A stretch of 55,043 nucleotides of DNA, taken from contig CANRCE010000004.1 of the NCBI GenBank assembly GCA_947629035.1, positions 1 through 55,043 of the forward strand, read 5' to 3'. The position numbers and the translations under genes are program-made. This DNA comes from an uncultured Bacilli bacterium (lineage in GTDB: Bacteria > Bacillota_I > Bacilli_A > RF39 > UBA660). The notes beneath the pieces are model-generated. The model was not told where the DNA came from. It was given only the letters and a program-made list of their open reading frames with translations, and did not search any database. This document shows, in pieces, positions 1-55,043 of the stretch (positions within the stretch are counted from its first letter, which is position 1; the number at the start of each line of letters is the position of its first letter).

Positions 1-217
1 TTTACATTATAAAATTTAATTATATTATAAATCTTATTTTTTAGGAGTTAAATCTCCACACTTATTCTACACTAACCTCTTCGGATTGTGATTTTTTTAT
101 AATATAATAGAGATGTTGAATTAAAAAATTTATATTTATTCTACTATTTTAAAAAAAATAATTACTATGATATTATAAAGTGACTAGAACAACAAATAAA
201 GCACCAATAAAGGTACT

Positions 218-514
218 TTACTTATTAAATAAATCACTATGACTTCCTGTATTCATTAATAAAAGTAATAGCATGTTATCATTATATTGATAAATTAACA
301 ACCAATCTGGTCTTATATGACATTCGTTACAGTTTCTATAATATTTATCATCAAGTAATTTGTGATTTTTATATTTAGAATCTAATTCCTCTTTAATCGC
401 TAACTTATTGATAACATCTTTTAATTCATCAATATTTTTTCCTTGTTTTAGAATTTTTTTTAAACTTTTTTTAAATTTTGTAGAATAAACCACTTGATAC
501 TTATAATTAATCAT
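218..514 (-). CDS. RelE/YafQ-family type II toxin (mRNA interferase)
   Basis: 98 aa; C-terminal pattern HIRPDWLLIYQ...NTGSHSDLF typical of YafQ toxins; overlaps upstream antitoxin ORF. Confidence 0.88.
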   Translation of the reverse strand: MINYKYQVVYSTKFKKSLKKILKQGKNIDELKDVINKLAIKEELDSKYKNHKLLDDKYYRNCNECHIRPDWLLIYQYNDNMLLLLLMNTGSHSDLFNK

Positions 515-812
515 CTGATAATAAACTCTCTTTCAAATCATTCCAATTATTATATCTAGGATATTTTTCAGGATTATTAATCATTTCGTTAACTTCTTCT
601 AATGCTTCTAACATATCCTTGCTTGGTTTAGGATTAACCACTTCAAAAGGTATACCATCCTTATTTATAAGTTGTTTAATTGCCATATTTACGTAAGTAC
701 TCATATTTAGACCTAATTTTTTAAGAATATTATTAGCAACTTCTTTGTCATAGGCATCAACTTGAACACTAATAGCACTTGTAAGACTTTCCATATATAA
801 CACCTCTTTCAA
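507..812 (-). CDS. RelB/DinJ-family antitoxin
   Basis: RHH-like N-terminus (SAISVQVDAYDKEVANNILKKLGLNMSTYVNMAIKQL); immediately upstream of and overlapping the YafQ-like toxin. Confidence 0.87.
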   Translation of the reverse strand: MKEVLYMESLTSAISVQVDAYDKEVANNILKKLGLNMSTYVNMAIKQLINKDGIPFEVVNPKPSKDMLEALEEVNEMINNPEKYPRYNNWNDLKESLLSDD

Positions 813-971
813 ATTAATAATAGCACTAAAATATTATATTGTCAATAAAACAACTATGAAATATAATATATTAACTATTTATTTTATTATATGTTATATT
901 AGATAATTTATCCATAATAAAAATACTGGTTTACTGTTTTATAATAATTTTTTATTATGTTTTTTGATTAA

Positions 972-1073
972 TTACCACTCTTCTTCACTTTCAAACCAAA
1001 CAGATTTACTTTCTAATTTCTTTATATCATTTTGCATTTTATTTGATTTTTTTTCATAATTATTTAATTTCAT
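972..1073 (-). CDS. Possible 33-aa micro-ORF (MKLNNYEKKSNKMQNDIKKLESKSVWFESEEEW)
   Basis: Complete ATG-to-TAA frame in the otherwise non-coding gap between the TA pair and parE; too short for the ORF track. Confidence 0.25.
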   Translation of the reverse strand: MKLNNYEKKSNKMQNDIKKLESKSVWFESEEEW

Positions 1074-1239
1074 TTTAACAATTAAAATTTTCCTTTAATA
1101 TATCTTTATTTTTCTTCTTTAAATTAAATATTCTAGCAATTGATAACAACTTATGTTGTAATATAATTAATTTGTAATCAATAAATTTAGAAGTATATGA
1201 TTATATTTTATCTAATTACAAAAAAAGCTAGATATAAAT

Positions 1240-3156
1240 CTAACTTATATTGTAATTATCTTCTAAAGAAAATTCAACATTTTCTTCAATCCAAAGTTTT
1301 CTTGGTTCAACAGCATCCCCCATTAAAACATTTACTCTTTTTTCTGCTAAAGCAACATCACTTATATTAACCTTAACTAAACTTCGACTAGCAGGATCCA
1401 TTGTTGTTTCCCATAATTGTTCAGGATTCATTTCTCCTAATCCTTTATATCGTTGAACTTTATAATTAGTTTTTTCACTAGTATATTCTTTTAATTCTTC
1501 ATTAGACCATATATATTTATCTTTATTGACTGTCGTTACTTTATATAATGGTGGCATAGCTATATATAACATACCATTTTCAATTAAAGGCTTCATATAA
1601 CGATAAAAGAAAGTCAAAAGCAAACATTGAATATGAGCTCCATCATCATCAGCATCTGTCATAATGATAACCTTACCATAATGACTATCTTTTACTGTAA
1701 AGTCACTTCCTATTCCTGCTCCAATAGTATGAATTAAAGTATTTATCTCTTCATTTTTTAAAATATCTTCTAATCTTGATTTTTCAGTATTAATTACTTT
1801 ACCTCGAAGTGGTAAAATAGCTTGCGTTCTTCGATCTCTTCCCTGTTTAGCACTACCTCCAGCACTTTCTCCTTCGACAATAAATAATTCTTTTTCTTCA
1901 GATTTTTTACTTTGAGCAGGCGTCAATTTACCACTTAAAATTTTTTCTATTTTCTTACTATCTTTACCCTTTCTTGTTTCCTCTCTTGCTTTTCTTGCTG
2001 CTTCACGGGCTTCTTTCCCTTTTAAAGCTTTAGATATAATTTTTGTAGCTATATTCTTGTTTTCTTCTAAAAAGAATTTTAATTTTTCCGTTGTTATAGA
2101 TTCGACAATACTTCTTGCAATGGGAGTTCCTAATTTAGCTTTAGTCTGTCCTTCAAATTGAAGTATATTTTCAGGTATTTGAACACTAATAATCGCAGTT
2201 AATCCTTCTCTAACATCAGATCCCTCAAAACTTTTATCTTTGCTTTTAAAATATGAATTTTCTTTAGCATAATCATTTAACACTTTCGTAATAGCGCTTT
2301 TAAATCCTACCTCATGACTACCACCATCAGTTGTTTTAACATTATTAACAAAAGATACAATATTCTCTGCATAACTATCAGTATATTGTAATGCCACAGC
2401 TACATTAACCTTATCTTTTGTGGCTTCAAAGCATAAAACATCATGAAGTGGTTCTTTTTCTTCATTTAAATATTCGCAAAATGAACGAAGACCATTTTCA
2501 TATAAATATTTCTCACTACGTCCTTCAATTTCATCAATTATTTCGATTGTAAGTCCATTTATTAAAAAAGCACATTCCTGCATTCGCTCACAAATAGTTG
2601 AAAAACTAAAATTAGTATAAGAGAAAATCGTAGGATCAGGTTTAAACTTTACTGTTGTACCTGTTTTATTCGAAACTCCAATTTTCTTTAAAGGAATAGT
2701 TACCTTACCACCATTTTCAAACTTAATATAATACTCTCCACCATCTCTTCTTGTTACTACTTCTAAAACACTACTTAAGGCATTTACAACTGAAGCTCCA
2801 ACACCATGTAGTCCTCCAGATACTTTATATCCCCCTTCAGAAAATTTACCACCTGCATGAAGAACAGTATAAATAACTTCAGCCGTACTTTTTCCTGATT
2901 CATGCATTCCTACAGGAATACCTCTTCCCTTATCAGTAACACTGACCGATCCATCTTTATGAAGAACAATTTTTAAATGATTACCATAACCATTTAAAGC
3001 TTCATCAATTGAATTATCTACAATTTCCCATACCAGATGATGTAATCCCCTCTTATCAGTAGAGCCAATATACATACCAGGTCTTTTTCTTACTGCCTCT
3101 AATCCTTCCAAAATTTTTATCGAACTATCATCATACTTATTTTCAGCTGATTTCAT
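1240..3156 (-). CDS. parE: DNA topoisomerase IV subunit B
   Basis: GHKL ATPase plus TOPRIM; QAILPLRGKVINTEKSRLEDILKNEEINTLIHTIGAG is closer to ParE than GyrB. Confidence 0.85.
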   Translation of the reverse strand: MKSAENKYDDSSIKILEGLEAVRKRPGMYIGSTDKRGLHHLVWEIVDNSIDEALNGYGNHLKIVLHKDGSVSVTDKGRGIPVGMHESGKSTAEVIYTVLHAGGKFSEGGYKVSGGLHGVGASVVNALSSVLEVVTRRDGGEYYIKFENGGKVTIPLKKIGVSNKTGTTVKFKPDPTIFSYTNFSFSTICERMQECAFLINGLTIEIIDEIEGRSEKYLYENGLRSFCEYLNEEKEPLHDVLCFEATKDKVNVAVALQYTDSYAENIVSFVNNVKTTDGGSHEVGFKSAITKVLNDYAKENSYFKSKDKSFEGSDVREGLTAIISVQIPENILQFEGQTKAKLGTPIARSIVESITTEKLKFFLEENKNIATKIISKALKGKEAREAARKAREETRKGKDSKKIEKILSGKLTPAQSKKSEEKELFIVEGESAGGSAKQGRDRRTQAILPLRGKVINTEKSRLEDILKNEEINTLIHTIGAGIGSDFTVKDSHYGKVIIMTDADDDGAHIQCLLLTFFYRYMKPLIENGMLYIAMPPLYKVTTVNKDKYIWSNEELKEYTSEKTNYKVQRYKGLGEMNPEQLWETTMDPASRSLVKVNISDVALAEKRVNVLMGDAVEPRKLWIEENVEFSLEDNYNIS

Positions 3157-3182
3157 TTTATCACATTCCTATTCATTAGTTA

Positions 3183-3211
3183 ATTATATCAAAAATTGGG
3201 CTTATAAGCAA
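3183..3211 (-). promoter_or_regulatory. Sigma-A-type promoter for parE
   Basis: Minus strand TTGCTT-N17-TATAAT with extended -10 (TGATATAAT), just upstream of the 3156 start. Confidence 0.65.
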
Positions 3212-3344
3212 TAATTTGTCATCTTTTTGACAATTAAAAATTAAGCTATATTTCTCTATATTGGTTATAAAATATTCAAAATGTATCCTTTTTGGTTACA
3301 TACATAACTACTTTTTTATGTTAAAATATAATTTGAGAGGAAAA

Positions 3345-3371
3345 AACACATATTATAAATTTAATATGTGT
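3345..3371 (-). terminator. Terminator-like hairpin downstream of the XRE gene
   Basis: ACACATATTA/TTAATATGTGT stem followed on minus strand by a T-run. Confidence 0.55.
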
Positions 3372-3380
3372 TTGAAAGAC

Positions 3381-3623
3381 TCATTTAGTAAGCCTATATT
3401 CTAGTATATCATCAATATGGCACTCTAAAACATAACACATTTTGGCAAGTACATCACTATCATATCTTGTCAGAGGTTCATTATTATAATAATCTTTAAT
3501 TGTGCTATATTTTAAGTCTGTAAGCTTACTCATTTGGTAAATTGTAAGATTGTTTTTATCCATTTGATCTTTTAATTTAATAATAATTTTACCATAGTCT
3601 TTTAATTGAGCAATTCCTCTCAT
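3381..3623 (-). CDS. XRE/Cro-like HTH transcriptional regulator
   Basis: 80 aa; LTIYQMSKLTDLKYSTIKDYYNNEPLTRYDSDVLAKMCYVLECHIDDILEY. Confidence 0.8.
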   Translation of the reverse strand: MRGIAQLKDYGKIIIKLKDQMDKNNLTIYQMSKLTDLKYSTIKDYYNNEPLTRYDSDVLAKMCYVLECHIDDILEYRLTK

Positions 3624-3730
3624 TTTATTGATGTTACCTCCTTATAAAATATTGTAACATGAATAAAACCTCAAAAATATACCTTTACAAAGGAACTATT
3701 ATAATGTATGATATTAATAGGAGGGCGCAT

Positions 3731-3949
3731 ATGGAAATAGATATCGAAAGTTTATGTCAAGATATTATCAACTATGATAATAAAAAAAACAAGAATTGGA
3801 ATGAAGTATTTTATGAAATCAGTAATAACTATATTGATACTAAAAATGTTGATTTAACCAATAAAGTCCTAATTAAAGTAGTATCACAAATTACAAAGAT
3901 GGGATACGATATTCTAGATTTACCTTTTCATTTAAAAAAATATAAATAA
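3731..3949 (+). CDS. Hypothetical protein (start shortened from 3659)
   Basis: AGGAGGG at 3719-3725 five bases before ATG at 3731 supports the MEIDIESLCQ start rather than the listed upstream start. Confidence 0.6.
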   Translation: MEIDIESLCQDIINYDNKKNKNWNEVFYEISNNYIDTKNVDLTNKVLIKVVSQITKMGYDILDLPFHLKKYK

Positions 3950-4648
3950 TTAGATTTTAATAATCGAAGAAAGTCGTTTTATGACTTTTTTTTCTATTCT
4001 CGAAATATAAGATTGAGATATTCCTAAAAGTTCAGCAACCTCTTTTTGAGTAAGTTCTTCCTTACCATTTAATCCATAACGTAATTCTATTATTTCTTTA
4101 TCTCTTGGATTTAATTTTGCTACTTCTTGATATAAAAGATTACGATCTAACTGTTCATCAAGATTTTTAGTTACTAAATTAGCATCTGTCCCCAATACAT
4201 CTTCAAGATGAAGTTCATTACCATCACTATCAAAACTCAAACTATCATCTAGAGAAATTTCCGTTCTTTTTTTCTTTGTCTTTCTTAAATACATAAGTAT
4301 TTCATTATCAATACATCTTGATGCATATGTTGCAAGTTTAATATTCTTATCTAATTTATAAGTATTTACTCCTTTAATTAAACCAATAGTGCCAATTGAT
4401 ACTAAATCTTCCAAATCAATATTGGTATTTTCATATTTTTTAGCAAGAAATACAACTAATCTTAAATTATGTTCAATTAATTTATTTCTTGCCTTGGTAT
4501 TTCCTTCCATTGATTTTTTTACATATTCATATTCTTCTTCTTTACTTAAAGGTTCTGGTAAAATATCACTACTACCTACATAGAATACATAATTTAACTT
4601 TGCTAATAACTTTAATAACAATTTTAACATACCTCTTTCTCCTTTCAT
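3950..4648 (-). CDS. sigE: RNA polymerase sporulation sigma factor SigE
   Basis: NLRLVVFLAKKYENTNIDLEDLVSIGTIGLIKGVNTYKLDKNIKLATYASRCIDNEILMYLRK; hydrophobic N-terminal pro-sequence; next to spoIIGA; likely start 4630 (MLKLLLKLL). Confidence 0.93.
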   Translation of the reverse strand: MKGERGMLKLLLKLLAKLNYVFYVGSSDILPEPLSKEEEYEYVKKSMEGNTKARNKLIEHNLRLVVFLAKKYENTNIDLEDLVSIGTIGLIKGVNTYKLDKNIKLATYASRCIDNEILMYLRKTKKKRTEISLDDSLSFDSDGNELHLEDVLGTDANLVTKNLDEQLDRNLLYQEVAKLNPRDKEIIELRYGLNGKEELTQKEVAELLGISQSYISRIEKKVIKRLSSIIKI

Positions 4649-5418
4649 ATTAAATCCTTATGTAATATACAATCAACACCATCGATATTTATTTTATTCT
4701 CTAAAGTAGCTATTAAAACATTAGTAATAGTTCTATTTTCAACTACTATTTTATCAGGCTTATAGCATTTTAATAAACCATGAGAGGATACATCATGGTA
4801 GGGAGTCATTATAAATTTCTTATTTTTTAAATTAAAAAGATGAGGATTTACTAAAATAATAGGCCTTTTTAAATAAGGATCATATAAATTATTTCCCGTA
4901 TCTAAATATGCTGTTAAATTCTTTTTTTCATTATTTATATATATGCTAATTTCGTAGTAATTAGAATAATGTTGTTTTATTTTTCTATTACTTTTTAAAT
5001 AAAAATAAAGAATTAAAGGTGATATTAATAATATAATAATAAAATTTAAGGATAAACCATTATTATAAAAAATTAATCCATTATTTTTATAAGCAAATTC
5101 TATTTTTAAAAAATAAAGAAAACCTCCATAGATAATACTTATAAGATATAAATATAATATATTATTTAAAGTATATCTTATACCTTTATAACCAAATACT
5201 ATTAACACCATAATTATAGCTATAATTATTTTAAAGAAAAATAGCAGTAATGTCGTTGTTTTTATAAATAAAAATAATAAACTAATACTACCAAAAATTG
5301 CTCCCAAAATAAGTCTTTTTATTTTTACTCTTCTTTTTAAGACAATTGTAGTGGTAATAAGAAGCAATAAATCAATTAAAAAATTAAGAATAAATACCAA
5401 ATCAAGATATACTGTCAT
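4645..5418 (-). CDS. spoIIGA: Sigma-E processing peptidase SpoIIGA
   Basis: N-terminal multi-TM region, C-terminal aspartyl protease motif YLDTGNNLYDP; directly upstream of sigE. Confidence 0.9.
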   Translation of the reverse strand: MTVYLDLVFILNFLIDLLLLITTTIVLKRRVKIKRLILGAIFGSISLLFLFIKTTTLLLFFFKIIIAIIMVLIVFGYKGIRYTLNNILYLYLISIIYGGFLYFLKIEFAYKNNGLIFYNNGLSLNFIIILLISPLILYFYLKSNRKIKQHYSNYYEISIYINNEKKNLTAYLDTGNNLYDPYLKRPIILVNPHLFNLKNKKFIMTPYHDVSSHGLLKCYKPDKIVVENRTITNVLIATLENKINIDGVDCILHKDLI

Positions 5419-5434
5419 TTACCTCACCTTTATT

Positions 5435-5478
5435 ATTATAAAAAAAAGATGATCAATATTTTGTCATCTTTTGTCTTA
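5435..5478 (-). promoter_or_regulatory. Candidate spoIIG-type promoter/attenuator region
   Basis: Minus TATAAT (5435-5440), ATGACA (5462-5467) with 21-nt spacer; tandem TTTTGTCATC/TTTTGTCTTA on plus strand (5459-5478); hairpin 5446-5470 followed on minus by T-run. Confidence 0.45.
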
Positions 5479-5480
5479 AA

Positions 5481-6179
5481 CTAATCTTTTAATTCAATAT
5501 AATCACCAGAGTCAAGATATATTATACCCTTATGTCCTTCCATTTCCTGATAGATACTATTATAACTATTTAACTTGGTAATTTTACTTAAAGTTATATA
5601 AACATAATTTCCATCTTTCATATAAAGTAAAAATCTAGAATCATCTACTTCATTTGGATCATATTGAATTTCTGATATTTGAGCTAAAACATCATAATCT
5701 ACTTCACTAAATTTACTTATAAATTTATCATATACTAAAGTTGGATAATTAATTAAAGTAGGAATATCAGTAAGATAATGAATGTTATCTAATTGTTTTC
5801 CACTTGTCAAAATTAATTTATCATTATAAAGACATAAAGGTTTATATTCTGTTATTTCTAAATAAATTTTACTAAAATTTCTTTTTTTTACTTTTACTTG
5901 TTTTATATAATCATTTTTTTCTAAAATATTTTTAATTTTTTTTGAAGAAGTAAGTAAATACTTGGGATATGTATCCAATGAAGATATCGATAATATCTCT
6001 TTATCAGATAAAATATCATTTCCTATTACATAAACATTTTTAATAGGAAGATTTTTTATCCAAATAAATCCTAAAATAAGTAAAACTAAAATTATAGCAA
6101 AAATAATAATATTTTTAATTTTAAGTTTTCTCTTTTTTACTTTTACTTTAATTTTAGTCTTTTCTTTCATCTTTATCAC
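5481..6179 (-). CDS. divIB: Cell division protein DivIB/FtsQ
   Basis: Single TM followed by POTRA-like region (KNVYVIGNDILSDKEILSISSL); adjacent to murB. Confidence 0.8.
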   Translation of the reverse strand: MIKMKEKTKIKVKVKKRKLKIKNIIIFAIILVLLILGFIWIKNLPIKNVYVIGNDILSDKEILSISSLDTYPKYLLTSSKKIKNILEKNDYIKQVKVKKRNFSKIYLEITEYKPLCLYNDKLILTSGKQLDNIHYLTDIPTLINYPTLVYDKFISKFSEVDYDVLAQISEIQYDPNEVDDSRFLLYMKDGNYVYITLSKITKLNSYNSIYQEMEGHKGIIYLDSGDYIELKD

Positions 6180-7057
6180 CTTTTTATTTCTTGTTCTAGA
6201 ATTAAATCAATATTATATTTTTCTTTGACTTTACTTTGAATATAAGTTATTAAATTTATAATATCTTCTCCAGTAGCATTTCCTTTATTAATAATAAAAT
6301 TTGCATGTTTTTCTGATACACAAGCATCATTTATATTGTAACCTTTTAATCCTAAATCTTCAATTAAAGCCCCTGCAAAAAGTTCATTAGGATTACGAAA
6401 AACGCTACCTGCTGAAGGCATATTTAAAGGTTGAGTTTCCATTCTTCGTTTAGCTCTATTTTCCATTAAACTAAATATCTTATTTTTATCATCTTTTTGT
6501 AATTTTAAAGTAGCCTCTAGACATATATACTCTCTTTTTTCTTTAAATAAACTACTACGATAAGAAAAATTCAATTCATCCTTTGTCAAAGTTTTTATTT
6601 GAAAATTATCATCGATAATTTTAACACTTTCGACAATCGAAGACATATCTTGTTTATATGCTCCAGCATTCATCGCAACGGAAGCTCCAACTTGACCTGG
6701 TATACCTCCTGCAAATTCTAAACCAGATAAACCCAAAGTTGCAACTTCTCTTGCTAATTTCATTAAAGAATAACCTGCTTCAACAACGATAGTATCATTA
6801 TTAATAGAAATATGATTTAGATTATCTAATTTAATTACAATATCATAATTATTTTTAGCTAAAATGATATTACTCCCAGCACCTAAAATAATATATTTTA
6901 AGTTATTTTTTTTTAAATATTTTAAAAGATCTAATAATTCTTGACTATCTTTAGGAAAAATCAAATAATTTGCTAAACTTTCTATTTTATAAGTATTATA
7001 TTTTTTTAAATTTGCCTTCTTTTGGTATTGATATTTTTTTATAAAATCCTCTATCAT
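6176..7057 (-). CDS. murB: UDP-N-acetylenolpyruvoylglucosamine reductase
   Basis: ILGAGSNIILA, FAGGIPGQVGASVAMNAGAY, MPSAGSVFRNP motifs. Confidence 0.96.
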   Translation of the reverse strand: MIEDFIKKYQYQKKANLKKYNTYKIESLANYLIFPKDSQELLDLLKYLKKNNLKYIILGAGSNIILAKNNYDIVIKLDNLNHISINNDTIVVEAGYSLMKLAREVATLGLSGLEFAGGIPGQVGASVAMNAGAYKQDMSSIVESVKIIDDNFQIKTLTKDELNFSYRSSLFKEKREYICLEATLKLQKDDKNKIFSLMENRAKRRMETQPLNMPSAGSVFRNPNELFAGALIEDLGLKGYNINDACVSEKHANFIINKGNATGEDIINLITYIQSKVKEKYNIDLILEQEIKR

Positions 7058-8133
7058 TTATCAATCATTTCTTTCAATACATTATAAATACGAGTAGAAC
7101 TATCTTTTATACCTAAAGCCTGTAAATTAGTTTTAATTTCTTTTAACTTTTTGTCATCTTTTAGAGTATTATCAATTAAACTAATCAAATTTTCTTTATT
7201 TAGATTTTCTTCCTCTAAAATAATTCCTGCCTTTTTAGATACTAGACTAATAGCATTTTTATATTGATGATTGTTAGGTACATAAGGACTTGGAATAAAA
7301 ATTGAAGGTATTCCTAATACAGTTACTTCTGCAATAGTAGACGCTCCTGCTCTAGTTACCATGAGTGAAGCATTTTTCATAAGTCTTGGCATATCATAGA
7401 TAAAAGGATATATTTTTACATTTTTAGGTACTTTTTGATTTTTTATTTTTTCATAATATTTATTTCCCGTTACAAAAACAACTTCATAATCTTTATCTTT
7501 AAAGGCATCAATAAAAGAAAATATTTTATTATTAACACTACTACTTCCCTGTGAACCCATTACAATTAAAACAAGTTTCTTATCTTCTGTTAAATTAAAT
7601 TCCTTTTTAGAAGCTTTTTTAATAGTTAAAGCTTTCTCACTACAAGGATTTCCCGTTAAAACAACCTTATCTTGAGGAAACATATTTCTAGTATCTTCAA
7701 AAGATATTGCTATTTTTGAAGCATAATGGCTTAAATAACGATTAGATAAACCTACAATAGAATTTTGCTCATGAATAAGTGTCTTTTTCCCCAATTTTTT
7801 ACCAGCCCAAATAACTGGTGCCGTAACATATCCACCACAGCCAATTACAACATCAGGATTAAATTCTTTTATTATTTTCTTACATTTCTTTCTTGCTTGT
7901 AAAAAGTTTTTTAAAGTTGTAAAATTCTTTAATAATTTTTTACGATTAAAGCCTGTAACATGAATAGCTTCATAGTGAATTCCAAATTCTGGTATTAAAT
8001 CTTTTTCCATTCGATTATCTGTTCCAATATAAACAAAAGAGCTATCTTTTTCCTTTTCCTTTATCGTTTTTATGATAGCTAAAGCCGGATAGATATGTCC
8101 ACCTGTTCCTCCTGCTGAAATAACTACTTTCAT
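7054..8133 (-). CDS. murG: Undecaprenyl-PP-MurNAc-pentapeptide GlcNAc transferase
   Basis: SAGGTGGHIYPALAI N-terminus; SLMVTRAGASTIAEVTVLGIPSIFIPSPY. Confidence 0.96.
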   Translation of the reverse strand: MKVVISAGGTGGHIYPALAIIKTIKEKEKDSSFVYIGTDNRMEKDLIPEFGIHYEAIHVTGFNRKKLLKNFTTLKNFLQARKKCKKIIKEFNPDVVIGCGGYVTAPVIWAGKKLGKKTLIHEQNSIVGLSNRYLSHYASKIAISFEDTRNMFPQDKVVLTGNPCSEKALTIKKASKKEFNLTEDKKLVLIVMGSQGSSSVNNKIFSFIDAFKDKDYEVVFVTGNKYYEKIKNQKVPKNVKIYPFIYDMPRLMKNASLMVTRAGASTIAEVTVLGIPSIFIPSPYVPNNHQYKNAISLVSKKAGIILEEENLNKENLISLIDNTLKDDKKLKEIKTNLQALGIKDSSTRIYNVLKEMIDK

Positions 8134-8232
8134 GTTATTAACCTCCCTTAATTAAGTTACTTAAATTATAACATATTTTTATTTAAAAAGTTATAAATCT
8201 ATTTAATTATACGAAATATTTAATAACATATG

Positions 8233-8997
8233 TCAAGAAACTAGGTAATTTATAATATCCATAAATTCGATTTTACTAATAAAAAGTAAAATCGCTGCCA
8301 TACTTAAAAATGGCCCAAAAGGAATTAAATGATCCTTATTTTTCATCATAACAAATAACGCTACAGGAAAAGCAATAAAAGTAGCTAAAAAAATACTTGT
8401 AATTGATAGAGCATATCCTAAACAAAGTCCAAAGAAAAATAAGAGTTTTATGTCCCCTCCTCCCAAAGACTCTCGTTTAAAAATGAAATCTCCGATAAGT
8501 TTAATTATATACATACTTACAAATGAAATAACACCATTAGCTATTATTTCTGAAGTATCAATTATTCCATAAAAAATAAAATTTAAAATAATAATTAAAA
8601 AAGAACAAACATATAAAACTTCATCTAAAATTATCATATATTCAATATCACTTATAATAATAATAATTAATCCCGAAATAAACACTAAACCTATAAAAAA
8701 TTTAGGTGTAAATCCATAAGAATGATAGCATACAGCATACAATACAGCAGTCATTACTTCTGCTACTAGATAACTAAAGGGAAGCTTATTACCACAGCAT
8801 CTACTTTTTCCTTTTTGAATTAAGAAAGATAAAATGGGTATTAGTTCATACCACTTTAATTTTCGTTTACAAATATGACAATGAGATGGTGGACTTATTA
8901 TAGATTGTCCATTTGAAAGTCTAGTTGATACAACATGGAAAAAAGATCCCATTATACTACCAATTACTATAATTATAATATAATATATTACTTCCAT
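8233..8997 (-). CDS. Prepilin peptidase (A24, PilD/ComC-like)
   Basis: IGSIMGSFFHVV N-terminus, CHIC...CC, SDIEYMIILDE and GGGDIKLLFFFG catalytic motifs. Confidence 0.93.
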   Translation of the reverse strand: MEVIYYIIIIVIGSIMGSFFHVVSTRLSNGQSIISPPSHCHICKRKLKWYELIPILSFLIQKGKSRCCGNKLPFSYLVAEVMTAVLYAVCYHSYGFTPKFFIGLVFISGLIIIIISDIEYMIILDEVLYVCSFLIIILNFIFYGIIDTSEIIANGVISFVSMYIIKLIGDFIFKRESLGGGDIKLLFFFGLCLGYALSITSIFLATFIAFPVALFVMMKNKDHLIPFGPFLSMAAILLFISKIEFMDIINYLVS

Positions 8998-9008
8998 ATT
9001 TTTGTCTC

Positions 9009-10445
9009 CTATTCTACATCTATTGAATTATAAATATCAAACATTGGTATAACTATTGATAATAAAACTATACCAACAATTACAGCTAGTAAAATAATCA
9101 TAATTGGCTCAATTAAACTTTTAAGCTGTGTAATTAGATTTTTTTGTTCACCTTCATAATAATTAGCAACATTTTCCATCATTTCTCCTAGCCGACCTGT
9201 TCTCTCACCAGTTAAAAGCATCTCATACGCAATATCAGGAAAAGCCCATTGTCCTTTAAAAGCTGGAGACAAACCATTACCATTACTCAAATTAGTAATT
9301 GCATCATTTATTAAAACTTTATATATTTCATTATTAGTAACTCTACTTAACATCTCCATACTATCTGTAATAAATACATCATGTTTCATTAGTGATGAAA
9401 AAGTTTTAGTAAAAGTTATTACTTCTTTATAAATTAAAATATTACTAATAACTGGAATATGCATAAATATCCATTGAACTAAATATCTAAAACTTGTTAC
9501 ATTCTTATAAGTTAAAATTAAACCAATAGCTACAATAACAACAATAACTAAAATTATAACAATATTTTTATCTAAATAATCACTTAAATTCATAATAACT
9601 TTAGTAATTGCTGGTAAATCTGTACCCAATTGACCATAAATTTCAACAAATTGTGGCACTACATATAACATAATAAAAGTTAAAACAGCAATGGATATAA
9701 CAAATATAACACTAGGATAAGTAAGAGCACTTATAACTTGCTTTCGATTGGCGTCACTAGTTCGATAATAGTCAGCCATATCATCCAAAGTTTCAGGTAA
9801 ATCTCCTGTTAATTCTGAAGTTTTTAACATATTAACTAATAGTTTAGGAAAAACATTTCCTTGTTTAGCTAAAGCACTAGAAAAGGCAACACCTTTATTT
9901 AATTCATAAACAATTTTTTGATAAAGAAATTTATCTTTTTTCTTTTTAGCTTGTCTTTCTAAAATAATAACTGAATCAGTAAGAGGAATTCCTGATTTTA
10001 TATAGGTAGAAAGTTGAGTTAAGAAAAAAGCTAAATCTTTAAATCTCATTTTCCCATGACTACTTAAAGCAGCAAGTCCTAATGTTGTTGATAACTTATC
10101 TTCTTTTAATTCAATAATCTGATTACCTCGACTTATTAAAAATGATTCGGCTTCAACTTTACTTGGAGCATCAATTGTTGCTGAAACAACTTTATTTTCT
10201 TGAGTTTTTACCACATATTTAAATCGAATATTTTTAACTTCTTTATCAAGATCATTATTTACCTCATCATTATTAATATCAGCTAAAGCTGATGGACTTG
10301 CTAAATCCACCTTTTTTTTACTAATAACAATCTTTTCCCCTTTAGGTTTAGAAAAAGGCTTTGCAAGCAATGATATAACAGCATCGAATAATTTAAACAA
10401 CATCATAAAAGGCCATAATAATATATCTAGTATCATGCAATCCAC
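9009..10445 (-). CDS. Type II secretion/type IV pilus inner membrane protein (GspF/PilC)
   Basis: Two GspF repeats (FLTQLSTYIKSGIPL; FTKTFSSLMKHDVFI), three TM segments. Confidence 0.92.
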   Translation of the reverse strand: MDCMILDILLWPFMMLFKLFDAVISLLAKPFSKPKGEKIVISKKKVDLASPSALADINNDEVNNDLDKEVKNIRFKYVVKTQENKVVSATIDAPSKVEAESFLISRGNQIIELKEDKLSTTLGLAALSSHGKMRFKDLAFFLTQLSTYIKSGIPLTDSVIILERQAKKKKDKFLYQKIVYELNKGVAFSSALAKQGNVFPKLLVNMLKTSELTGDLPETLDDMADYYRTSDANRKQVISALTYPSVIFVISIAVLTFIMLYVVPQFVEIYGQLGTDLPAITKVIMNLSDYLDKNIVIILVIVVIVAIGLILTYKNVTSFRYLVQWIFMHIPVISNILIYKEVITFTKTFSSLMKHDVFITDSMEMLSRVTNNEIYKVLINDAITNLSNGNGLSPAFKGQWAFPDIAYEMLLTGERTGRLGEMMENVANYYEGEQKNLITQLKSLIEPIMIILLAVIVGIVLLSIVIPMFDIYNSIDVE

Positions 10446-10542
10446 CTCTATTCTCCACTAATATATAGTATAACATAATTTTATATTTTTTTTAACACTT
10501 TTTTATAAAATTTCATATATTATTTTAGGAAGGGGTACTAAT

Positions 10543-10950
10543 ATGTTTCAAAGAGGTTTTATGCCAATGCCAATGTATATGTCCAATATGGCTCCTGGCT
10601 TTATGGGTCTAGGAAGAGGTGGATTATTTAGATCATTGCGTGGAGGTACATCACTTTTTAGAGGAATAAATTGGGGTAGTTTATTTAATAACGCCTCTCG
10701 GGCCTTAGGTGTTGTAAATCAGGCTATTCCTCTTGTAAAACAGGCAGGTCCAATGTTTAATAATATGAAATCAATGTTAAAGTTAGCATCAATTTTTAAA
10801 GATGAAACTGATGATGACTATCGTAAAAATAAAGATAAAACTACCGTAAATAACAACAATATTGATAAGGAAGATAAAACTATTACATTAGATAATGATT
10901 CAAATACACAAATTCTTAATTATAATAATCAACCAAATTTCTTTATTTAA
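10543..10950 (+). CDS. VrrA/YqfQ-like spore protein
   Basis: GRGGLFRSLRGG...INWGSLFNNASRALGVVNQAIPLVKQAGPMFNNMKSMLKLASIF resembles YqfQ/VrrA; CATATATTA (10514-10522) fits a sigma-K -10 (CATAnnnTA). Confidence 0.65.
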   Translation: MFQRGFMPMPMYMSNMAPGFMGLGRGGLFRSLRGGTSLFRGINWGSLFNNASRALGVVNQAIPLVKQAGPMFNNMKSMLKLASIFKDETDDDYRKNKDKTTVNNNNIDKEDKTITLDNDSNTQILNYNNQPNFFI

Positions 10951-11009
10951 AAAAACACCAAATTTTTAGTTTATTCCATAATTGGAAAACACATTTGGTG
11001 TTTTTTTTT
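10950..11009. terminator. Bidirectional terminator between yqfQ-like gene and alaS
   Basis: AAAAACACCAAAT (10951-10963) pairs with ATTTGGTGTTTTT (10993-11005); A-run left, T-run right; convergent genes. Confidence 0.8.
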
Positions 11010-13701
11010 ACATATTTTTTATTTTATCTTTAATTTCACCTAAATAGATAGCAATATCATGAGCATCACTTCCTCCACCTTGAGCAAATGATTTATTTCC
11101 TCCTCCATTACCATGACACTTAATAGCAAGTTCTTTAATAATTGCTCCACAATCAATTTTATCACTTTTGCTTTTACAAATCATATTAACATTATTACCA
11201 CTAACATTAGCAATTAAGATAAAAGCATTATTAAGTTGATTAGCTAATGCATCAACAATTTGTTTTAAAATACTTATTTCATAATCTTTAGTAATAGTAA
11301 TAATGACATCAATACCATTTATTTGTTCTTTCGTAGCTAAAAATATACTTAAATTTCCTATTGATTTAGATGATTTTTCTCTCAAATAATCTTTTTCTAA
11401 TTTTTTTAATTGTTCCTTTAAAACATCTAAATCATCTTTTACCGTAATAATATCTTTATAACTTGTTAAAGAATAATCATTTTTCTTAAAATCAAATGTT
11501 AATTTAATATCTAGATTATTTGCTTCTTCAATTATTTTTTTTGCCTTACTCAATAACTTATCTCTTTCAATGATATATGGCTTAATAGCTATTTGTAACA
11601 TAGGCTCAATATTAATATCTGTTGCCCCTTCGATACGATAAGTATCTGCTCCTTTATTTTCAAGAGAAATAATTGCCATCTTATTTATATCTTTAGTATT
11701 TTTAACATGAGTACCACCACATAGCTCAATTGAATCTGCTATAGTTACAGTTCTTACAATATCACCATACTTATCTTCAAATAAAGCCATTGCTCCTTTT
11801 TTCCTAGCTTCTTCTAATGGTAAAAATTCAATTACTGTATCTTTTTTCATATTTATTCTTTCATTCGTTCTATCTTCAATTTGAAGAAGTAATAAATCAG
11901 ATAAACGACCATGATAAGTAAAATCAAATCTAAAAGTTTTTTCATCTACTCTAGAGCCTGCTTGATGAACATTATTACCTAAAAATTCTTGTAGAGTTTT
12001 CTGTAAAAGATGAACACAAGAATGATTTTGCATAATAGCCTCTCTTCTTTCCCGAAAAACAGAAGCCTCTACTTTATCACCTTTTCTTATAATACCATCT
12101 AAAACTTTTGCTTTAAGTAAATGTTGATGATTTGGAGCTTTTATAACATCCGTTACTTGAACCGTTGCAAAATCATTTTTTAAACTACCAATATCACTTA
12201 CTTGTCCACCTGATTCAGCATAAAAAGGATTTTCTCTTAATACAACATAACATTCATCATTTGCTGTATCTACTAAAGCATTATTTTCAAAAATAGAAAC
12301 TATTTCTGTAGTAACAGTCAATGTATCATAACCAACAAAATTACTTTCCTCTTTATAATTAAGTAATAATTCATTTTGTAAATTCATACTATTTTCTACT
12401 TTACGATTAGCTCTTGCCATTTCTTTTTGTGCTTCCATATACTTTTTAAAACCTAAAACATCCACCGTAAATCCTTTTTCTTCACAAGCTTCCATTGTAA
12501 GTTCAATCGGATAACCATATGTATCATATAATTTAAAAGCATCTTCGGCAGTTATTTCATTATTTAAAGATGTTTTAAATAATTCTTCTAATCTTTTTTC
12601 ACCAGAAATTAATGTTTTTTGAAATAATTCTTCTTCTTTAGTAATCTGTGTTTTAATATAATTACTATTATCAATTAATTCAGGATAAATACTTCCATAT
12701 TTTTCAATAACAACATCTGCTAATTCACTTAAAAAAGAACGATTTATTTCAAGTTTTCTTCCCATTCTAACAGCTCTTCGAAGAATTCTTCTTAAAACAT
12801 AACCTCTACCATAATTTTCAAAAGTTGCCTTGTCTGCTAAAGCAAAAGTAAGAGCCCGAATATGATCTACAATAACTTTATATTCCATTTTACCATTATA
12901 AGGAATATGAGATATTTCTTCAAGTTTTTCAATAATAGGCATAAATAAATCAGTTTCATAATTAGTAGGTTTATCTTGTAAAATACAAGCCATTCGCTCT
13001 ACACCCATACCTGTATCAATATTTTTACTAGGTAATTCATCATAATTTTCTCTTTTAACACCTGCTTTAGCATTATACTGACTAAATACATTATTCCATA
13101 TTTCAATATAACGATCGTTTTCAATTTCATTCTTTAATAAATTAATACCTAATTTTTCCTTATCATATTTTTCACCACGATCATAAAATATCTCACTATC
13201 AGGCCCAGATGGTCCTTCACCTATTTCCCAAAAATTACCCTCTAATTTTATTATATGACTATCATCTACTCCAAGTGATTTCCATATTTCATAAGCTTCT
13301 TTATCAGTTGGATATACAGTCATATAAAGCTTATTTTTATCAATATCAAAATATTTAGGACTAGTAAGTAATTCAAAAGCCCAAGTTAATGCCTCTTTTT
13401 TAAAATAATCACCAATAGAAAAGTTACCTAACATTTGAAAGAAAGTATGATGCCTTGCTGTCTTACCAACACTTTCGATATCCCCTGTTCTAATACATTT
13501 TTGGACACTTACTAACCTTTTATTTGAAGGAACTACACTTCCATCAAAATATTTTTTTAAAGGCGTAACTCCAGCATTTATCCATAAAATAGAAGGATCA
13601 TCATGAGGAATTAATGAAGAAGATTCTATCCTAGTGTGACCTTTTTCAATAAAAAAATTAATATAAGTATTTATTATTTCTTCACCAGTTAATTTTTTCA
13701 T
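11008..13701 (-). CDS. alaS: Alanyl-tRNA synthetase
   Basis: 897 aa; INAGVTPLKKYF, HHTFFQMLGNFSIGDYFK, CGGTHVKNTKDI. Confidence 0.97.
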   Translation of the reverse strand: MKKLTGEEIINTYINFFIEKGHTRIESSSLIPHDDPSILWINAGVTPLKKYFDGSVVPSNKRLVSVQKCIRTGDIESVGKTARHHTFFQMLGNFSIGDYFKKEALTWAFELLTSPKYFDIDKNKLYMTVYPTDKEAYEIWKSLGVDDSHIIKLEGNFWEIGEGPSGPDSEIFYDRGEKYDKEKLGINLLKNEIENDRYIEIWNNVFSQYNAKAGVKRENYDELPSKNIDTGMGVERMACILQDKPTNYETDLFMPIIEKLEEISHIPYNGKMEYKVIVDHIRALTFALADKATFENYGRGYVLRRILRRAVRMGRKLEINRSFLSELADVVIEKYGSIYPELIDNSNYIKTQITKEEELFQKTLISGEKRLEELFKTSLNNEITAEDAFKLYDTYGYPIELTMEACEEKGFTVDVLGFKKYMEAQKEMARANRKVENSMNLQNELLLNYKEESNFVGYDTLTVTTEIVSIFENNALVDTANDECYVVLRENPFYAESGGQVSDIGSLKNDFATVQVTDVIKAPNHQHLLKAKVLDGIIRKGDKVEASVFRERREAIMQNHSCVHLLQKTLQEFLGNNVHQAGSRVDEKTFRFDFTYHGRLSDLLLLQIEDRTNERINMKKDTVIEFLPLEEARKKGAMALFEDKYGDIVRTVTIADSIELCGGTHVKNTKDINKMAIISLENKGADTYRIEGATDINIEPMLQIAIKPYIIERDKLLSKAKKIIEEANNLDIKLTFDFKKNDYSLTSYKDIITVKDDLDVLKEQLKKLEKDYLREKSSKSIGNLSIFLATKEQINGIDVIITITKDYEISILKQIVDALANQLNNAFILIANVSGNNVNMICKSKSDKIDCGAIIKELAIKCHGNGGGNKSFAQGGGSDAHDIAIYLGEIKDKIKNM

Positions 13702-14256
13702 CTAGCCTACCTCCTTATAAATTTCTAAAACATCAGCTTTTAACTTCTCTAATGTAGTATTAATTATTTTATAATCATAATCATCATAACTATCCATTGC
13801 TGTCTCGGTAATATGTTTTTTCTCATCACTAGTTAAATCATTTTCAAAATTAATACGATTTACATGAATAGTTACAACATTATCAAATTTTTCTTTAACA
13901 CCATAAATTTCTCTAGGTAATCTAATATCAGGTACAATAATAGCATCGTAAAAATATGAATATATTTCTATATCATCATTTTGTCTTTCAATAAACATCT
14001 CCGATTTATTTAATTTATTTCTAATTATATCTGTACCTAACTGTTGTAAAATTTCTCGGGGTTTAGTCTGTTCACTACCATCCCAGTCAGTCATCTCTTG
14101 AGCATAAAATTTAATATATTTACTTGCTCGTGAAATAATTACTTTTTTACCATCTTTTTCATAAAATTCTTTAAGATAACTCGCAATAGTATCTTTACCA
14201 TGACGGGCCTTACCCGAAATTAAATATATTTTAGGATTTTTAAATACAGCTTCCAT
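13702..14256 (-). CDS. P-loop (deoxy)nucleoside monophosphate kinase-like protein
   Basis: Walker A ISGKARHGKDTIA; REILQQLGTDIIRNKL; VPDIRLPREI. Confidence 0.6.
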   Translation of the reverse strand: MEAVFKNPKIYLISGKARHGKDTIASYLKEFYEKDGKKVIISRASKYIKFYAQEMTDWDGSEQTKPREILQQLGTDIIRNKLNKSEMFIERQNDDIEIYSYFYDAIIVPDIRLPREIYGVKEKFDNVVTIHVNRINFENDLTSDEKKHITETAMDSYDDYDYKIINTTLEKLKADVLEIYKEVG

Positions 14257-14339
14257 GATTCCTCCTTATTTAAAAACTACAAAATCGGCTTTTTTAAAAA
14301 AGTAATTTTGCAGTTTAAATATATAACCTACATTACTAA

Positions 14340-14984
14340 TTAATCAATTTGAGGTGTAGTTTCATCTCCGATTTGATTTTCTTCTGCACTTGGCTGTTCA
14401 GATGCATTTGAATTTACACTAAATGGTTCATCAGATGAAATAGCTGAATCTTGAACCTCATTTGTCGTAGATGTTTCACTTGCTACACCATCAGTTGTAA
14501 GAGTTGCAGTAAATGTCTTTCCAATTTGTGAATTTGGAGTATTCCAAGCTAACCAAACTCTAATTTTTATTTCTGTACTAGCTTTTGGAGCTAATGTAAG
14601 TCCTTTTTTAATAACATTAGAACTTAAACTATTATATGATACTGGTTCATCACCATCAACCATTACTTTAATATATTGAGAATCAAAATTAGAGCCTTCT
14701 TTAGCTAACATTTTTACATCAAAAGTATAAGTTAAATTACCATTATTGGTTATACTATAAGTATAAACTTGACTTTGCTTACCAGCATCGTCTTTCATAG
14801 GAAAAGTATTCGTTAGCGATATATCACCACTATCCGATGTTTTCTCAATTTTTAATAGACCTGTTTTATAACTAGAATCCTTTTCTGATTTATCTACTTT
14901 AAAAAACAAAGCATAAGTTGTACCAACAACAACTGCTATAATTAAAATAATTGTAGCAATTAATATCACTATCTTTTTATTCAT
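14340..14984 (-). CDS. SipW-substrate/TasA-like secreted protein
   Basis: Signal segment IIAVVVGTTYALFFKVDKSEKDSSYKTGLLKI followed by beta-rich region SITNNGNLTYTFDVKM. Confidence 0.55.
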   Translation of the reverse strand: MNKKIVILIATIILIIAVVVGTTYALFFKVDKSEKDSSYKTGLLKIEKTSDSGDISLTNTFPMKDDAGKQSQVYTYSITNNGNLTYTFDVKMLAKEGSNFDSQYIKVMVDGDEPVSYNSLSSNVIKKGLTLAPKASTEIKIRVWLAWNTPNSQIGKTFTATLTTDGVASETSTTNEVQDSAISSDEPFSVNSNASEQPSAEENQIGDETTPQID

Positions 14985-15089
14985 TTTATCACTCGACTTT
15001 CTTATAAGATAATTATATAATATTTTTTTTTCATTGTAAATAACATTTTTTGCTTTTTACATTGTTAAAATAAATTTTATAGTAATTGT

Positions 15090-16337
15090 TTAGTTTTTTT
15101 TAATTTTATTTATTTTAGCAATTATATCCTGATGTTCTTTACTTCCTATTACTTCTTTAGAAGTTGTTTTGGTATTAGTTAAGTTATTTTCTTTTAATAG
15201 TAATATTCTCATTACAGCTTCATCTATTTGTTTTTCGGTAATTTTGTTATCTTGGATTAATTTTTTTATTGTCTTTACAATTTCTTGAGGATTATTTGGC
15301 ATTAATAATAAATCCACTTTAGCATTAATTAATTTTTCACACATTTCTTCCATTGAATAATTATCAGTAATAGCTTTCATATTTAAAGCATCGGTTATTA
15401 CAACACCATTGAATCCTAACTCATCACGAAGCATTTCTGATACAATTTTTTTTGATAAAGATGCAGGCTCATCACTATTAGTAATATTAGGAAGTGCTAA
15501 ATGTCCTATCATAATAACTTCAGCATTATTTTTAATTGCTTCAATATAAGGTTTTAGTTCTAATTCATATAATTGTTCTTTTGTTTTATTAATAATTGGT
15601 AATTCATAATGAGAATCAACACTAGTATCACCATGACCTGGAAAATGCTTATATACTGCTATTACACCACTATCTTTTAAGCCATTAGCTAAAGGAATAG
15701 CCATTTTTATTACCGTTTTTTCATCATTTCCAAATGATCTTGTTCCAATAACGGTATTGTCTTTATTAGAGTAAATATCAACGACCGGAGCAAAATCTAG
15801 ATTAATTCCAAAAGCATTAAGTTCACTTCCTATTACACTTCCAACATCATAGGCTAGTTTTTCATCATTAGTTTTTCCTAAATCATACATGGAAGGTATT
15901 TCTAAAACATTAGCATCAGATAAATTTTTTATTCTTTGAACTTTTCCTCCCTCTTGATCAATTCCTATGAGCATTGGAATAGTACTACTTTTTTTAATAT
16001 CAGAAATTAGTTTAGTAGTTTTTTCATAAGTTGTAATGTTGTCTTTAAATAAGATAACTCCACCTGGTTTTACTTCTTTTAATAAATTTTCTAAAGCCTC
16101 ATCATAAGAACTTGAGGAAGTAGCAACGATAATCATCTGTCCTATTTTGTCTTCTAAAGTCATACTATTTAATAATTCTTCTACTTTGTTGATAGTAACA
16201 TCAATATCATTTTCAGAAACCTCTTCTTCATCTAAAATAGGTTTTTCTACTTCTTTATTATTGTTATTATTAAAAAAGTAGATAAAGAAAATACCTAAAA
16301 TTAAGATACTACTTAATACTATCAATATTTTTTTCAT
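15090..16337 (-). CDS. Glycoside hydrolase family 3 (beta-N-acetylhexosaminidase-like), secreted/anchored
   Basis: MLIGIDQEGGKVQRI, YKHFPGHGDTSVDSHYELP, NGVVITDALNMKAI; N-terminal TM. Confidence 0.92.
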   Translation of the reverse strand: MKKILIVLSSILILGIFFIYFFNNNNNKEVEKPILDEEEVSENDIDVTINKVEELLNSMTLEDKIGQMIIVATSSSSYDEALENLLKEVKPGGVILFKDNITTYEKTTKLISDIKKSSTIPMLIGIDQEGGKVQRIKNLSDANVLEIPSMYDLGKTNDEKLAYDVGSVIGSELNAFGINLDFAPVVDIYSNKDNTVIGTRSFGNDEKTVIKMAIPLANGLKDSGVIAVYKHFPGHGDTSVDSHYELPIINKTKEQLYELELKPYIEAIKNNAEVIMIGHLALPNITNSDEPASLSKKIVSEMLRDELGFNGVVITDALNMKAITDNYSMEEMCEKLINAKVDLLLMPNNPQEIVKTIKKLIQDNKITEKQIDEAVMRILLLKENNLTNTKTTSKEVIGSKEHQDIIAKINKIKKN

Positions 16338-16349
16338 AAAAATTTCGCC

Positions 16350-16859
16350 TCACTTAAAATAAATATTATTAATTTTTTCATAACCTAAATTTGTAGTGTT
16401 TCCATGTCCTGGATAAATAGTAATATCATCAGGATATTTTTTTATTTTTAAAATTGATGTTTTCATTTGTTCATAATCCCCTGTTTCAAAGTCCCATCTT
16501 CCCACTGTTTTTTCAAAAAGAAAGTCTCCTGTAAACATAACTTTATCATTTTTAAAATAATAAGTTACGCTATCAGTAGTATGTCCATAAGTTTTTATTA
16601 TTTCAAATTTAAAAGGACCTATTTCATATTCTTTTTCCCCTAAATTATTATCATAAATAGGACAATCAAAGTAATCTAATGCACCAATATGATCAGGATG
16701 ATAATGAGTAATCAAAATAGCAAGTAAGTTTTTATCTTTTAATTTTTCCTTTATATAGTCACCTTCACTAGCAGGATCAATCAATAAGGCACTATTATCT
16801 TTTGATAAAATATAACAATTAGTTTGTAAATCTCCTAGCTTTAGAATTTCTATTTTCAT
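16350..16859 (-). CDS. MBL-fold metallo-hydrolase
   Basis: THYHPDHIGALDYF, YPGHGNTTNLGYE. Confidence 0.92.
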   Translation of the reverse strand: MKIEILKLGDLQTNCYILSKDNSALLIDPASEGDYIKEKLKDKNLLAILITHYHPDHIGALDYFDCPIYDNNLGEKEYEIGPFKFEIIKTYGHTTDSVTYYFKNDKVMFTGDFLFEKTVGRWDFETGDYEQMKTSILKIKKYPDDITIYPGHGNTTNLGYEKINNIYFK

Positions 16860-16940
16860 CTATCTTACCTACTTTCATTATTATTGTAACATATTTTTTA
16901 TTAAAATAGTGTCATAAAATGTAAAGTTTTTCTATTTACT

Positions 16941-16969
16941 TTGACAATTATAATTTATTGTATTAAAAT
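16941..16969 (+). promoter_or_regulatory. Sigma-A-type promoter for the 16995 ORF
   Basis: TTGACA-N17-TAAAAT. Confidence 0.65.
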
Positions 16970-16994
16970 TAAATTAGAAAGAAGGTAAACTTTT

Positions 16995-17507
16995 ATGGAA
17001 GATAATAATAATAAAAATAATAATGATATTGATTCAACCCTAAATTATGTTAAAAAAGAACAAAATAAAATTAGAGAACAAAGAAAGTATGTAGCTTGTC
17101 GTGAAGAAAGTGAAATTCGTTTTAACAAAGCTTTAGCAAAAATTGATAAAGAAAATTTTAAATGGAAAATGATTGGTTGGGGATGTCTTCTTGGAACAGT
17201 TATTCTAGGATTATCTATCGCAGCTCATGATGGTCCTGATTACGAAGCATTCAAAAGTGGCATAGTAAAACTTGGTTTATGTTGCGTTACACTTCCTACA
17301 TATCTTGCTTCTAGACATATCGAAGGAATGCTTTCAATAATCAAAGACATTTATTACAAGTTAAAAATAAAAGCTTTACAAGAAGGAAGAATAGTAAGTA
17401 ACGAAGAATTTAAAATGATTGAAAATAAAATCGTAAGTTCATGGAATGATTTGTCAAGAGCCCAACTTTATGATTTACAAGATGATTTGCGTGGAAGAGG
17501 TAGATAA
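16995..17507 (+). CDS. Hypothetical membrane protein (two TM segments)
   Basis: 170 aa ORF with GAAAGAAGG upstream, a promoter and hydrophobic centre. Confidence 0.65.
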   Translation: MEDNNNKNNNDIDSTLNYVKKEQNKIREQRKYVACREESEIRFNKALAKIDKENFKWKMIGWGCLLGTVILGLSIAAHDGPDYEAFKSGIVKLGLCCVTLPTYLASRHIEGMLSIIKDIYYKLKIKALQEGRIVSNEEFKMIENKIVSSWNDLSRAQLYDLQDDLRGRGR

Positions 17508-17537
17508 CCCTCTTTTTTTAAAAGGAAAGGATAATCA

Positions 17538-18191
17538 ATGAAAAGATTTAAAATAATAATCATTATATTAATTTTATTAACATTAATAATTAATTTTGTT
17601 ATGCTTGATTATTACGGATTTATTCCTAAAAAAGTATATTATGATGATGATTTTAATATAAAAAGAATAGTTAGTGATATTGATTATGATAATGATGGTA
17701 TAGATGACTATAGTGATATATTAAACGGAGCAATAGCTTATATAAAAACCAAACCTAAATATAAATCAGAATATTATGAAGGTGGATATCCACCATCAAA
17801 AATTGGCGTTTGTACTGATGTTATCTGGTATGCTTTAAATAATGCAGGTTATAATTTAAAAGAATTGGTGGATAATGATATTAAAAATAATAAAGAAAAA
17901 TACGATATAGAAATACCAGATCCTAATATTGACTTTCGAAGAGTTAAAAATTTAAATGTCTTTTTTAAAGAAAATACTATCAATCTTACAATTGATCTTA
18001 ATGATATTGCTTCTTTTCAAGCTGGTGATATCGTTGTATTTGAAAATCATATTGCCATTTTATCTGATAAAAGAAATAAAAAAGGCATCCCCTATCTTAT
18101 TCATCATGGTGGAATAAGATATGAAGAAGATGCTATTTCAAGATATAAATTAATTGGACATTATCGTTTTAAACTAATAAATCAAACTTAA
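17538..18191 (+). CDS. DUF1287-like secreted protein
   Basis: Signal anchor; GGYPPSKIGVCTDVIWYALNNAGYNLKELV and GDIVVFENHIAILSDKRN pattern. Confidence 0.7.
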   Translation: MKRFKIIIIILILLTLIINFVMLDYYGFIPKKVYYDDDFNIKRIVSDIDYDNDGIDDYSDILNGAIAYIKTKPKYKSEYYEGGYPPSKIGVCTDVIWYALNNAGYNLKELVDNDIKNNKEKYDIEIPDPNIDFRRVKNLNVFFKENTINLTIDLNDIASFQAGDIVVFENHIAILSDKRNKKGIPYLIHHGGIRYEEDAISRYKLIGHYRFKLINQT

Positions 18192-18193
18192 AT

Positions 18194-19102
18194 TTAAGTT
18201 TGATTTGCTTTTCTAATATTTAAAATCATATCTTTATCAAATTCTTTATTTCTAATCATTGCAATTTCTTCTTTATATGGAGGATATATTCTTTCTTTAG
18301 AATTATCATCATAAGTTATATATGGTGTTTCTAATATTTTAGGTATATTTTGAAGTTTTTCATGATAAATTATTTTTAATAAATTATTAAAACCTAAATA
18401 ACCAAAGCCAATATTTTCATGGCGATCTTTATGTGATCCTCTTTCATTCTTACTATCATTTATATGAAGACATTTTAATTTATCTAGTCCTATCTTTTTA
18501 TCAAATTCTAATAAAACTTCATCAAAATTACTAATATCATAACCAGCATCACTAATATGACAAGTATCTAGACAAACTCCTAATTTAGAAGAAGATACAC
18601 CATTTATAATCGTAGCTAATTCCTCAAAATCTCTACCTATTTCATTACCTTTACCTGCCATTGTTTCTAATAAAATCATAACATCATAGTTAGTATCTAA
18701 AATAAGTTTTAATCCTCTTATAATATTAGATATCGCAATATCACGAGTAACATTGACAGCACTTCCAGGATGAAGAACTAAATATTTTATTCCAAGTAAA
18801 CTACAACGCTCTGTTTCATTAATAAGAAATGATACTGAAAAATCAAAATTATTACTATTTGCTAAATTAACTATATAAGGTGCATGTACAATAATATTAG
18901 CTAAATCAATATTATTTTCCCTCATTAATTTATAAGCCTCTAAAGTTAGGGCATCATTTATTTGTCCACGATTAGTATTTTGAGGAGCTCCTGTATAAAA
19001 CATAAAAGTATTAGCATTATAACTTAAAGCCTCTTTTACACTTCCTAAAAGTTGAGTATCATTTTTAAATGATACATGACTTCCTATAATTAATTCTTTC
19101 AT
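18194..19102 (-). CDS. nfo: Deoxyribonuclease IV (endonuclease IV)
   Basis: IGSHVSFKN, VHAPYIVNLAN, GVCLDTCHISDAGYDI, HINDSKNERGSHKDRHENIGFG. Confidence 0.96.
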   Translation of the reverse strand: MKELIIGSHVSFKNDTQLLGSVKEALSYNANTFMFYTGAPQNTNRGQINDALTLEAYKLMRENNIDLANIIVHAPYIVNLANSNNFDFSVSFLINETERCSLLGIKYLVLHPGSAVNVTRDIAISNIIRGLKLILDTNYDVMILLETMAGKGNEIGRDFEELATIINGVSSSKLGVCLDTCHISDAGYDISNFDEVLLEFDKKIGLDKLKCLHINDSKNERGSHKDRHENIGFGYLGFNNLLKIIYHEKLQNIPKILETPYITYDDNSKERIYPPYKEEIAMIRNKEFDKDMILNIRKANQT

Positions 19103-19150
19103 TTACCTACCTCATTTCATTATTATTGTAACATATTTTAAGCAAAAGAA

Positions 19151-19170
19151 AAAGCGAATTTTCGCTTAAT
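19151..19170 (-). terminator. Terminator after prepilin-like gene
   Basis: AAGCGAAAATTCGCTTTTTC on minus strand. Confidence 0.65.
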
Positions 19171-19195
19171 TTTATTATTCACAATTTCCCATTAA

Positions 19196-19723
19196 TTAAC
19201 TTAAAGCATTTGCTTTAGATGCAGTACTTAACGCAAAAGTAACTTTATCTGCTCCACCTACTTGAAATCTTCCACCAGTAGTTGCTACTAATAATACCTC
19301 TACAGAATCATCTGCTGTTACTTTAATTGATGAACAAGTTGAAGCTGTAGGATTCCCACTACCACTATATGCTGTTCCATCACTTTTTAAATCATTTGCA
19401 GATAATTTAGCAGATGTAAACAATGTTTTACCAGTGGTTGTTGTAACACCACTTAAACAATGCCATTCATGATCTTTTAAAGTTTCTGGAGCATCTCCCA
19501 CAACTTGTACGTATTCTGAACCACCAAAAGCAAGTTCATCTGAAGCTACACCATCAGTATACCAAGTTGCTATTTCTTTAGCTTGTGAATGCAATCCTGA
19601 TAATCTTGCATCATTTATTGAATCTAATACTGTAGGAATTGTTACTATCAAAATAATGGCTAAAATGACAATAATAGCTAGCAATTCAATTAACGTAAAA
19701 CCTTTTTCATTTAATTTTTTCAT
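19196..19723 (-). CDS. Type IV prepilin-like protein
   Basis: MKKLNEKGFTLIELLAIIVILAIILIVTIP class III signal peptide. Confidence 0.9.
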   Translation of the reverse strand: MKKLNEKGFTLIELLAIIVILAIILIVTIPTVLDSINDARLSGLHSQAKEIATWYTDGVASDELAFGGSEYVQVVGDAPETLKDHEWHCLSGVTTTTGKTLFTSAKLSANDLKSDGTAYSGSGNPTASTCSSIKVTADDSVEVLLVATTGGRFQVGGADKVTFALSTASKANALS

Positions 19724-19771
19724 TATTAAGTCCTCCTCTATTTCATATTAAATATATCATATTTTAAATTG

Positions 19772-20326
19772 TTAGTCAATTACTTTTTGGTAAATAAATA
19801 CATATTTATCTTTATATTTTTTATTTTTAATTAATTTTAAAAAATCATAATTATCATTTAATATATCATCTCTAAATTCTAAAATTAATTTCCCATTTAA
19901 AGATAATAAATCATTTTTAATTATTAAATTTATTATACTATCTATAATTTTATAATCATAAGGAGGATCTACAAATATTAAATCAAATTTTATTTTTTGA
20001 CTACTAAATAATGATAAAGCATCCTTATAATCCATATTTTTTATCATAACTTTATCATTTATTTTAAAATTATTAATAGTTTTAGTTAATTGTTTTATAA
20101 CCTCTTTATTATTATCAATAAAATAACAATATTTTGCCCCATTACTTATAGCTTCAATTCCTAAACTACCTGAACCCGAAAATAAATCTAGACAAATAGC
20201 ACCTTGTATATCATTTTGAATTGAAGAAAAAATTGATTCTTTTACTCTTGCCATTGTTGGTCTAGTTCCTTTTATATTGTATCCCTCGATAATTCTTCCC
20301 TTTAAAAAGCCACTAATTACACGCAT
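19772..20326 (-). CDS. rsmD: 16S rRNA (guanine966-N2)-methyltransferase
   Basis: MRVISGFLKGRII...TRPTMARVKESIFSSI, LDLFSGSGSLGIEAISNGA, DLIFVDPPYDY. Confidence 0.95.
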   Translation of the reverse strand: MRVISGFLKGRIIEGYNIKGTRPTMARVKESIFSSIQNDIQGAICLDLFSGSGSLGIEAISNGAKYCYFIDNNKEVIKQLTKTINNFKINDKVMIKNMDYKDALSLFSSQKIKFDLIFVDPPYDYKIIDSIINLIIKNDLLSLNGKLILEFRDDILNDNYDFLKLIKNKKYKDKYVFIYQKVID

Positions 20327-20338
20327 AATAACACCTAC

Positions 20339-20656
20339 TTACTTTTTACAATTTTTAGTAGCAATTATTTTTTTATATCTACTATTTATTTCTAAAACAA
20401 TATAATTTAATTTATTATAATTATCAATATAATTTTTATAATTTTCATCTTGATATAATTCTTTTTTTATTTCTATTAATTGCTTATCAGATATATCTTC
20501 ATTTTTAGCTTTATCTATTAAGGATATAAGTCTTGGACTTAACATTACTTTAAGTTTATATTTTTGAATATTTTTTATAATATCACTATTTTCTAAAACT
20601 GATATCAATTCATAAGTTTTTTTTATTATTTTATTCATAATATCACCATTTTTCAC
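20339..20656 (-). CDS. ylbF: YlbF family protein
   Basis: YlbF-like helical pattern and synteny with rsmD (ylbH) and ylbD/ylbE. Confidence 0.6.
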   Translation of the reverse strand: MKNGDIMNKIIKKTYELISVLENSDIIKNIQKYKLKVMLSPRLISLIDKAKNEDISDKQLIEIKKELYQDENYKNYIDNYNKLNYIVLEINSRYKKIIATKNCKK

Positions 20657-20714
20657 TTATCAGTATTAGTATATATTAATTTTAATTTAATATCAAGTTT
20701 TAAAAAAAAGAAAT

Positions 20715-21452
20715 CTATTTAGACTTCTTTTCTAATGCTCTTAATACCTCGATTGGCAAAGCAAAAATAATTGTATTAGATTGATCTGAAGATACATCAT
20801 TTATTGTTGATAATGTTCTTAAATGTAGAGCTCCCTCACTATTTGACATAATTGAAGCTGCTTTAGCAAGATTTTCGGCTGCTTCAACTTCACCGACAGA
20901 TTTAGTAATAACTGCTTGTTTTTCTCTTTCTGCTTCGGCAATTTTAGCTATTACTCTTTGCATCTCTTCTGGTAGAGCTACATCTTTTAATTCAACATTT
21001 TCAACTTTAATTCCCCATGGATCAGTAGCAGCATCAATAATTTTGCATATCTCCGTACTAATTTTTTCCCTTTCTGATAAAAGTTCATCTAAAGATACAG
21101 AACCTACAGCATTTCGCATAGTTGTTTGAGCAAGTTGACTTACAGCATAATAAAAGTTTTCTACTTCCAATATTGCTTTTGAAGCATCAAATACTTTATA
21201 GTAAATAACAGCATTTATTCTAATTGAAACATTATCTTTAGTAATTGCATCTTGTTCTGGAACATCAACTGCTTTTGTTCTAATATCGACTTTACGATAA
21301 GAATTTACAACTGGTAAAACGATATGCCAGCCTGGATTTAAAACTTTATCGAACTTACCAAAACGAAACAAAATGCCTCTTTCATATTGATCTATTTGTC
21401 TTATTGATGATAAAACAATAACAATTATAAGTATCAATAATACTACTAACAA
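20715..21452 (-). CDS. Slipin (SPFH/band 7 family)
   Basis: QYERGILFRFGKFDKVLNPGWHIVLPVV...RTKAVDVPEQDAITKDNVSIRINAVIYYKV. Confidence 0.93.
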   Translation of the reverse strand: MLVVLLILIIVIVLSSIRQIDQYERGILFRFGKFDKVLNPGWHIVLPVVNSYRKVDIRTKAVDVPEQDAITKDNVSIRINAVIYYKVFDASKAILEVENFYYAVSQLAQTTMRNAVGSVSLDELLSEREKISTEICKIIDAATDPWGIKVENVELKDVALPEEMQRVIAKIAEAEREKQAVITKSVGEVEAAENLAKAASIMSNSEGALHLRTLSTINDVSSDQSNTIIFALPIEVLRALEKKSK

Positions 21453-21509
21453 AATACATCATACCTCCTCATATCTTTATTATATAATATTTATTTTTGT
21501 TTGTAAATA

Positions 21510-21731
21510 TCATTTCAAAACATCAAGAAAGCTTTGTAACATCGTAATATTATTTAGTAGTTTATTTACTCTATCCATAGGTTTTAATTCATATTTATCT
21601 TTCATATCCATAATAAATTCCCTAAAACTTAAAGGATCTCTATTTAATATTTTATACCATTTAGGATTTTCTCTTATAAATTTTATATAATTTATATTAC
21701 TATTTAGTTTATATTGAATATCTAAAGTCAT
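21510..21731 (-). CDS. ylbE: YlbE-like protein
   Basis: INYIKFIRENPKWYKILNRDP resembles YlbE; next to ylbD-like. Confidence 0.65.
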   Translation of the reverse strand: MTLDIQYKLNSNINYIKFIRENPKWYKILNRDPLSFREFIMDMKDKYELKPMDRVNKLLNNITMLQSFLDVLK

Positions 21732-22087
21732 TAATCTTCAAAACTCCTATATAATGGTCTTGGTTGATAAGTACTTTGAGTATTATTATCAGAATTTACA
21801 AATAAATCTCCAAATAAACCTATAGCCTTTTGAAGTGAGGTTATTCCATCTTGAACTTTTTTTACATCCATATTTTTAGCCATTTCTAAAAAATCTTGAA
21901 TTGTCGTAGGTCCTTTTGCTTTTTCTTTAACTTCTTTTTTATCTTTATCTAAATAATCTTTCCAAGCTTCCTCATCTTCACCATATAAACTATATATTTC
22001 ATAAAATTTTTGCCATGTCATTTCATTATTTTTTACATAATTTATCAAAATAGGATTTTTTCTTACAAATTCTTTAAAGCTATCCAT
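21731..22087 (-). CDS. ylbD: YlbD-like spore coat protein
   Basis: FKEFVRKNPILINYVKNNEMTWQKFYEIYSLYGEDEEAWKDY resembles YlbD. Confidence 0.7.
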   Translation of the reverse strand: MDSFKEFVRKNPILINYVKNNEMTWQKFYEIYSLYGEDEEAWKDYLDKDKKEVKEKAKGPTTIQDFLEMAKNMDVKKVQDGITSLQKAIGLFGDLFVNSDNNTQSTYQPRPLYRSFED

Positions 22088-22099
22088 ATAACCACCTAG

Positions 22100-22246
22100 T
22101 TAATTATATGCTAAAAATTTAAAAAAAGTTATCATCATATCTTCATATTTTACTTTATAAACGATTACCATTATTAAAATAACAATCAAAAGAGCAAAGA
22201 TACCAATTATACCAATAATTCTACTTATACTAGTCTTTTTTTCCAT
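22100..22246 (-). CDS. 48-aa single-TM small protein (not in ORF track)
   Basis: MEKKTSISRIIGIIGIFALLIVILIMVIVYKVKYEDMMITFFKFLAYN; GGAG upstream; overlaps the ATPase 3' end by 22 nt. Confidence 0.55.
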   Translation of the reverse strand: MEKKTSISRIIGIIGIFALLIVILIMVIVYKVKYEDMMITFFKFLAYN

Positions 22247-24534
22247 TTATTTCTCCTCATTAATTTTTCCATAATCTTATCGTAAATATCTTCAAAGAAT
22301 TCAATAATATATATATCCATAAACGCTAAAGATAATATTAAAAGAATAGCTAAAATATTAAATCTTGATACCAAAAATAAATCAGGCAATAAAATTAATA
22401 ATTCAAAAAATACAATTATACAAAAACATAATAATATTTCTCTTCTTAAATTAAGAGGCTTACAAATATTATATAATAATCTCATGTTGATAAGACCTGT
22501 TAAAGCCACTATAATTAATCTAAATTTTTCAAAATCTTTATGAAAAATTGTACAAATCATAATAAGTAAAAAGATATTTACAAATACACATATACCACTA
22601 GGTAAAGCATTTCTAAAAACTTTTATAATAAAGCCTGATGTTACTTTTTTATAATTAGGTTCTAATGCCAAGAAAAATGATGGAAGTCCAACACAAATAG
22701 AGCTTATTAAAGATAATTGAATTGGATAAAAAGGATATTCATGAGAAATAACAATTGATAAAATAGACAGAATAAAAGAATAAGTTGTTTTAACTAAATA
22801 TAAACTTGCTACTTTTTCTATATTATTAACTACTCTTCTTCCCTCATTTACAATACTTGGTAAAACACCAAAATCGGCAGTAGTCAAAACAACATCTGAT
22901 GCACTTCTTGCAGCGCTAATACCAGAAGCTAGAGCAATACCACAATCAGCTTCTTTTAAAGCTAAAATATCATTTACACCATCACCAATCATCGCTACTG
23001 TACTATTTTCTTTTAAAGCTTTTATAATGCTTTGTTTCTGATATGGCGTAACTCTTCCAAAAATAGTATAATCATTAACTATCTTTTTTAATTCTTCAAA
23101 ATCTTGAGGTAATGCTGTTCCTGATATATATTTATCATAGTTTTCAAAATCTAACTGTCTTAAAATACTTGATACCGTAAGAGGATCATCTCCAGATATT
23201 ATCTTAATATTAACTTCTTGTTCTTTAAAATAATTTAATGTATCTTTAGCATTTTTTCGAACATTATCTTTTATTGCGATAAAAGCTATTACTTTTATTT
23301 TATTAGTGCTTTCTTCTGCTAAAGTAAGAATACGATATCCTTTTTCCAAATAAGTTAATAAATAACTATCATATTTCGTTATTTTCTCTTTTGTTATGTA
23401 TTCTAATGCTCCAAGATAATAAGTTTTATTTTTAAAAACAACTTTACTATATTTTCTTGATGAAGAAAAAGGAATTCTTTCTACTACTTCATAATTATTC
23501 TTTTGTTTAAAGTGTTTTTTTAAAGCAATATCAGTAGCATTATTACTACTCTCATCTAACATGTTACCTATAATTTCTTCAATATCACTTTTTTTATCTA
23601 TAGCTATTACATCAACAACTTCCATTGTTCCATCAGTAATTGTTCCCGTTTTATCTAAACATAAAACATCAACACAAGATAAAACTTCTATACCATGAAG
23701 TTTTTGAATAACAACTTTTTTTCTTGCCATTTTAATTACTCCAACAGTTAAAGCTACTGAAGTTAGTAAAACTAACCCCTCCGGTATCATTCCAATAATA
23801 CCTGCAACTGTCGATAAAATTGCTTCACTATAAGTTTGATTACTATAAAAATATTGAGATATAAATAATAAGATACCAGTTGGTACAATTAAAAAAGTTA
23901 CAAATTTTAATATTTGATTAATTACTTTTTTTAAGTAGGAAGAATCATCTTTTATAACACTAGCTTCTTTTATAAGACTACTTGCATAATTATCTTTTCC
24001 AATGTTTGTTACTTTAGCATAACATTTACCACTTACAATGATTGATCCAGATAATAAACTATCATCTTTTTTCTTTAAAAGAGCATCAGATTCTCCAGTT
24101 ACAACAGACTCATCAACTTCACATGATGAAGACTTTACTATTACAGCATCTACGACTACATCATCACCACTATGTAATACCATAATATCATCTAAAACCA
24201 ACTCTTGTGGTTTAATTTCTTCTTCTTTTCCATCTCTAATTACAGTAACTAAATCTTGATTAGAAATAGCTAATTTATCTAGAATATGTTTGGCTTTTAT
24301 TTCTTGAATTATTGCAATAATAGTATTAAATAAAATAGTATTTACGAATAAAACATTTTGAATAGAACCTGTAGTTAATACTAATATTGCTAAAATAATA
24401 TTTAATAAATTAAATAAAGTTAAAAGATTAGATATAACAATTGTCTTAATACTTCTTGTATATTTAACTTTATCATTGTTTACAAGTCCATTATTATATC
24501 GATATTCTACTTCTTGTCTTGTTAATCCATTCAT
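22225..24534 (-). CDS. Cation-translocating P-type ATPase
   Basis: GMIPEGLVLLTSVALTVG, CLDKTGTITDGTM, MIGDGVNDILALKEADCGIAL. Confidence 0.95.
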   Translation of the reverse strand: MNGLTRQEVEYRYNNGLVNNDKVKYTRSIKTIVISNLLTLFNLLNIILAILVLTTGSIQNVLFVNTILFNTIIAIIQEIKAKHILDKLAISNQDLVTVIRDGKEEEIKPQELVLDDIMVLHSGDDVVVDAVIVKSSSCEVDESVVTGESDALLKKKDDSLLSGSIIVSGKCYAKVTNIGKDNYASSLIKEASVIKDDSSYLKKVINQILKFVTFLIVPTGILLFISQYFYSNQTYSEAILSTVAGIIGMIPEGLVLLTSVALTVGVIKMARKKVVIQKLHGIEVLSCVDVLCLDKTGTITDGTMEVVDVIAIDKKSDIEEIIGNMLDESSNNATDIALKKHFKQKNNYEVVERIPFSSSRKYSKVVFKNKTYYLGALEYITKEKITKYDSYLLTYLEKGYRILTLAEESTNKIKVIAFIAIKDNVRKNAKDTLNYFKEQEVNIKIISGDDPLTVSSILRQLDFENYDKYISGTALPQDFEELKKIVNDYTIFGRVTPYQKQSIIKALKENSTVAMIGDGVNDILALKEADCGIALASGISAARSASDVVLTTADFGVLPSIVNEGRRVVNNIEKVASLYLVKTTYSFILSILSIVISHEYPFYPIQLSLISSICVGLPSFFLALEPNYKKVTSGFIIKVFRNALPSGICVFVNIFLLIMICTIFHKDFEKFRLIIVALTGLINMRLLYNICKPLNLRREILLCFCIIVFFELLILLPDLFLVSRFNILAILLILSLAFMDIYIIEFFEDIYDKIMEKLMRRNKWKKRLV

Positions 24535-24629
24535 AACTTCTTCCTTTCATTATCTTAAATATTAAAACTCATTCAATATCTATATTGTTAATATAAAAGC
24601 AATATGTACTAACATATTACTTTTATATT

Positions 24630-25808
24630 TTATCTATAGAAATATCCTCCATACATTGGTGGAAAATAAATCAAATTTCTTGGATTAAAGGAATAAGAGT
24701 TAAAATCATAAGCATTATGTCCAGAAGCTAATCCAAAGTGAAGATGAGCACCTCCTGTACAACGATCATAACTTTGAGTAGATCCTCCACCCATATGACC
24801 AATAATAGTTTGATCAGTTACTTTTTGACCTGCTTCAACCGTAATATTAAGCAAATGCATATAAACAGTCGTGTATTCAACACCATTGACAATATGATAT
24901 ATCCATACCATATTACCTCCACAAGTACTTGGATTAGCAGCAGTATGTCTAACTACTCTTGCTACTGTTCCAGCAGCTGCTGCATATACATTAGTTCCCT
25001 CTGGTACACAAGATAAGTCAATCGCATGATGTCCTCCTCCTCCAGACCAGTCAGTTCTCTCATTAAAGCCGGTATATTCACTTGTTACACATCCCGTAGT
25101 AAGAGGATACTTCCATCCATTTGCATATTGAATTGGTTCACAGCTACTTATATCTTGATTACGACCACAACCTAAATTTTCTAATCTTGTTATTTCTTTT
25201 TTTAAATCAGCAATATCTTGTTCAATTGTCGTTCCCTCTTGATTTAATTCACTTAAATTAGCTTTTAGTTTATTATTTTTAGCCGTTAATTCTTGTCGTT
25301 GACTTTCTAATTTTGTTTGCTTATCATTAAGTTCTATTTTTTTCTGTTTTAAATTTTTAATTAAAGTTTCTAACTCTTCGATTAATTCATTATTATAACC
25401 AGATAATTGAGTTACAATAGAATATCGATAAATAAAATCCGTATAATCTTCAGCTTCAAATAAATAATCTAAATAAACATTTTCTCCCGTTGATACCTGT
25501 AAAAATTTAAGTAATTCATCTGTTTCTTCTTTTTTTGAATCTATTTCTTTTTCACTTTTTTCAATATTATTTTGAGCTTCTGTTATTTCACCTTTTGTCG
25601 TTTCTATACTACTACCAATACTACTTATTTCTTTTTGTAATTTTGCTATTTCACTATCAGTAAGTTTTTTAGCATTTTTATTTTTTTCATATTCTGATTG
25701 CAAGTTGGACAATTTATCATATTTATCTTGTAAAGTTTCAGCTTTAATGCTATTAAATGGTACTAATAATAAAATTGTAAATATAAATATTTTTATTTTC
25801 TTCATCAA
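24630..25808 (-). CDS. Secreted M23 peptidase with N-terminal coiled coil (EnvC-like)
   Basis: Signal peptide, coiled coil, GGHHAIDLSC...HLHFGLASG metallopeptidase motifs. Confidence 0.92.
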   Translation of the reverse strand: MMKKIKIFIFTILLLVPFNSIKAETLQDKYDKLSNLQSEYEKNKNAKKLTDSEIAKLQKEISSIGSSIETTKGEITEAQNNIEKSEKEIDSKKEETDELLKFLQVSTGENVYLDYLFEAEDYTDFIYRYSIVTQLSGYNNELIEELETLIKNLKQKKIELNDKQTKLESQRQELTAKNNKLKANLSELNQEGTTIEQDIADLKKEITRLENLGCGRNQDISSCEPIQYANGWKYPLTTGCVTSEYTGFNERTDWSGGGGHHAIDLSCVPEGTNVYAAAAGTVARVVRHTAANPSTCGGNMVWIYHIVNGVEYTTVYMHLLNITVEAGQKVTDQTIIGHMGGGSTQSYDRCTGGAHLHFGLASGHNAYDFNSYSFNPRNLIYFPPMYGGYFYR

Positions 25809-25874
25809 CCATCTATCCTACCTTCCATAATATAATTATATATTAAGTTTTATAATTAGTCAAACAATAATTAA

Positions 25875-26834
25875 TTATTTACCTATTCTTTTAGTATTAC
25901 TAAAGTTTAATTTAGCTATATCATATAAAATATTTTTACCATGTTTTTCAATTAATTTTAAAGCCACATCTTCAACATAATAATTAGCCCCTTTTGGAAT
26001 AAACATACCATATTTTTGTCCCATTTTATCTATTTCTTTTATGAAGATGTATCTACTTATTAATGAAGAACAAGCAACAGCTAAACATTTATCTTCAGCT
26101 TTTGTCATAAAAGTAATATTTTCTACTTTATTTTCAATCGACTCTAAATGTTTAAAATAAGCTTTTTCACTTTCAAATTGATCGACAACAACATAATCAT
26201 ATTCAAAATTATTTTCATTAATTAAACTATATAAAGCCCTATTATGTAAAATAGCTTTTATTTTATTCATATTCATATTTGAACTATATTTTTCATTATA
26301 TTCACGATTACTTAAAATTATTGTTTTATATGGTATTACTTTAATTATTTTAGGTACAATTTTAAGTATCTGTTCATCAGATAACTTTTTAGAATCTTTA
26401 ACATTTAAATCAACTAAAAAAGGAATATTTTCGCGATTTACATAAGAAGCTGTAACTACAATAGGCCCAAAATAATCACCAGTTCCTACTTCATCACTTC
26501 CAATTGCATTTATATCTAAAGGTAGGCTTTCTTCTTGTTTTTCTTCTTGCTTACTTTCATAATTATCATCTAATTCTTTAAATTCTTCTAAAATATTGCT
26601 TCCTTTTTTAATCTCTTCCCACATACTAGCATCAATATCAGCACTCATACCTTGAAACATTGCTTTACCTGATTCATATAACGTAATTACAGTATCACCA
26701 TCCACAGCTTGAAAAATAGCATAAGGTGGTGTCTTTTCTCTAAATTTATCTTGATAAAATTCTTGCATTTTCGCTTTTGTTTCATCATCTACTTTAATAA
26801 CTTTTGTTTTGTTACTTGACACTATCATATACAC
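25875..26834 (-). CDS. rnhC: Ribonuclease HIII
   Basis: AIGSDEVGTGDYFGPIVVTASYV, VKDSKKLSDEQI, DKCLAVACSSLISRYIFI. Confidence 0.93.
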   Translation of the reverse strand: MYMIVSSNKTKVIKVDDETKAKMQEFYQDKFREKTPPYAIFQAVDGDTVITLYESGKAMFQGMSADIDASMWEEIKKGSNILEEFKELDDNYESKQEEKQEESLPLDINAIGSDEVGTGDYFGPIVVTASYVNRENIPFLVDLNVKDSKKLSDEQILKIVPKIIKVIPYKTIILSNREYNEKYSSNMNMNKIKAILHNRALYSLINENNFEYDYVVVDQFESEKAYFKHLESIENKVENITFMTKAEDKCLAVACSSLISRYIFIKEIDKMGQKYGMFIPKGANYYVEDVALKLIEKHGKNILYDIAKLNFSNTKRIGK

Positions 26835-26926
26835 CTCAATAACATTTTAACATATTATCTTGCTTTTTAAAACTAGTTTATAAAAAATGATGACAAATTT
26901 ATGTCAAATATTTTTTAAATTTTTAA

Positions 26927-26955
26927 TTTACTTCTAAAAAGATATTTGCTATAAT
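26927..26955 (+). promoter_or_regulatory. Sigma-A-type promoter for transglutaminase-like gene
   Basis: TTTACT-N17-TATAAT, then AGAGGTGG and ATG at 26975. Confidence 0.65.
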
Positions 26956-26974
26956 TATAATAAGAGGTGGTTGG

Positions 26975-27892
26975 ATGAAAAAATTTATTTTAGGATTTGG
27001 TTTATTTATGATTGTTTTAATAAGCATTGCTAATTTCTTCAAAGATGACATTATTTATAGTTATAATGCCTATGTTATAAAAACCAAATATAGCAATACA
27101 ACTAAAAACGATTATTTTTTAGAGGATAATTTCTCCTACGTAGATAATTATAGTGATTTAAATATTAAATCTAAAATTGATTTAACTAATTATATATATT
27201 ATGCCTTAAATACAGGAACATCATATATTGAAAGATATGCTGATAAAAGTTATACTTCTTATATCGAAGAGTTAAATAATTTAACCGAAGGTGAAGGATT
27301 AAGCACTATTGTTTCTATTTTAAATGATTTTGTTCATCCCTTTAATAGCTCTAAAAATATTTATATAACCTATGGTAAAAATAATCCCATTAGTCTAGAA
27401 ATAACTAAAGTATATAGCGATGAAGAAATCGATGAAATTAACAAAGTCGTCGATAAAGTAATCGCTGAAAATATAAAAAGTAATATGACAGCTAGTGATA
27501 AAATTAAAGTTATTCATGATTATATTATTGATAATACTAAATATGATCAACTTAAATATAAAAATATCGAAGATGACACTTATAAATCTAATACAGCTTA
27601 CGGTGTTCTTCTTCAAGGTTATGGTACTTGTTCTGGTTATGCTGATGCCATGGCTATTTTCTTAAATCGACTAGGAATTGTTAATTTCAAAATTAGTAAT
27701 AAAGAACATATTTGGAATTTAGTTTATATCGACGGTAGCTGGAAACATTTAGATTTAACTTGGGATGATCCTATTAGCAAAACAAACCTTAATCGAAATT
27801 TATATTTTCTAATTGATTATGAAACTTTAACTAAATTAAATGATGGTATTCATTATTTTAATCAATATATTTATCCTGAAGGATTAAATTAA
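26975..27892 (+). CDS. Transglutaminase-like protein, membrane anchored
   Basis: GYGTCSGYADAMAIFLNRLGI...EHIWNLVYIDGSWKHLDLTWDDP Cys-His-Asp triad. Confidence 0.9.
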   Translation: MKKFILGFGLFMIVLISIANFFKDDIIYSYNAYVIKTKYSNTTKNDYFLEDNFSYVDNYSDLNIKSKIDLTNYIYYALNTGTSYIERYADKSYTSYIEELNNLTEGEGLSTIVSILNDFVHPFNSSKNIYITYGKNNPISLEITKVYSDEEIDEINKVVDKVIAENIKSNMTASDKIKVIHDYIIDNTKYDQLKYKNIEDDTYKSNTAYGVLLQGYGTCSGYADAMAIFLNRLGIVNFKISNKEHIWNLVYIDGSWKHLDLTWDDPISKTNLNRNLYFLIDYETLTKLNDGIHYFNQYIYPEGLN

Positions 27893-27917
27893 AGACTTCG
27901 TTTGAAGTCTTATTTTT
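27892..27917 (+). terminator. Terminator after transglutaminase-like gene
   Basis: AAGACTTC-GTTT-GAAGTCTT-ATTTTT. Confidence 0.75.
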
Positions 27918-28536
27918 GTGCCTTTAACATATTTATTTTTACATTTAATTTAGAAAATTTTTCTTCATATTCAGTTGTTATATTTTCTATATTTTCATTA
28001 TGTAAATCATTAGTTTGATATATTATTTTATATCCATAATCTTTTAATGTATCAAGAGAAAAATTAAATAATAATAAATTATCTGTTTTCATTATAATAT
28101 TCTTTTTATCTTTAAAAATATTGTCATATTTTTCTAAAAATACTCTACTTGTTAATCTTCTTTTATAATGTCTATCCTTTGGCCAAGGATCAGAAAAATT
28201 TAAATATAATACATCTATTTCTTTATCAAAAACATAAGATATAAATCTAGCATCTAATCTTACTATCTTTAAATTATTTAATTCTAATTCATTTGATTTT
28301 TGAATAGCTCTTACAATGACAGAATCATACTTTTCAATACCAACATAATTAACATTAGGATTTAACATAGCTTTTTCAATTAAAAACTTACCCTTCCCCA
28401 TTCCTATTTCTAAATGTATTTCATTATTATTACCAAATAATTCATGCCATTTTCCTTTATATTCAAAAGGATTTTCTATATAGTATTTACCTTTTACTAT
28501 AATATCTTTAGCTCCTTTTATATTTTTAAGTCTCAT
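27910..28536 (-). CDS. trmB: tRNA (guanine46-N7)-methyltransferase
   Basis: EIGMGKGKFL, VGIEKYDSV, NFSDPWPKDRHYKRRLTSRVF. Confidence 0.95.
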   Translation of the reverse strand: MRLKNIKGAKDIIVKGKYYIENPFEYKGKWHELFGNNNEIHLEIGMGKGKFLIEKAMLNPNVNYVGIEKYDSVIVRAIQKSNELELNNLKIVRLDARFISYVFDKEIDVLYLNFSDPWPKDRHYKRRLTSRVFLEKYDNIFKDKKNIIMKTDNLLLFNFSLDTLKDYGYKIIYQTNDLHNENIENITTEYEEKFSKLNVKINMLKAQK

Positions 28537-28573
28537 AATGCCTCCTTTTTAGTATTATATCATAACTATAGGC

Positions 28574-28601
28574 ACTTTAAATAAATAAATTGCATATAAT
28601 A
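28574..28601 (+). promoter_or_regulatory. Candidate sigma-K-type promoter
   Basis: AC (28574-28575), N17, CATATAATA (28593-28601) fits mACm-N16-CATAnnnTA. Confidence 0.4.
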
Positions 28602-28633
28602 TAACAAATGATAAAGAAAGTGAGTTTGATATA

Positions 28634-28927
28634 ATGAGCGATAGAGATATGTATTATAATTCATATGGTTATGCCCAAGGACCTTATACCAATATGATGC
28701 CACCAATGATGCCACCAATGCCAGTTTTAAATAATCCAATGATGACAGGCAATAATGATTATAATAATAATTATAGTAATACCTATAATGAAATAAATAA
28801 TAAATTAAATAAATTAGAAAGACAAATAAAAAGATTAGAACAAAGAATAGCTAGATTAGAAGTTCCATATAACAATAATACTACAAATATTTATAATGAA
28901 CCCGATAATACAATGTATATGATATAA
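28634..28927 (+). CDS. Small Pro/Met/Asn-rich protein with C-terminal coiled coil, possible spore coat component
   Basis: MMPPMMPPMP segment, Asn/Tyr-rich segment, then NKLNKLERQIKRLEQRIARLE heptads; plausible late sporulation promoter. Confidence 0.6.
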   Translation: MSDRDMYYNSYGYAQGPYTNMMPPMMPPMPVLNNPMMTGNNDYNNNYSNTYNEINNKLNKLERQIKRLEQRIARLEVPYNNNTTNIYNEPDNTMYMI

Positions 28928-28929
28928 CA

Positions 28930-29104
28930 AACAAAAGCGACTTTTAAAAGTCGCTTACCCAATAATATAGGCTAAATTAATTTAAGGAGATTATAGTATT
29001 ACTATAAATATATCAACTTTAGTTTAAAACTTCAAACTAGGGATGATATCTATATAGCCTGTGATAGTCTTGAATACACTAAGTAATACTAATTTGTGTA
29101 TTCA
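28930..29104. ncRNA. Candidate structured RNA in intergenic region (strand unresolved)
   Basis: Helices 28966-28973/29056-29063, 28991-28997/29001-29007, 29020-29025/29034-29039, 29071-29079/29096-29104; 22-nt perfect palindrome 28935-28956 with T-rich tail on minus. Confidence 0.4.
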
Positions 29105-29136
29105 CTTTTATTATAAGTATTTTTTTTATTTTAATA

Positions 29137-29949
29137 CTATTTTTCTCTTATTTTCGTTGTATTAATAACAATACCTAAAATAAAGACATAACTTATCATA
29201 TATAACCAAATCATTAAAATAATAATACTAGATAAATTTCCATATAAAATATCGTATCTTGCAAAATATTTTAAATAATATCCGAATATTGCTGTTAAAA
29301 CAATCCATAATATAGTTGTAACTAAAGCTCCTTTCGTCGTATCTTTACTTAACACTTTCGTAGAGGGAGCAATCGTATATATAAGTTTAATATTAAAATA
29401 TAAAATCAAAAAAGTTATAGGCCATTTTATAATCGTAAATAGGAATATTACTTCATCAATGATATTTTCTAAAATATCATTATTTTTGATAAATTCTAAT
29501 ATCTTTTCTCCAAAAGTTGGAACAATAATTAAAAATATTAATAAAGTTAAAATTGTAATTAACAAAATAACTGATTTAATTCGATTTTTTATTGCATCAC
29601 TTTTTTCAACATGATATAACGTATTAGAAGCTTTTACAATAGCATAAGTTCCATTAGTAGCAATAACAAAAGCTGCAATATTAAAAGCTCCAACTGCATT
29701 ATCAAAACCTTTACCAGATATAATTTCAATAACAAAATTACTAGCTTGTTGTGGTAATAAATTATTTACAAAAGTAATGACGCTATCAATAGAAATATTA
29801 AAAGAAGAGGCAATCAGGATAATTAAAGTTAAAATAGGAATTATGGCTAAAACAAAGTTATAAGCTAACGAAGCAGGTAACATACCCATCTCAATTTTAG
29901 CTAATGTTTTATATATTTTTTTTACATATTCCTTGATTTTATCCCACAT
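29137..29949 (-). CDS. YihY/virulence factor BrkB family membrane protein
   Basis: PASLAYNFVLAIIPILTLII and multi-TM pattern, YGNLSSIIILMIWLY. Confidence 0.92.
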   Translation of the reverse strand: MWDKIKEYVKKIYKTLAKIEMGMLPASLAYNFVLAIIPILTLIILIASSFNISIDSVITFVNNLLPQQASNFVIEIISGKGFDNAVGAFNIAAFVIATNGTYAIVKASNTLYHVEKSDAIKNRIKSVILLITILTLLIFLIIVPTFGEKILEFIKNNDILENIIDEVIFLFTIIKWPITFLILYFNIKLIYTIAPSTKVLSKDTTKGALVTTILWIVLTAIFGYYLKYFARYDILYGNLSSIIILMIWLYMISYVFILGIVINTTKIREK

Positions 29950-29963
29950 TGCAAGCTCTCCTT

Positions 29964-32018
29964 TTATTTTTCCATTTTTTCTTTAGCATTTCTCATTTCT
30001 AATGTTGCTTCATTAATTGCATCATCAATACTTTTAACATCATCTAATATCATACTATATCCAATCGAAGCTCCAAAGCCATATGGTAATTCTTTTAATT
30101 CTTTATATATTTTTCTAGTATAAGCTACTACTTTTTTCTCATCATATCCTACCATATAGATTAAGAATTCATTACCATCAGTTCTAATAATATCTGTATT
30201 TGGCTCTTGGTTTACAATTAAAATACTAGCTGCTTTTTTAATAACATTATCTCCCTCTTCATGACCATGATTATCATTTATATATTTAATATTATTTAAA
30301 TCTACCACTACAAAACTTTGAGGATAAATAACATTTTCTTCCCAATTTTTTATATTATAATTCAAATAATTTCTATTTTTTAAAGATGTCATAACATCAA
30401 TAAATTTTAATTTTTCATCTTTACGCATAATATTTATCTTTTTTCTTCGTTTTTGAATTACAATTACCACAATTATAATAGCTAAAATAATAGCGCAAGT
30501 AATTAAAATTACTTTTAATGGTGCTCCAAGAACACTTATTGAACTTACATCATAATTAGTATTATATTTATAGGCATATTCTTTATAATTTACAGAAGAT
30601 ATATAATAACTAAATAATTTACTAAAAGTTTTATTTTTATTAACATCTCTAATAGCATAAGTATATTCTTTATTTAAAATACCAGTATAGACAATATTAT
30701 AATTAGCTAATTTTTTATTTTTATAATAATTATAAGTATATTTATCTAATACTAAAATAGAATTACTTGAAGCATTGCGAATTATCTCATCAGTATTATC
30801 ATAAGCTTTAATAGTTAAACCTAAACTACTAGCATAATCATAAAGATAAGTATTAGCTACCATTTCTATATTCATACCTTGTAAGCTTTTTAAAGAATCC
30901 ACTACCAAATCTTTTTTAGTTAATACCACATATTCTTCTTTAAATAAAGATGACGTATTAATAACATCACTATTTATTCCATTTAAATTAAAATTAGCAA
31001 ATACAACATCGACATCTCCTTGTGACATAGCTTGTTTTAATTTAGATATATTTTCATACTTAATAAATTTAAAATCAACATCAAATAAAGAAGAAAATTC
31101 ACTCAAATAATTAGATAAAACTCCTACAAACTCATTATTATGAGTATTTTCTAAAGGCATATTTACAACATAACCATAATTATAAGCTGACGCATTATAA
31201 CTCATCTTTTCTGATTCACTAATACCTTCGGCTTGGAAAAATAAATCAATAAAATTTTGTTTATATGATTCATCATAAAATTGATTTTTAAATTGTAATT
31301 GATACTTCTTCATAATATTTAAAAGAGTATTGTTATCATTTATAGTAAGAACATATTTCCTACTTAAATCATTTAAATGAAATACAATATTTAAATCATT
31401 TTCTAATATAAAATCTAAATAACCTAATTCTGGTAAAACAAGATACTCTATTTGTTTATTTTCTAAATCAGTTTTTAATGTCTTTATATCTTTATAAGTT
31501 TTATATGCTAAATTACTTCCTTCTGCTAAATAATAAGAAACATCAGCAATATCCGAAGATAAAATTCCTAAAGTTAAATCTTTTAAATCCGTAATTTCAT
31601 CATATTTTTTATTATTAACAGATACTATTACATACTTATCTTCATATAGTAATATATCTTTTTCTGTTAACTGCTCTTTAGTACTTAAAGAACGAAAGGC
31701 TATTTTCTTTAAATTTGATGGACTATCCGTATAATAAGATATTTTATTGAATTCAATATCATATTTATCAGTAAAATTTTTTAAATAATCAAAAAGAACA
31801 CCATTACCTTCTTGTCCAATTACAGGAACATCATTAAAAACACTTATATCAATAATATTATTAGTATTATCTTTTAACCATTTCTTTTCTAAAATAGAAA
31901 ATGAAGAACTATCTTTACTATAATTTAAAACAAAGATAATAAGACTTACTAAAAAGACAACTCCAATAATTGATAAAATAATAATTCGATTCGTTTTTTT
32001 ATTCTTCATAACAATCAC
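29964..32018 (-). CDS. Transmembrane GGDEF-domain protein with two periplasmic-binding-protein-like sensor regions
   Basis: Two SBP-like repeats, TM near residue 500, GGDEF fold with SLKNRNYLNYNIKNW, DLNNIKYINDNHGHEEGD, but RTDGNEFLIYM at the active site. Confidence 0.85.
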   Translation of the reverse strand: MIVMKNKKTNRIIILSIIGVVFLVSLIIFVLNYSKDSSSFSILEKKWLKDNTNNIIDISVFNDVPVIGQEGNGVLFDYLKNFTDKYDIEFNKISYYTDSPSNLKKIAFRSLSTKEQLTEKDILLYEDKYVIVSVNNKKYDEITDLKDLTLGILSSDIADVSYYLAEGSNLAYKTYKDIKTLKTDLENKQIEYLVLPELGYLDFILENDLNIVFHLNDLSRKYVLTINDNNTLLNIMKKYQLQFKNQFYDESYKQNFIDLFFQAEGISESEKMSYNASAYNYGYVVNMPLENTHNNEFVGVLSNYLSEFSSLFDVDFKFIKYENISKLKQAMSQGDVDVVFANFNLNGINSDVINTSSLFKEEYVVLTKKDLVVDSLKSLQGMNIEMVANTYLYDYASSLGLTIKAYDNTDEIIRNASSNSILVLDKYTYNYYKNKKLANYNIVYTGILNKEYTYAIRDVNKNKTFSKLFSYYISSVNYKEYAYKYNTNYDVSSISVLGAPLKVILITCAIILAIIIVVIVIQKRRKKINIMRKDEKLKFIDVMTSLKNRNYLNYNIKNWEENVIYPQSFVVVDLNNIKYINDNHGHEEGDNVIKKAASILIVNQEPNTDIIRTDGNEFLIYMVGYDEKKVVAYTRKIYKELKELPYGFGASIGYSMILDDVKSIDDAINEATLEMRNAKEKMEK

Positions 32019-32486
32019 CTAGCTTCTTGTCCATGATATATCATCTATATATGGATGCTTTGTTCCTACAATAACAGTATCAACAGCATTTTCCTCATCT
32101 TCATTAGCTTTCCATCTTAAGAAATATTCTAAATCATAAAAAGCTAATTTATCTTCTTCAAACATTTCTAATGTTGCCCGAGCAATCTCTTTGGCTTTAT
32201 CTTTAGAAACTGAATTATTAAGTGTAAGTTCTACATAAATAATCTTTCCTTGTAATCGGCATTTAGCCTCTTCGACACCTTCATTTTCCCTTAAACTTGC
32301 ACTCAATGTATCATAGAAAGAATTATCTATTTTAACTTCCTCAATACCATCTAATCTGTTACCATATTTATTTTTACTACCTCCAAAATAAAGACTTAAA
32401 AAAATAGCTATCATAATAATGATAAGTATAAGAGATAAACCTGACAATATTGCTAGTCCTTTATGTTTTTTAATTAAATCAATCAT
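32019..32486 (-). CDS. Hypothetical single-TM protein
   Basis: 155 aa, N-terminal TM, adjacent to GGDEF gene. Confidence 0.65.
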   Translation of the reverse strand: MIDLIKKHKGLAILSGLSLILIIIMIAIFLSLYFGGSKNKYGNRLDGIEEVKIDNSFYDTLSASLRENEGVEEAKCRLQGKIIYVELTLNNSVSKDKAKEIARATLEMFEEDKLAFYDLEYFLRWKANEDEENAVDTVIVGTKHPYIDDISWTRS

Positions 32487-32644
32487 ATTTTTTTGCTCCT
32501 TTTATGTTATTTATATTATACTATAAATTATTATATTGTGCAAGAGTAATTTCCTAGTATAATTTTATGTATTTTAAAACTTATTATTTAAAAAATTTTA
32601 TAATAAAAAAAATCAACTTATATAACAAGTTAATTTTTTTAATC

Positions 32645-33223
32645 TTATGTTTGACTTTTATCTTGAGTTGCTGATGCATGAATATAGCCAGAATAAGTAG
32701 CATTAGAATAAGACTCATTTACCAAAGTTTTATCTAACCATACATAAACAGTATAAGTATCTATACTATTACTTAAATCAAAATTAGAATATATTGTTGT
32801 TGCACCAGTTTTATCTATAGTTCCATTAGCAACTTCATTCTCGTTTCCTAAAACACCATTTACAGCATCACCCTTTATAACCTGATATTTTAAAGCTCCT
32901 TTTAAAATAGCATCAGATGTTCCTGTAGTATTAGTAGTTAAATATAAAGTGCCTTTACCTTTTATATTACAGTCACTAGATATACCAATTTTTACAGTTG
33001 TATGTAGACCTGAAGTATAATTATCTCCTGCAGCTAAAACTTGATCACCTCCTGATCCACCGATTTCTTGACCTTTCGTATAGTTGATATTAAAACATCC
33101 TGTTGACCCAGAAATATCAGTATCAGGACTTTTCCAAGTATACCAAGCATAAGTAATTCCTGCAATTAAAGCCATAAAAACCAATACTCCCAAAATAGTT
33201 CCCCATAATTTAGCACTTTTCAT
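32645..33223 (-). CDS. SipW-substrate/TasA-like secreted protein
   Basis: MKSAKLWGTILGVLVFMALIAGITYAWYTWKSPDTDISG signal segment. Confidence 0.5.
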   Translation of the reverse strand: MKSAKLWGTILGVLVFMALIAGITYAWYTWKSPDTDISGSTGCFNINYTKGQEIGGSGGDQVLAAGDNYTSGLHTTVKIGISSDCNIKGKGTLYLTTNTTGTSDAILKGALKYQVIKGDAVNGVLGNENEVANGTIDKTGATTIYSNFDLSNSIDTYTVYVWLDKTLVNESYSNATYSGYIHASATQDKSQT

Positions 33224-33321
33224 AACTTCCTCCTCGTAGTATCTATCTAATAAAATAATACCATCTTTTTTTTAAAATTACAACTACTTTTATGTTTTTT
33301 TACTTTTTTTTAAATTTAGTA

Positions 33322-33350
33322 TTGACAAATCGACAATATTCGATTATTAT
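33322..33350 (+). promoter_or_regulatory. Strong sigma-A-type promoter of a short RNA
   Basis: TTGACA (33322-33327), N17, TATTAT (33345-33350). Confidence 0.75.
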
Positions 33351-33356
33351 ATAAAT

Positions 33357-33455
33357 CACCAATTCAAATTTTAGACGAATTGGTGCTAGTATCACACTAG
33401 CCAACCCCTTTTTATTCTTTTTGGGAGATTGCTTAAATTAAGCAATCTCTTTTTT
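33357..33455 (+). ncRNA. Candidate ~100-nt small RNA with C-rich loop
   Basis: Promoter immediately upstream; CACCAATTC/GAATTGGTG (33357-33365/33377-33385), CTAGT/ACTAG (33386-33390/33396-33400), CCAA..TTGG enclosing CCCC, terminator 33425-33455; no ORF. Confidence 0.7.
33425..33455 (+). terminator. Intrinsic terminator of the candidate small RNA
   Basis: GAGATTGCTTAA-A-TTAAGCAATCTC followed by T6. Confidence 0.85.
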
Positions 33456-33465
33456 ATCTATATAC

Positions 33466-33496
33466 AAAAAAGAATAGCAATAATCACTATTCTTTA
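33466..33496 (-). terminator. Terminator of SASP gene
   Basis: AAAGAATAG/CTATTCTTT stem followed on minus by T-run. Confidence 0.7.
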
Positions 33497-33503
33497 CAAT
33501 TCA

Positions 33504-33722
33504 TTATTTGTTTTGAGAATTATAGTTAGAACCACTTAATTGGTTTTCTCCTAATTTTACTAATCTCTTAGTAATTTCTCCACCAACTGAACCATTAGCT
33601 CTTGAAGTTGTATCTGGTCCTAAATTAACACCAAATTCGTTAGCTATTTCATATTTCATTCTATCGATAGCTTGTTTTGCTCCAGGAACTACCATTTTAC
33701 TGTTGTTACTTGAATTACTCAT
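33504..33722 (-). CDS. Alpha/beta-type small acid-soluble spore protein
   Basis: [44 protein letters not shown] before ATG at 33722 (listed ORF starts at an upstream GTG). Confidence 0.96.
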
Positions 33723-33743
33723 TATTTTCACCTCCTACACTTA

Positions 33744-33772
33744 TAGGTTGTGAAATTTTAGTAATTTAATAC
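33744..33772 (-). promoter_or_regulatory. Candidate sigma-G promoter of SASP gene
   Basis: GTATT-N17-CAACCTA on minus; one mismatch per element to GHATR / CATNHTA. Confidence 0.4.
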
Positions 33773-33795
33773 ATTTTTATTGTTGGTAATTTTTG

Positions 33796-34980
33796 TTAGA
33801 TAATAAACTCATCTTCACTATTATCAATTTTAATTGTTTCCATATTATTGACAGCTTCTTCGATAAGTTTTTCATAATCAAAATTATTTTCCATTGCAAT
33901 AGCAGTTTCTAAATTAGGATTTATAACAGGATGTTTTGGTAAAAAAATCGTACAACAATCTTCATATGGTAAAATTGATGTTTCATATGTTCCTATTTTT
34001 TTAGCAATCTCAATTATTTCTAGTTTATCCAAACATGCTACTGGTCTTATTACAGGACAATTTATAACATTATTTATTACATACATACTTGTTAAAGTTT
34101 GACTTGCTACTTGAGATATTGATTCACCATTTATTAAAACTAAAGCTCCTCTTTTTTCCATCACTTTTTGTGAAATTCTATACATCATTCTACGCATTAT
34201 GGTTATCATATAATTAGGGTTGCATTTCATATATATTTGTTCTTGAATATCTGTAAAATTAATAATATGAAGTGTAATCTTTGGCTGATATTTAGTTAGA
34301 ATTTTTACTAATTTTTTAACTTTATTTTTAGCTTGCATACTCGTATGGGGTGGTGATTCAAAATAAATACACTCCACTTCAACTCCTCTTTTCATAGCAA
34401 GATAAGTGGCTACTGGTGAGTCTATTCCTCCAGACAACATAAGTAGTCCTCTACCTGCTACTTTAACTGGATAACCACCACTTCCTTTAATTTCCTTATT
34501 ATAAATATAAGTATAATCTTCTCTTATTTCAATTTTTAATAAGAAATCAGGATTATGAACATCAACTTTTATATCTTTAATATTTTTTAAAAGAAAACTT
34601 CCAATTAATTCATTAAATTCTGGACTTTTAATAGCAAAATTTTTATCACTTCTTTTAGTTTCTACTTTAAAAGTTTTAAAAGATAAAGAACTAGCAATTT
34701 CTAAAACATTTTTTTTAATTTCTTCAATATTAGTATTAACTCTATTTGCTACTACTATACTATGAATACCAAAGATATTTTTTAATATATCTATAATTTC
34801 ATCAGTATTATCATCTGTTTCAATATACATTCTAACTCTATTTTTAGTAATTTTAACTTGATAATTTTTTAAACTATCTTTTATATTTTGATATAAAATA
34901 TTTATAAATAAATTACGATTAGCTTTTTTCGTAGTAAGTTCTCCATATTTAATAAATATAATTTGCTTCAAAACAATCAC
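33796..34980 (-). CDS. thiI: tRNA 4-thiouridine synthetase ThiI
   Basis: IFIKYGELTTKKANRNLF, THUMP region, LMLSGGIDSPVATYLAMKRG; no rhodanese extension. Confidence 0.95.
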   Translation of the reverse strand: MIVLKQIIFIKYGELTTKKANRNLFINILYQNIKDSLKNYQVKITKNRVRMYIETDDNTDEIIDILKNIFGIHSIVVANRVNTNIEEIKKNVLEIASSLSFKTFKVETKRSDKNFAIKSPEFNELIGSFLLKNIKDIKVDVHNPDFLLKIEIREDYTYIYNKEIKGSGGYPVKVAGRGLLMLSGGIDSPVATYLAMKRGVEVECIYFESPPHTSMQAKNKVKKLVKILTKYQPKITLHIINFTDIQEQIYMKCNPNYMITIMRRMMYRISQKVMEKRGALVLINGESISQVASQTLTSMYVINNVINCPVIRPVACLDKLEIIEIAKKIGTYETSILPYEDCCTIFLPKHPVINPNLETAIAMENNFDYEKLIEEAVNNMETIKIDNSEDEFII

Positions 34981-35056
34981 CTTATTTCTTTTCGTTTTTC
35001 TTTATTAATTTAATCAAAAATAATAAGATATGTCAAGATAATTTAGACATATCTTA

Positions 35057-36706
35057 TTAATTAATCTTACAACTTGTATTATCAGGATTATAAGTATATC
35101 CTAATGCTTCAACATAAGCTTTAATTTTTATTTCACTTACTTTATACCAATTTTCACAAATCCAATACCAATCAAAATCATCTTTATTACTAATATAAAT
35201 ATTTTCATATATAAGAGATTTTACATTAGAAATTTGATAAGGAATTCTATTAATAGCATAATTATCTTTAAAAGTATAAATTTCTCCATTTAATTTAGAA
35301 TATTTTACTTCACTTACATAATCTCTAGCATAAAAACGCATATGATTATCAGTAAGAGGATATAAACTATTAAATTGATTAACTATATCTAATTCTACTT
35401 TTAATTGCTCTTTAGTTAAATAACCCGGTATTAAAATTTCATAGCCTGAATAATAATCATTATCAATAGAATTATGATGATTACTATAGACAATATGACT
35501 AACAGCGCCATAATAAGCCATTTCATAACCTCTTCTTTGTAAATTAAGAAGATTTTTTCCTCCCATACCTTTTCCATAAGTATCATCTTCACGAGTAAGA
35601 TATACCCTAAGTCCATGAGCTTCATAACGACATTTTTCATATAAAGATACCGTTAAATTCATTTCTTTTTCATTAATATAAGCATTGGCAGCGCCAGGAT
35701 CACTTCCTCCATGACCTGGATCAATTAAAATATCATATAAATATTCATGGTTTTCAATTTCTATTACTACTTCATCCAAATCATTATAAACAAATGATAC
35801 TAATTTGTCATTTACTTTAGCTCTTAACAATCTTTCAATTTCAGTTATTTTATTTAATAATGGTTGTCCATTAATATAAACTTTATAAGTACCATTTTGT
35901 ACTCCATTTAAGTTAATTTCACCTTGATATTCATTTCCCTTTGGTACAAGTTCAAAATTATATTCATATTCTCCTAATAATTTTAGAGTATACTTATCAC
36001 TTGCCTCTTTCACATAACCTTCAATATAAAATCCATCTTTGGTATATTCATTTTTAGTTAAAGTATTGGTATATTTTTCATAAACTACTTTAGGTGGTTC
36101 TACTTTCTCTTCTTTAACTACAGGTATTACAACATTAGGTTTTTTCACAGTTACTGTTCTTGTTTTTTTGGTAGTATTTCCACTAGTATCACTTACAGCA
36201 TAAATTACTTCGTAAGTACCTGTTTTACTATTATCAACATTATTTTCTACTTTTACTTTAGAAGTTATATCATTATCATAATTATCTATTGCTTTATAAC
36301 CTGGTTCATTATATTTTTCACCAAGTAAAATTGTAACATCAGATAAAGATAAAGTTATAACTGGAGCTATTTTATCTACGACTTTTACTTCCCTTATTTT
36401 TTCATATTTCTTTCCATTGATAGTATAGGAATAACTAACTTCATAACTACCTAATTTTTCTAAATTTAAATTACTAGTATCAATTACTAAAAGATTACTC
36501 CTATCTATTCCATCAACCATTAAAGTAGCCCCATATTCTAAATATTCTTGTTGATATTCAATTTCATAAACACTAGGTTCATTTAAAATAATTTCAACTG
36601 AATATTCTTTTGATCTGTCTTTTCTATCTAAAAAAAAGAAACTTATTAATAAAGAAAGTAATATTATTATTAAAGTTATTATAAGTATTATTTTCTTTTT
36701 TTTCAT
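35057..36706 (-). CDS. N-acetylmuramoyl-L-alanine amidase (Amidase_3) with Ig-like DUF5011-type repeats
   Basis: LIDPGHGGSDPGAANAYINEKEMNL, YSNHHNS; YNEPGYKAIDNYDNDITSKV repeat region; N-terminal TM. Confidence 0.9.
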   Translation of the reverse strand: MKKKKIILIITLIIILLSLLISFFFLDRKDRSKEYSVEIILNEPSVYEIEYQQEYLEYGATLMVDGIDRSNLLVIDTSNLNLEKLGSYEVSYSYTINGKKYEKIREVKVVDKIAPVITLSLSDVTILLGEKYNEPGYKAIDNYDNDITSKVKVENNVDNSKTGTYEVIYAVSDTSGNTTKKTRTVTVKKPNVVIPVVKEEKVEPPKVVYEKYTNTLTKNEYTKDGFYIEGYVKEASDKYTLKLLGEYEYNFELVPKGNEYQGEINLNGVQNGTYKVYINGQPLLNKITEIERLLRAKVNDKLVSFVYNDLDEVVIEIENHEYLYDILIDPGHGGSDPGAANAYINEKEMNLTVSLYEKCRYEAHGLRVYLTREDDTYGKGMGGKNLLNLQRRGYEMAYYGAVSHIVYSNHHNSIDNDYYSGYEILIPGYLTKEQLKVELDIVNQFNSLYPLTDNHMRFYARDYVSEVKYSKLNGEIYTFKDNYAINRIPYQISNVKSLIYENIYISNKDDFDWYWICENWYKVSEIKIKAYVEALGYTYNPDNTSCKIN

Positions 36707-36716
36707 CGTACTTCTC

Positions 36717-37061
36717 CTATTTAATTGGTTTTATTTTTATTCCTATTACTTTATATTTATTTTGCTCTTCTTTGGAATAAATACTATTAAAAATATCTTT
36801 TAAGTCATTTTTACTAAATGAAGAATCTAACAAAATAGATATATCAAAATTTTTTAATAAATCATCAATATCATCATATATATAAAGATCCATAACTTTA
36901 GCTAAAAAGAAAACATCTTCATTATCTAATTTAGAAAATTTAATAGTATCCCCAACTTTAATTTTTTGTCTTTTTTCATCATATAATCTTATTTCGATTC
37001 TTTTTGTACCTTTTACTATATAATCATAATAAGTAGGATTAAGTCTCATTTCATGTAACAT
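36717..37061 (-). CDS. ASCH domain protein
   Basis: IVKGTKRIEIRLYDEKRQKIKVGDTIKFS. Confidence 0.85.
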   Translation of the reverse strand: MLHEMRLNPTYYDYIVKGTKRIEIRLYDEKRQKIKVGDTIKFSKLDNEDVFFLAKVMDLYIYDDIDDLLKNFDISILLDSSFSKNDLKDIFNSIYSKEEQNKYKVIGIKIKPIK

Positions 37062-37113
37062 ATTTAACTTCCTTTCTTATACACTCAATTTAAAATTATC
37101 TACTTTAATCTTT

Positions 37114-37485
37114 TTAAGGACAAATATTATCACTACTAGATGGACTTGCATCAGTATAATAGATTTTATTATTTCTAATATCACAATAAATATAACCTAC
37201 CATTTCATTACCATTAGCATCTAACAAGTCATCTTCCGTTGCTCCAACTGATTTAAGTTTAGCTAATTCAAGATAACAATTTTGAGTAACAGTATTACGA
37301 TTTTCACTTACATAAATATCGGCCAAAGAAACTAATAAATCTTGTTTAGCTTTCAATTGCTTTGCTTTACTACGCTCTAAACTAGACGTAATACTTGGTA
37401 TTGCTATAGTTAAAATAGCTATTAATATTACTAATACAGCAAGTAATTCTACTAATGTAAATCCTTTATTATTTATTTTTTTCAT
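37114..37485 (-). CDS. Type IV prepilin-like protein
   Basis: MKKINNKGFTLVELLAVLVILIAILTIAIP. Confidence 0.9.
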   Translation of the reverse strand: MKKINNKGFTLVELLAVLVILIAILTIAIPSITSSLERSKAKQLKAKQDLLVSLADIYVSENRNTVTQNCYLELAKLKSVGATEDDLLDANGNEMVGYIYCDIRNNKIYYTDASPSSSDNICP

Positions 37486-37559
37486 TTGTCTACCTCTTAT
37501 CTATACTATTATTATAAATCTTTTTTTTAAATTTAACAAGAAGATAGACTAAAAAATAT

Positions 37560-38579
37560 TTAATGTTTATTAGTAGCAAATCCATATACTTTATTATTTT
37601 CTAATTTTTTTCCTTTATAATAAAACAATTCACTTACCGTTACTATTTGATAACCATCTTCTAATAAAGTTGGTATTACTAAATCTATTGCATTTAAAGT
37701 TGCACTATAAATATCATGCATAAGTATAATATCTCCATCACTTACTTTATTTAAAATTTTATTGGCAATTTTTTTAGAATTATGATATTTCCAATCTAAA
37801 GTATCTAAATTCCATATAATAATTGGCATATTAGCATTATTTTTTACTTTATTACTAATAGAGCCATAACTTGGTCTAAAAAGACTAGGATAAGTTCCCG
37901 TGATTTTTTTTAATATTTCATTAGTTTTAGTTATTTCTTCCTTTATCTTATCATTACTATATCTTGGTAATATTAAATGATTATAAGTATGATTTCCTAT
38001 TTCCATACCTAATTCAGACATTTTTTTAATTATTTTTTCTTGAGCCATAGCTTTTTTCCCCAAAACAAAAAAAGTTGCCTTAACATTATACTTATTTAAA
38101 ACATCTAAAATCTTACTAGTATTATAATTTGGACCATCATCAAAAGTAAAAGCAATCATTGGTTTATTCATATCTATTTCTTTATAATTGTAAAAATCAT
38201 AATCATATGTTTTTTGTTTTACAAGAACTTTAGATATACTATCATAATCTAAATCTATTAAAAAAGTAGATATGCTATTATTTATTTTATTATCAATTGT
38301 AGAATAATTATAAAAAGTGAGTTCATATTTGTCTTCTTTAATCGTATAATCATAATCAATAAATAGATAATCTTTTTCATATATATGATAATCCATAATA
38401 TAATTATTTATATATTCTAAAAGATAATCATCTATTTTTTTATGATTAAAATAAGGAAAATAAATTTCCATTGTCTCTTCTTTTATCTCTTTATTGATTA
38501 CTTTTTCACTATTAAAATCAACTATAAATAAAATTAAAAAAAATAAAATTAAAGGAATTAATAAATATCTCTTTTTCAA
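37560..38579 (-). CDS. Polysaccharide deacetylase (NodB homology)
   Basis: IAFTFDDGPNYNTSKILDVLNKYNVKATFFVLG, GNHTYNHLIL. Confidence 0.93.
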   Translation of the reverse strand: MKKRYLLIPLILFFLILFIVDFNSEKVINKEIKEETMEIYFPYFNHKKIDDYLLEYINNYIMDYHIYEKDYLFIDYDYTIKEDKYELTFYNYSTIDNKINNSISTFLIDLDYDSISKVLVKQKTYDYDFYNYKEIDMNKPMIAFTFDDGPNYNTSKILDVLNKYNVKATFFVLGKKAMAQEKIIKKMSELGMEIGNHTYNHLILPRYSNDKIKEEITKTNEILKKITGTYPSLFRPSYGSISNKVKNNANMPIIIWNLDTLDWKYHNSKKIANKILNKVSDGDIILMHDIYSATLNAIDLVIPTLLEDGYQIVTVSELFYYKGKKLENNKVYGFATNKH

Positions 38580-38691
38580 GTATACTCACCTAATACATTT
38601 TATTTATAAATAATAGCTATTATGTAAATAATTAAATAAGTATAAATAAACATATATTTTTTAACTAATATTAAAAATAACCCCAAAAATA

Positions 38692-38715
38692 AATGACTTC
38701 AAATTGAAGTCATTC
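38692..38715 (-). terminator. Terminator after 38722 gene
   Basis: ATGACTTCAATTTGAAGTCAT then T-rich on minus. Confidence 0.6.
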
Positions 38716-38721
38716 ATTTAA

Positions 38722-40335
38722 TTAATTTAAACTAATTATTTCCGTAACATCACTTTCTTTACTATAGGCTATGCTAATCTTACTACCAACAGTTAAAAAT
38801 GGTATTATATCTTTTGCTACATTTATATTAACTTTATATTTATTTTCATCTGTATCAGTAATATAATAAATACTATTTCCATTTAACATAGCCATATTTA
38901 TAGTTCTAATAGTAATATCTTTTTTTAATAAATTATTATTATCATAAGTTATATCTTGATTTTCTAAATAATTAGATATAGCTTTTTCTATACCTAAAGA
39001 TGAATCTGTTACTACAACCTTTTGATAATCTACAACATCTACTAAAGCATACATTTTAACTAAACCAGCATTATCTTTTAAACTCATAAGATAAGTAGGT
39101 TTGTTATTTAAATTAATAAGAAGTGGAAAAGAAGCTACATAATTCATTTGTTGAACTTGACCTTCACTTGAAGCCATCGCAGAATATTCTTCAGCTCCTG
39201 GAACACTATAAAATTTTGTTTCTTTAGTTCGCATATTACATAAGATAAATCCTAAATTAGATTCATCACTTGATACTGATGTAATTCCCGTATATAAATA
39301 AACATCATCATTCATAACAGTATAATTATATCCATCTGTAGTCATTGTTACACCTTTTTGACCAAATATTGAATTGAAAAAGCCTTGTTTATATTTACCC
39401 CAATCATCTACCTGTTCAATGATAAGAGAAGCTGAATATACATGATCTACCCAAGTCGGTATATCTTCTTTTTTATATTTTTTTGATTTACCTGTGATAG
39501 GATCTAAAATAACAACTCCCGTTACTTCTTTTCTTATTCCTATACCATGATAAGATATCGTAGGAACTATCCAATAAGGATTTCCTTCATTATCAATTTC
39601 AAATGATGCTTCATCAAACATTACCGTTGGATAACTAAAACGAAGCTTACGATATAAATTCTCATTAAATAAACTACTTGGCATATATTTCATACCTTTA
39701 TCTAATTTTACTAAATTAGCTTCTCCTGTTACTGAATTTACAGTAATATAACCCTTTATTCCATCTTTTTTATTAGTAAAATATTTTATAAATGAAGCAT
39801 ACTCTAATGGTGTTACTCTAATTATATCATTATTATAATTTATTTGAGTATAAAGTGATGATACATAAAATTGAGATACTAATTCAGGCATTTGTCCCAT
39901 TACCCTATCTCCTAGCTTTTGACTTGATTCTTTATCCAATAATGGAAGTGCTTTAATATCTACTTCCTTAACATCACTAATAAAATCACCATCTGTATCA
40001 ACAGTAATCCTATTAGCATAATCTTTTGAATTAAATAATGGAGATAAAATTACATTAACTAATATAATTATGATAAAACAAATTGGCACTATCAATAAAG
40101 ATAGAGCATTATCTAATTTATTTTTATCTTTTTGATTTTTCGTTAAATTATTCATAATCATATTTAAATTTAAAACATTAAACATCCTTGTAGCTATAAA
40201 AAATATAAATACAAAAAATAAATAACTATATAGCCCTGGACTAGTCAAATTTAAAGCTGGTAAACTAAAATAATATAATAATATAGCAAATATTAAAGTA
40301 ATAATAATTCTAATTAATAAATTTTTATTTTTCAT
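38722..40335 (-). CDS. Uncharacterised membrane protein with large extracytoplasmic domain
   Basis: Four N-terminal TM segments, long soluble domain; overlaps mscS-like ORF. Confidence 0.75.
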   Translation of the reverse strand: MKNKNLLIRIIITLIFAILLYYFSLPALNLTSPGLYSYLFFVFIFFIATRMFNVLNLNMIMNNLTKNQKDKNKLDNALSLLIVPICFIIIILVNVILSPLFNSKDYANRITVDTDGDFISDVKEVDIKALPLLDKESSQKLGDRVMGQMPELVSQFYVSSLYTQINYNNDIIRVTPLEYASFIKYFTNKKDGIKGYITVNSVTGEANLVKLDKGMKYMPSSLFNENLYRKLRFSYPTVMFDEASFEIDNEGNPYWIVPTISYHGIGIRKEVTGVVILDPITGKSKKYKKEDIPTWVDHVYSASLIIEQVDDWGKYKQGFFNSIFGQKGVTMTTDGYNYTVMNDDVYLYTGITSVSSDESNLGFILCNMRTKETKFYSVPGAEEYSAMASSEGQVQQMNYVASFPLLINLNNKPTYLMSLKDNAGLVKMYALVDVVDYQKVVVTDSSLGIEKAISNYLENQDITYDNNNLLKKDITIRTINMAMLNGNSIYYITDTDENKYKVNINVAKDIIPFLTVGSKISIAYSKESDVTEIISLN

Positions 40336-41149
40336 TTTTCCTCTCCTTTAGATAAACATCTAATTTATTATATGGTATTTCAATTTTATTTTTGTCTAAC
40401 TCTTCTTTAATAATTTTTAACATTTGACGTTTAGTTTGAAATTGAGCTTGAGGTAAACATTCAAACAAAATACTATAGACAATACTTGAAGAAGATAATT
40501 CTTCGACTCCAAGTAATTGTATTTCATTTCTTACTTCCTTAATTTGTTTTAATTTAACAATAGTTTTATCTAATACTTTTTCTAATTTAGCTAAATTGGT
40601 ATCATAACTTACACTAATTTGTAAAATATATCTATTTAAACTTTGTGAATAATTTATGACTTCCGTAAAACTTGAATTATTAAGAGATAATATTTCTCCA
40701 GTATAAGCTTTTAACTTTGTCGTTTTTAATCCCAAAGATATAACCTCTCCCTTAAAACCATTAATTGATACAATATCTCCTAATGTATATTGATTATCAA
40801 AAATTATAAAAATTCCTGCTAGTAAATCTTTAATAATATCTTGAAAAGCAAGACCTACAACTAAACCAACAATTCCAAGTGATGCTAAAATCTTATTAGT
40901 ATTAACACCATAAACTCCTAAAATAGCTAAAATAGTAAAAATAGCTATTACATATTTTATTATGCTTTTTATAAGATTAATAATTGTTATTTTTCTTTGT
41001 TCGATTTCTTTTTTATTAGTCTTTAATTTTATTTTACTAGTTTTAGTAATTATCGTAATAATAATATTATACAAAATAATTCCTATTACTATATAAATTA
41101 TTGGTAAATAAAATTTTTCACTCGAAAAAAACGTAAATATATTTTTCAT
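40325..41149 (-). CDS. MscS-family mechanosensitive channel
   Basis: SLGIVGLVVGLAFQDIIKDLLAGIFIIFDNQYTLGDIVSINGFKGEVISLGLKTTKL. Confidence 0.93.
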   Translation of the reverse strand: MKNIFTFFSSEKFYLPIIYIVIGIILYNIIITIITKTSKIKLKTNKKEIEQRKITIINLIKSIIKYVIAIFTILAILGVYGVNTNKILASLGIVGLVVGLAFQDIIKDLLAGIFIIFDNQYTLGDIVSINGFKGEVISLGLKTTKLKAYTGEILSLNNSSFTEVINYSQSLNRYILQISVSYDTNLAKLEKVLDKTIVKLKQIKEVRNEIQLLGVEELSSSSIVYSILFECLPQAQFQTKRQMLKIIKEELDKNKIEIPYNKLDVYLKERKNEK

Positions 41150-42240
41150 ATTTTATCCTCCTCATCTAAAATTTTAGTTAATATTTCATTAGATACATAT
41201 AAATAATTATGATTGATATATAAATTATCTTTATCTAAAACTAAATATTCATCCTCAATTAATGATTTTAAATTATAAACTTCAAAGATATCTTTTTTAA
41301 ATTCATCTCTAAATTTTTTAATATTTATTCCTTTTAATTTTCGAAAAGATAACATTACTTTATTGTCCATTCGTAATTTTTCATCTTCGTATTCTTTTTT
41401 AAATTCATAGTTCTTGTTCAAATATTTTAAAATATTTTTCGTATTTTCTATACGATAATTATCAATATATGATACACTACCTAATCCAAAGCCATAATAC
41501 ATACCATTATCCCAATAATTTAAATTATGAATTGACTCATAACTAGCTTTAGCATAATTACTTATTTCATAGTGCACATAACCATTACTAGTTAACTTAT
41601 CTTCAATATATTTATACATCTTATATTCAATTTCATCATCTATGTTTTTAAAATTATTGTTTTTTAACATCGTATGATCTTCAATAATTAAACTATATAC
41701 TGATACATGAGGTAAATTCAACTTTAAAAAATTATCTATATCTTCCTTTATAACATTTAAAGAAGTAGTAACACCATATATTAAATCTATATTAATATTA
41801 TTAAAATATTTTTTAGCTAAATTTATTTGAGCTAATGCTTGCTTTTTGGTATGTTTTCGATTTAATATTTTAATTATTTTAGGATTAAATGATTGAATAC
41901 CAATACTTAATCTATTTACCCCATATGTTTTTAAAAGTTTTAATTTCTCTTCATTAAGATCATCAATATTAGCTTCAAATGTATATTCATAATTACTATC
42001 TTTTTTTAAAATAGAAACAATCTTTAATAATTTTTCTAATTCTTGTAAATCTAATGAACTTGGTGTTCCTCCACCAATATAAATTGTCTTTAAAGCCTCT
42101 TTTTTGTATCTTAACTTAATTTCTTCTTTTAAGCTAGATAAATATTTATCTACATATTCTTTATTGTAATACATTTTAGTAAAATCACAATAACTACATA
42201 TATTACTACAAAAAGGTATATGAATATAAGCATTTTTCAT
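41146..42240 (-). CDS. hemW: Radical SAM heme chaperone HemW-like
   Basis: YIHIPFCSNICSYCDFTKMY, YIGGGTPSSL, NRLSIGIQSF. Confidence 0.92.
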   Translation of the reverse strand: MKNAYIHIPFCSNICSYCDFTKMYYNKEYVDKYLSSLKEEIKLRYKKEALKTIYIGGGTPSSLDLQELEKLLKIVSILKKDSNYEYTFEANIDDLNEEKLKLLKTYGVNRLSIGIQSFNPKIIKILNRKHTKKQALAQINLAKKYFNNINIDLIYGVTTSLNVIKEDIDNFLKLNLPHVSVYSLIIEDHTMLKNNNFKNIDDEIEYKMYKYIEDKLTSNGYVHYEISNYAKASYESIHNLNYWDNGMYYGFGLGSVSYIDNYRIENTKNILKYLNKNYEFKKEYEDEKLRMDNKVMLSFRKLKGINIKKFRDEFKKDIFEVYNLKSLIEDEYLVLDKDNLYINHNYLYVSNEILTKILDEEDKI

Positions 42241-42295
42241 ATCATCACTTCTTTATTTTATTATAAATTATTTTAAATAATTTAACAATACTTTT

Positions 42296-42324
42296 GTATA
42301 TTTTTTATTATTTTGCTCATAATA
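42296..42324 (+). promoter_or_regulatory. Sigma-G-type promoter of sspI-like gene
   Basis: GTATA-N17-CATAATA matches GHATR / CATNHTA without mismatch. Confidence 0.6.
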
Positions 42325-42340
42325 CTTTTAGGTGATAAAA

Positions 42341-42547
42341 ATGGAAAATATTGATGTAAGAGCATACATTATAAATAATTTTAAAGATGATAGTATTGAT
42401 GATATTAAAGGAGCAATCGAAAATTCAATTAAATCAAGAGATGAAGATCCTCTAATAGGACTTGGAGTATTATTTGAATTATTATGGAATAATTCTAATG
42501 ATAGTTTAAAAAAGACAATGTTAAATAATATAAAAAAAGGTATGTAA
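42341..42547 (+). CDS. sspI: Small acid-soluble spore protein SspI family
   Basis: VRAYIINNF...IKGAIENSIKSRDEDPLIGLGVLFELLWNNSNDSLKKTMLNNI matches the SspI pattern (GLGVLFE); start moved to ATG after AGGTGA. Confidence 0.85.
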   Translation: MENIDVRAYIINNFKDDSIDDIKGAIENSIKSRDEDPLIGLGVLFELLWNNSNDSLKKTMLNNIKKGM

Positions 42548-42554
42548 ATAAAAT

Positions 42555-43109
42555 TTACACATCTTTTTTTTCTGCTTCAACAGTTAAAGTTCCAGTAATA
42601 TTTTTTGAAATCTCATTTATATTATTATTTACTGTACCATCCATATAAATAATAAATTTATAATTAGTCTCTCCTACTGAAACAGTATTATCAGTAACAA
42701 TTTCGTTATCTACCACATTTATACTATCAAAAGAACCTGATTTTAACTCTGTATAACTTTTACTATCTGTTGATTTTAAAACTTTATATTTTACATAACT
42801 TTGTTTTAATTCATTATCAATTTTTGTAATATTTAAATGAATAGTTGCCTTTAATTCACCTTCAGTAGTATTTTTTATTTTAAAAGTTGTAGTTTGACCA
42901 TCATTATAATCTAATACAGGCCCTAATTTATTTGTGGATATATCATTTCCTTTTTCAAAAGTTACCTCTGCTAAATTACCAAGCTTAAAAACTATTGGCG
43001 TTTGTTGCTCATTACTAGAAGTCCAATTATACCAAGCATAAGTTCCAAGTAAACTTACAACAATAATACCCACAATAGAAACAATTAAAACATATTTCTT
43101 ATTTCCCAT
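42555..43109 (-). CDS. SipW-substrate/TasA-like secreted protein
   Basis: MGNKKYVLIVSIVGIIVVSLLGTYAWYNWTSSNEQ signal segment, beta-rich remainder. Confidence 0.5.
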   Translation of the reverse strand: MGNKKYVLIVSIVGIIVVSLLGTYAWYNWTSSNEQQTPIVFKLGNLAEVTFEKGNDISTNKLGPVLDYNDGQTTTFKIKNTTEGELKATIHLNITKIDNELKQSYVKYKVLKSTDSKSYTELKSGSFDSINVVDNEIVTDNTVSVGETNYKFIIYMDGTVNNNINEISKNITGTLTVEAEKKDV

Positions 43110-43163
43110 AATTAAAATCCCTCTCTTATTATATTTAAATTATATCATTTTTCTAAACAATAG

Positions 43164-44315
43164 TCAATTTACTTTTTTAAGCTTTTTTTCTTTTTGAATA
43201 TTAGTTTCATATGCTACTCTTTCTACTAAAGCTAAAGCCACTAAAACTGATAAAGCATAAGAGCCACCATATGATAAAAATGGAAGTGGTACTCCCGTTA
43301 AAGGCAAAAGTCCCATAACTCCTCCTAAATTGATAATAATATGAAGTAGTAAATATATAAAGACACCATAAGCTAGTAATGAATTTTTTAGATTATTAGC
43401 CTCTTTTGCTATCTTAAAAATGCGATATAAAATAAAAACATAAACTAAAATAATTATACTTCCTACTATCAATCCCCACTCTTCAACAATAATAGGATAA
43501 ATAAAATCTGTATAACTCTCAGGTAAATATAAATATTTTTGAGTACTCTCTCCTATTCCTTGACCTGTTAAGCCCCCATTAGCAAAAGCAATAAAACTAT
43601 TACATAACTGATAACCAGATTCTTCTTGATATCGCTCACAAGGCTTAATAAAGTTAAATCGTTCAAGTTGATAATCTTTTAATATTGAACCTCCCGTTGC
43701 AAGAAGAACTATAACTACTACTCCAATAGCTCCTAATAAAATTTTATTAAGTAATTTTCGATATTTTTTAGGAATAGGAATAGCATAAAACATTAATAAA
43801 GTTAAAAAAACAATAATTGATGCCGTTCCTAAATCAGGTTGAATAACTACCAAACTTATAATTAAAGCACAAATTAATAATGGTTTTATTAAACTCCATT
43901 GATTATCTAAATTATTTTTATTTTTATCGTAATAAACTGCTAAATAAATAATTATTGCTACTTTAGCAAATTCTGATGGCTGTAAAGATATTGGACCTAT
44001 GGAAAACCAACTTTGTGCATTATTAGCAACACTTCCATATATAGTAAGACCAATAAGAGAAACCAAAATTAAAGAAATGATAATATTAGCAAGTTTTTTA
44101 TAAGCCGAAGTTGGTATTAAAATACATACAAAAAAAGCAATAAAACCAAAAATAACAAATACAAGTTCACGATAAAAATAGATATAAGGACTATTTCCAT
44201 AACGCATATAAGATTCCATAGAAGAAGCTGATAATACCATAATAATACCAAAGATAAAAAAAACTACTACTGTTATTAATAAAGTTTTATCAATATTTCT
44301 TAATACTTTTTTCAT
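43164..44315 (-). CDS. ftsW: FtsW/RodA/SpoVE family (SEDS) protein
   Basis: GIIMVLSASS, QPDLGTASIIV, IVEEWGLIVGSIIIL, PLTGVPLPFLSYGGS. Confidence 0.9.
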   Translation of the reverse strand: MKKVLRNIDKTLLITVVVFFIFGIIMVLSASSMESYMRYGNSPYIYFYRELVFVIFGFIAFFVCILIPTSAYKKLANIIISLILVSLIGLTIYGSVANNAQSWFSIGPISLQPSEFAKVAIIIYLAVYYDKNKNNLDNQWSLIKPLLICALIISLVVIQPDLGTASIIVFLTLLMFYAIPIPKKYRKLLNKILLGAIGVVVIVLLATGGSILKDYQLERFNFIKPCERYQEESGYQLCNSFIAFANGGLTGQGIGESTQKYLYLPESYTDFIYPIIVEEWGLIVGSIIILVYVFILYRIFKIAKEANNLKNSLLAYGVFIYLLLHIIINLGGVMGLLPLTGVPLPFLSYGGSYALSVLVALALVERVAYETNIQKEKKLKKVN

Positions 44316-44415
44316 ATATCTTATCTCCTATATTAATAATAACATATTTTTTTAACATTTTACTAGTAATTTAAAATTTATTCAAAAAAAAAATTAATTA
44401 TTGTAAATTAATCTC

Positions 44416-45078
44416 TCATTTTATTTTAGCTCTTTTACTTAAAGCATCACGAGCTGCCTCTTGTTCAGCTTCCTTTTTACTATTTCCCGTACCTGTTCCC
44501 ATCTTAATACCATCAACAATAGCAATACAAGTAAAAGTCTTATTATGAGCAGGCCCTTGTTCATCAATAGTTTCATATTTTACACTCTTTTTTACTGTCT
44601 GAACTAATTCTTGTAATTCTGACTTGTAATCTCCTAGAAAATTAATATTTTTATCAATATACTTCGTAATAATATTTAAAATAATTTTACTAGCTTCCTC
44701 AAAACCTAAATCTAAATATAAAGCACCAATAAAAGCTTCAAAAACATCTGCTAAAATTGTTTCATTCGCCATTTCTTCACTATGACCTAATTTTATATCA
44801 TCTTGAAATTTTAAATCACTAGCATAAGTAGCACATGCTTTTTCACAAACATAAGTTGAACGAATTTTCGTCATAGATCCTTCTTCAAGATGCCTTGCCT
44901 TATAAAGATAATCACTTATTATAAGTTCCAAAACAGCATCTCCTAAAAATTCTAATCTCTCATAATCTACTACTTTAGGATTTTCATTACAATAAGAAGA
45001 ATGCGTAAAAGCAGTATAATATAAATTTATATTTTTAGGATTTATATTTAATCTTTTAAATATTTTCATATATTCCAC
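44416..45078 (-). CDS. rnc: Ribonuclease III
   Basis: ERLEFLGDAVLELIISDYLY, dsRBD at C-terminus (GTGNSKKEAEQEAARDAL). Confidence 0.96.
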   Translation of the reverse strand: MEYMKIFKRLNINPKNINLYYTAFTHSSYCNENPKVVDYERLEFLGDAVLELIISDYLYKARHLEEGSMTKIRSTYVCEKACATYASDLKFQDDIKLGHSEEMANETILADVFEAFIGALYLDLGFEEASKIILNIITKYIDKNINFLGDYKSELQELVQTVKKSVKYETIDEQGPAHNKTFTCIAIVDGIKMGTGTGNSKKEAEQEAARDALSKRAKIK

Positions 45079-45142
45079 CTCATAAAGAAATATCTTTTGC
45101 CGATATCATTATATCAAATGTTTAGAGAAATTACAATATTTG

Positions 45143-45171
45143 TTTACAAACTGTTAAAAATAATGTAAAAT
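45143..45171 (+). promoter_or_regulatory. Sigma-A-type promoter of yidD
   Basis: TTTACA-N17-TAAAAT; predicted start site only ~10 nt before ATG 45188. Confidence 0.55.
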
Positions 45172-45178
45172 AATATAT

Positions 45179-45421
45179 GTGATAAAAATGAAATACATTT
45201 TAATAAAATTGATAAGATTCTATCAAAAAATACCTGGTAATTTTCATGCTAGTTGTAGACATATTCCAACCTGTTCTAACTATGCCATTGAAGCATTAGA
45301 GTACCATGGTTTTATAAAAGGCAGTTATCTTATCATTAAAAGAATTTTAAGATGTAATCCATTTGGAACTAGTGGATATGACCCTGTTCCAATAAAAATA
45401 GATAAAAAAGAAAGAAGGTAG
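45179..45421 (+). CDS. yidD: Membrane protein insertion efficiency factor YidD
   Basis: [60 protein letters not shown]. Confidence 0.95.
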
Positions 45422-45425
45422 GAAA

Positions 45426-46304
45426 ATGAAATATTTAAAATTTGGTTTGGCTTTTGTGTTTATTCTAATTTTATCAGGATGTCTTTTTAAAAGAGATTCT
45501 ATGGAAGATATTAATATCTATACCACTATTTATCCTGTTAATTATTTAATTGATTATTTATATGGTAATAATGCTAATATATATAGTATTTATCCCAGTG
45601 ATGTTGATGTTTTAGAATATGAATTATCTAATAAAAAAATTGATGAATATGCTCATAGTGATTTATTTGTTTTCAATAGTTTAGATAAAGATCGAGATTA
45701 TGCTGTAAAAATGTTAAATAAAAATAAAAATCTTAAAGTTATCGATGTATCAATGGGAATGAGCTATAATAATTCCATTGAAGAGTTATGGCTTAATCCT
45801 TATAATTATCTTATGATGGCTCAAAACGTAAAAGATGGATTATTAGAATATGTTACTAATCCTTATTTAATTTCTAATAATGATAAAACAGGAATTGAAG
45901 ATCGCTATGAAAGTTTAAAATATGAACTATCTAATTTAGATGCCAATCTAAAAGAAGCAATTAATGGAGCAAGTTACACTACAATTGTTGTAGATAATGA
46001 TTTATTCAAATTTTTAGAAAAATATAATTTAAAAGTCATATCTCTAGAAGAAAATGAAAATTTAACTGAACCTGTTTTAAATGAAGTTAAAAAATTAATA
46101 AATGATGGTGATATTAAATATATTTATTCTATAAATACAACTTCAAATAAAACAGTAGAAAAATTTTTAGAAGATAGTCAAGTACAATTATTAACACTTA
46201 ACGCTATGAAAACGATTGATGGAGGAATTACTAATTCCAATGAAAGTTATCTAACTATTATGAATCAAAATATCGAACTTTTAAATAAAGAATTATATAA
46301 ATAA
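45426..46304 (+). CDS. ZnuA/TroA-fold lipoprotein, metal-binding residues degenerate
   Basis: Lipobox LSGC; IYTTIYPVNYLIDYLYG, ELWLNPYNYLMMAQNVKDGL, TIVVDNDLFKFLEKYNLKVISL align with metal ABC SBPs. Confidence 0.75.
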   Translation: MKYLKFGLAFVFILILSGCLFKRDSMEDINIYTTIYPVNYLIDYLYGNNANIYSIYPSDVDVLEYELSNKKIDEYAHSDLFVFNSLDKDRDYAVKMLNKNKNLKVIDVSMGMSYNNSIEELWLNPYNYLMMAQNVKDGLLEYVTNPYLISNNDKTGIEDRYESLKYELSNLDANLKEAINGASYTTIVVDNDLFKFLEKYNLKVISLEENENLTEPVLNEVKKLINDGDIKYIYSINTTSNKTVEKFLEDSQVQLLTLNAMKTIDGGITNSNESYLTIMNQNIELLNKELYK

Positions 46305-46328
46305 AGCAGGTCCTAAAACCTGTTTTAT
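46303..46328 (+). terminator. Terminator after ZnuA-like gene
   Basis: AAGCAGGT-CCTAAA-ACCTGTTTT then T-rich. Confidence 0.7.
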
Positions 46329-47677
46329 TTTATATTTTTCATTACTTCTTCATAATCAGAAAGATGAATTTTTTCTCTTCCTATAATTTGATAATCTTCA
46401 TGCCCTTTACCTAAAATTAATAAAGTATCATTATCTTTTAATAAAGAAATCGCTTTTTTTATTGCTAAACTACGATTATATTCTACTTCATAGTTATCAT
46501 TTTTAACACCTTTTAAAATATCTGCCATAATTTTAGTTTCATCTTCTAATCTTGGATTATCATTAGTAAAAATTACATAATCTGAATTATCACTAGCAAT
46601 TTTACCCATAATAGGTCTTTTTTTAGGATCTCTATTTCCTCCACAACCAATAATAGTTATAATTCTACCTAAAGTAACCTCTTTAAAAGAATCAACTATT
46701 TTTAATACAGCATCTGGAGTATGAGCATAATCAATTACAATAATACTATTATCTTTTTTAATCATCTGACAACGACCTTGAGGTGCTTTTAATTTATTTG
46801 TATTTGAAATAATATCTTCGATACTAATATCTAAATTATTAACAATGACTAACATTAATAAATAATTATAAATATTAAATTTACCTATCAAATTAGTAGT
46901 TACTTCATACTCTTTATCTTTATATTTAAAGGTTATATTAGTATTTTTATTACTTAATTTATAATCTATAATTTGATAATCACTTTCATTTTGACCAAAA
47001 GTTATACTATTTTCTCTTATAAAATTCTTACCATAAGAATCATCAATATTTACAATCATTTTAGAATCTTCTTTTAGATAATCTAAAATTTTTAATTTAG
47101 CCTCTAAATAAGATTCCATAGTCTTATGATAATCCAAATGATCTTGAGTTAAATTAGTAAAAGCTGCAATTTTAAATTTTAAACCTAAAATTCGATTTAA
47201 AACTAATGCATGTGAACTTACCTCCATAACAACATAACGAATATTGTTAGCTAAAGCTTCTAGTAAAAGATTATATATAGTTAAAATATCTGGAGTTGTA
47301 TTAGGTAGAGTTTTTACTTTATCATTTAAATAAAAACCAATTGTTCCAATATAACAAGCTTTTTTGCCTAATATATTAAGAAGCTGATAAGTAAGATAAC
47401 AAGTTGTAGTTTTACCATTAGTTCCTGTTATACCAATTATAGTTAAATCTTCTAATTTTTTAGCATAATTTTCTACAAGATAATCTTGTAAATATTTTTC
47501 TGTATCTTCCACTATTAAAGTTTCTACCTCATAATCTCCATGCATAGCAACAATCTTTTTAGCTCCATTAGCAATAGCATCTTGAATATAATCATGCCCA
47601 TCAACAGTATTACCTTTAATAGCAATAAAAGTATCGCCCTCTTTTACTTCTCTTGAATCTGTTTTAATATTTAACAC
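46325..47677 (-). CDS. murE: UDP-MurNAc-tripeptide synthetase
   Basis: TDSREVKEGDTFIAIKG, GITGTNGKTTTCYL, DNPR motif (FTNDNPRLED) suggests meso-DAP addition. Confidence 0.95.
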   Translation of the reverse strand: MLNIKTDSREVKEGDTFIAIKGNTVDGHDYIQDAIANGAKKIVAMHGDYEVETLIVEDTEKYLQDYLVENYAKKLEDLTIIGITGTNGKTTTCYLTYQLLNILGKKACYIGTIGFYLNDKVKTLPNTTPDILTIYNLLLEALANNIRYVVMEVSSHALVLNRILGLKFKIAAFTNLTQDHLDYHKTMESYLEAKLKILDYLKEDSKMIVNIDDSYGKNFIRENSITFGQNESDYQIIDYKLSNKNTNITFKYKDKEYEVTTNLIGKFNIYNYLLMLVIVNNLDISIEDIISNTNKLKAPQGRCQMIKKDNSIIVIDYAHTPDAVLKIVDSFKEVTLGRIITIIGCGGNRDPKKRPIMGKIASDNSDYVIFTNDNPRLEDETKIMADILKGVKNDNYEVEYNRSLAIKKAISLLKDNDTLLILGKGHEDYQIIGREKIHLSDYEEVMKNIK

Positions 47678-47773
47678 TTTACTTCCTCCTTTGTATAATA
47701 TAATTATTTCATTATACTCTCATTTTATTATATTCTTTTTTTGCTTTTGATTCAAGTTTTTTTAACACAAACT

Positions 47774-47803
47774 AAAAAAAGACCCCTATATCGGAGTCTT
47801 TTA
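47774..47803 (-). terminator. Terminator after small ORF 47805-47957
   Basis: AAAGACTCCGATATAGGGGTCTTTTTTT on minus. Confidence 0.75.
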
Positions 47804-47804
47804 G

Positions 47805-47957
47805 TTAAATCATATCTTCTAAATCGTCGATAGCTTTTGTTTTGGCACGGTTCATCTGTCTTACCATTTTTTTAATATTACCGTTTTTCATCTGTTGGTA
47901 TAATACAGCTCCCATTACACCACCAGCCATCATAGCCATACCTGTTTTTAGTTTCAT
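47805..47957 (-). CDS. 50-aa small protein (not in ORF track)
   Basis: MKLKTGMAMMAGGVMGAVLYQQMKNGNIKKMVRQMNRAKTKAIDDLEDMI; GGGAGATGG RBS upstream, terminator immediately downstream. Confidence 0.8.
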   Translation of the reverse strand: MKLKTGMAMMAGGVMGAVLYQQMKNGNIKKMVRQMNRAKTKAIDDLEDMI

Positions 47958-48023
47958 ATAACCATCTCCCTTGGAATCTATGATTAGTACTTATAAGTAC
48001 CATTATTAATATTTAACAATATT

Positions 48024-50198
48024 TTACTTTTTATACTTATTTTCAATAATATCTTTTAAACCAGTCTTACGTCCCTCAATATAATCATTTTTTACACCAT
48101 AAATAAAAGCATTAGGATCTCCTAAAATAATTAACTTATTTTTAGCTCTTGTAAGAGCTGTATATACTAATTTATTATAAAGCATTCTCTTGTAGGAATT
48201 TACAAAAGGAATAATTACCATATCAAATTCACTACCTTGAGCTTTATGAACACTAATAGCATAACCATGTCTAAAATTAATAAATTTATCTTTAGTATAA
48301 GTTACCTTATTGCCATCAAAATCAATAATTATTTCTATCTTCTCTTTTGTTTTACTTATATCATAAATATAACCAATATCACCATTATAAACATTATTAT
48401 CAGGATCATTTATAAGTTGTAAAATTTTATCACCTATTCTATAAACTACTTCACCATATGTATATTCATTTTTTTTATTATTTTTAGGATTAAAAATCTC
48501 TTGTAATATTTTATTTAAATTATCAATACCATTTATTCCTTTATACATTGGAGCAAGTACTTGAATATCTTTTTTTGTATAACCTTTAGCCATAGCTTTA
48601 GTTATTACTTGAACAAGTGATGAATTAATCTGATCAGCCGTACATAAAACAAAATTATAATCATCTTTTTTTGACATAAAGTTTTCACTTAAATCTTTAT
48701 TTTTTACTTCATAAGCTAAATTAACAATATAAGAAGAATCTATTTGACGATAAATTTGATTTAAACTTATAACATCAAACATATTACTATCAATTAAATC
48801 TTTTAACACTTGACCTTCCCTTACACTAGGAAGTTGATAATAATCTCCCACTAAAATAAATTTAGCATCTCTTTTAGTTCCCTCAAAAAGACTTTTAAAA
48901 ACTAAAGTATCTATCATACTTACTTCATCTACAATAATATAATGTTCACTGTTTGAATTATAGGCATCAACTTTAAAAGTATTACTTTCTTTATCCCACC
49001 CTAAATATTTATGAATAGTACAAGCTACTAAATTCGTTGTTTCCATCATTTTTTTTGCTGCTCTTCCAGTCGGAGCCAATAGAGCAATATCTTCTTTTTT
49101 TACTTTTAATTCATTAATAAGAAGACTTACAATAGCTTTAATAATTGTAGTTTTACCTGTTCCTGGACCTCCAGTTATAATGGTTATGTTATTACTTACA
49201 GCTTTAATAATAGCTTTTTTTTGAATATCATCATATTTAATATTATTATCTTTTTCTATATTATCAATCTTTTTTTCTAAATTAGGATATTTACTGATAC
49301 TCATATCATTTAAAAAACATAAACGACTTGCTATATAATTTTCAGCTTCATAAAATTCTCTTAAATAATATTTATTATCTATTATTACTATTTTACCCAT
49401 TTTATTAAGTTTAATAATATTAGCCTCTAAATTAGAAGAAGAAATATCTAAAAATTCTTCTACTTTTTTTAAAATTTCATCAAAATTTAAGTATGTATCA
49501 CCTTTTTCAAAACATAACTGTTTCATAGCATAAATAATTAATGCATTAATTCTCTTCTCATCATCTACTTTTATTCCATTATTTAGAGCAATATTATCAA
49601 TTTCAACAAAATTAAAATCATCTTTTTCAATTAAATCATATATATTATCCTTAATTATATCTAATGTTTTAGTTTTATATTTATTTAACAAATTAAGAGC
49701 TTTTTTAGTAGAAAACCCCATTTCTCCCAATTTAATAACTATTGATGAGGTATATTGATAATCTTGTAAAATATTATAAATCTTATCAATTTTAGTTTGA
49801 CTAAGTCTAGGTATCATAAGTAAGTCATTAGGACTATTTAAAATAATTTCTAAAGTATCAGAACCAAATTTATCTACTATCTTACTAGCCATTTTTTCAG
49901 TAATAGGAAATAAATCACTAGATAAAAATTCAATTAGTTCTTCTTTTTTACTTGGCATTAATATTTCATAACTAGATACTTCAAATTGTAATCCATATTT
50001 AGAATGTTCTATTAAATTACCATTTAGCATATATCCATTTTTTAACCTTAAATCAGCAAATGTCCCCACAAAAGAAATAGTATTAATCTTTTCTATTTCC
50101 AAAATATCAGTTTCTTTAATATTTACAATACCTACTGTATAACCATTAATTTCATTACGATATATTTCCTTACTATAAATTCCTTTGATATACGCCAT
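48024..50198 (-). CDS. recD2: RecD2-like ATP-dependent helicase
   Basis: ITGGPGTGKTTIIKAIV, LLAPTGRAAKKMMETT, VDEVSMIDTLVFKSL, HGYAISVHKAQGSEFDMVIIP. Confidence 0.94.
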   Translation of the reverse strand: MAYIKGIYSKEIYRNEINGYTVGIVNIKETDILEIEKINTISFVGTFADLRLKNGYMLNGNLIEHSKYGLQFEVSSYEILMPSKKEELIEFLSSDLFPITEKMASKIVDKFGSDTLEIILNSPNDLLMIPRLSQTKIDKIYNILQDYQYTSSIVIKLGEMGFSTKKALNLLNKYKTKTLDIIKDNIYDLIEKDDFNFVEIDNIALNNGIKVDDEKRINALIIYAMKQLCFEKGDTYLNFDEILKKVEEFLDISSSNLEANIIKLNKMGKIVIIDNKYYLREFYEAENYIASRLCFLNDMSISKYPNLEKKIDNIEKDNNIKYDDIQKKAIIKAVSNNITIITGGPGTGKTTIIKAIVSLLINELKVKKEDIALLAPTGRAAKKMMETTNLVACTIHKYLGWDKESNTFKVDAYNSNSEHYIIVDEVSMIDTLVFKSLFEGTKRDAKFILVGDYYQLPSVREGQVLKDLIDSNMFDVISLNQIYRQIDSSYIVNLAYEVKNKDLSENFMSKKDDYNFVLCTADQINSSLVQVITKAMAKGYTKKDIQVLAPMYKGINGIDNLNKILQEIFNPKNNKKNEYTYGEVVYRIGDKILQLINDPDNNVYNGDIGYIYDISKTKEKIEIIIDFDGNKVTYTKDKFINFRHGYAISVHKAQGSEFDMVIIPFVNSYKRMLYNKLVYTALTRAKNKLIILGDPNAFIYGVKNDYIEGRKTGLKDIIENKYKK

Positions 50199-50276
50199 AA
50201 TAAATCACCATATCAATTATATAACAATTTTTAAGAAAGTAAAAGAAAAAATAACTATTTAAAATAACTTAAATAA

Positions 50277-51791
50277 TTATTTACAATCAGTATCATAACA
50301 AATGATAAACGGATCAGTTTTACTACCAGAACCACTTACTAATTTTACATCTTTATTTAAATAAAAAGTTGGTCGTACTATTGCTGATTTTAATTCAGGA
50401 CCATCAGGGTCAACATAAGATGACACTATGCCATCCACAATTGCAAAAATAGTTCTTTTATTTTGACCAGATTCACTAGGTGATAATATATTTTCAGTTT
50501 GTCCGAAATAAAGCCAATTAAAGGCATGATAATTATGGTGTGCTTGATGTTTGACTTCATAATCATTAAGGTCACTAATTGACAATGCTGTAATTTCTGT
50601 TTGACTATAAGAATTAGAACTTGCATATAAGTAATCAGTTGAATACATCAATCCTATTCTAGCTTTATAAGCATTCGTATCTTCACTTCGCTCCCAATTA
50701 TAGAATTTATATAAAGTAGAGGCTGAATCTCCATAATTCGTATTGAACCAAGGAGTTGGCCAAGATGCGTTATCCTGTATATATTTTTTATATTTTTCAT
50801 TTAATATTTTACTAGCTATTTCACTACAATCTGGTTGAGGACAAAAAGAGATACCATCACGGAAATCGAATGCTCCACATTCTTCAGTATAACTATAATA
50901 TTTGTTCAAATAATTACCACAGTGTTTTTTAATATAATCATTATCAGCAATGTTTTTTGTTTCATCTAAAGTTATACTTTGTTCGGGATAATAATAATTA
51001 TTAAGTAAATATGCTAGTGCTGTGCTTGAAAAATTAGCTGTAAGCCCCCAGTTTTCTGATACAGCTGTTGTAGGTGGCTCATACATTGCTCCATATACTG
51101 CTGTTGCTATAGAATCATTAGATATTAATTTTATTAAATTTTCTTTTTCTATACCATGAGTATTATCATCAAATACCCCAATTATTCTATATAACTGTTC
51201 ATTAAATTTTACATAATTATTTGGACTTTTTCCAACATAACGACATTCATGATATTTAGTTTGTTCATTTTCGATATAGCTACTAGTTTGATAAATATCA
51301 TTTGAGTTAGTATTGTAAACATTTCCATTTTCACTACACACGTTTAATAAGTATTCATTAAATGGTATAGCTTCCTCTATTATTGTTCCAACATCAATAG
51401 AGGGATTAGTTTTATCTACCTTACATTTATTTAAACCACTTATGCTACTTGCTAATTTATATGAATTAGTATTTTTATCATATATTACATATTCTTCTTT
51501 AATTAAATCATCATCATTTGTATCCTTTAAGTCACTTTCCTTAATTAAATTTTGATTTACCAAATCTTTAATTTCAACATAACAAGTTCCAGTTAAATCA
51601 CCCATATTGTTTGCTAAATATAACTCTGCTGCTGATAATACTAAATTTTGTTTATTTACTTCGATATTTTTATTTTCTTTATTTAAACTACTTATAATAT
51701 TTGGAACAGCAATTAATAATATTGTTATCAATATAACTATTACCCCAAGTAATTCTACTAGTGTAAATCCTTTATTACTTAATTTTTTCAT
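50277..51791 (-). CDS. Prepilin-like N-terminus fused to large C-terminal region
   Basis: MKKLSNKGFTLVELLGVIVILITILLIAVP; C-terminal SAIVRPTFYLNKDVKLVSGSGSKTDPFII. Confidence 0.85.
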   Translation of the reverse strand: MKKLSNKGFTLVELLGVIVILITILLIAVPNIISSLNKENKNIEVNKQNLVLSAAELYLANNMGDLTGTCYVEIKDLVNQNLIKESDLKDTNDDDLIKEEYVIYDKNTNSYKLASSISGLNKCKVDKTNPSIDVGTIIEEAIPFNEYLLNVCSENGNVYNTNSNDIYQTSSYIENEQTKYHECRYVGKSPNNYVKFNEQLYRIIGVFDDNTHGIEKENLIKLISNDSIATAVYGAMYEPPTTAVSENWGLTANFSSTALAYLLNNYYYPEQSITLDETKNIADNDYIKKHCGNYLNKYYSYTEECGAFDFRDGISFCPQPDCSEIASKILNEKYKKYIQDNASWPTPWFNTNYGDSASTLYKFYNWERSEDTNAYKARIGLMYSTDYLYASSNSYSQTEITALSISDLNDYEVKHQAHHNYHAFNWLYFGQTENILSPSESGQNKRTIFAIVDGIVSSYVDPDGPELKSAIVRPTFYLNKDVKLVSGSGSKTDPFIICYDTDCK

Positions 51792-51862
51792 ATATTCACC
51801 CTATTTTCCTAATATATAAAAATAATAACATAAATTTTATTTTTCTTCAAGAATATTTAAAA

Positions 51863-51888
51863 ACTTGAGTAATTTTTCTTACTCAAGT
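51863..51888 (-). terminator. Terminator overlapping stop codon of 51879 gene
   Basis: ACTTGAGTAA/TTACTCAAGT stem then TTTTT on minus. Confidence 0.75.
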
Positions 51889-53192
51889 GTTGTTAAAATA
51901 CTAAATAAGTAACTATCTTCAAGCTTATCTAAAAGATTAATACCTATCATACTTAATTCTTCTTCACCTAAATCATCTATTAAAACAGCATTTTCATAAT
52001 CAAAAGTTGATAAATATTCTATTGGTTTAATACTTGCTGTTATGTTTAATTTCCCATAATTTGTATCTTCTTCAATTATATTTGATGTCATATTAATATC
52101 TATTACCTTATCACTTATAGATAAATTAATCTTATAATTATCTTTAGTATCTTCAATATTTAAGGTTTCATTATTTCCATTTTGAATATATGATATATTA
52201 GCCTTTTCTATATCATTTTTATAAAATTTCAAGTTTTCTTTTGTTCCTTCTAATACATATTTATCTTCATTATTAATAAAATTCATAAAATAGTTATTAT
52301 CTATATTTATATAAGATATTTCATCGTTATTAGAAATATCATCTTTAGTTACAATATTAACTTTTCCTCCAACTAAAGTAAACATGTTTTTTGAATAAAA
52401 ACTAATTATTAAAGTTTCTTTTTCTAATTGTTCTTGATTATCTTCTATTTCTTTTACAAGTTTCAACTCTTCATCACTAATTTTTTTGTATAAACTTATA
52501 AACTTTTCATCATTTTCTATTTTAATACATAAGTTTTTTAAAAAATCATAAGCATTATTTTCTATAAAATATTCTTTTAAATTATATTTTTTATTATTTA
52601 TAGTAACAGTTGTACTTTTTTTATTAATTAAATCGTAATCTATACTATCTTGAATATATGTTTTTATTATTGATAGTATTTCTTTTAAATCATCACTATT
52701 AATATTTGATAATTTTGAAACATCTTTTAAACTTTGTTGATAGTCAGCATTTTCCATATTTATTTTTAATATTTTACCATATATGTCTTTCAAATCAAGA
52801 TAAGCATACTCTTCACTTTCAAATAAAAATGAAGCATCTATTATTTCTTTATTGTTTTCGCTATATTTTAAATCCAATAATGATTGCTTACTATTAGTAT
52901 CCATTGTTACGTTAGCATTTAAATTAATTCCATTAAAATCTGAAACTTTAGCTAATGTTTTTACATAATCTGATAATTCATAACTTATATTTATATCATT
53001 ATTAATGATATCATTTTCTAAATAAGTAGAAGCTCTATTATTATTATCATCTATAAAATTAAAAATACTACCTATTGCTTGAGTAAAAATAATTTTAGGA
53101 TAAAAATAATTAGCAAAAACCATAACCCCACCAACTACCATAGCTACAACAATAATAAAAGTAACTATAGGTATCAAAATTTTACTCTTCAC
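51879..53192 (-). CDS. Hypothetical membrane-anchored extracytoplasmic protein
   Basis: 437 aa, N-terminal TM, long acidic/beta-rich domain. Confidence 0.75.
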   Translation of the reverse strand: MKSKILIPIVTFIIVVAMVVGGVMVFANYFYPKIIFTQAIGSIFNFIDDNNNRASTYLENDIINNDINISYELSDYVKTLAKVSDFNGINLNANVTMDTNSKQSLLDLKYSENNKEIIDASFLFESEEYAYLDLKDIYGKILKINMENADYQQSLKDVSKLSNINSDDLKEILSIIKTYIQDSIDYDLINKKSTTVTINNKKYNLKEYFIENNAYDFLKNLCIKIENDEKFISLYKKISDEELKLVKEIEDNQEQLEKETLIISFYSKNMFTLVGGKVNIVTKDDISNNDEISYINIDNNYFMNFINNEDKYVLEGTKENLKFYKNDIEKANISYIQNGNNETLNIEDTKDNYKINLSISDKVIDINMTSNIIEEDTNYGKLNITASIKPIEYLSTFDYENAVLIDDLGEEELSMIGINLLDKLEDSYLFSILTTLE

Positions 53193-53255
53193 TACAACAC
53201 TTCCTTCTATTTAATTATACTTCATCTTTCTTTTTAAAACAATATTTTTTTTGAA

Positions 53256-53283
53256 AAAAAGCTACTTTTTTATGGTAGCTTAT
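53256..53283 (-). terminator. Terminator of gerE
   Basis: AAGCTAC...GTAGCTT then T-run on minus. Confidence 0.75.
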
Positions 53284-53486
53284 AAAGTTATTTCTCCTAA
53301 TCTAATTAATTCAACAACAGCCTGTGCTCTTCCTTTTACTGATAATTTTTGCATAGCATTAGAAACATGATTTCTAACTGTTTTTTCACTAATATTTAAA
53401 GATTTTGCTATATCCTTAGTTGTTTTATTTTGCACTAATAAAGAGAACACTTCTTTTTCTCTTTTGGTTAATATACTCTTACCCAT
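53280..53486 (-). CDS. gerE: Spore germination/coat regulator GerE
   Basis: LTKREKEVFSLLVQNKTTKDIAKSLNISEKTVRNHVSNAMQKLSVKGRAQAVVELIRLGE. Confidence 0.95.
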   Translation of the reverse strand: MGKSILTKREKEVFSLLVQNKTTKDIAKSLNISEKTVRNHVSNAMQKLSVKGRAQAVVELIRLGEITL

Positions 53487-53529
53487 AAATACCTCACTTT
53501 TCTTTAGGGTGGTTTATGTTTATTCATAA

Positions 53530-53538
53530 TATTGTATG
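53530..53538 (-). promoter_or_regulatory. Sigma-E/K -10 element upstream of gerE
   Basis: CATACAATA on minus matches CATAnnnTA; an AC lies 16 nt upstream. Confidence 0.4.
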
Positions 53539-53575
53539 TGTTTATGTTTTTTTAGTGAAGAGTATTTAACCTATT

Positions 53576-54088
53576 TTAAGCTTGAAATTGAACTGAAATA
53601 TACATCTTTTTATCAAATTCTTGTTGGACTAGTCGCATAATATTGTTAGCAAGTGTCGTATTATGTTCACTAGTTCCAACAACTACTCTTATTTGGTCAT
53701 CTGTAATTTTAACAAAACTATCAACTTTATATTCATCTTTTATTTTAGCTTCGATTGTTTCTTCTTTTGAAGAATTTTGATTAATTAATTTTAATTTATC
53801 AAAAGCAGTATTTTTTTCTTCGACACTAACTTCAGCATCAGTAAGTGTTTTTTTAAGTTCATTTATTTCTTCTAAAACTTTATTTTCATCTTCAACTTTT
53901 AATGCAGATATAACATTACTTTCACTGATATCTACATTAACATTATCATTTGAACCTAAATTATCAGATTCTAGAATATTACTATTATTAGTAGTTAATA
54001 ATTCGCTTGGCATTGTTACATAATAAATACTTAATACTAATACTAAACTAAATAATGTTAAAAACCATAGATTCTTTTTATTTATCAT
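53576..54088 (-). CDS. spoIIIAH: Stage III sporulation protein AH
   Basis: N-terminal TM; VISALKVEDENKVLEEINELKKTLTDAEVSVEEKNTAFDKLKLIN...KIKDEYKVDSFVKITDDQIRVVV. Confidence 0.9.
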   Translation of the reverse strand: MINKKNLWFLTLFSLVLVLSIYYVTMPSELLTTNNSNILESDNLGSNDNVNVDISESNVISALKVEDENKVLEEINELKKTLTDAEVSVEEKNTAFDKLKLINQNSSKEETIEAKIKDEYKVDSFVKITDDQIRVVVGTSEHNTTLANNIMRLVQQEFDKKMYISVQFQA

Positions 54089-54184
54089 TTTTCTAGTCCC
54101 TCTTTTCTTTCTAATAAAGTATATTATATCTTTTAAAAAAAAGAACTAAATAAAAAAAATATCTGTTTTATTAATAGATTTTTT

Positions 54185-54282
54185 AAAAAAAAGGCCAAGA
54201 TTTTAAATCTTAACCTAATTTTAATTTATATAAATTTTCTAACAGAATTATTTCATCAATAACATAAAAGTTAATTATATCA
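54185..54282 (-). ncRNA. Candidate short RNA B (~80 nt), with extended -10 and terminator
   Basis: TGATATAAT (54274-54282); GGTTAAGAT/ATCTTGGCC stem (54193-54215) followed by T8; no substantial ORF. Confidence 0.5.
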
Positions 54283-54297
54283 CAATCATCAATTAAC

Positions 54298-54370
54298 AAA
54301 AATACCTAATCTCTTAAAAAAAAATTAGGTAGATTGACTTAAGGCTTCGTAAGTTTCTTAAATACTAATC
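54298..54370 (-). ncRNA. Candidate short RNA A (~73 nt)
   Basis: Hairpin GATT-agt-ATTTAAG...CTTAAGT-c-AATC (54332-54370); terminator TACCTAAT...ATTAGGTA + T5 (54298-54331); consensus promoter upstream. Confidence 0.62.
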
Positions 54371-54376
54371 GATGTA

Positions 54377-54405
54377 AGTATATCAGATATTAATATTGAT
54401 GTCAA
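54377..54405 (-). promoter_or_regulatory. Sigma-A-type promoter of short RNA A
   Basis: TTGACA (54400-54405), N17, TATACT (54377-54382), extended -10 TGA. Confidence 0.7.
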
Positions 54406-54486
54406 CTAAATTTTTTCAAAATTTATTTATAATTTTTTTCAATTTTTTATCAATTATTTCAATAAACATAAAACGATTTTATAAAA

Positions 54487-54564
54487 CTATTTGTTTTCAT
54501 TTCCACGTATAGCAACTTGGGCAGCAATCTCATTTGGGATGAATAAGATTAAACTTATAAAATA
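54487..54564 (-). pseudogene. Possible C-terminal gene remnant without start codon
   Basis: Frame YFISLILFIPNEIAAQVAIRGNENK-stop, closed upstream by TAA with no start codon; composition looks coding. Confidence 0.3.
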
Positions 54565-54590
54565 TTATTTTTAAAATGACTTATTTGAAT

Positions 54591-55043
54591 TTATTTTATT
54601 TCTTCTAACATTTTTTCTTTTAGTTTGTCTATATTCGTAAAAAATAAATTTGTGCCTCTCTTTTTTAACCCTATCATATTTTTAAATAAACTTTTAATTT
54701 CATTTTGTAAATATGTTGGAACTATTAGTGGTACTCCATCAACAGTATGAACATGGTCTATATATTTTTCCAGTGTTGGAAAGGCATTTTGTAATAATAT
54801 AGCAGCATCTTCATCGGCAATTTTTCTAATAATTATAGTATTACAAAATCCATACTTCTCGACTTTTTTATCAATAATCTTTTGATATTTATCAACTTTA
54901 GAGCTAATAGGAATAAACCATAAAATATTTTTATCTTTAATTGTAAAATAAGTAGGCCTCTTCTTACCTTTTTCGTGATTTTGCATTAAATTTTCATCAT
55001 TAACGACATCAAAATATTCATCTTTGATGTGATATAAATAACC
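54591..55043 (-). CDS. Likely type III toxin-antitoxin toxin (ToxN/AbiQ/CptN-like), 5' end beyond window
   Basis: Frame stays open to window edge: GYLYHIKDEYFDVVNDENLMQNHEKGKKRPTYFTIKDKNILWFIPISSKVDKYQKII...HTVDGVPLIVPTYLQNEIKSLFKNMIGLKKRGTNLFFTNIDKLKEKMLEE. Confidence 0.55.
   Translation of the reverse strand, partial: GYLYHIKDEYFDVVNDENLMQNHEKGKKRPTYFTIKDKNILWFIPISSKVDKYQKIIDKKVEKYGFCNTIIIRKIADEDAAILLQNAFPTLEKYIDHVHTVDGVPLIVPTYLQNEIKSLFKNMIGLKKRGTNLFFTNIDKLKEKMLEEIK

Follow-up and report, generated by a model that had tools for sequence, protein, structure and literature searches.

The window, the 55,043-nt stretch of DNA from an uncultured Bacilli bacterium analyzed here, carries a gene for a stand-alone RNA of ~100 nt, and comparison of this gene with its relatives leads us to conclude with good confidence that it encodes a family-specific, trans-acting sRNA that pairs inside the rsmH mRNA. 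The RNA gene, its conservation, its complementarity to rsmH, and the co-evolution of the two are established by these comparisons. A search of Rfam 15 returned no family for this RNA at gathering or relaxed thresholds, and the window gave no gathering-level hit. We consider this a genuine, previously uncatalogued sRNA family, apparently with a more specific target than the original prediction proposed.

The predicted architecture of the gene was largely recovered. A sigma-A-type promoter is present on the forward strand where it had been called (33322–33350), with TTGACA at 33322–33327, a 17-nt spacer, and TATTAT at 33345–33350. A scan of 2 kb returned 14 promoter-like sites, a number at chance level, and ranked this one first; the promoter is kept in place across relatives as TTGACA and TAKTAT, and transcription probably starts near 33357. 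The 100-nt RNA has a fold energy of −30 kcal/mol (z = −5.9 versus shuffles). Its first hairpin, HP1 (33357–33385, forward strand), pairs CACCAATTC (33357–33365) with GAATTGGTG (33377–33385) around the loop AAATTTTAGAC, as had been proposed, and rests on the predicted fold, covariation, and co-evolution. The second, HP2 (GCTAGTATCACACTAGC, 33385–33401, forward strand), is the expected CTAGT/ACTAG hairpin, formed by (G)CTAGT at 33385–33390 and ACTAG(C) at 33396–33401, and is nearly invariant in the alignment of relatives. It is followed on the same strand by the single-stranded seed CCAACCCCTTTTTATTCTTTTT (33401–33422), antisense to rsmH codons by comparative evidence; here CCAACCCC is unpaired in the predicted fold and the C-rich CCCCTTTTTATTC is exposed, as claimed. 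An intrinsic terminator at 33423–33455 (forward strand) ends the gene, with a stem of 13 pairs rather than the 12 originally counted, plus a T run; this stem differs strongly between genera. The motif CAGGGG occurs in 106 of 138 sRNA terminators despite the stem variation and is absent from 32, and a contact with CCCC is possible. The one predicted element that did not hold up is a short CCAA/TTGG stem, which is absent from the predicted fold and lacks its TTGG half in most relatives, leaving three hairpins rather than four. As anticipated, there is no plausible ORF in the sRNA (the open frames are only 20–36 aa), and the gene converges on a SASP gene (PF00269) with a separate terminator hairpin, located outside the sRNA at 33459–33495 on the minus strand. 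Elsewhere in the window, a protein with a GGDEF domain (PF00990) is encoded at 29964–32018 on the minus strand.

Several searches place this sRNA in ~90% of the genomes belonging to the window's family. A DNA search found it as a strong match in over 30 of the family's genera, with no full match in any other group, and two targeted searches of further family genomes recovered the sRNA in 27/30 and again in 27/30. The covariance model was positive in 18 of 18 family genomes and in 0 of 129 other genomes of the same class, and a plasmid collection gave no sRNA match. A scan of named genomes gave at least 119 stretches, nearly all from gut metagenome assemblies, whose names include Bacilli, Tenericutes, Mollicutes, and Mycoplasmatota, with one Candidatus Pelethosoma. 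This last scan demanded an exact core and so carries no information on core variability, a restriction that was applied neither to the DNA search nor to the two targeted searches. Some genomes have additional copies: the window's own genome has a second, diverged copy (G000:C24:5432-5520; L031, L351) with a different 5′ hairpin and the seed GACCCCTTTT, one genome has a tandem sRNA gene pair (L075:5052-5306), and G074 has a truncated second copy (L279).

Across these relatives, ~36 nt are nearly invariant in more than 100 genomes, comprising HP2 and the strand YCRACCCCTTTTTATTC. Covariation is found in HP1 and the terminator, and the core GCTAGTATCACACTAGYCRACCCCTTTTTATTC is almost unchanged. 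The covariation check called for by the original prediction was positive: HP1 pairing is kept via two-sided changes (UA to AU and CG to UA) plus GU changes, and the HP1 loop varies while the stem pairs persist. The combination of its own promoter and terminator, no ORF, and a covariation-supported structure is that of a trans-acting sRNA. The gene is most often divergent from recG (72/125 loci) and convergent with a pyruvate:ferredoxin oxidoreductase gene (39/127 loci). A cis role with a conserved neighbor as target was considered and rejected, as the window's neighbors differ from this arrangement.

Antisense matches to the seed recurred inside rsmH. In the rsmH alignment of relatives, unusual codons are found at AAAARGGGG...TTCGCC; the AAAARGGGG segment complements the seed, the TTCGCC segment complements AGGCGAA of HP1, and the two contacts lie in antiparallel order with HP2 between them. 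The 3′ side of HP1 reads AGGCGAATTGG in most relatives, matching rsmH, and AGACGAA in the window. When codons were scanned across the whole of rsmH, the strongest biases were those for TTC, GCC, and AAG/AGG (log10 p of −17, −14, and −12), all three located in the pairing site and present only in genomes with GGCGAA in HP1. Among 76 genomes, TTCGCC was found in 41 of the 51 with GGCGAA in the sRNA and in 0 of the 25 without (p = 2 × 10−12), a pattern repeated in a second batch of 30 genomes; 10 of the 51 lack TTCGCC. Of 43 Phe codons at this site in the GGCGAA group, 42 are TTC, and G074 carries a compensating pair, AAGCGAA in the sRNA with UUCGCUU in rsmH. Most occurrences of the pattern AGGGGN{2,9}TTCGCC across genomes of the family are within rsmH, and in some genera the rsmH site is an exact complement of the 18-nt module described below.

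Compared with synonymous randomizations of rsmH, both contacts were stronger than expected, with a mean z of −2.1 for the seed duplex (47/51 genomes) and −2.3 for the HP1 duplex (48/51). Seed complementarity is partly expected from the A-rich codons for KRIKRG, for which this randomization allows, and which codons are used also depends in part on whether F or Y precedes A in the protein. When the rsmH pairing site was left out of tree building, 6.2 of 7 independent pairs changed in the same direction and 0 in the opposite one (sign test, p ~0.03), and 5.4 of 7 and 0 did so with more genomes; with few supported branches, this tree evidence is consistent but limited. Some lineages without GGCGAA extend the other contact instead: in G005, G061, G082, and G088, a Trp codon lengthens pairing with the seed, and two of these lineages reach −35 kcal/mol. 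An inserted residue (GAG GGG TTC) preserves the reading AGGGGTT in some genomes. The window's own genome has a seed duplex of −21.2 kcal/mol (z = −2.2), while the HP1 half is gone; its rsmH follows mraZ, both confirmed by Pfam, and the small gene downstream is FtsL-like by position only, with no Pfam match. In G018, G012, G024, and G073, the rsmH complementarity is nearly all lost and the core is unchanged, so rsmH is not the sole reason for core invariance; these lineages must have other targets, a protein partner, or recent losses. Selected complementarity to a separately encoded mRNA is again as expected of a trans-acting sRNA. The original suggestion of a trans-acting regulator is therefore well supported by HP1 covariation and co-evolution with the mRNA; its further suggestion that the C-rich loop pairs with Shine-Dalgarno sequences is not, since the partner found lies inside the coding part of rsmH, where both the C-rich strand and the HP1 loop make contact.

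These comparisons suggest a mechanism in which the sRNA, once transcribed, would form a duplex with rsmH mRNA in the cell. The single strand ACCCCUUUUUAUUCUUUU would pair antiparallel with the mRNA ~40 codons downstream of the rsmH start (AAAAGAAUAAAAAGGGGUU...UUCGCCUUU). A second contact would be made in most genera by the HP1 loop AAAGGCGAA, and HP2 would loop out between these contacts. The genome from which the window comes has lost the HP1 contact and retained the seed contact. The most likely effect, we infer, would be to lower rsmH output, and possibly that of the mraZ-rsmH-ftsL operon, through either mRNA decay or blocked elongation.

It is possible, and deserves appreciable weight even though we favor pairing with rsmH, that this sRNA is instead a hub that acts mainly by covering Shine-Dalgarno sequences with its C-rich strand, with rsmH one of many targets. 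In family genomes, AAAAAGGGG is clearly commoner 3–11 nt upstream of ATG than the reversed pattern; the leader AAAAAGGGGTGGATTATATG of a CotZ-like spore-coat gene is identical in three genera (L205, L206, L207), perfect 18-nt matches are found at a ribosome site in G026 and, in G030, where the gene downstream of rsmH begins, and core invariance despite a lost rsmH site is compatible with several targets. However, AAAAAGGGG is itself usable as a Shine-Dalgarno sequence, and an excess before ATG is thus expected without any sRNA; among the genes read, the only recurring leaders were those of the CotZ-like gene (three genomes) and a ParB-like gene (two genomes). We accordingly rejected the seed as a general Shine-Dalgarno blocker, the excess being real but confounded with Shine-Dalgarno function, and an antisense sRNA acting in trans, not primarily via such sites, is the best-supported reading.

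We think it unlikely that the invariant core is mainly an RNA-binding-protein site or processing signal, common to host and phage RNAs, to which rsmH pairing is secondary. Near invariance of ~36 nt in so many genomes would fit such a signal, as would recurrence of the 18-nt module in phage loci behind unrelated hairpins, but the module also complements the rsmH site, exactly in some genera and with selection on synonymous codons, and the present data implicate no protein. Far less credible still is that the rsmH codons go with the sRNA loop merely by coincidence of phylogeny, or because of some DNA or codon signal in rsmH that has nothing to do with the sRNA. Fully supported independent pairs are few (7), and the codon preference accompanies an amino-acid difference; against this, each trait changed 15–22 times on the trees without an opposite pair, both segments, though separate, are complementary to the sRNA in the antiparallel order that pairing requires, and the pattern recurred in the second batch and in the compensating change of G074. 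An rRNA partner was also considered and rejected, with E. coli rRNA as stand-in: the duplex of the core with it was little better than those of five shuffled cores.

A second complement of the core was found in the leader of an HTH gene located after ppdK in four genera (L339, L340, L341, L034). This complement is 27 nt long, has one A for G in three genera, and overlaps the 5′ arm of a hairpin that is terminator-like in three; the sRNA could relieve termination in this leader. We rejected the HTH-gene leader as the cause of core invariance because the gene is found in few genomes and is absent from most.

The same core sequence is also found in gut phages. In two related phages it immediately follows a tRNA-like 3′ end, within noncoding DNA ahead of terminase, and one phage copy lies within a contig of family genome G004. 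A phage noncoding region (L171:7400-8290, L032:500-1180) spans several hundred bases and contains tRNA-like elements, with one Rfam tRNA hit spanning 149 bases, missed by ARAGORN. The bare 18-nt module ACCCCTTTTTATTCTTTT (33404–33421 of the window, forward strand) had 30 exact hits in a viral collection versus 7 for its reversal. By reading of the loci, ~18 of the 30 are noncoding, and the remainder are coding or unclear. At noncoding loci (among them L423, L425–L427, L430, L431, L436, L437, L442, L444, L446, L447, L449, L450, and L452), a hairpin lies just upstream of the module and a hairpin or terminator downstream, often behind TATAAT; the elements examined are preceded by a sigma factor or regulator gene and followed by terminase or portal genes. 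Based on relatives in family genomes (L032, L037), the module-bearing phages probably infect the window's family. The module is in the sense of the host sRNA, suggesting that targets are shared rather than the sRNA titrated. We tentatively propose, with slightly more doubt than belief, that phage sRNAs made from late promoters copy the host seed behind their own hairpins, bind rsmH mRNA, reduce the operon containing rsmH and the ftsL-like gene, and so restrain division in late infection; the shared antisense word would then constrain RsmH codons and even amino acids.

If correct, these findings assign to a large gut family, known mainly from metagenomes, a regulatory RNA whose target can be tested, and offer an example of an sRNA-mRNA contact readable from codon choice alone, with two segments changing along with the sRNA. 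RsmH (MraW) carries out a methylation that modifies the decoding region of the ribosome, and its gene is part of the mraZ-rsmH division operon. Loss of rsmH alters sporulation-related translation in Bacillus subtilis (PMC13317604). Control of rsmH by an sRNA in a SASP-bearing family would, if true, link ribosome modification, division, and sporulation, and the phage RNAs make a seed shared by host and phage directly testable.

Among known sRNAs, the nearest Rfam model is RsaE/RoxS (RF01820), with a covariance score of 21.8 bits against a threshold of 79. Like RsaE/RoxS and FsrA of Bacillales, the sRNA described here is stand-alone, with a C-rich unpaired stretch and then U-rich sequence, hairpins, and an intrinsic terminator. 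The C-rich regions of RsaE/RoxS and FsrA contact mRNAs (PMC8216469), and comparative evidence for pairing with rsmH points to the same use of the unpaired C-rich stretch here. Unlike in those sRNAs, the main partner site appears to be inside a coding sequence and a hairpin loop adds a second contact. RsaE/RoxS is regulated by Rex/ResD or SrrAB; the promoters of relatives, inspected by eye, showed no conserved operator. In Rhodobacter sphaeroides, StsR/UpsM exemplify sRNAs that control the division and cell wall (dcw) cluster (PMC8307010, PMC5089854); the likeness is an sRNA acting on this cluster, but the organism is unrelated, UpsM derives from the dcw 5′ UTR, and the partners of StsR are UpsM and the UTR rather than coding sequence of rsmH. 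The Qin prophage encodes DicF, a phage-borne sRNA that pairs with the host division mRNA ftsZ (PMC12197685). Its target and sequence are different; a module in common with a host sRNA marks the phage RNAs described here, and their effect on division is only proposed. G-rich RNAs such as the RosA sponge and RsaI (RsaOG) titrate C-rich sRNAs (PMC8216469), whereas the complement found here sits in the HTH-gene leader. The kind of regulator, a trans-acting base-pairing sRNA, is thus a known one; what would be new is that it contacts its mRNA at two points within a coding sequence and has its seed in common with phages.
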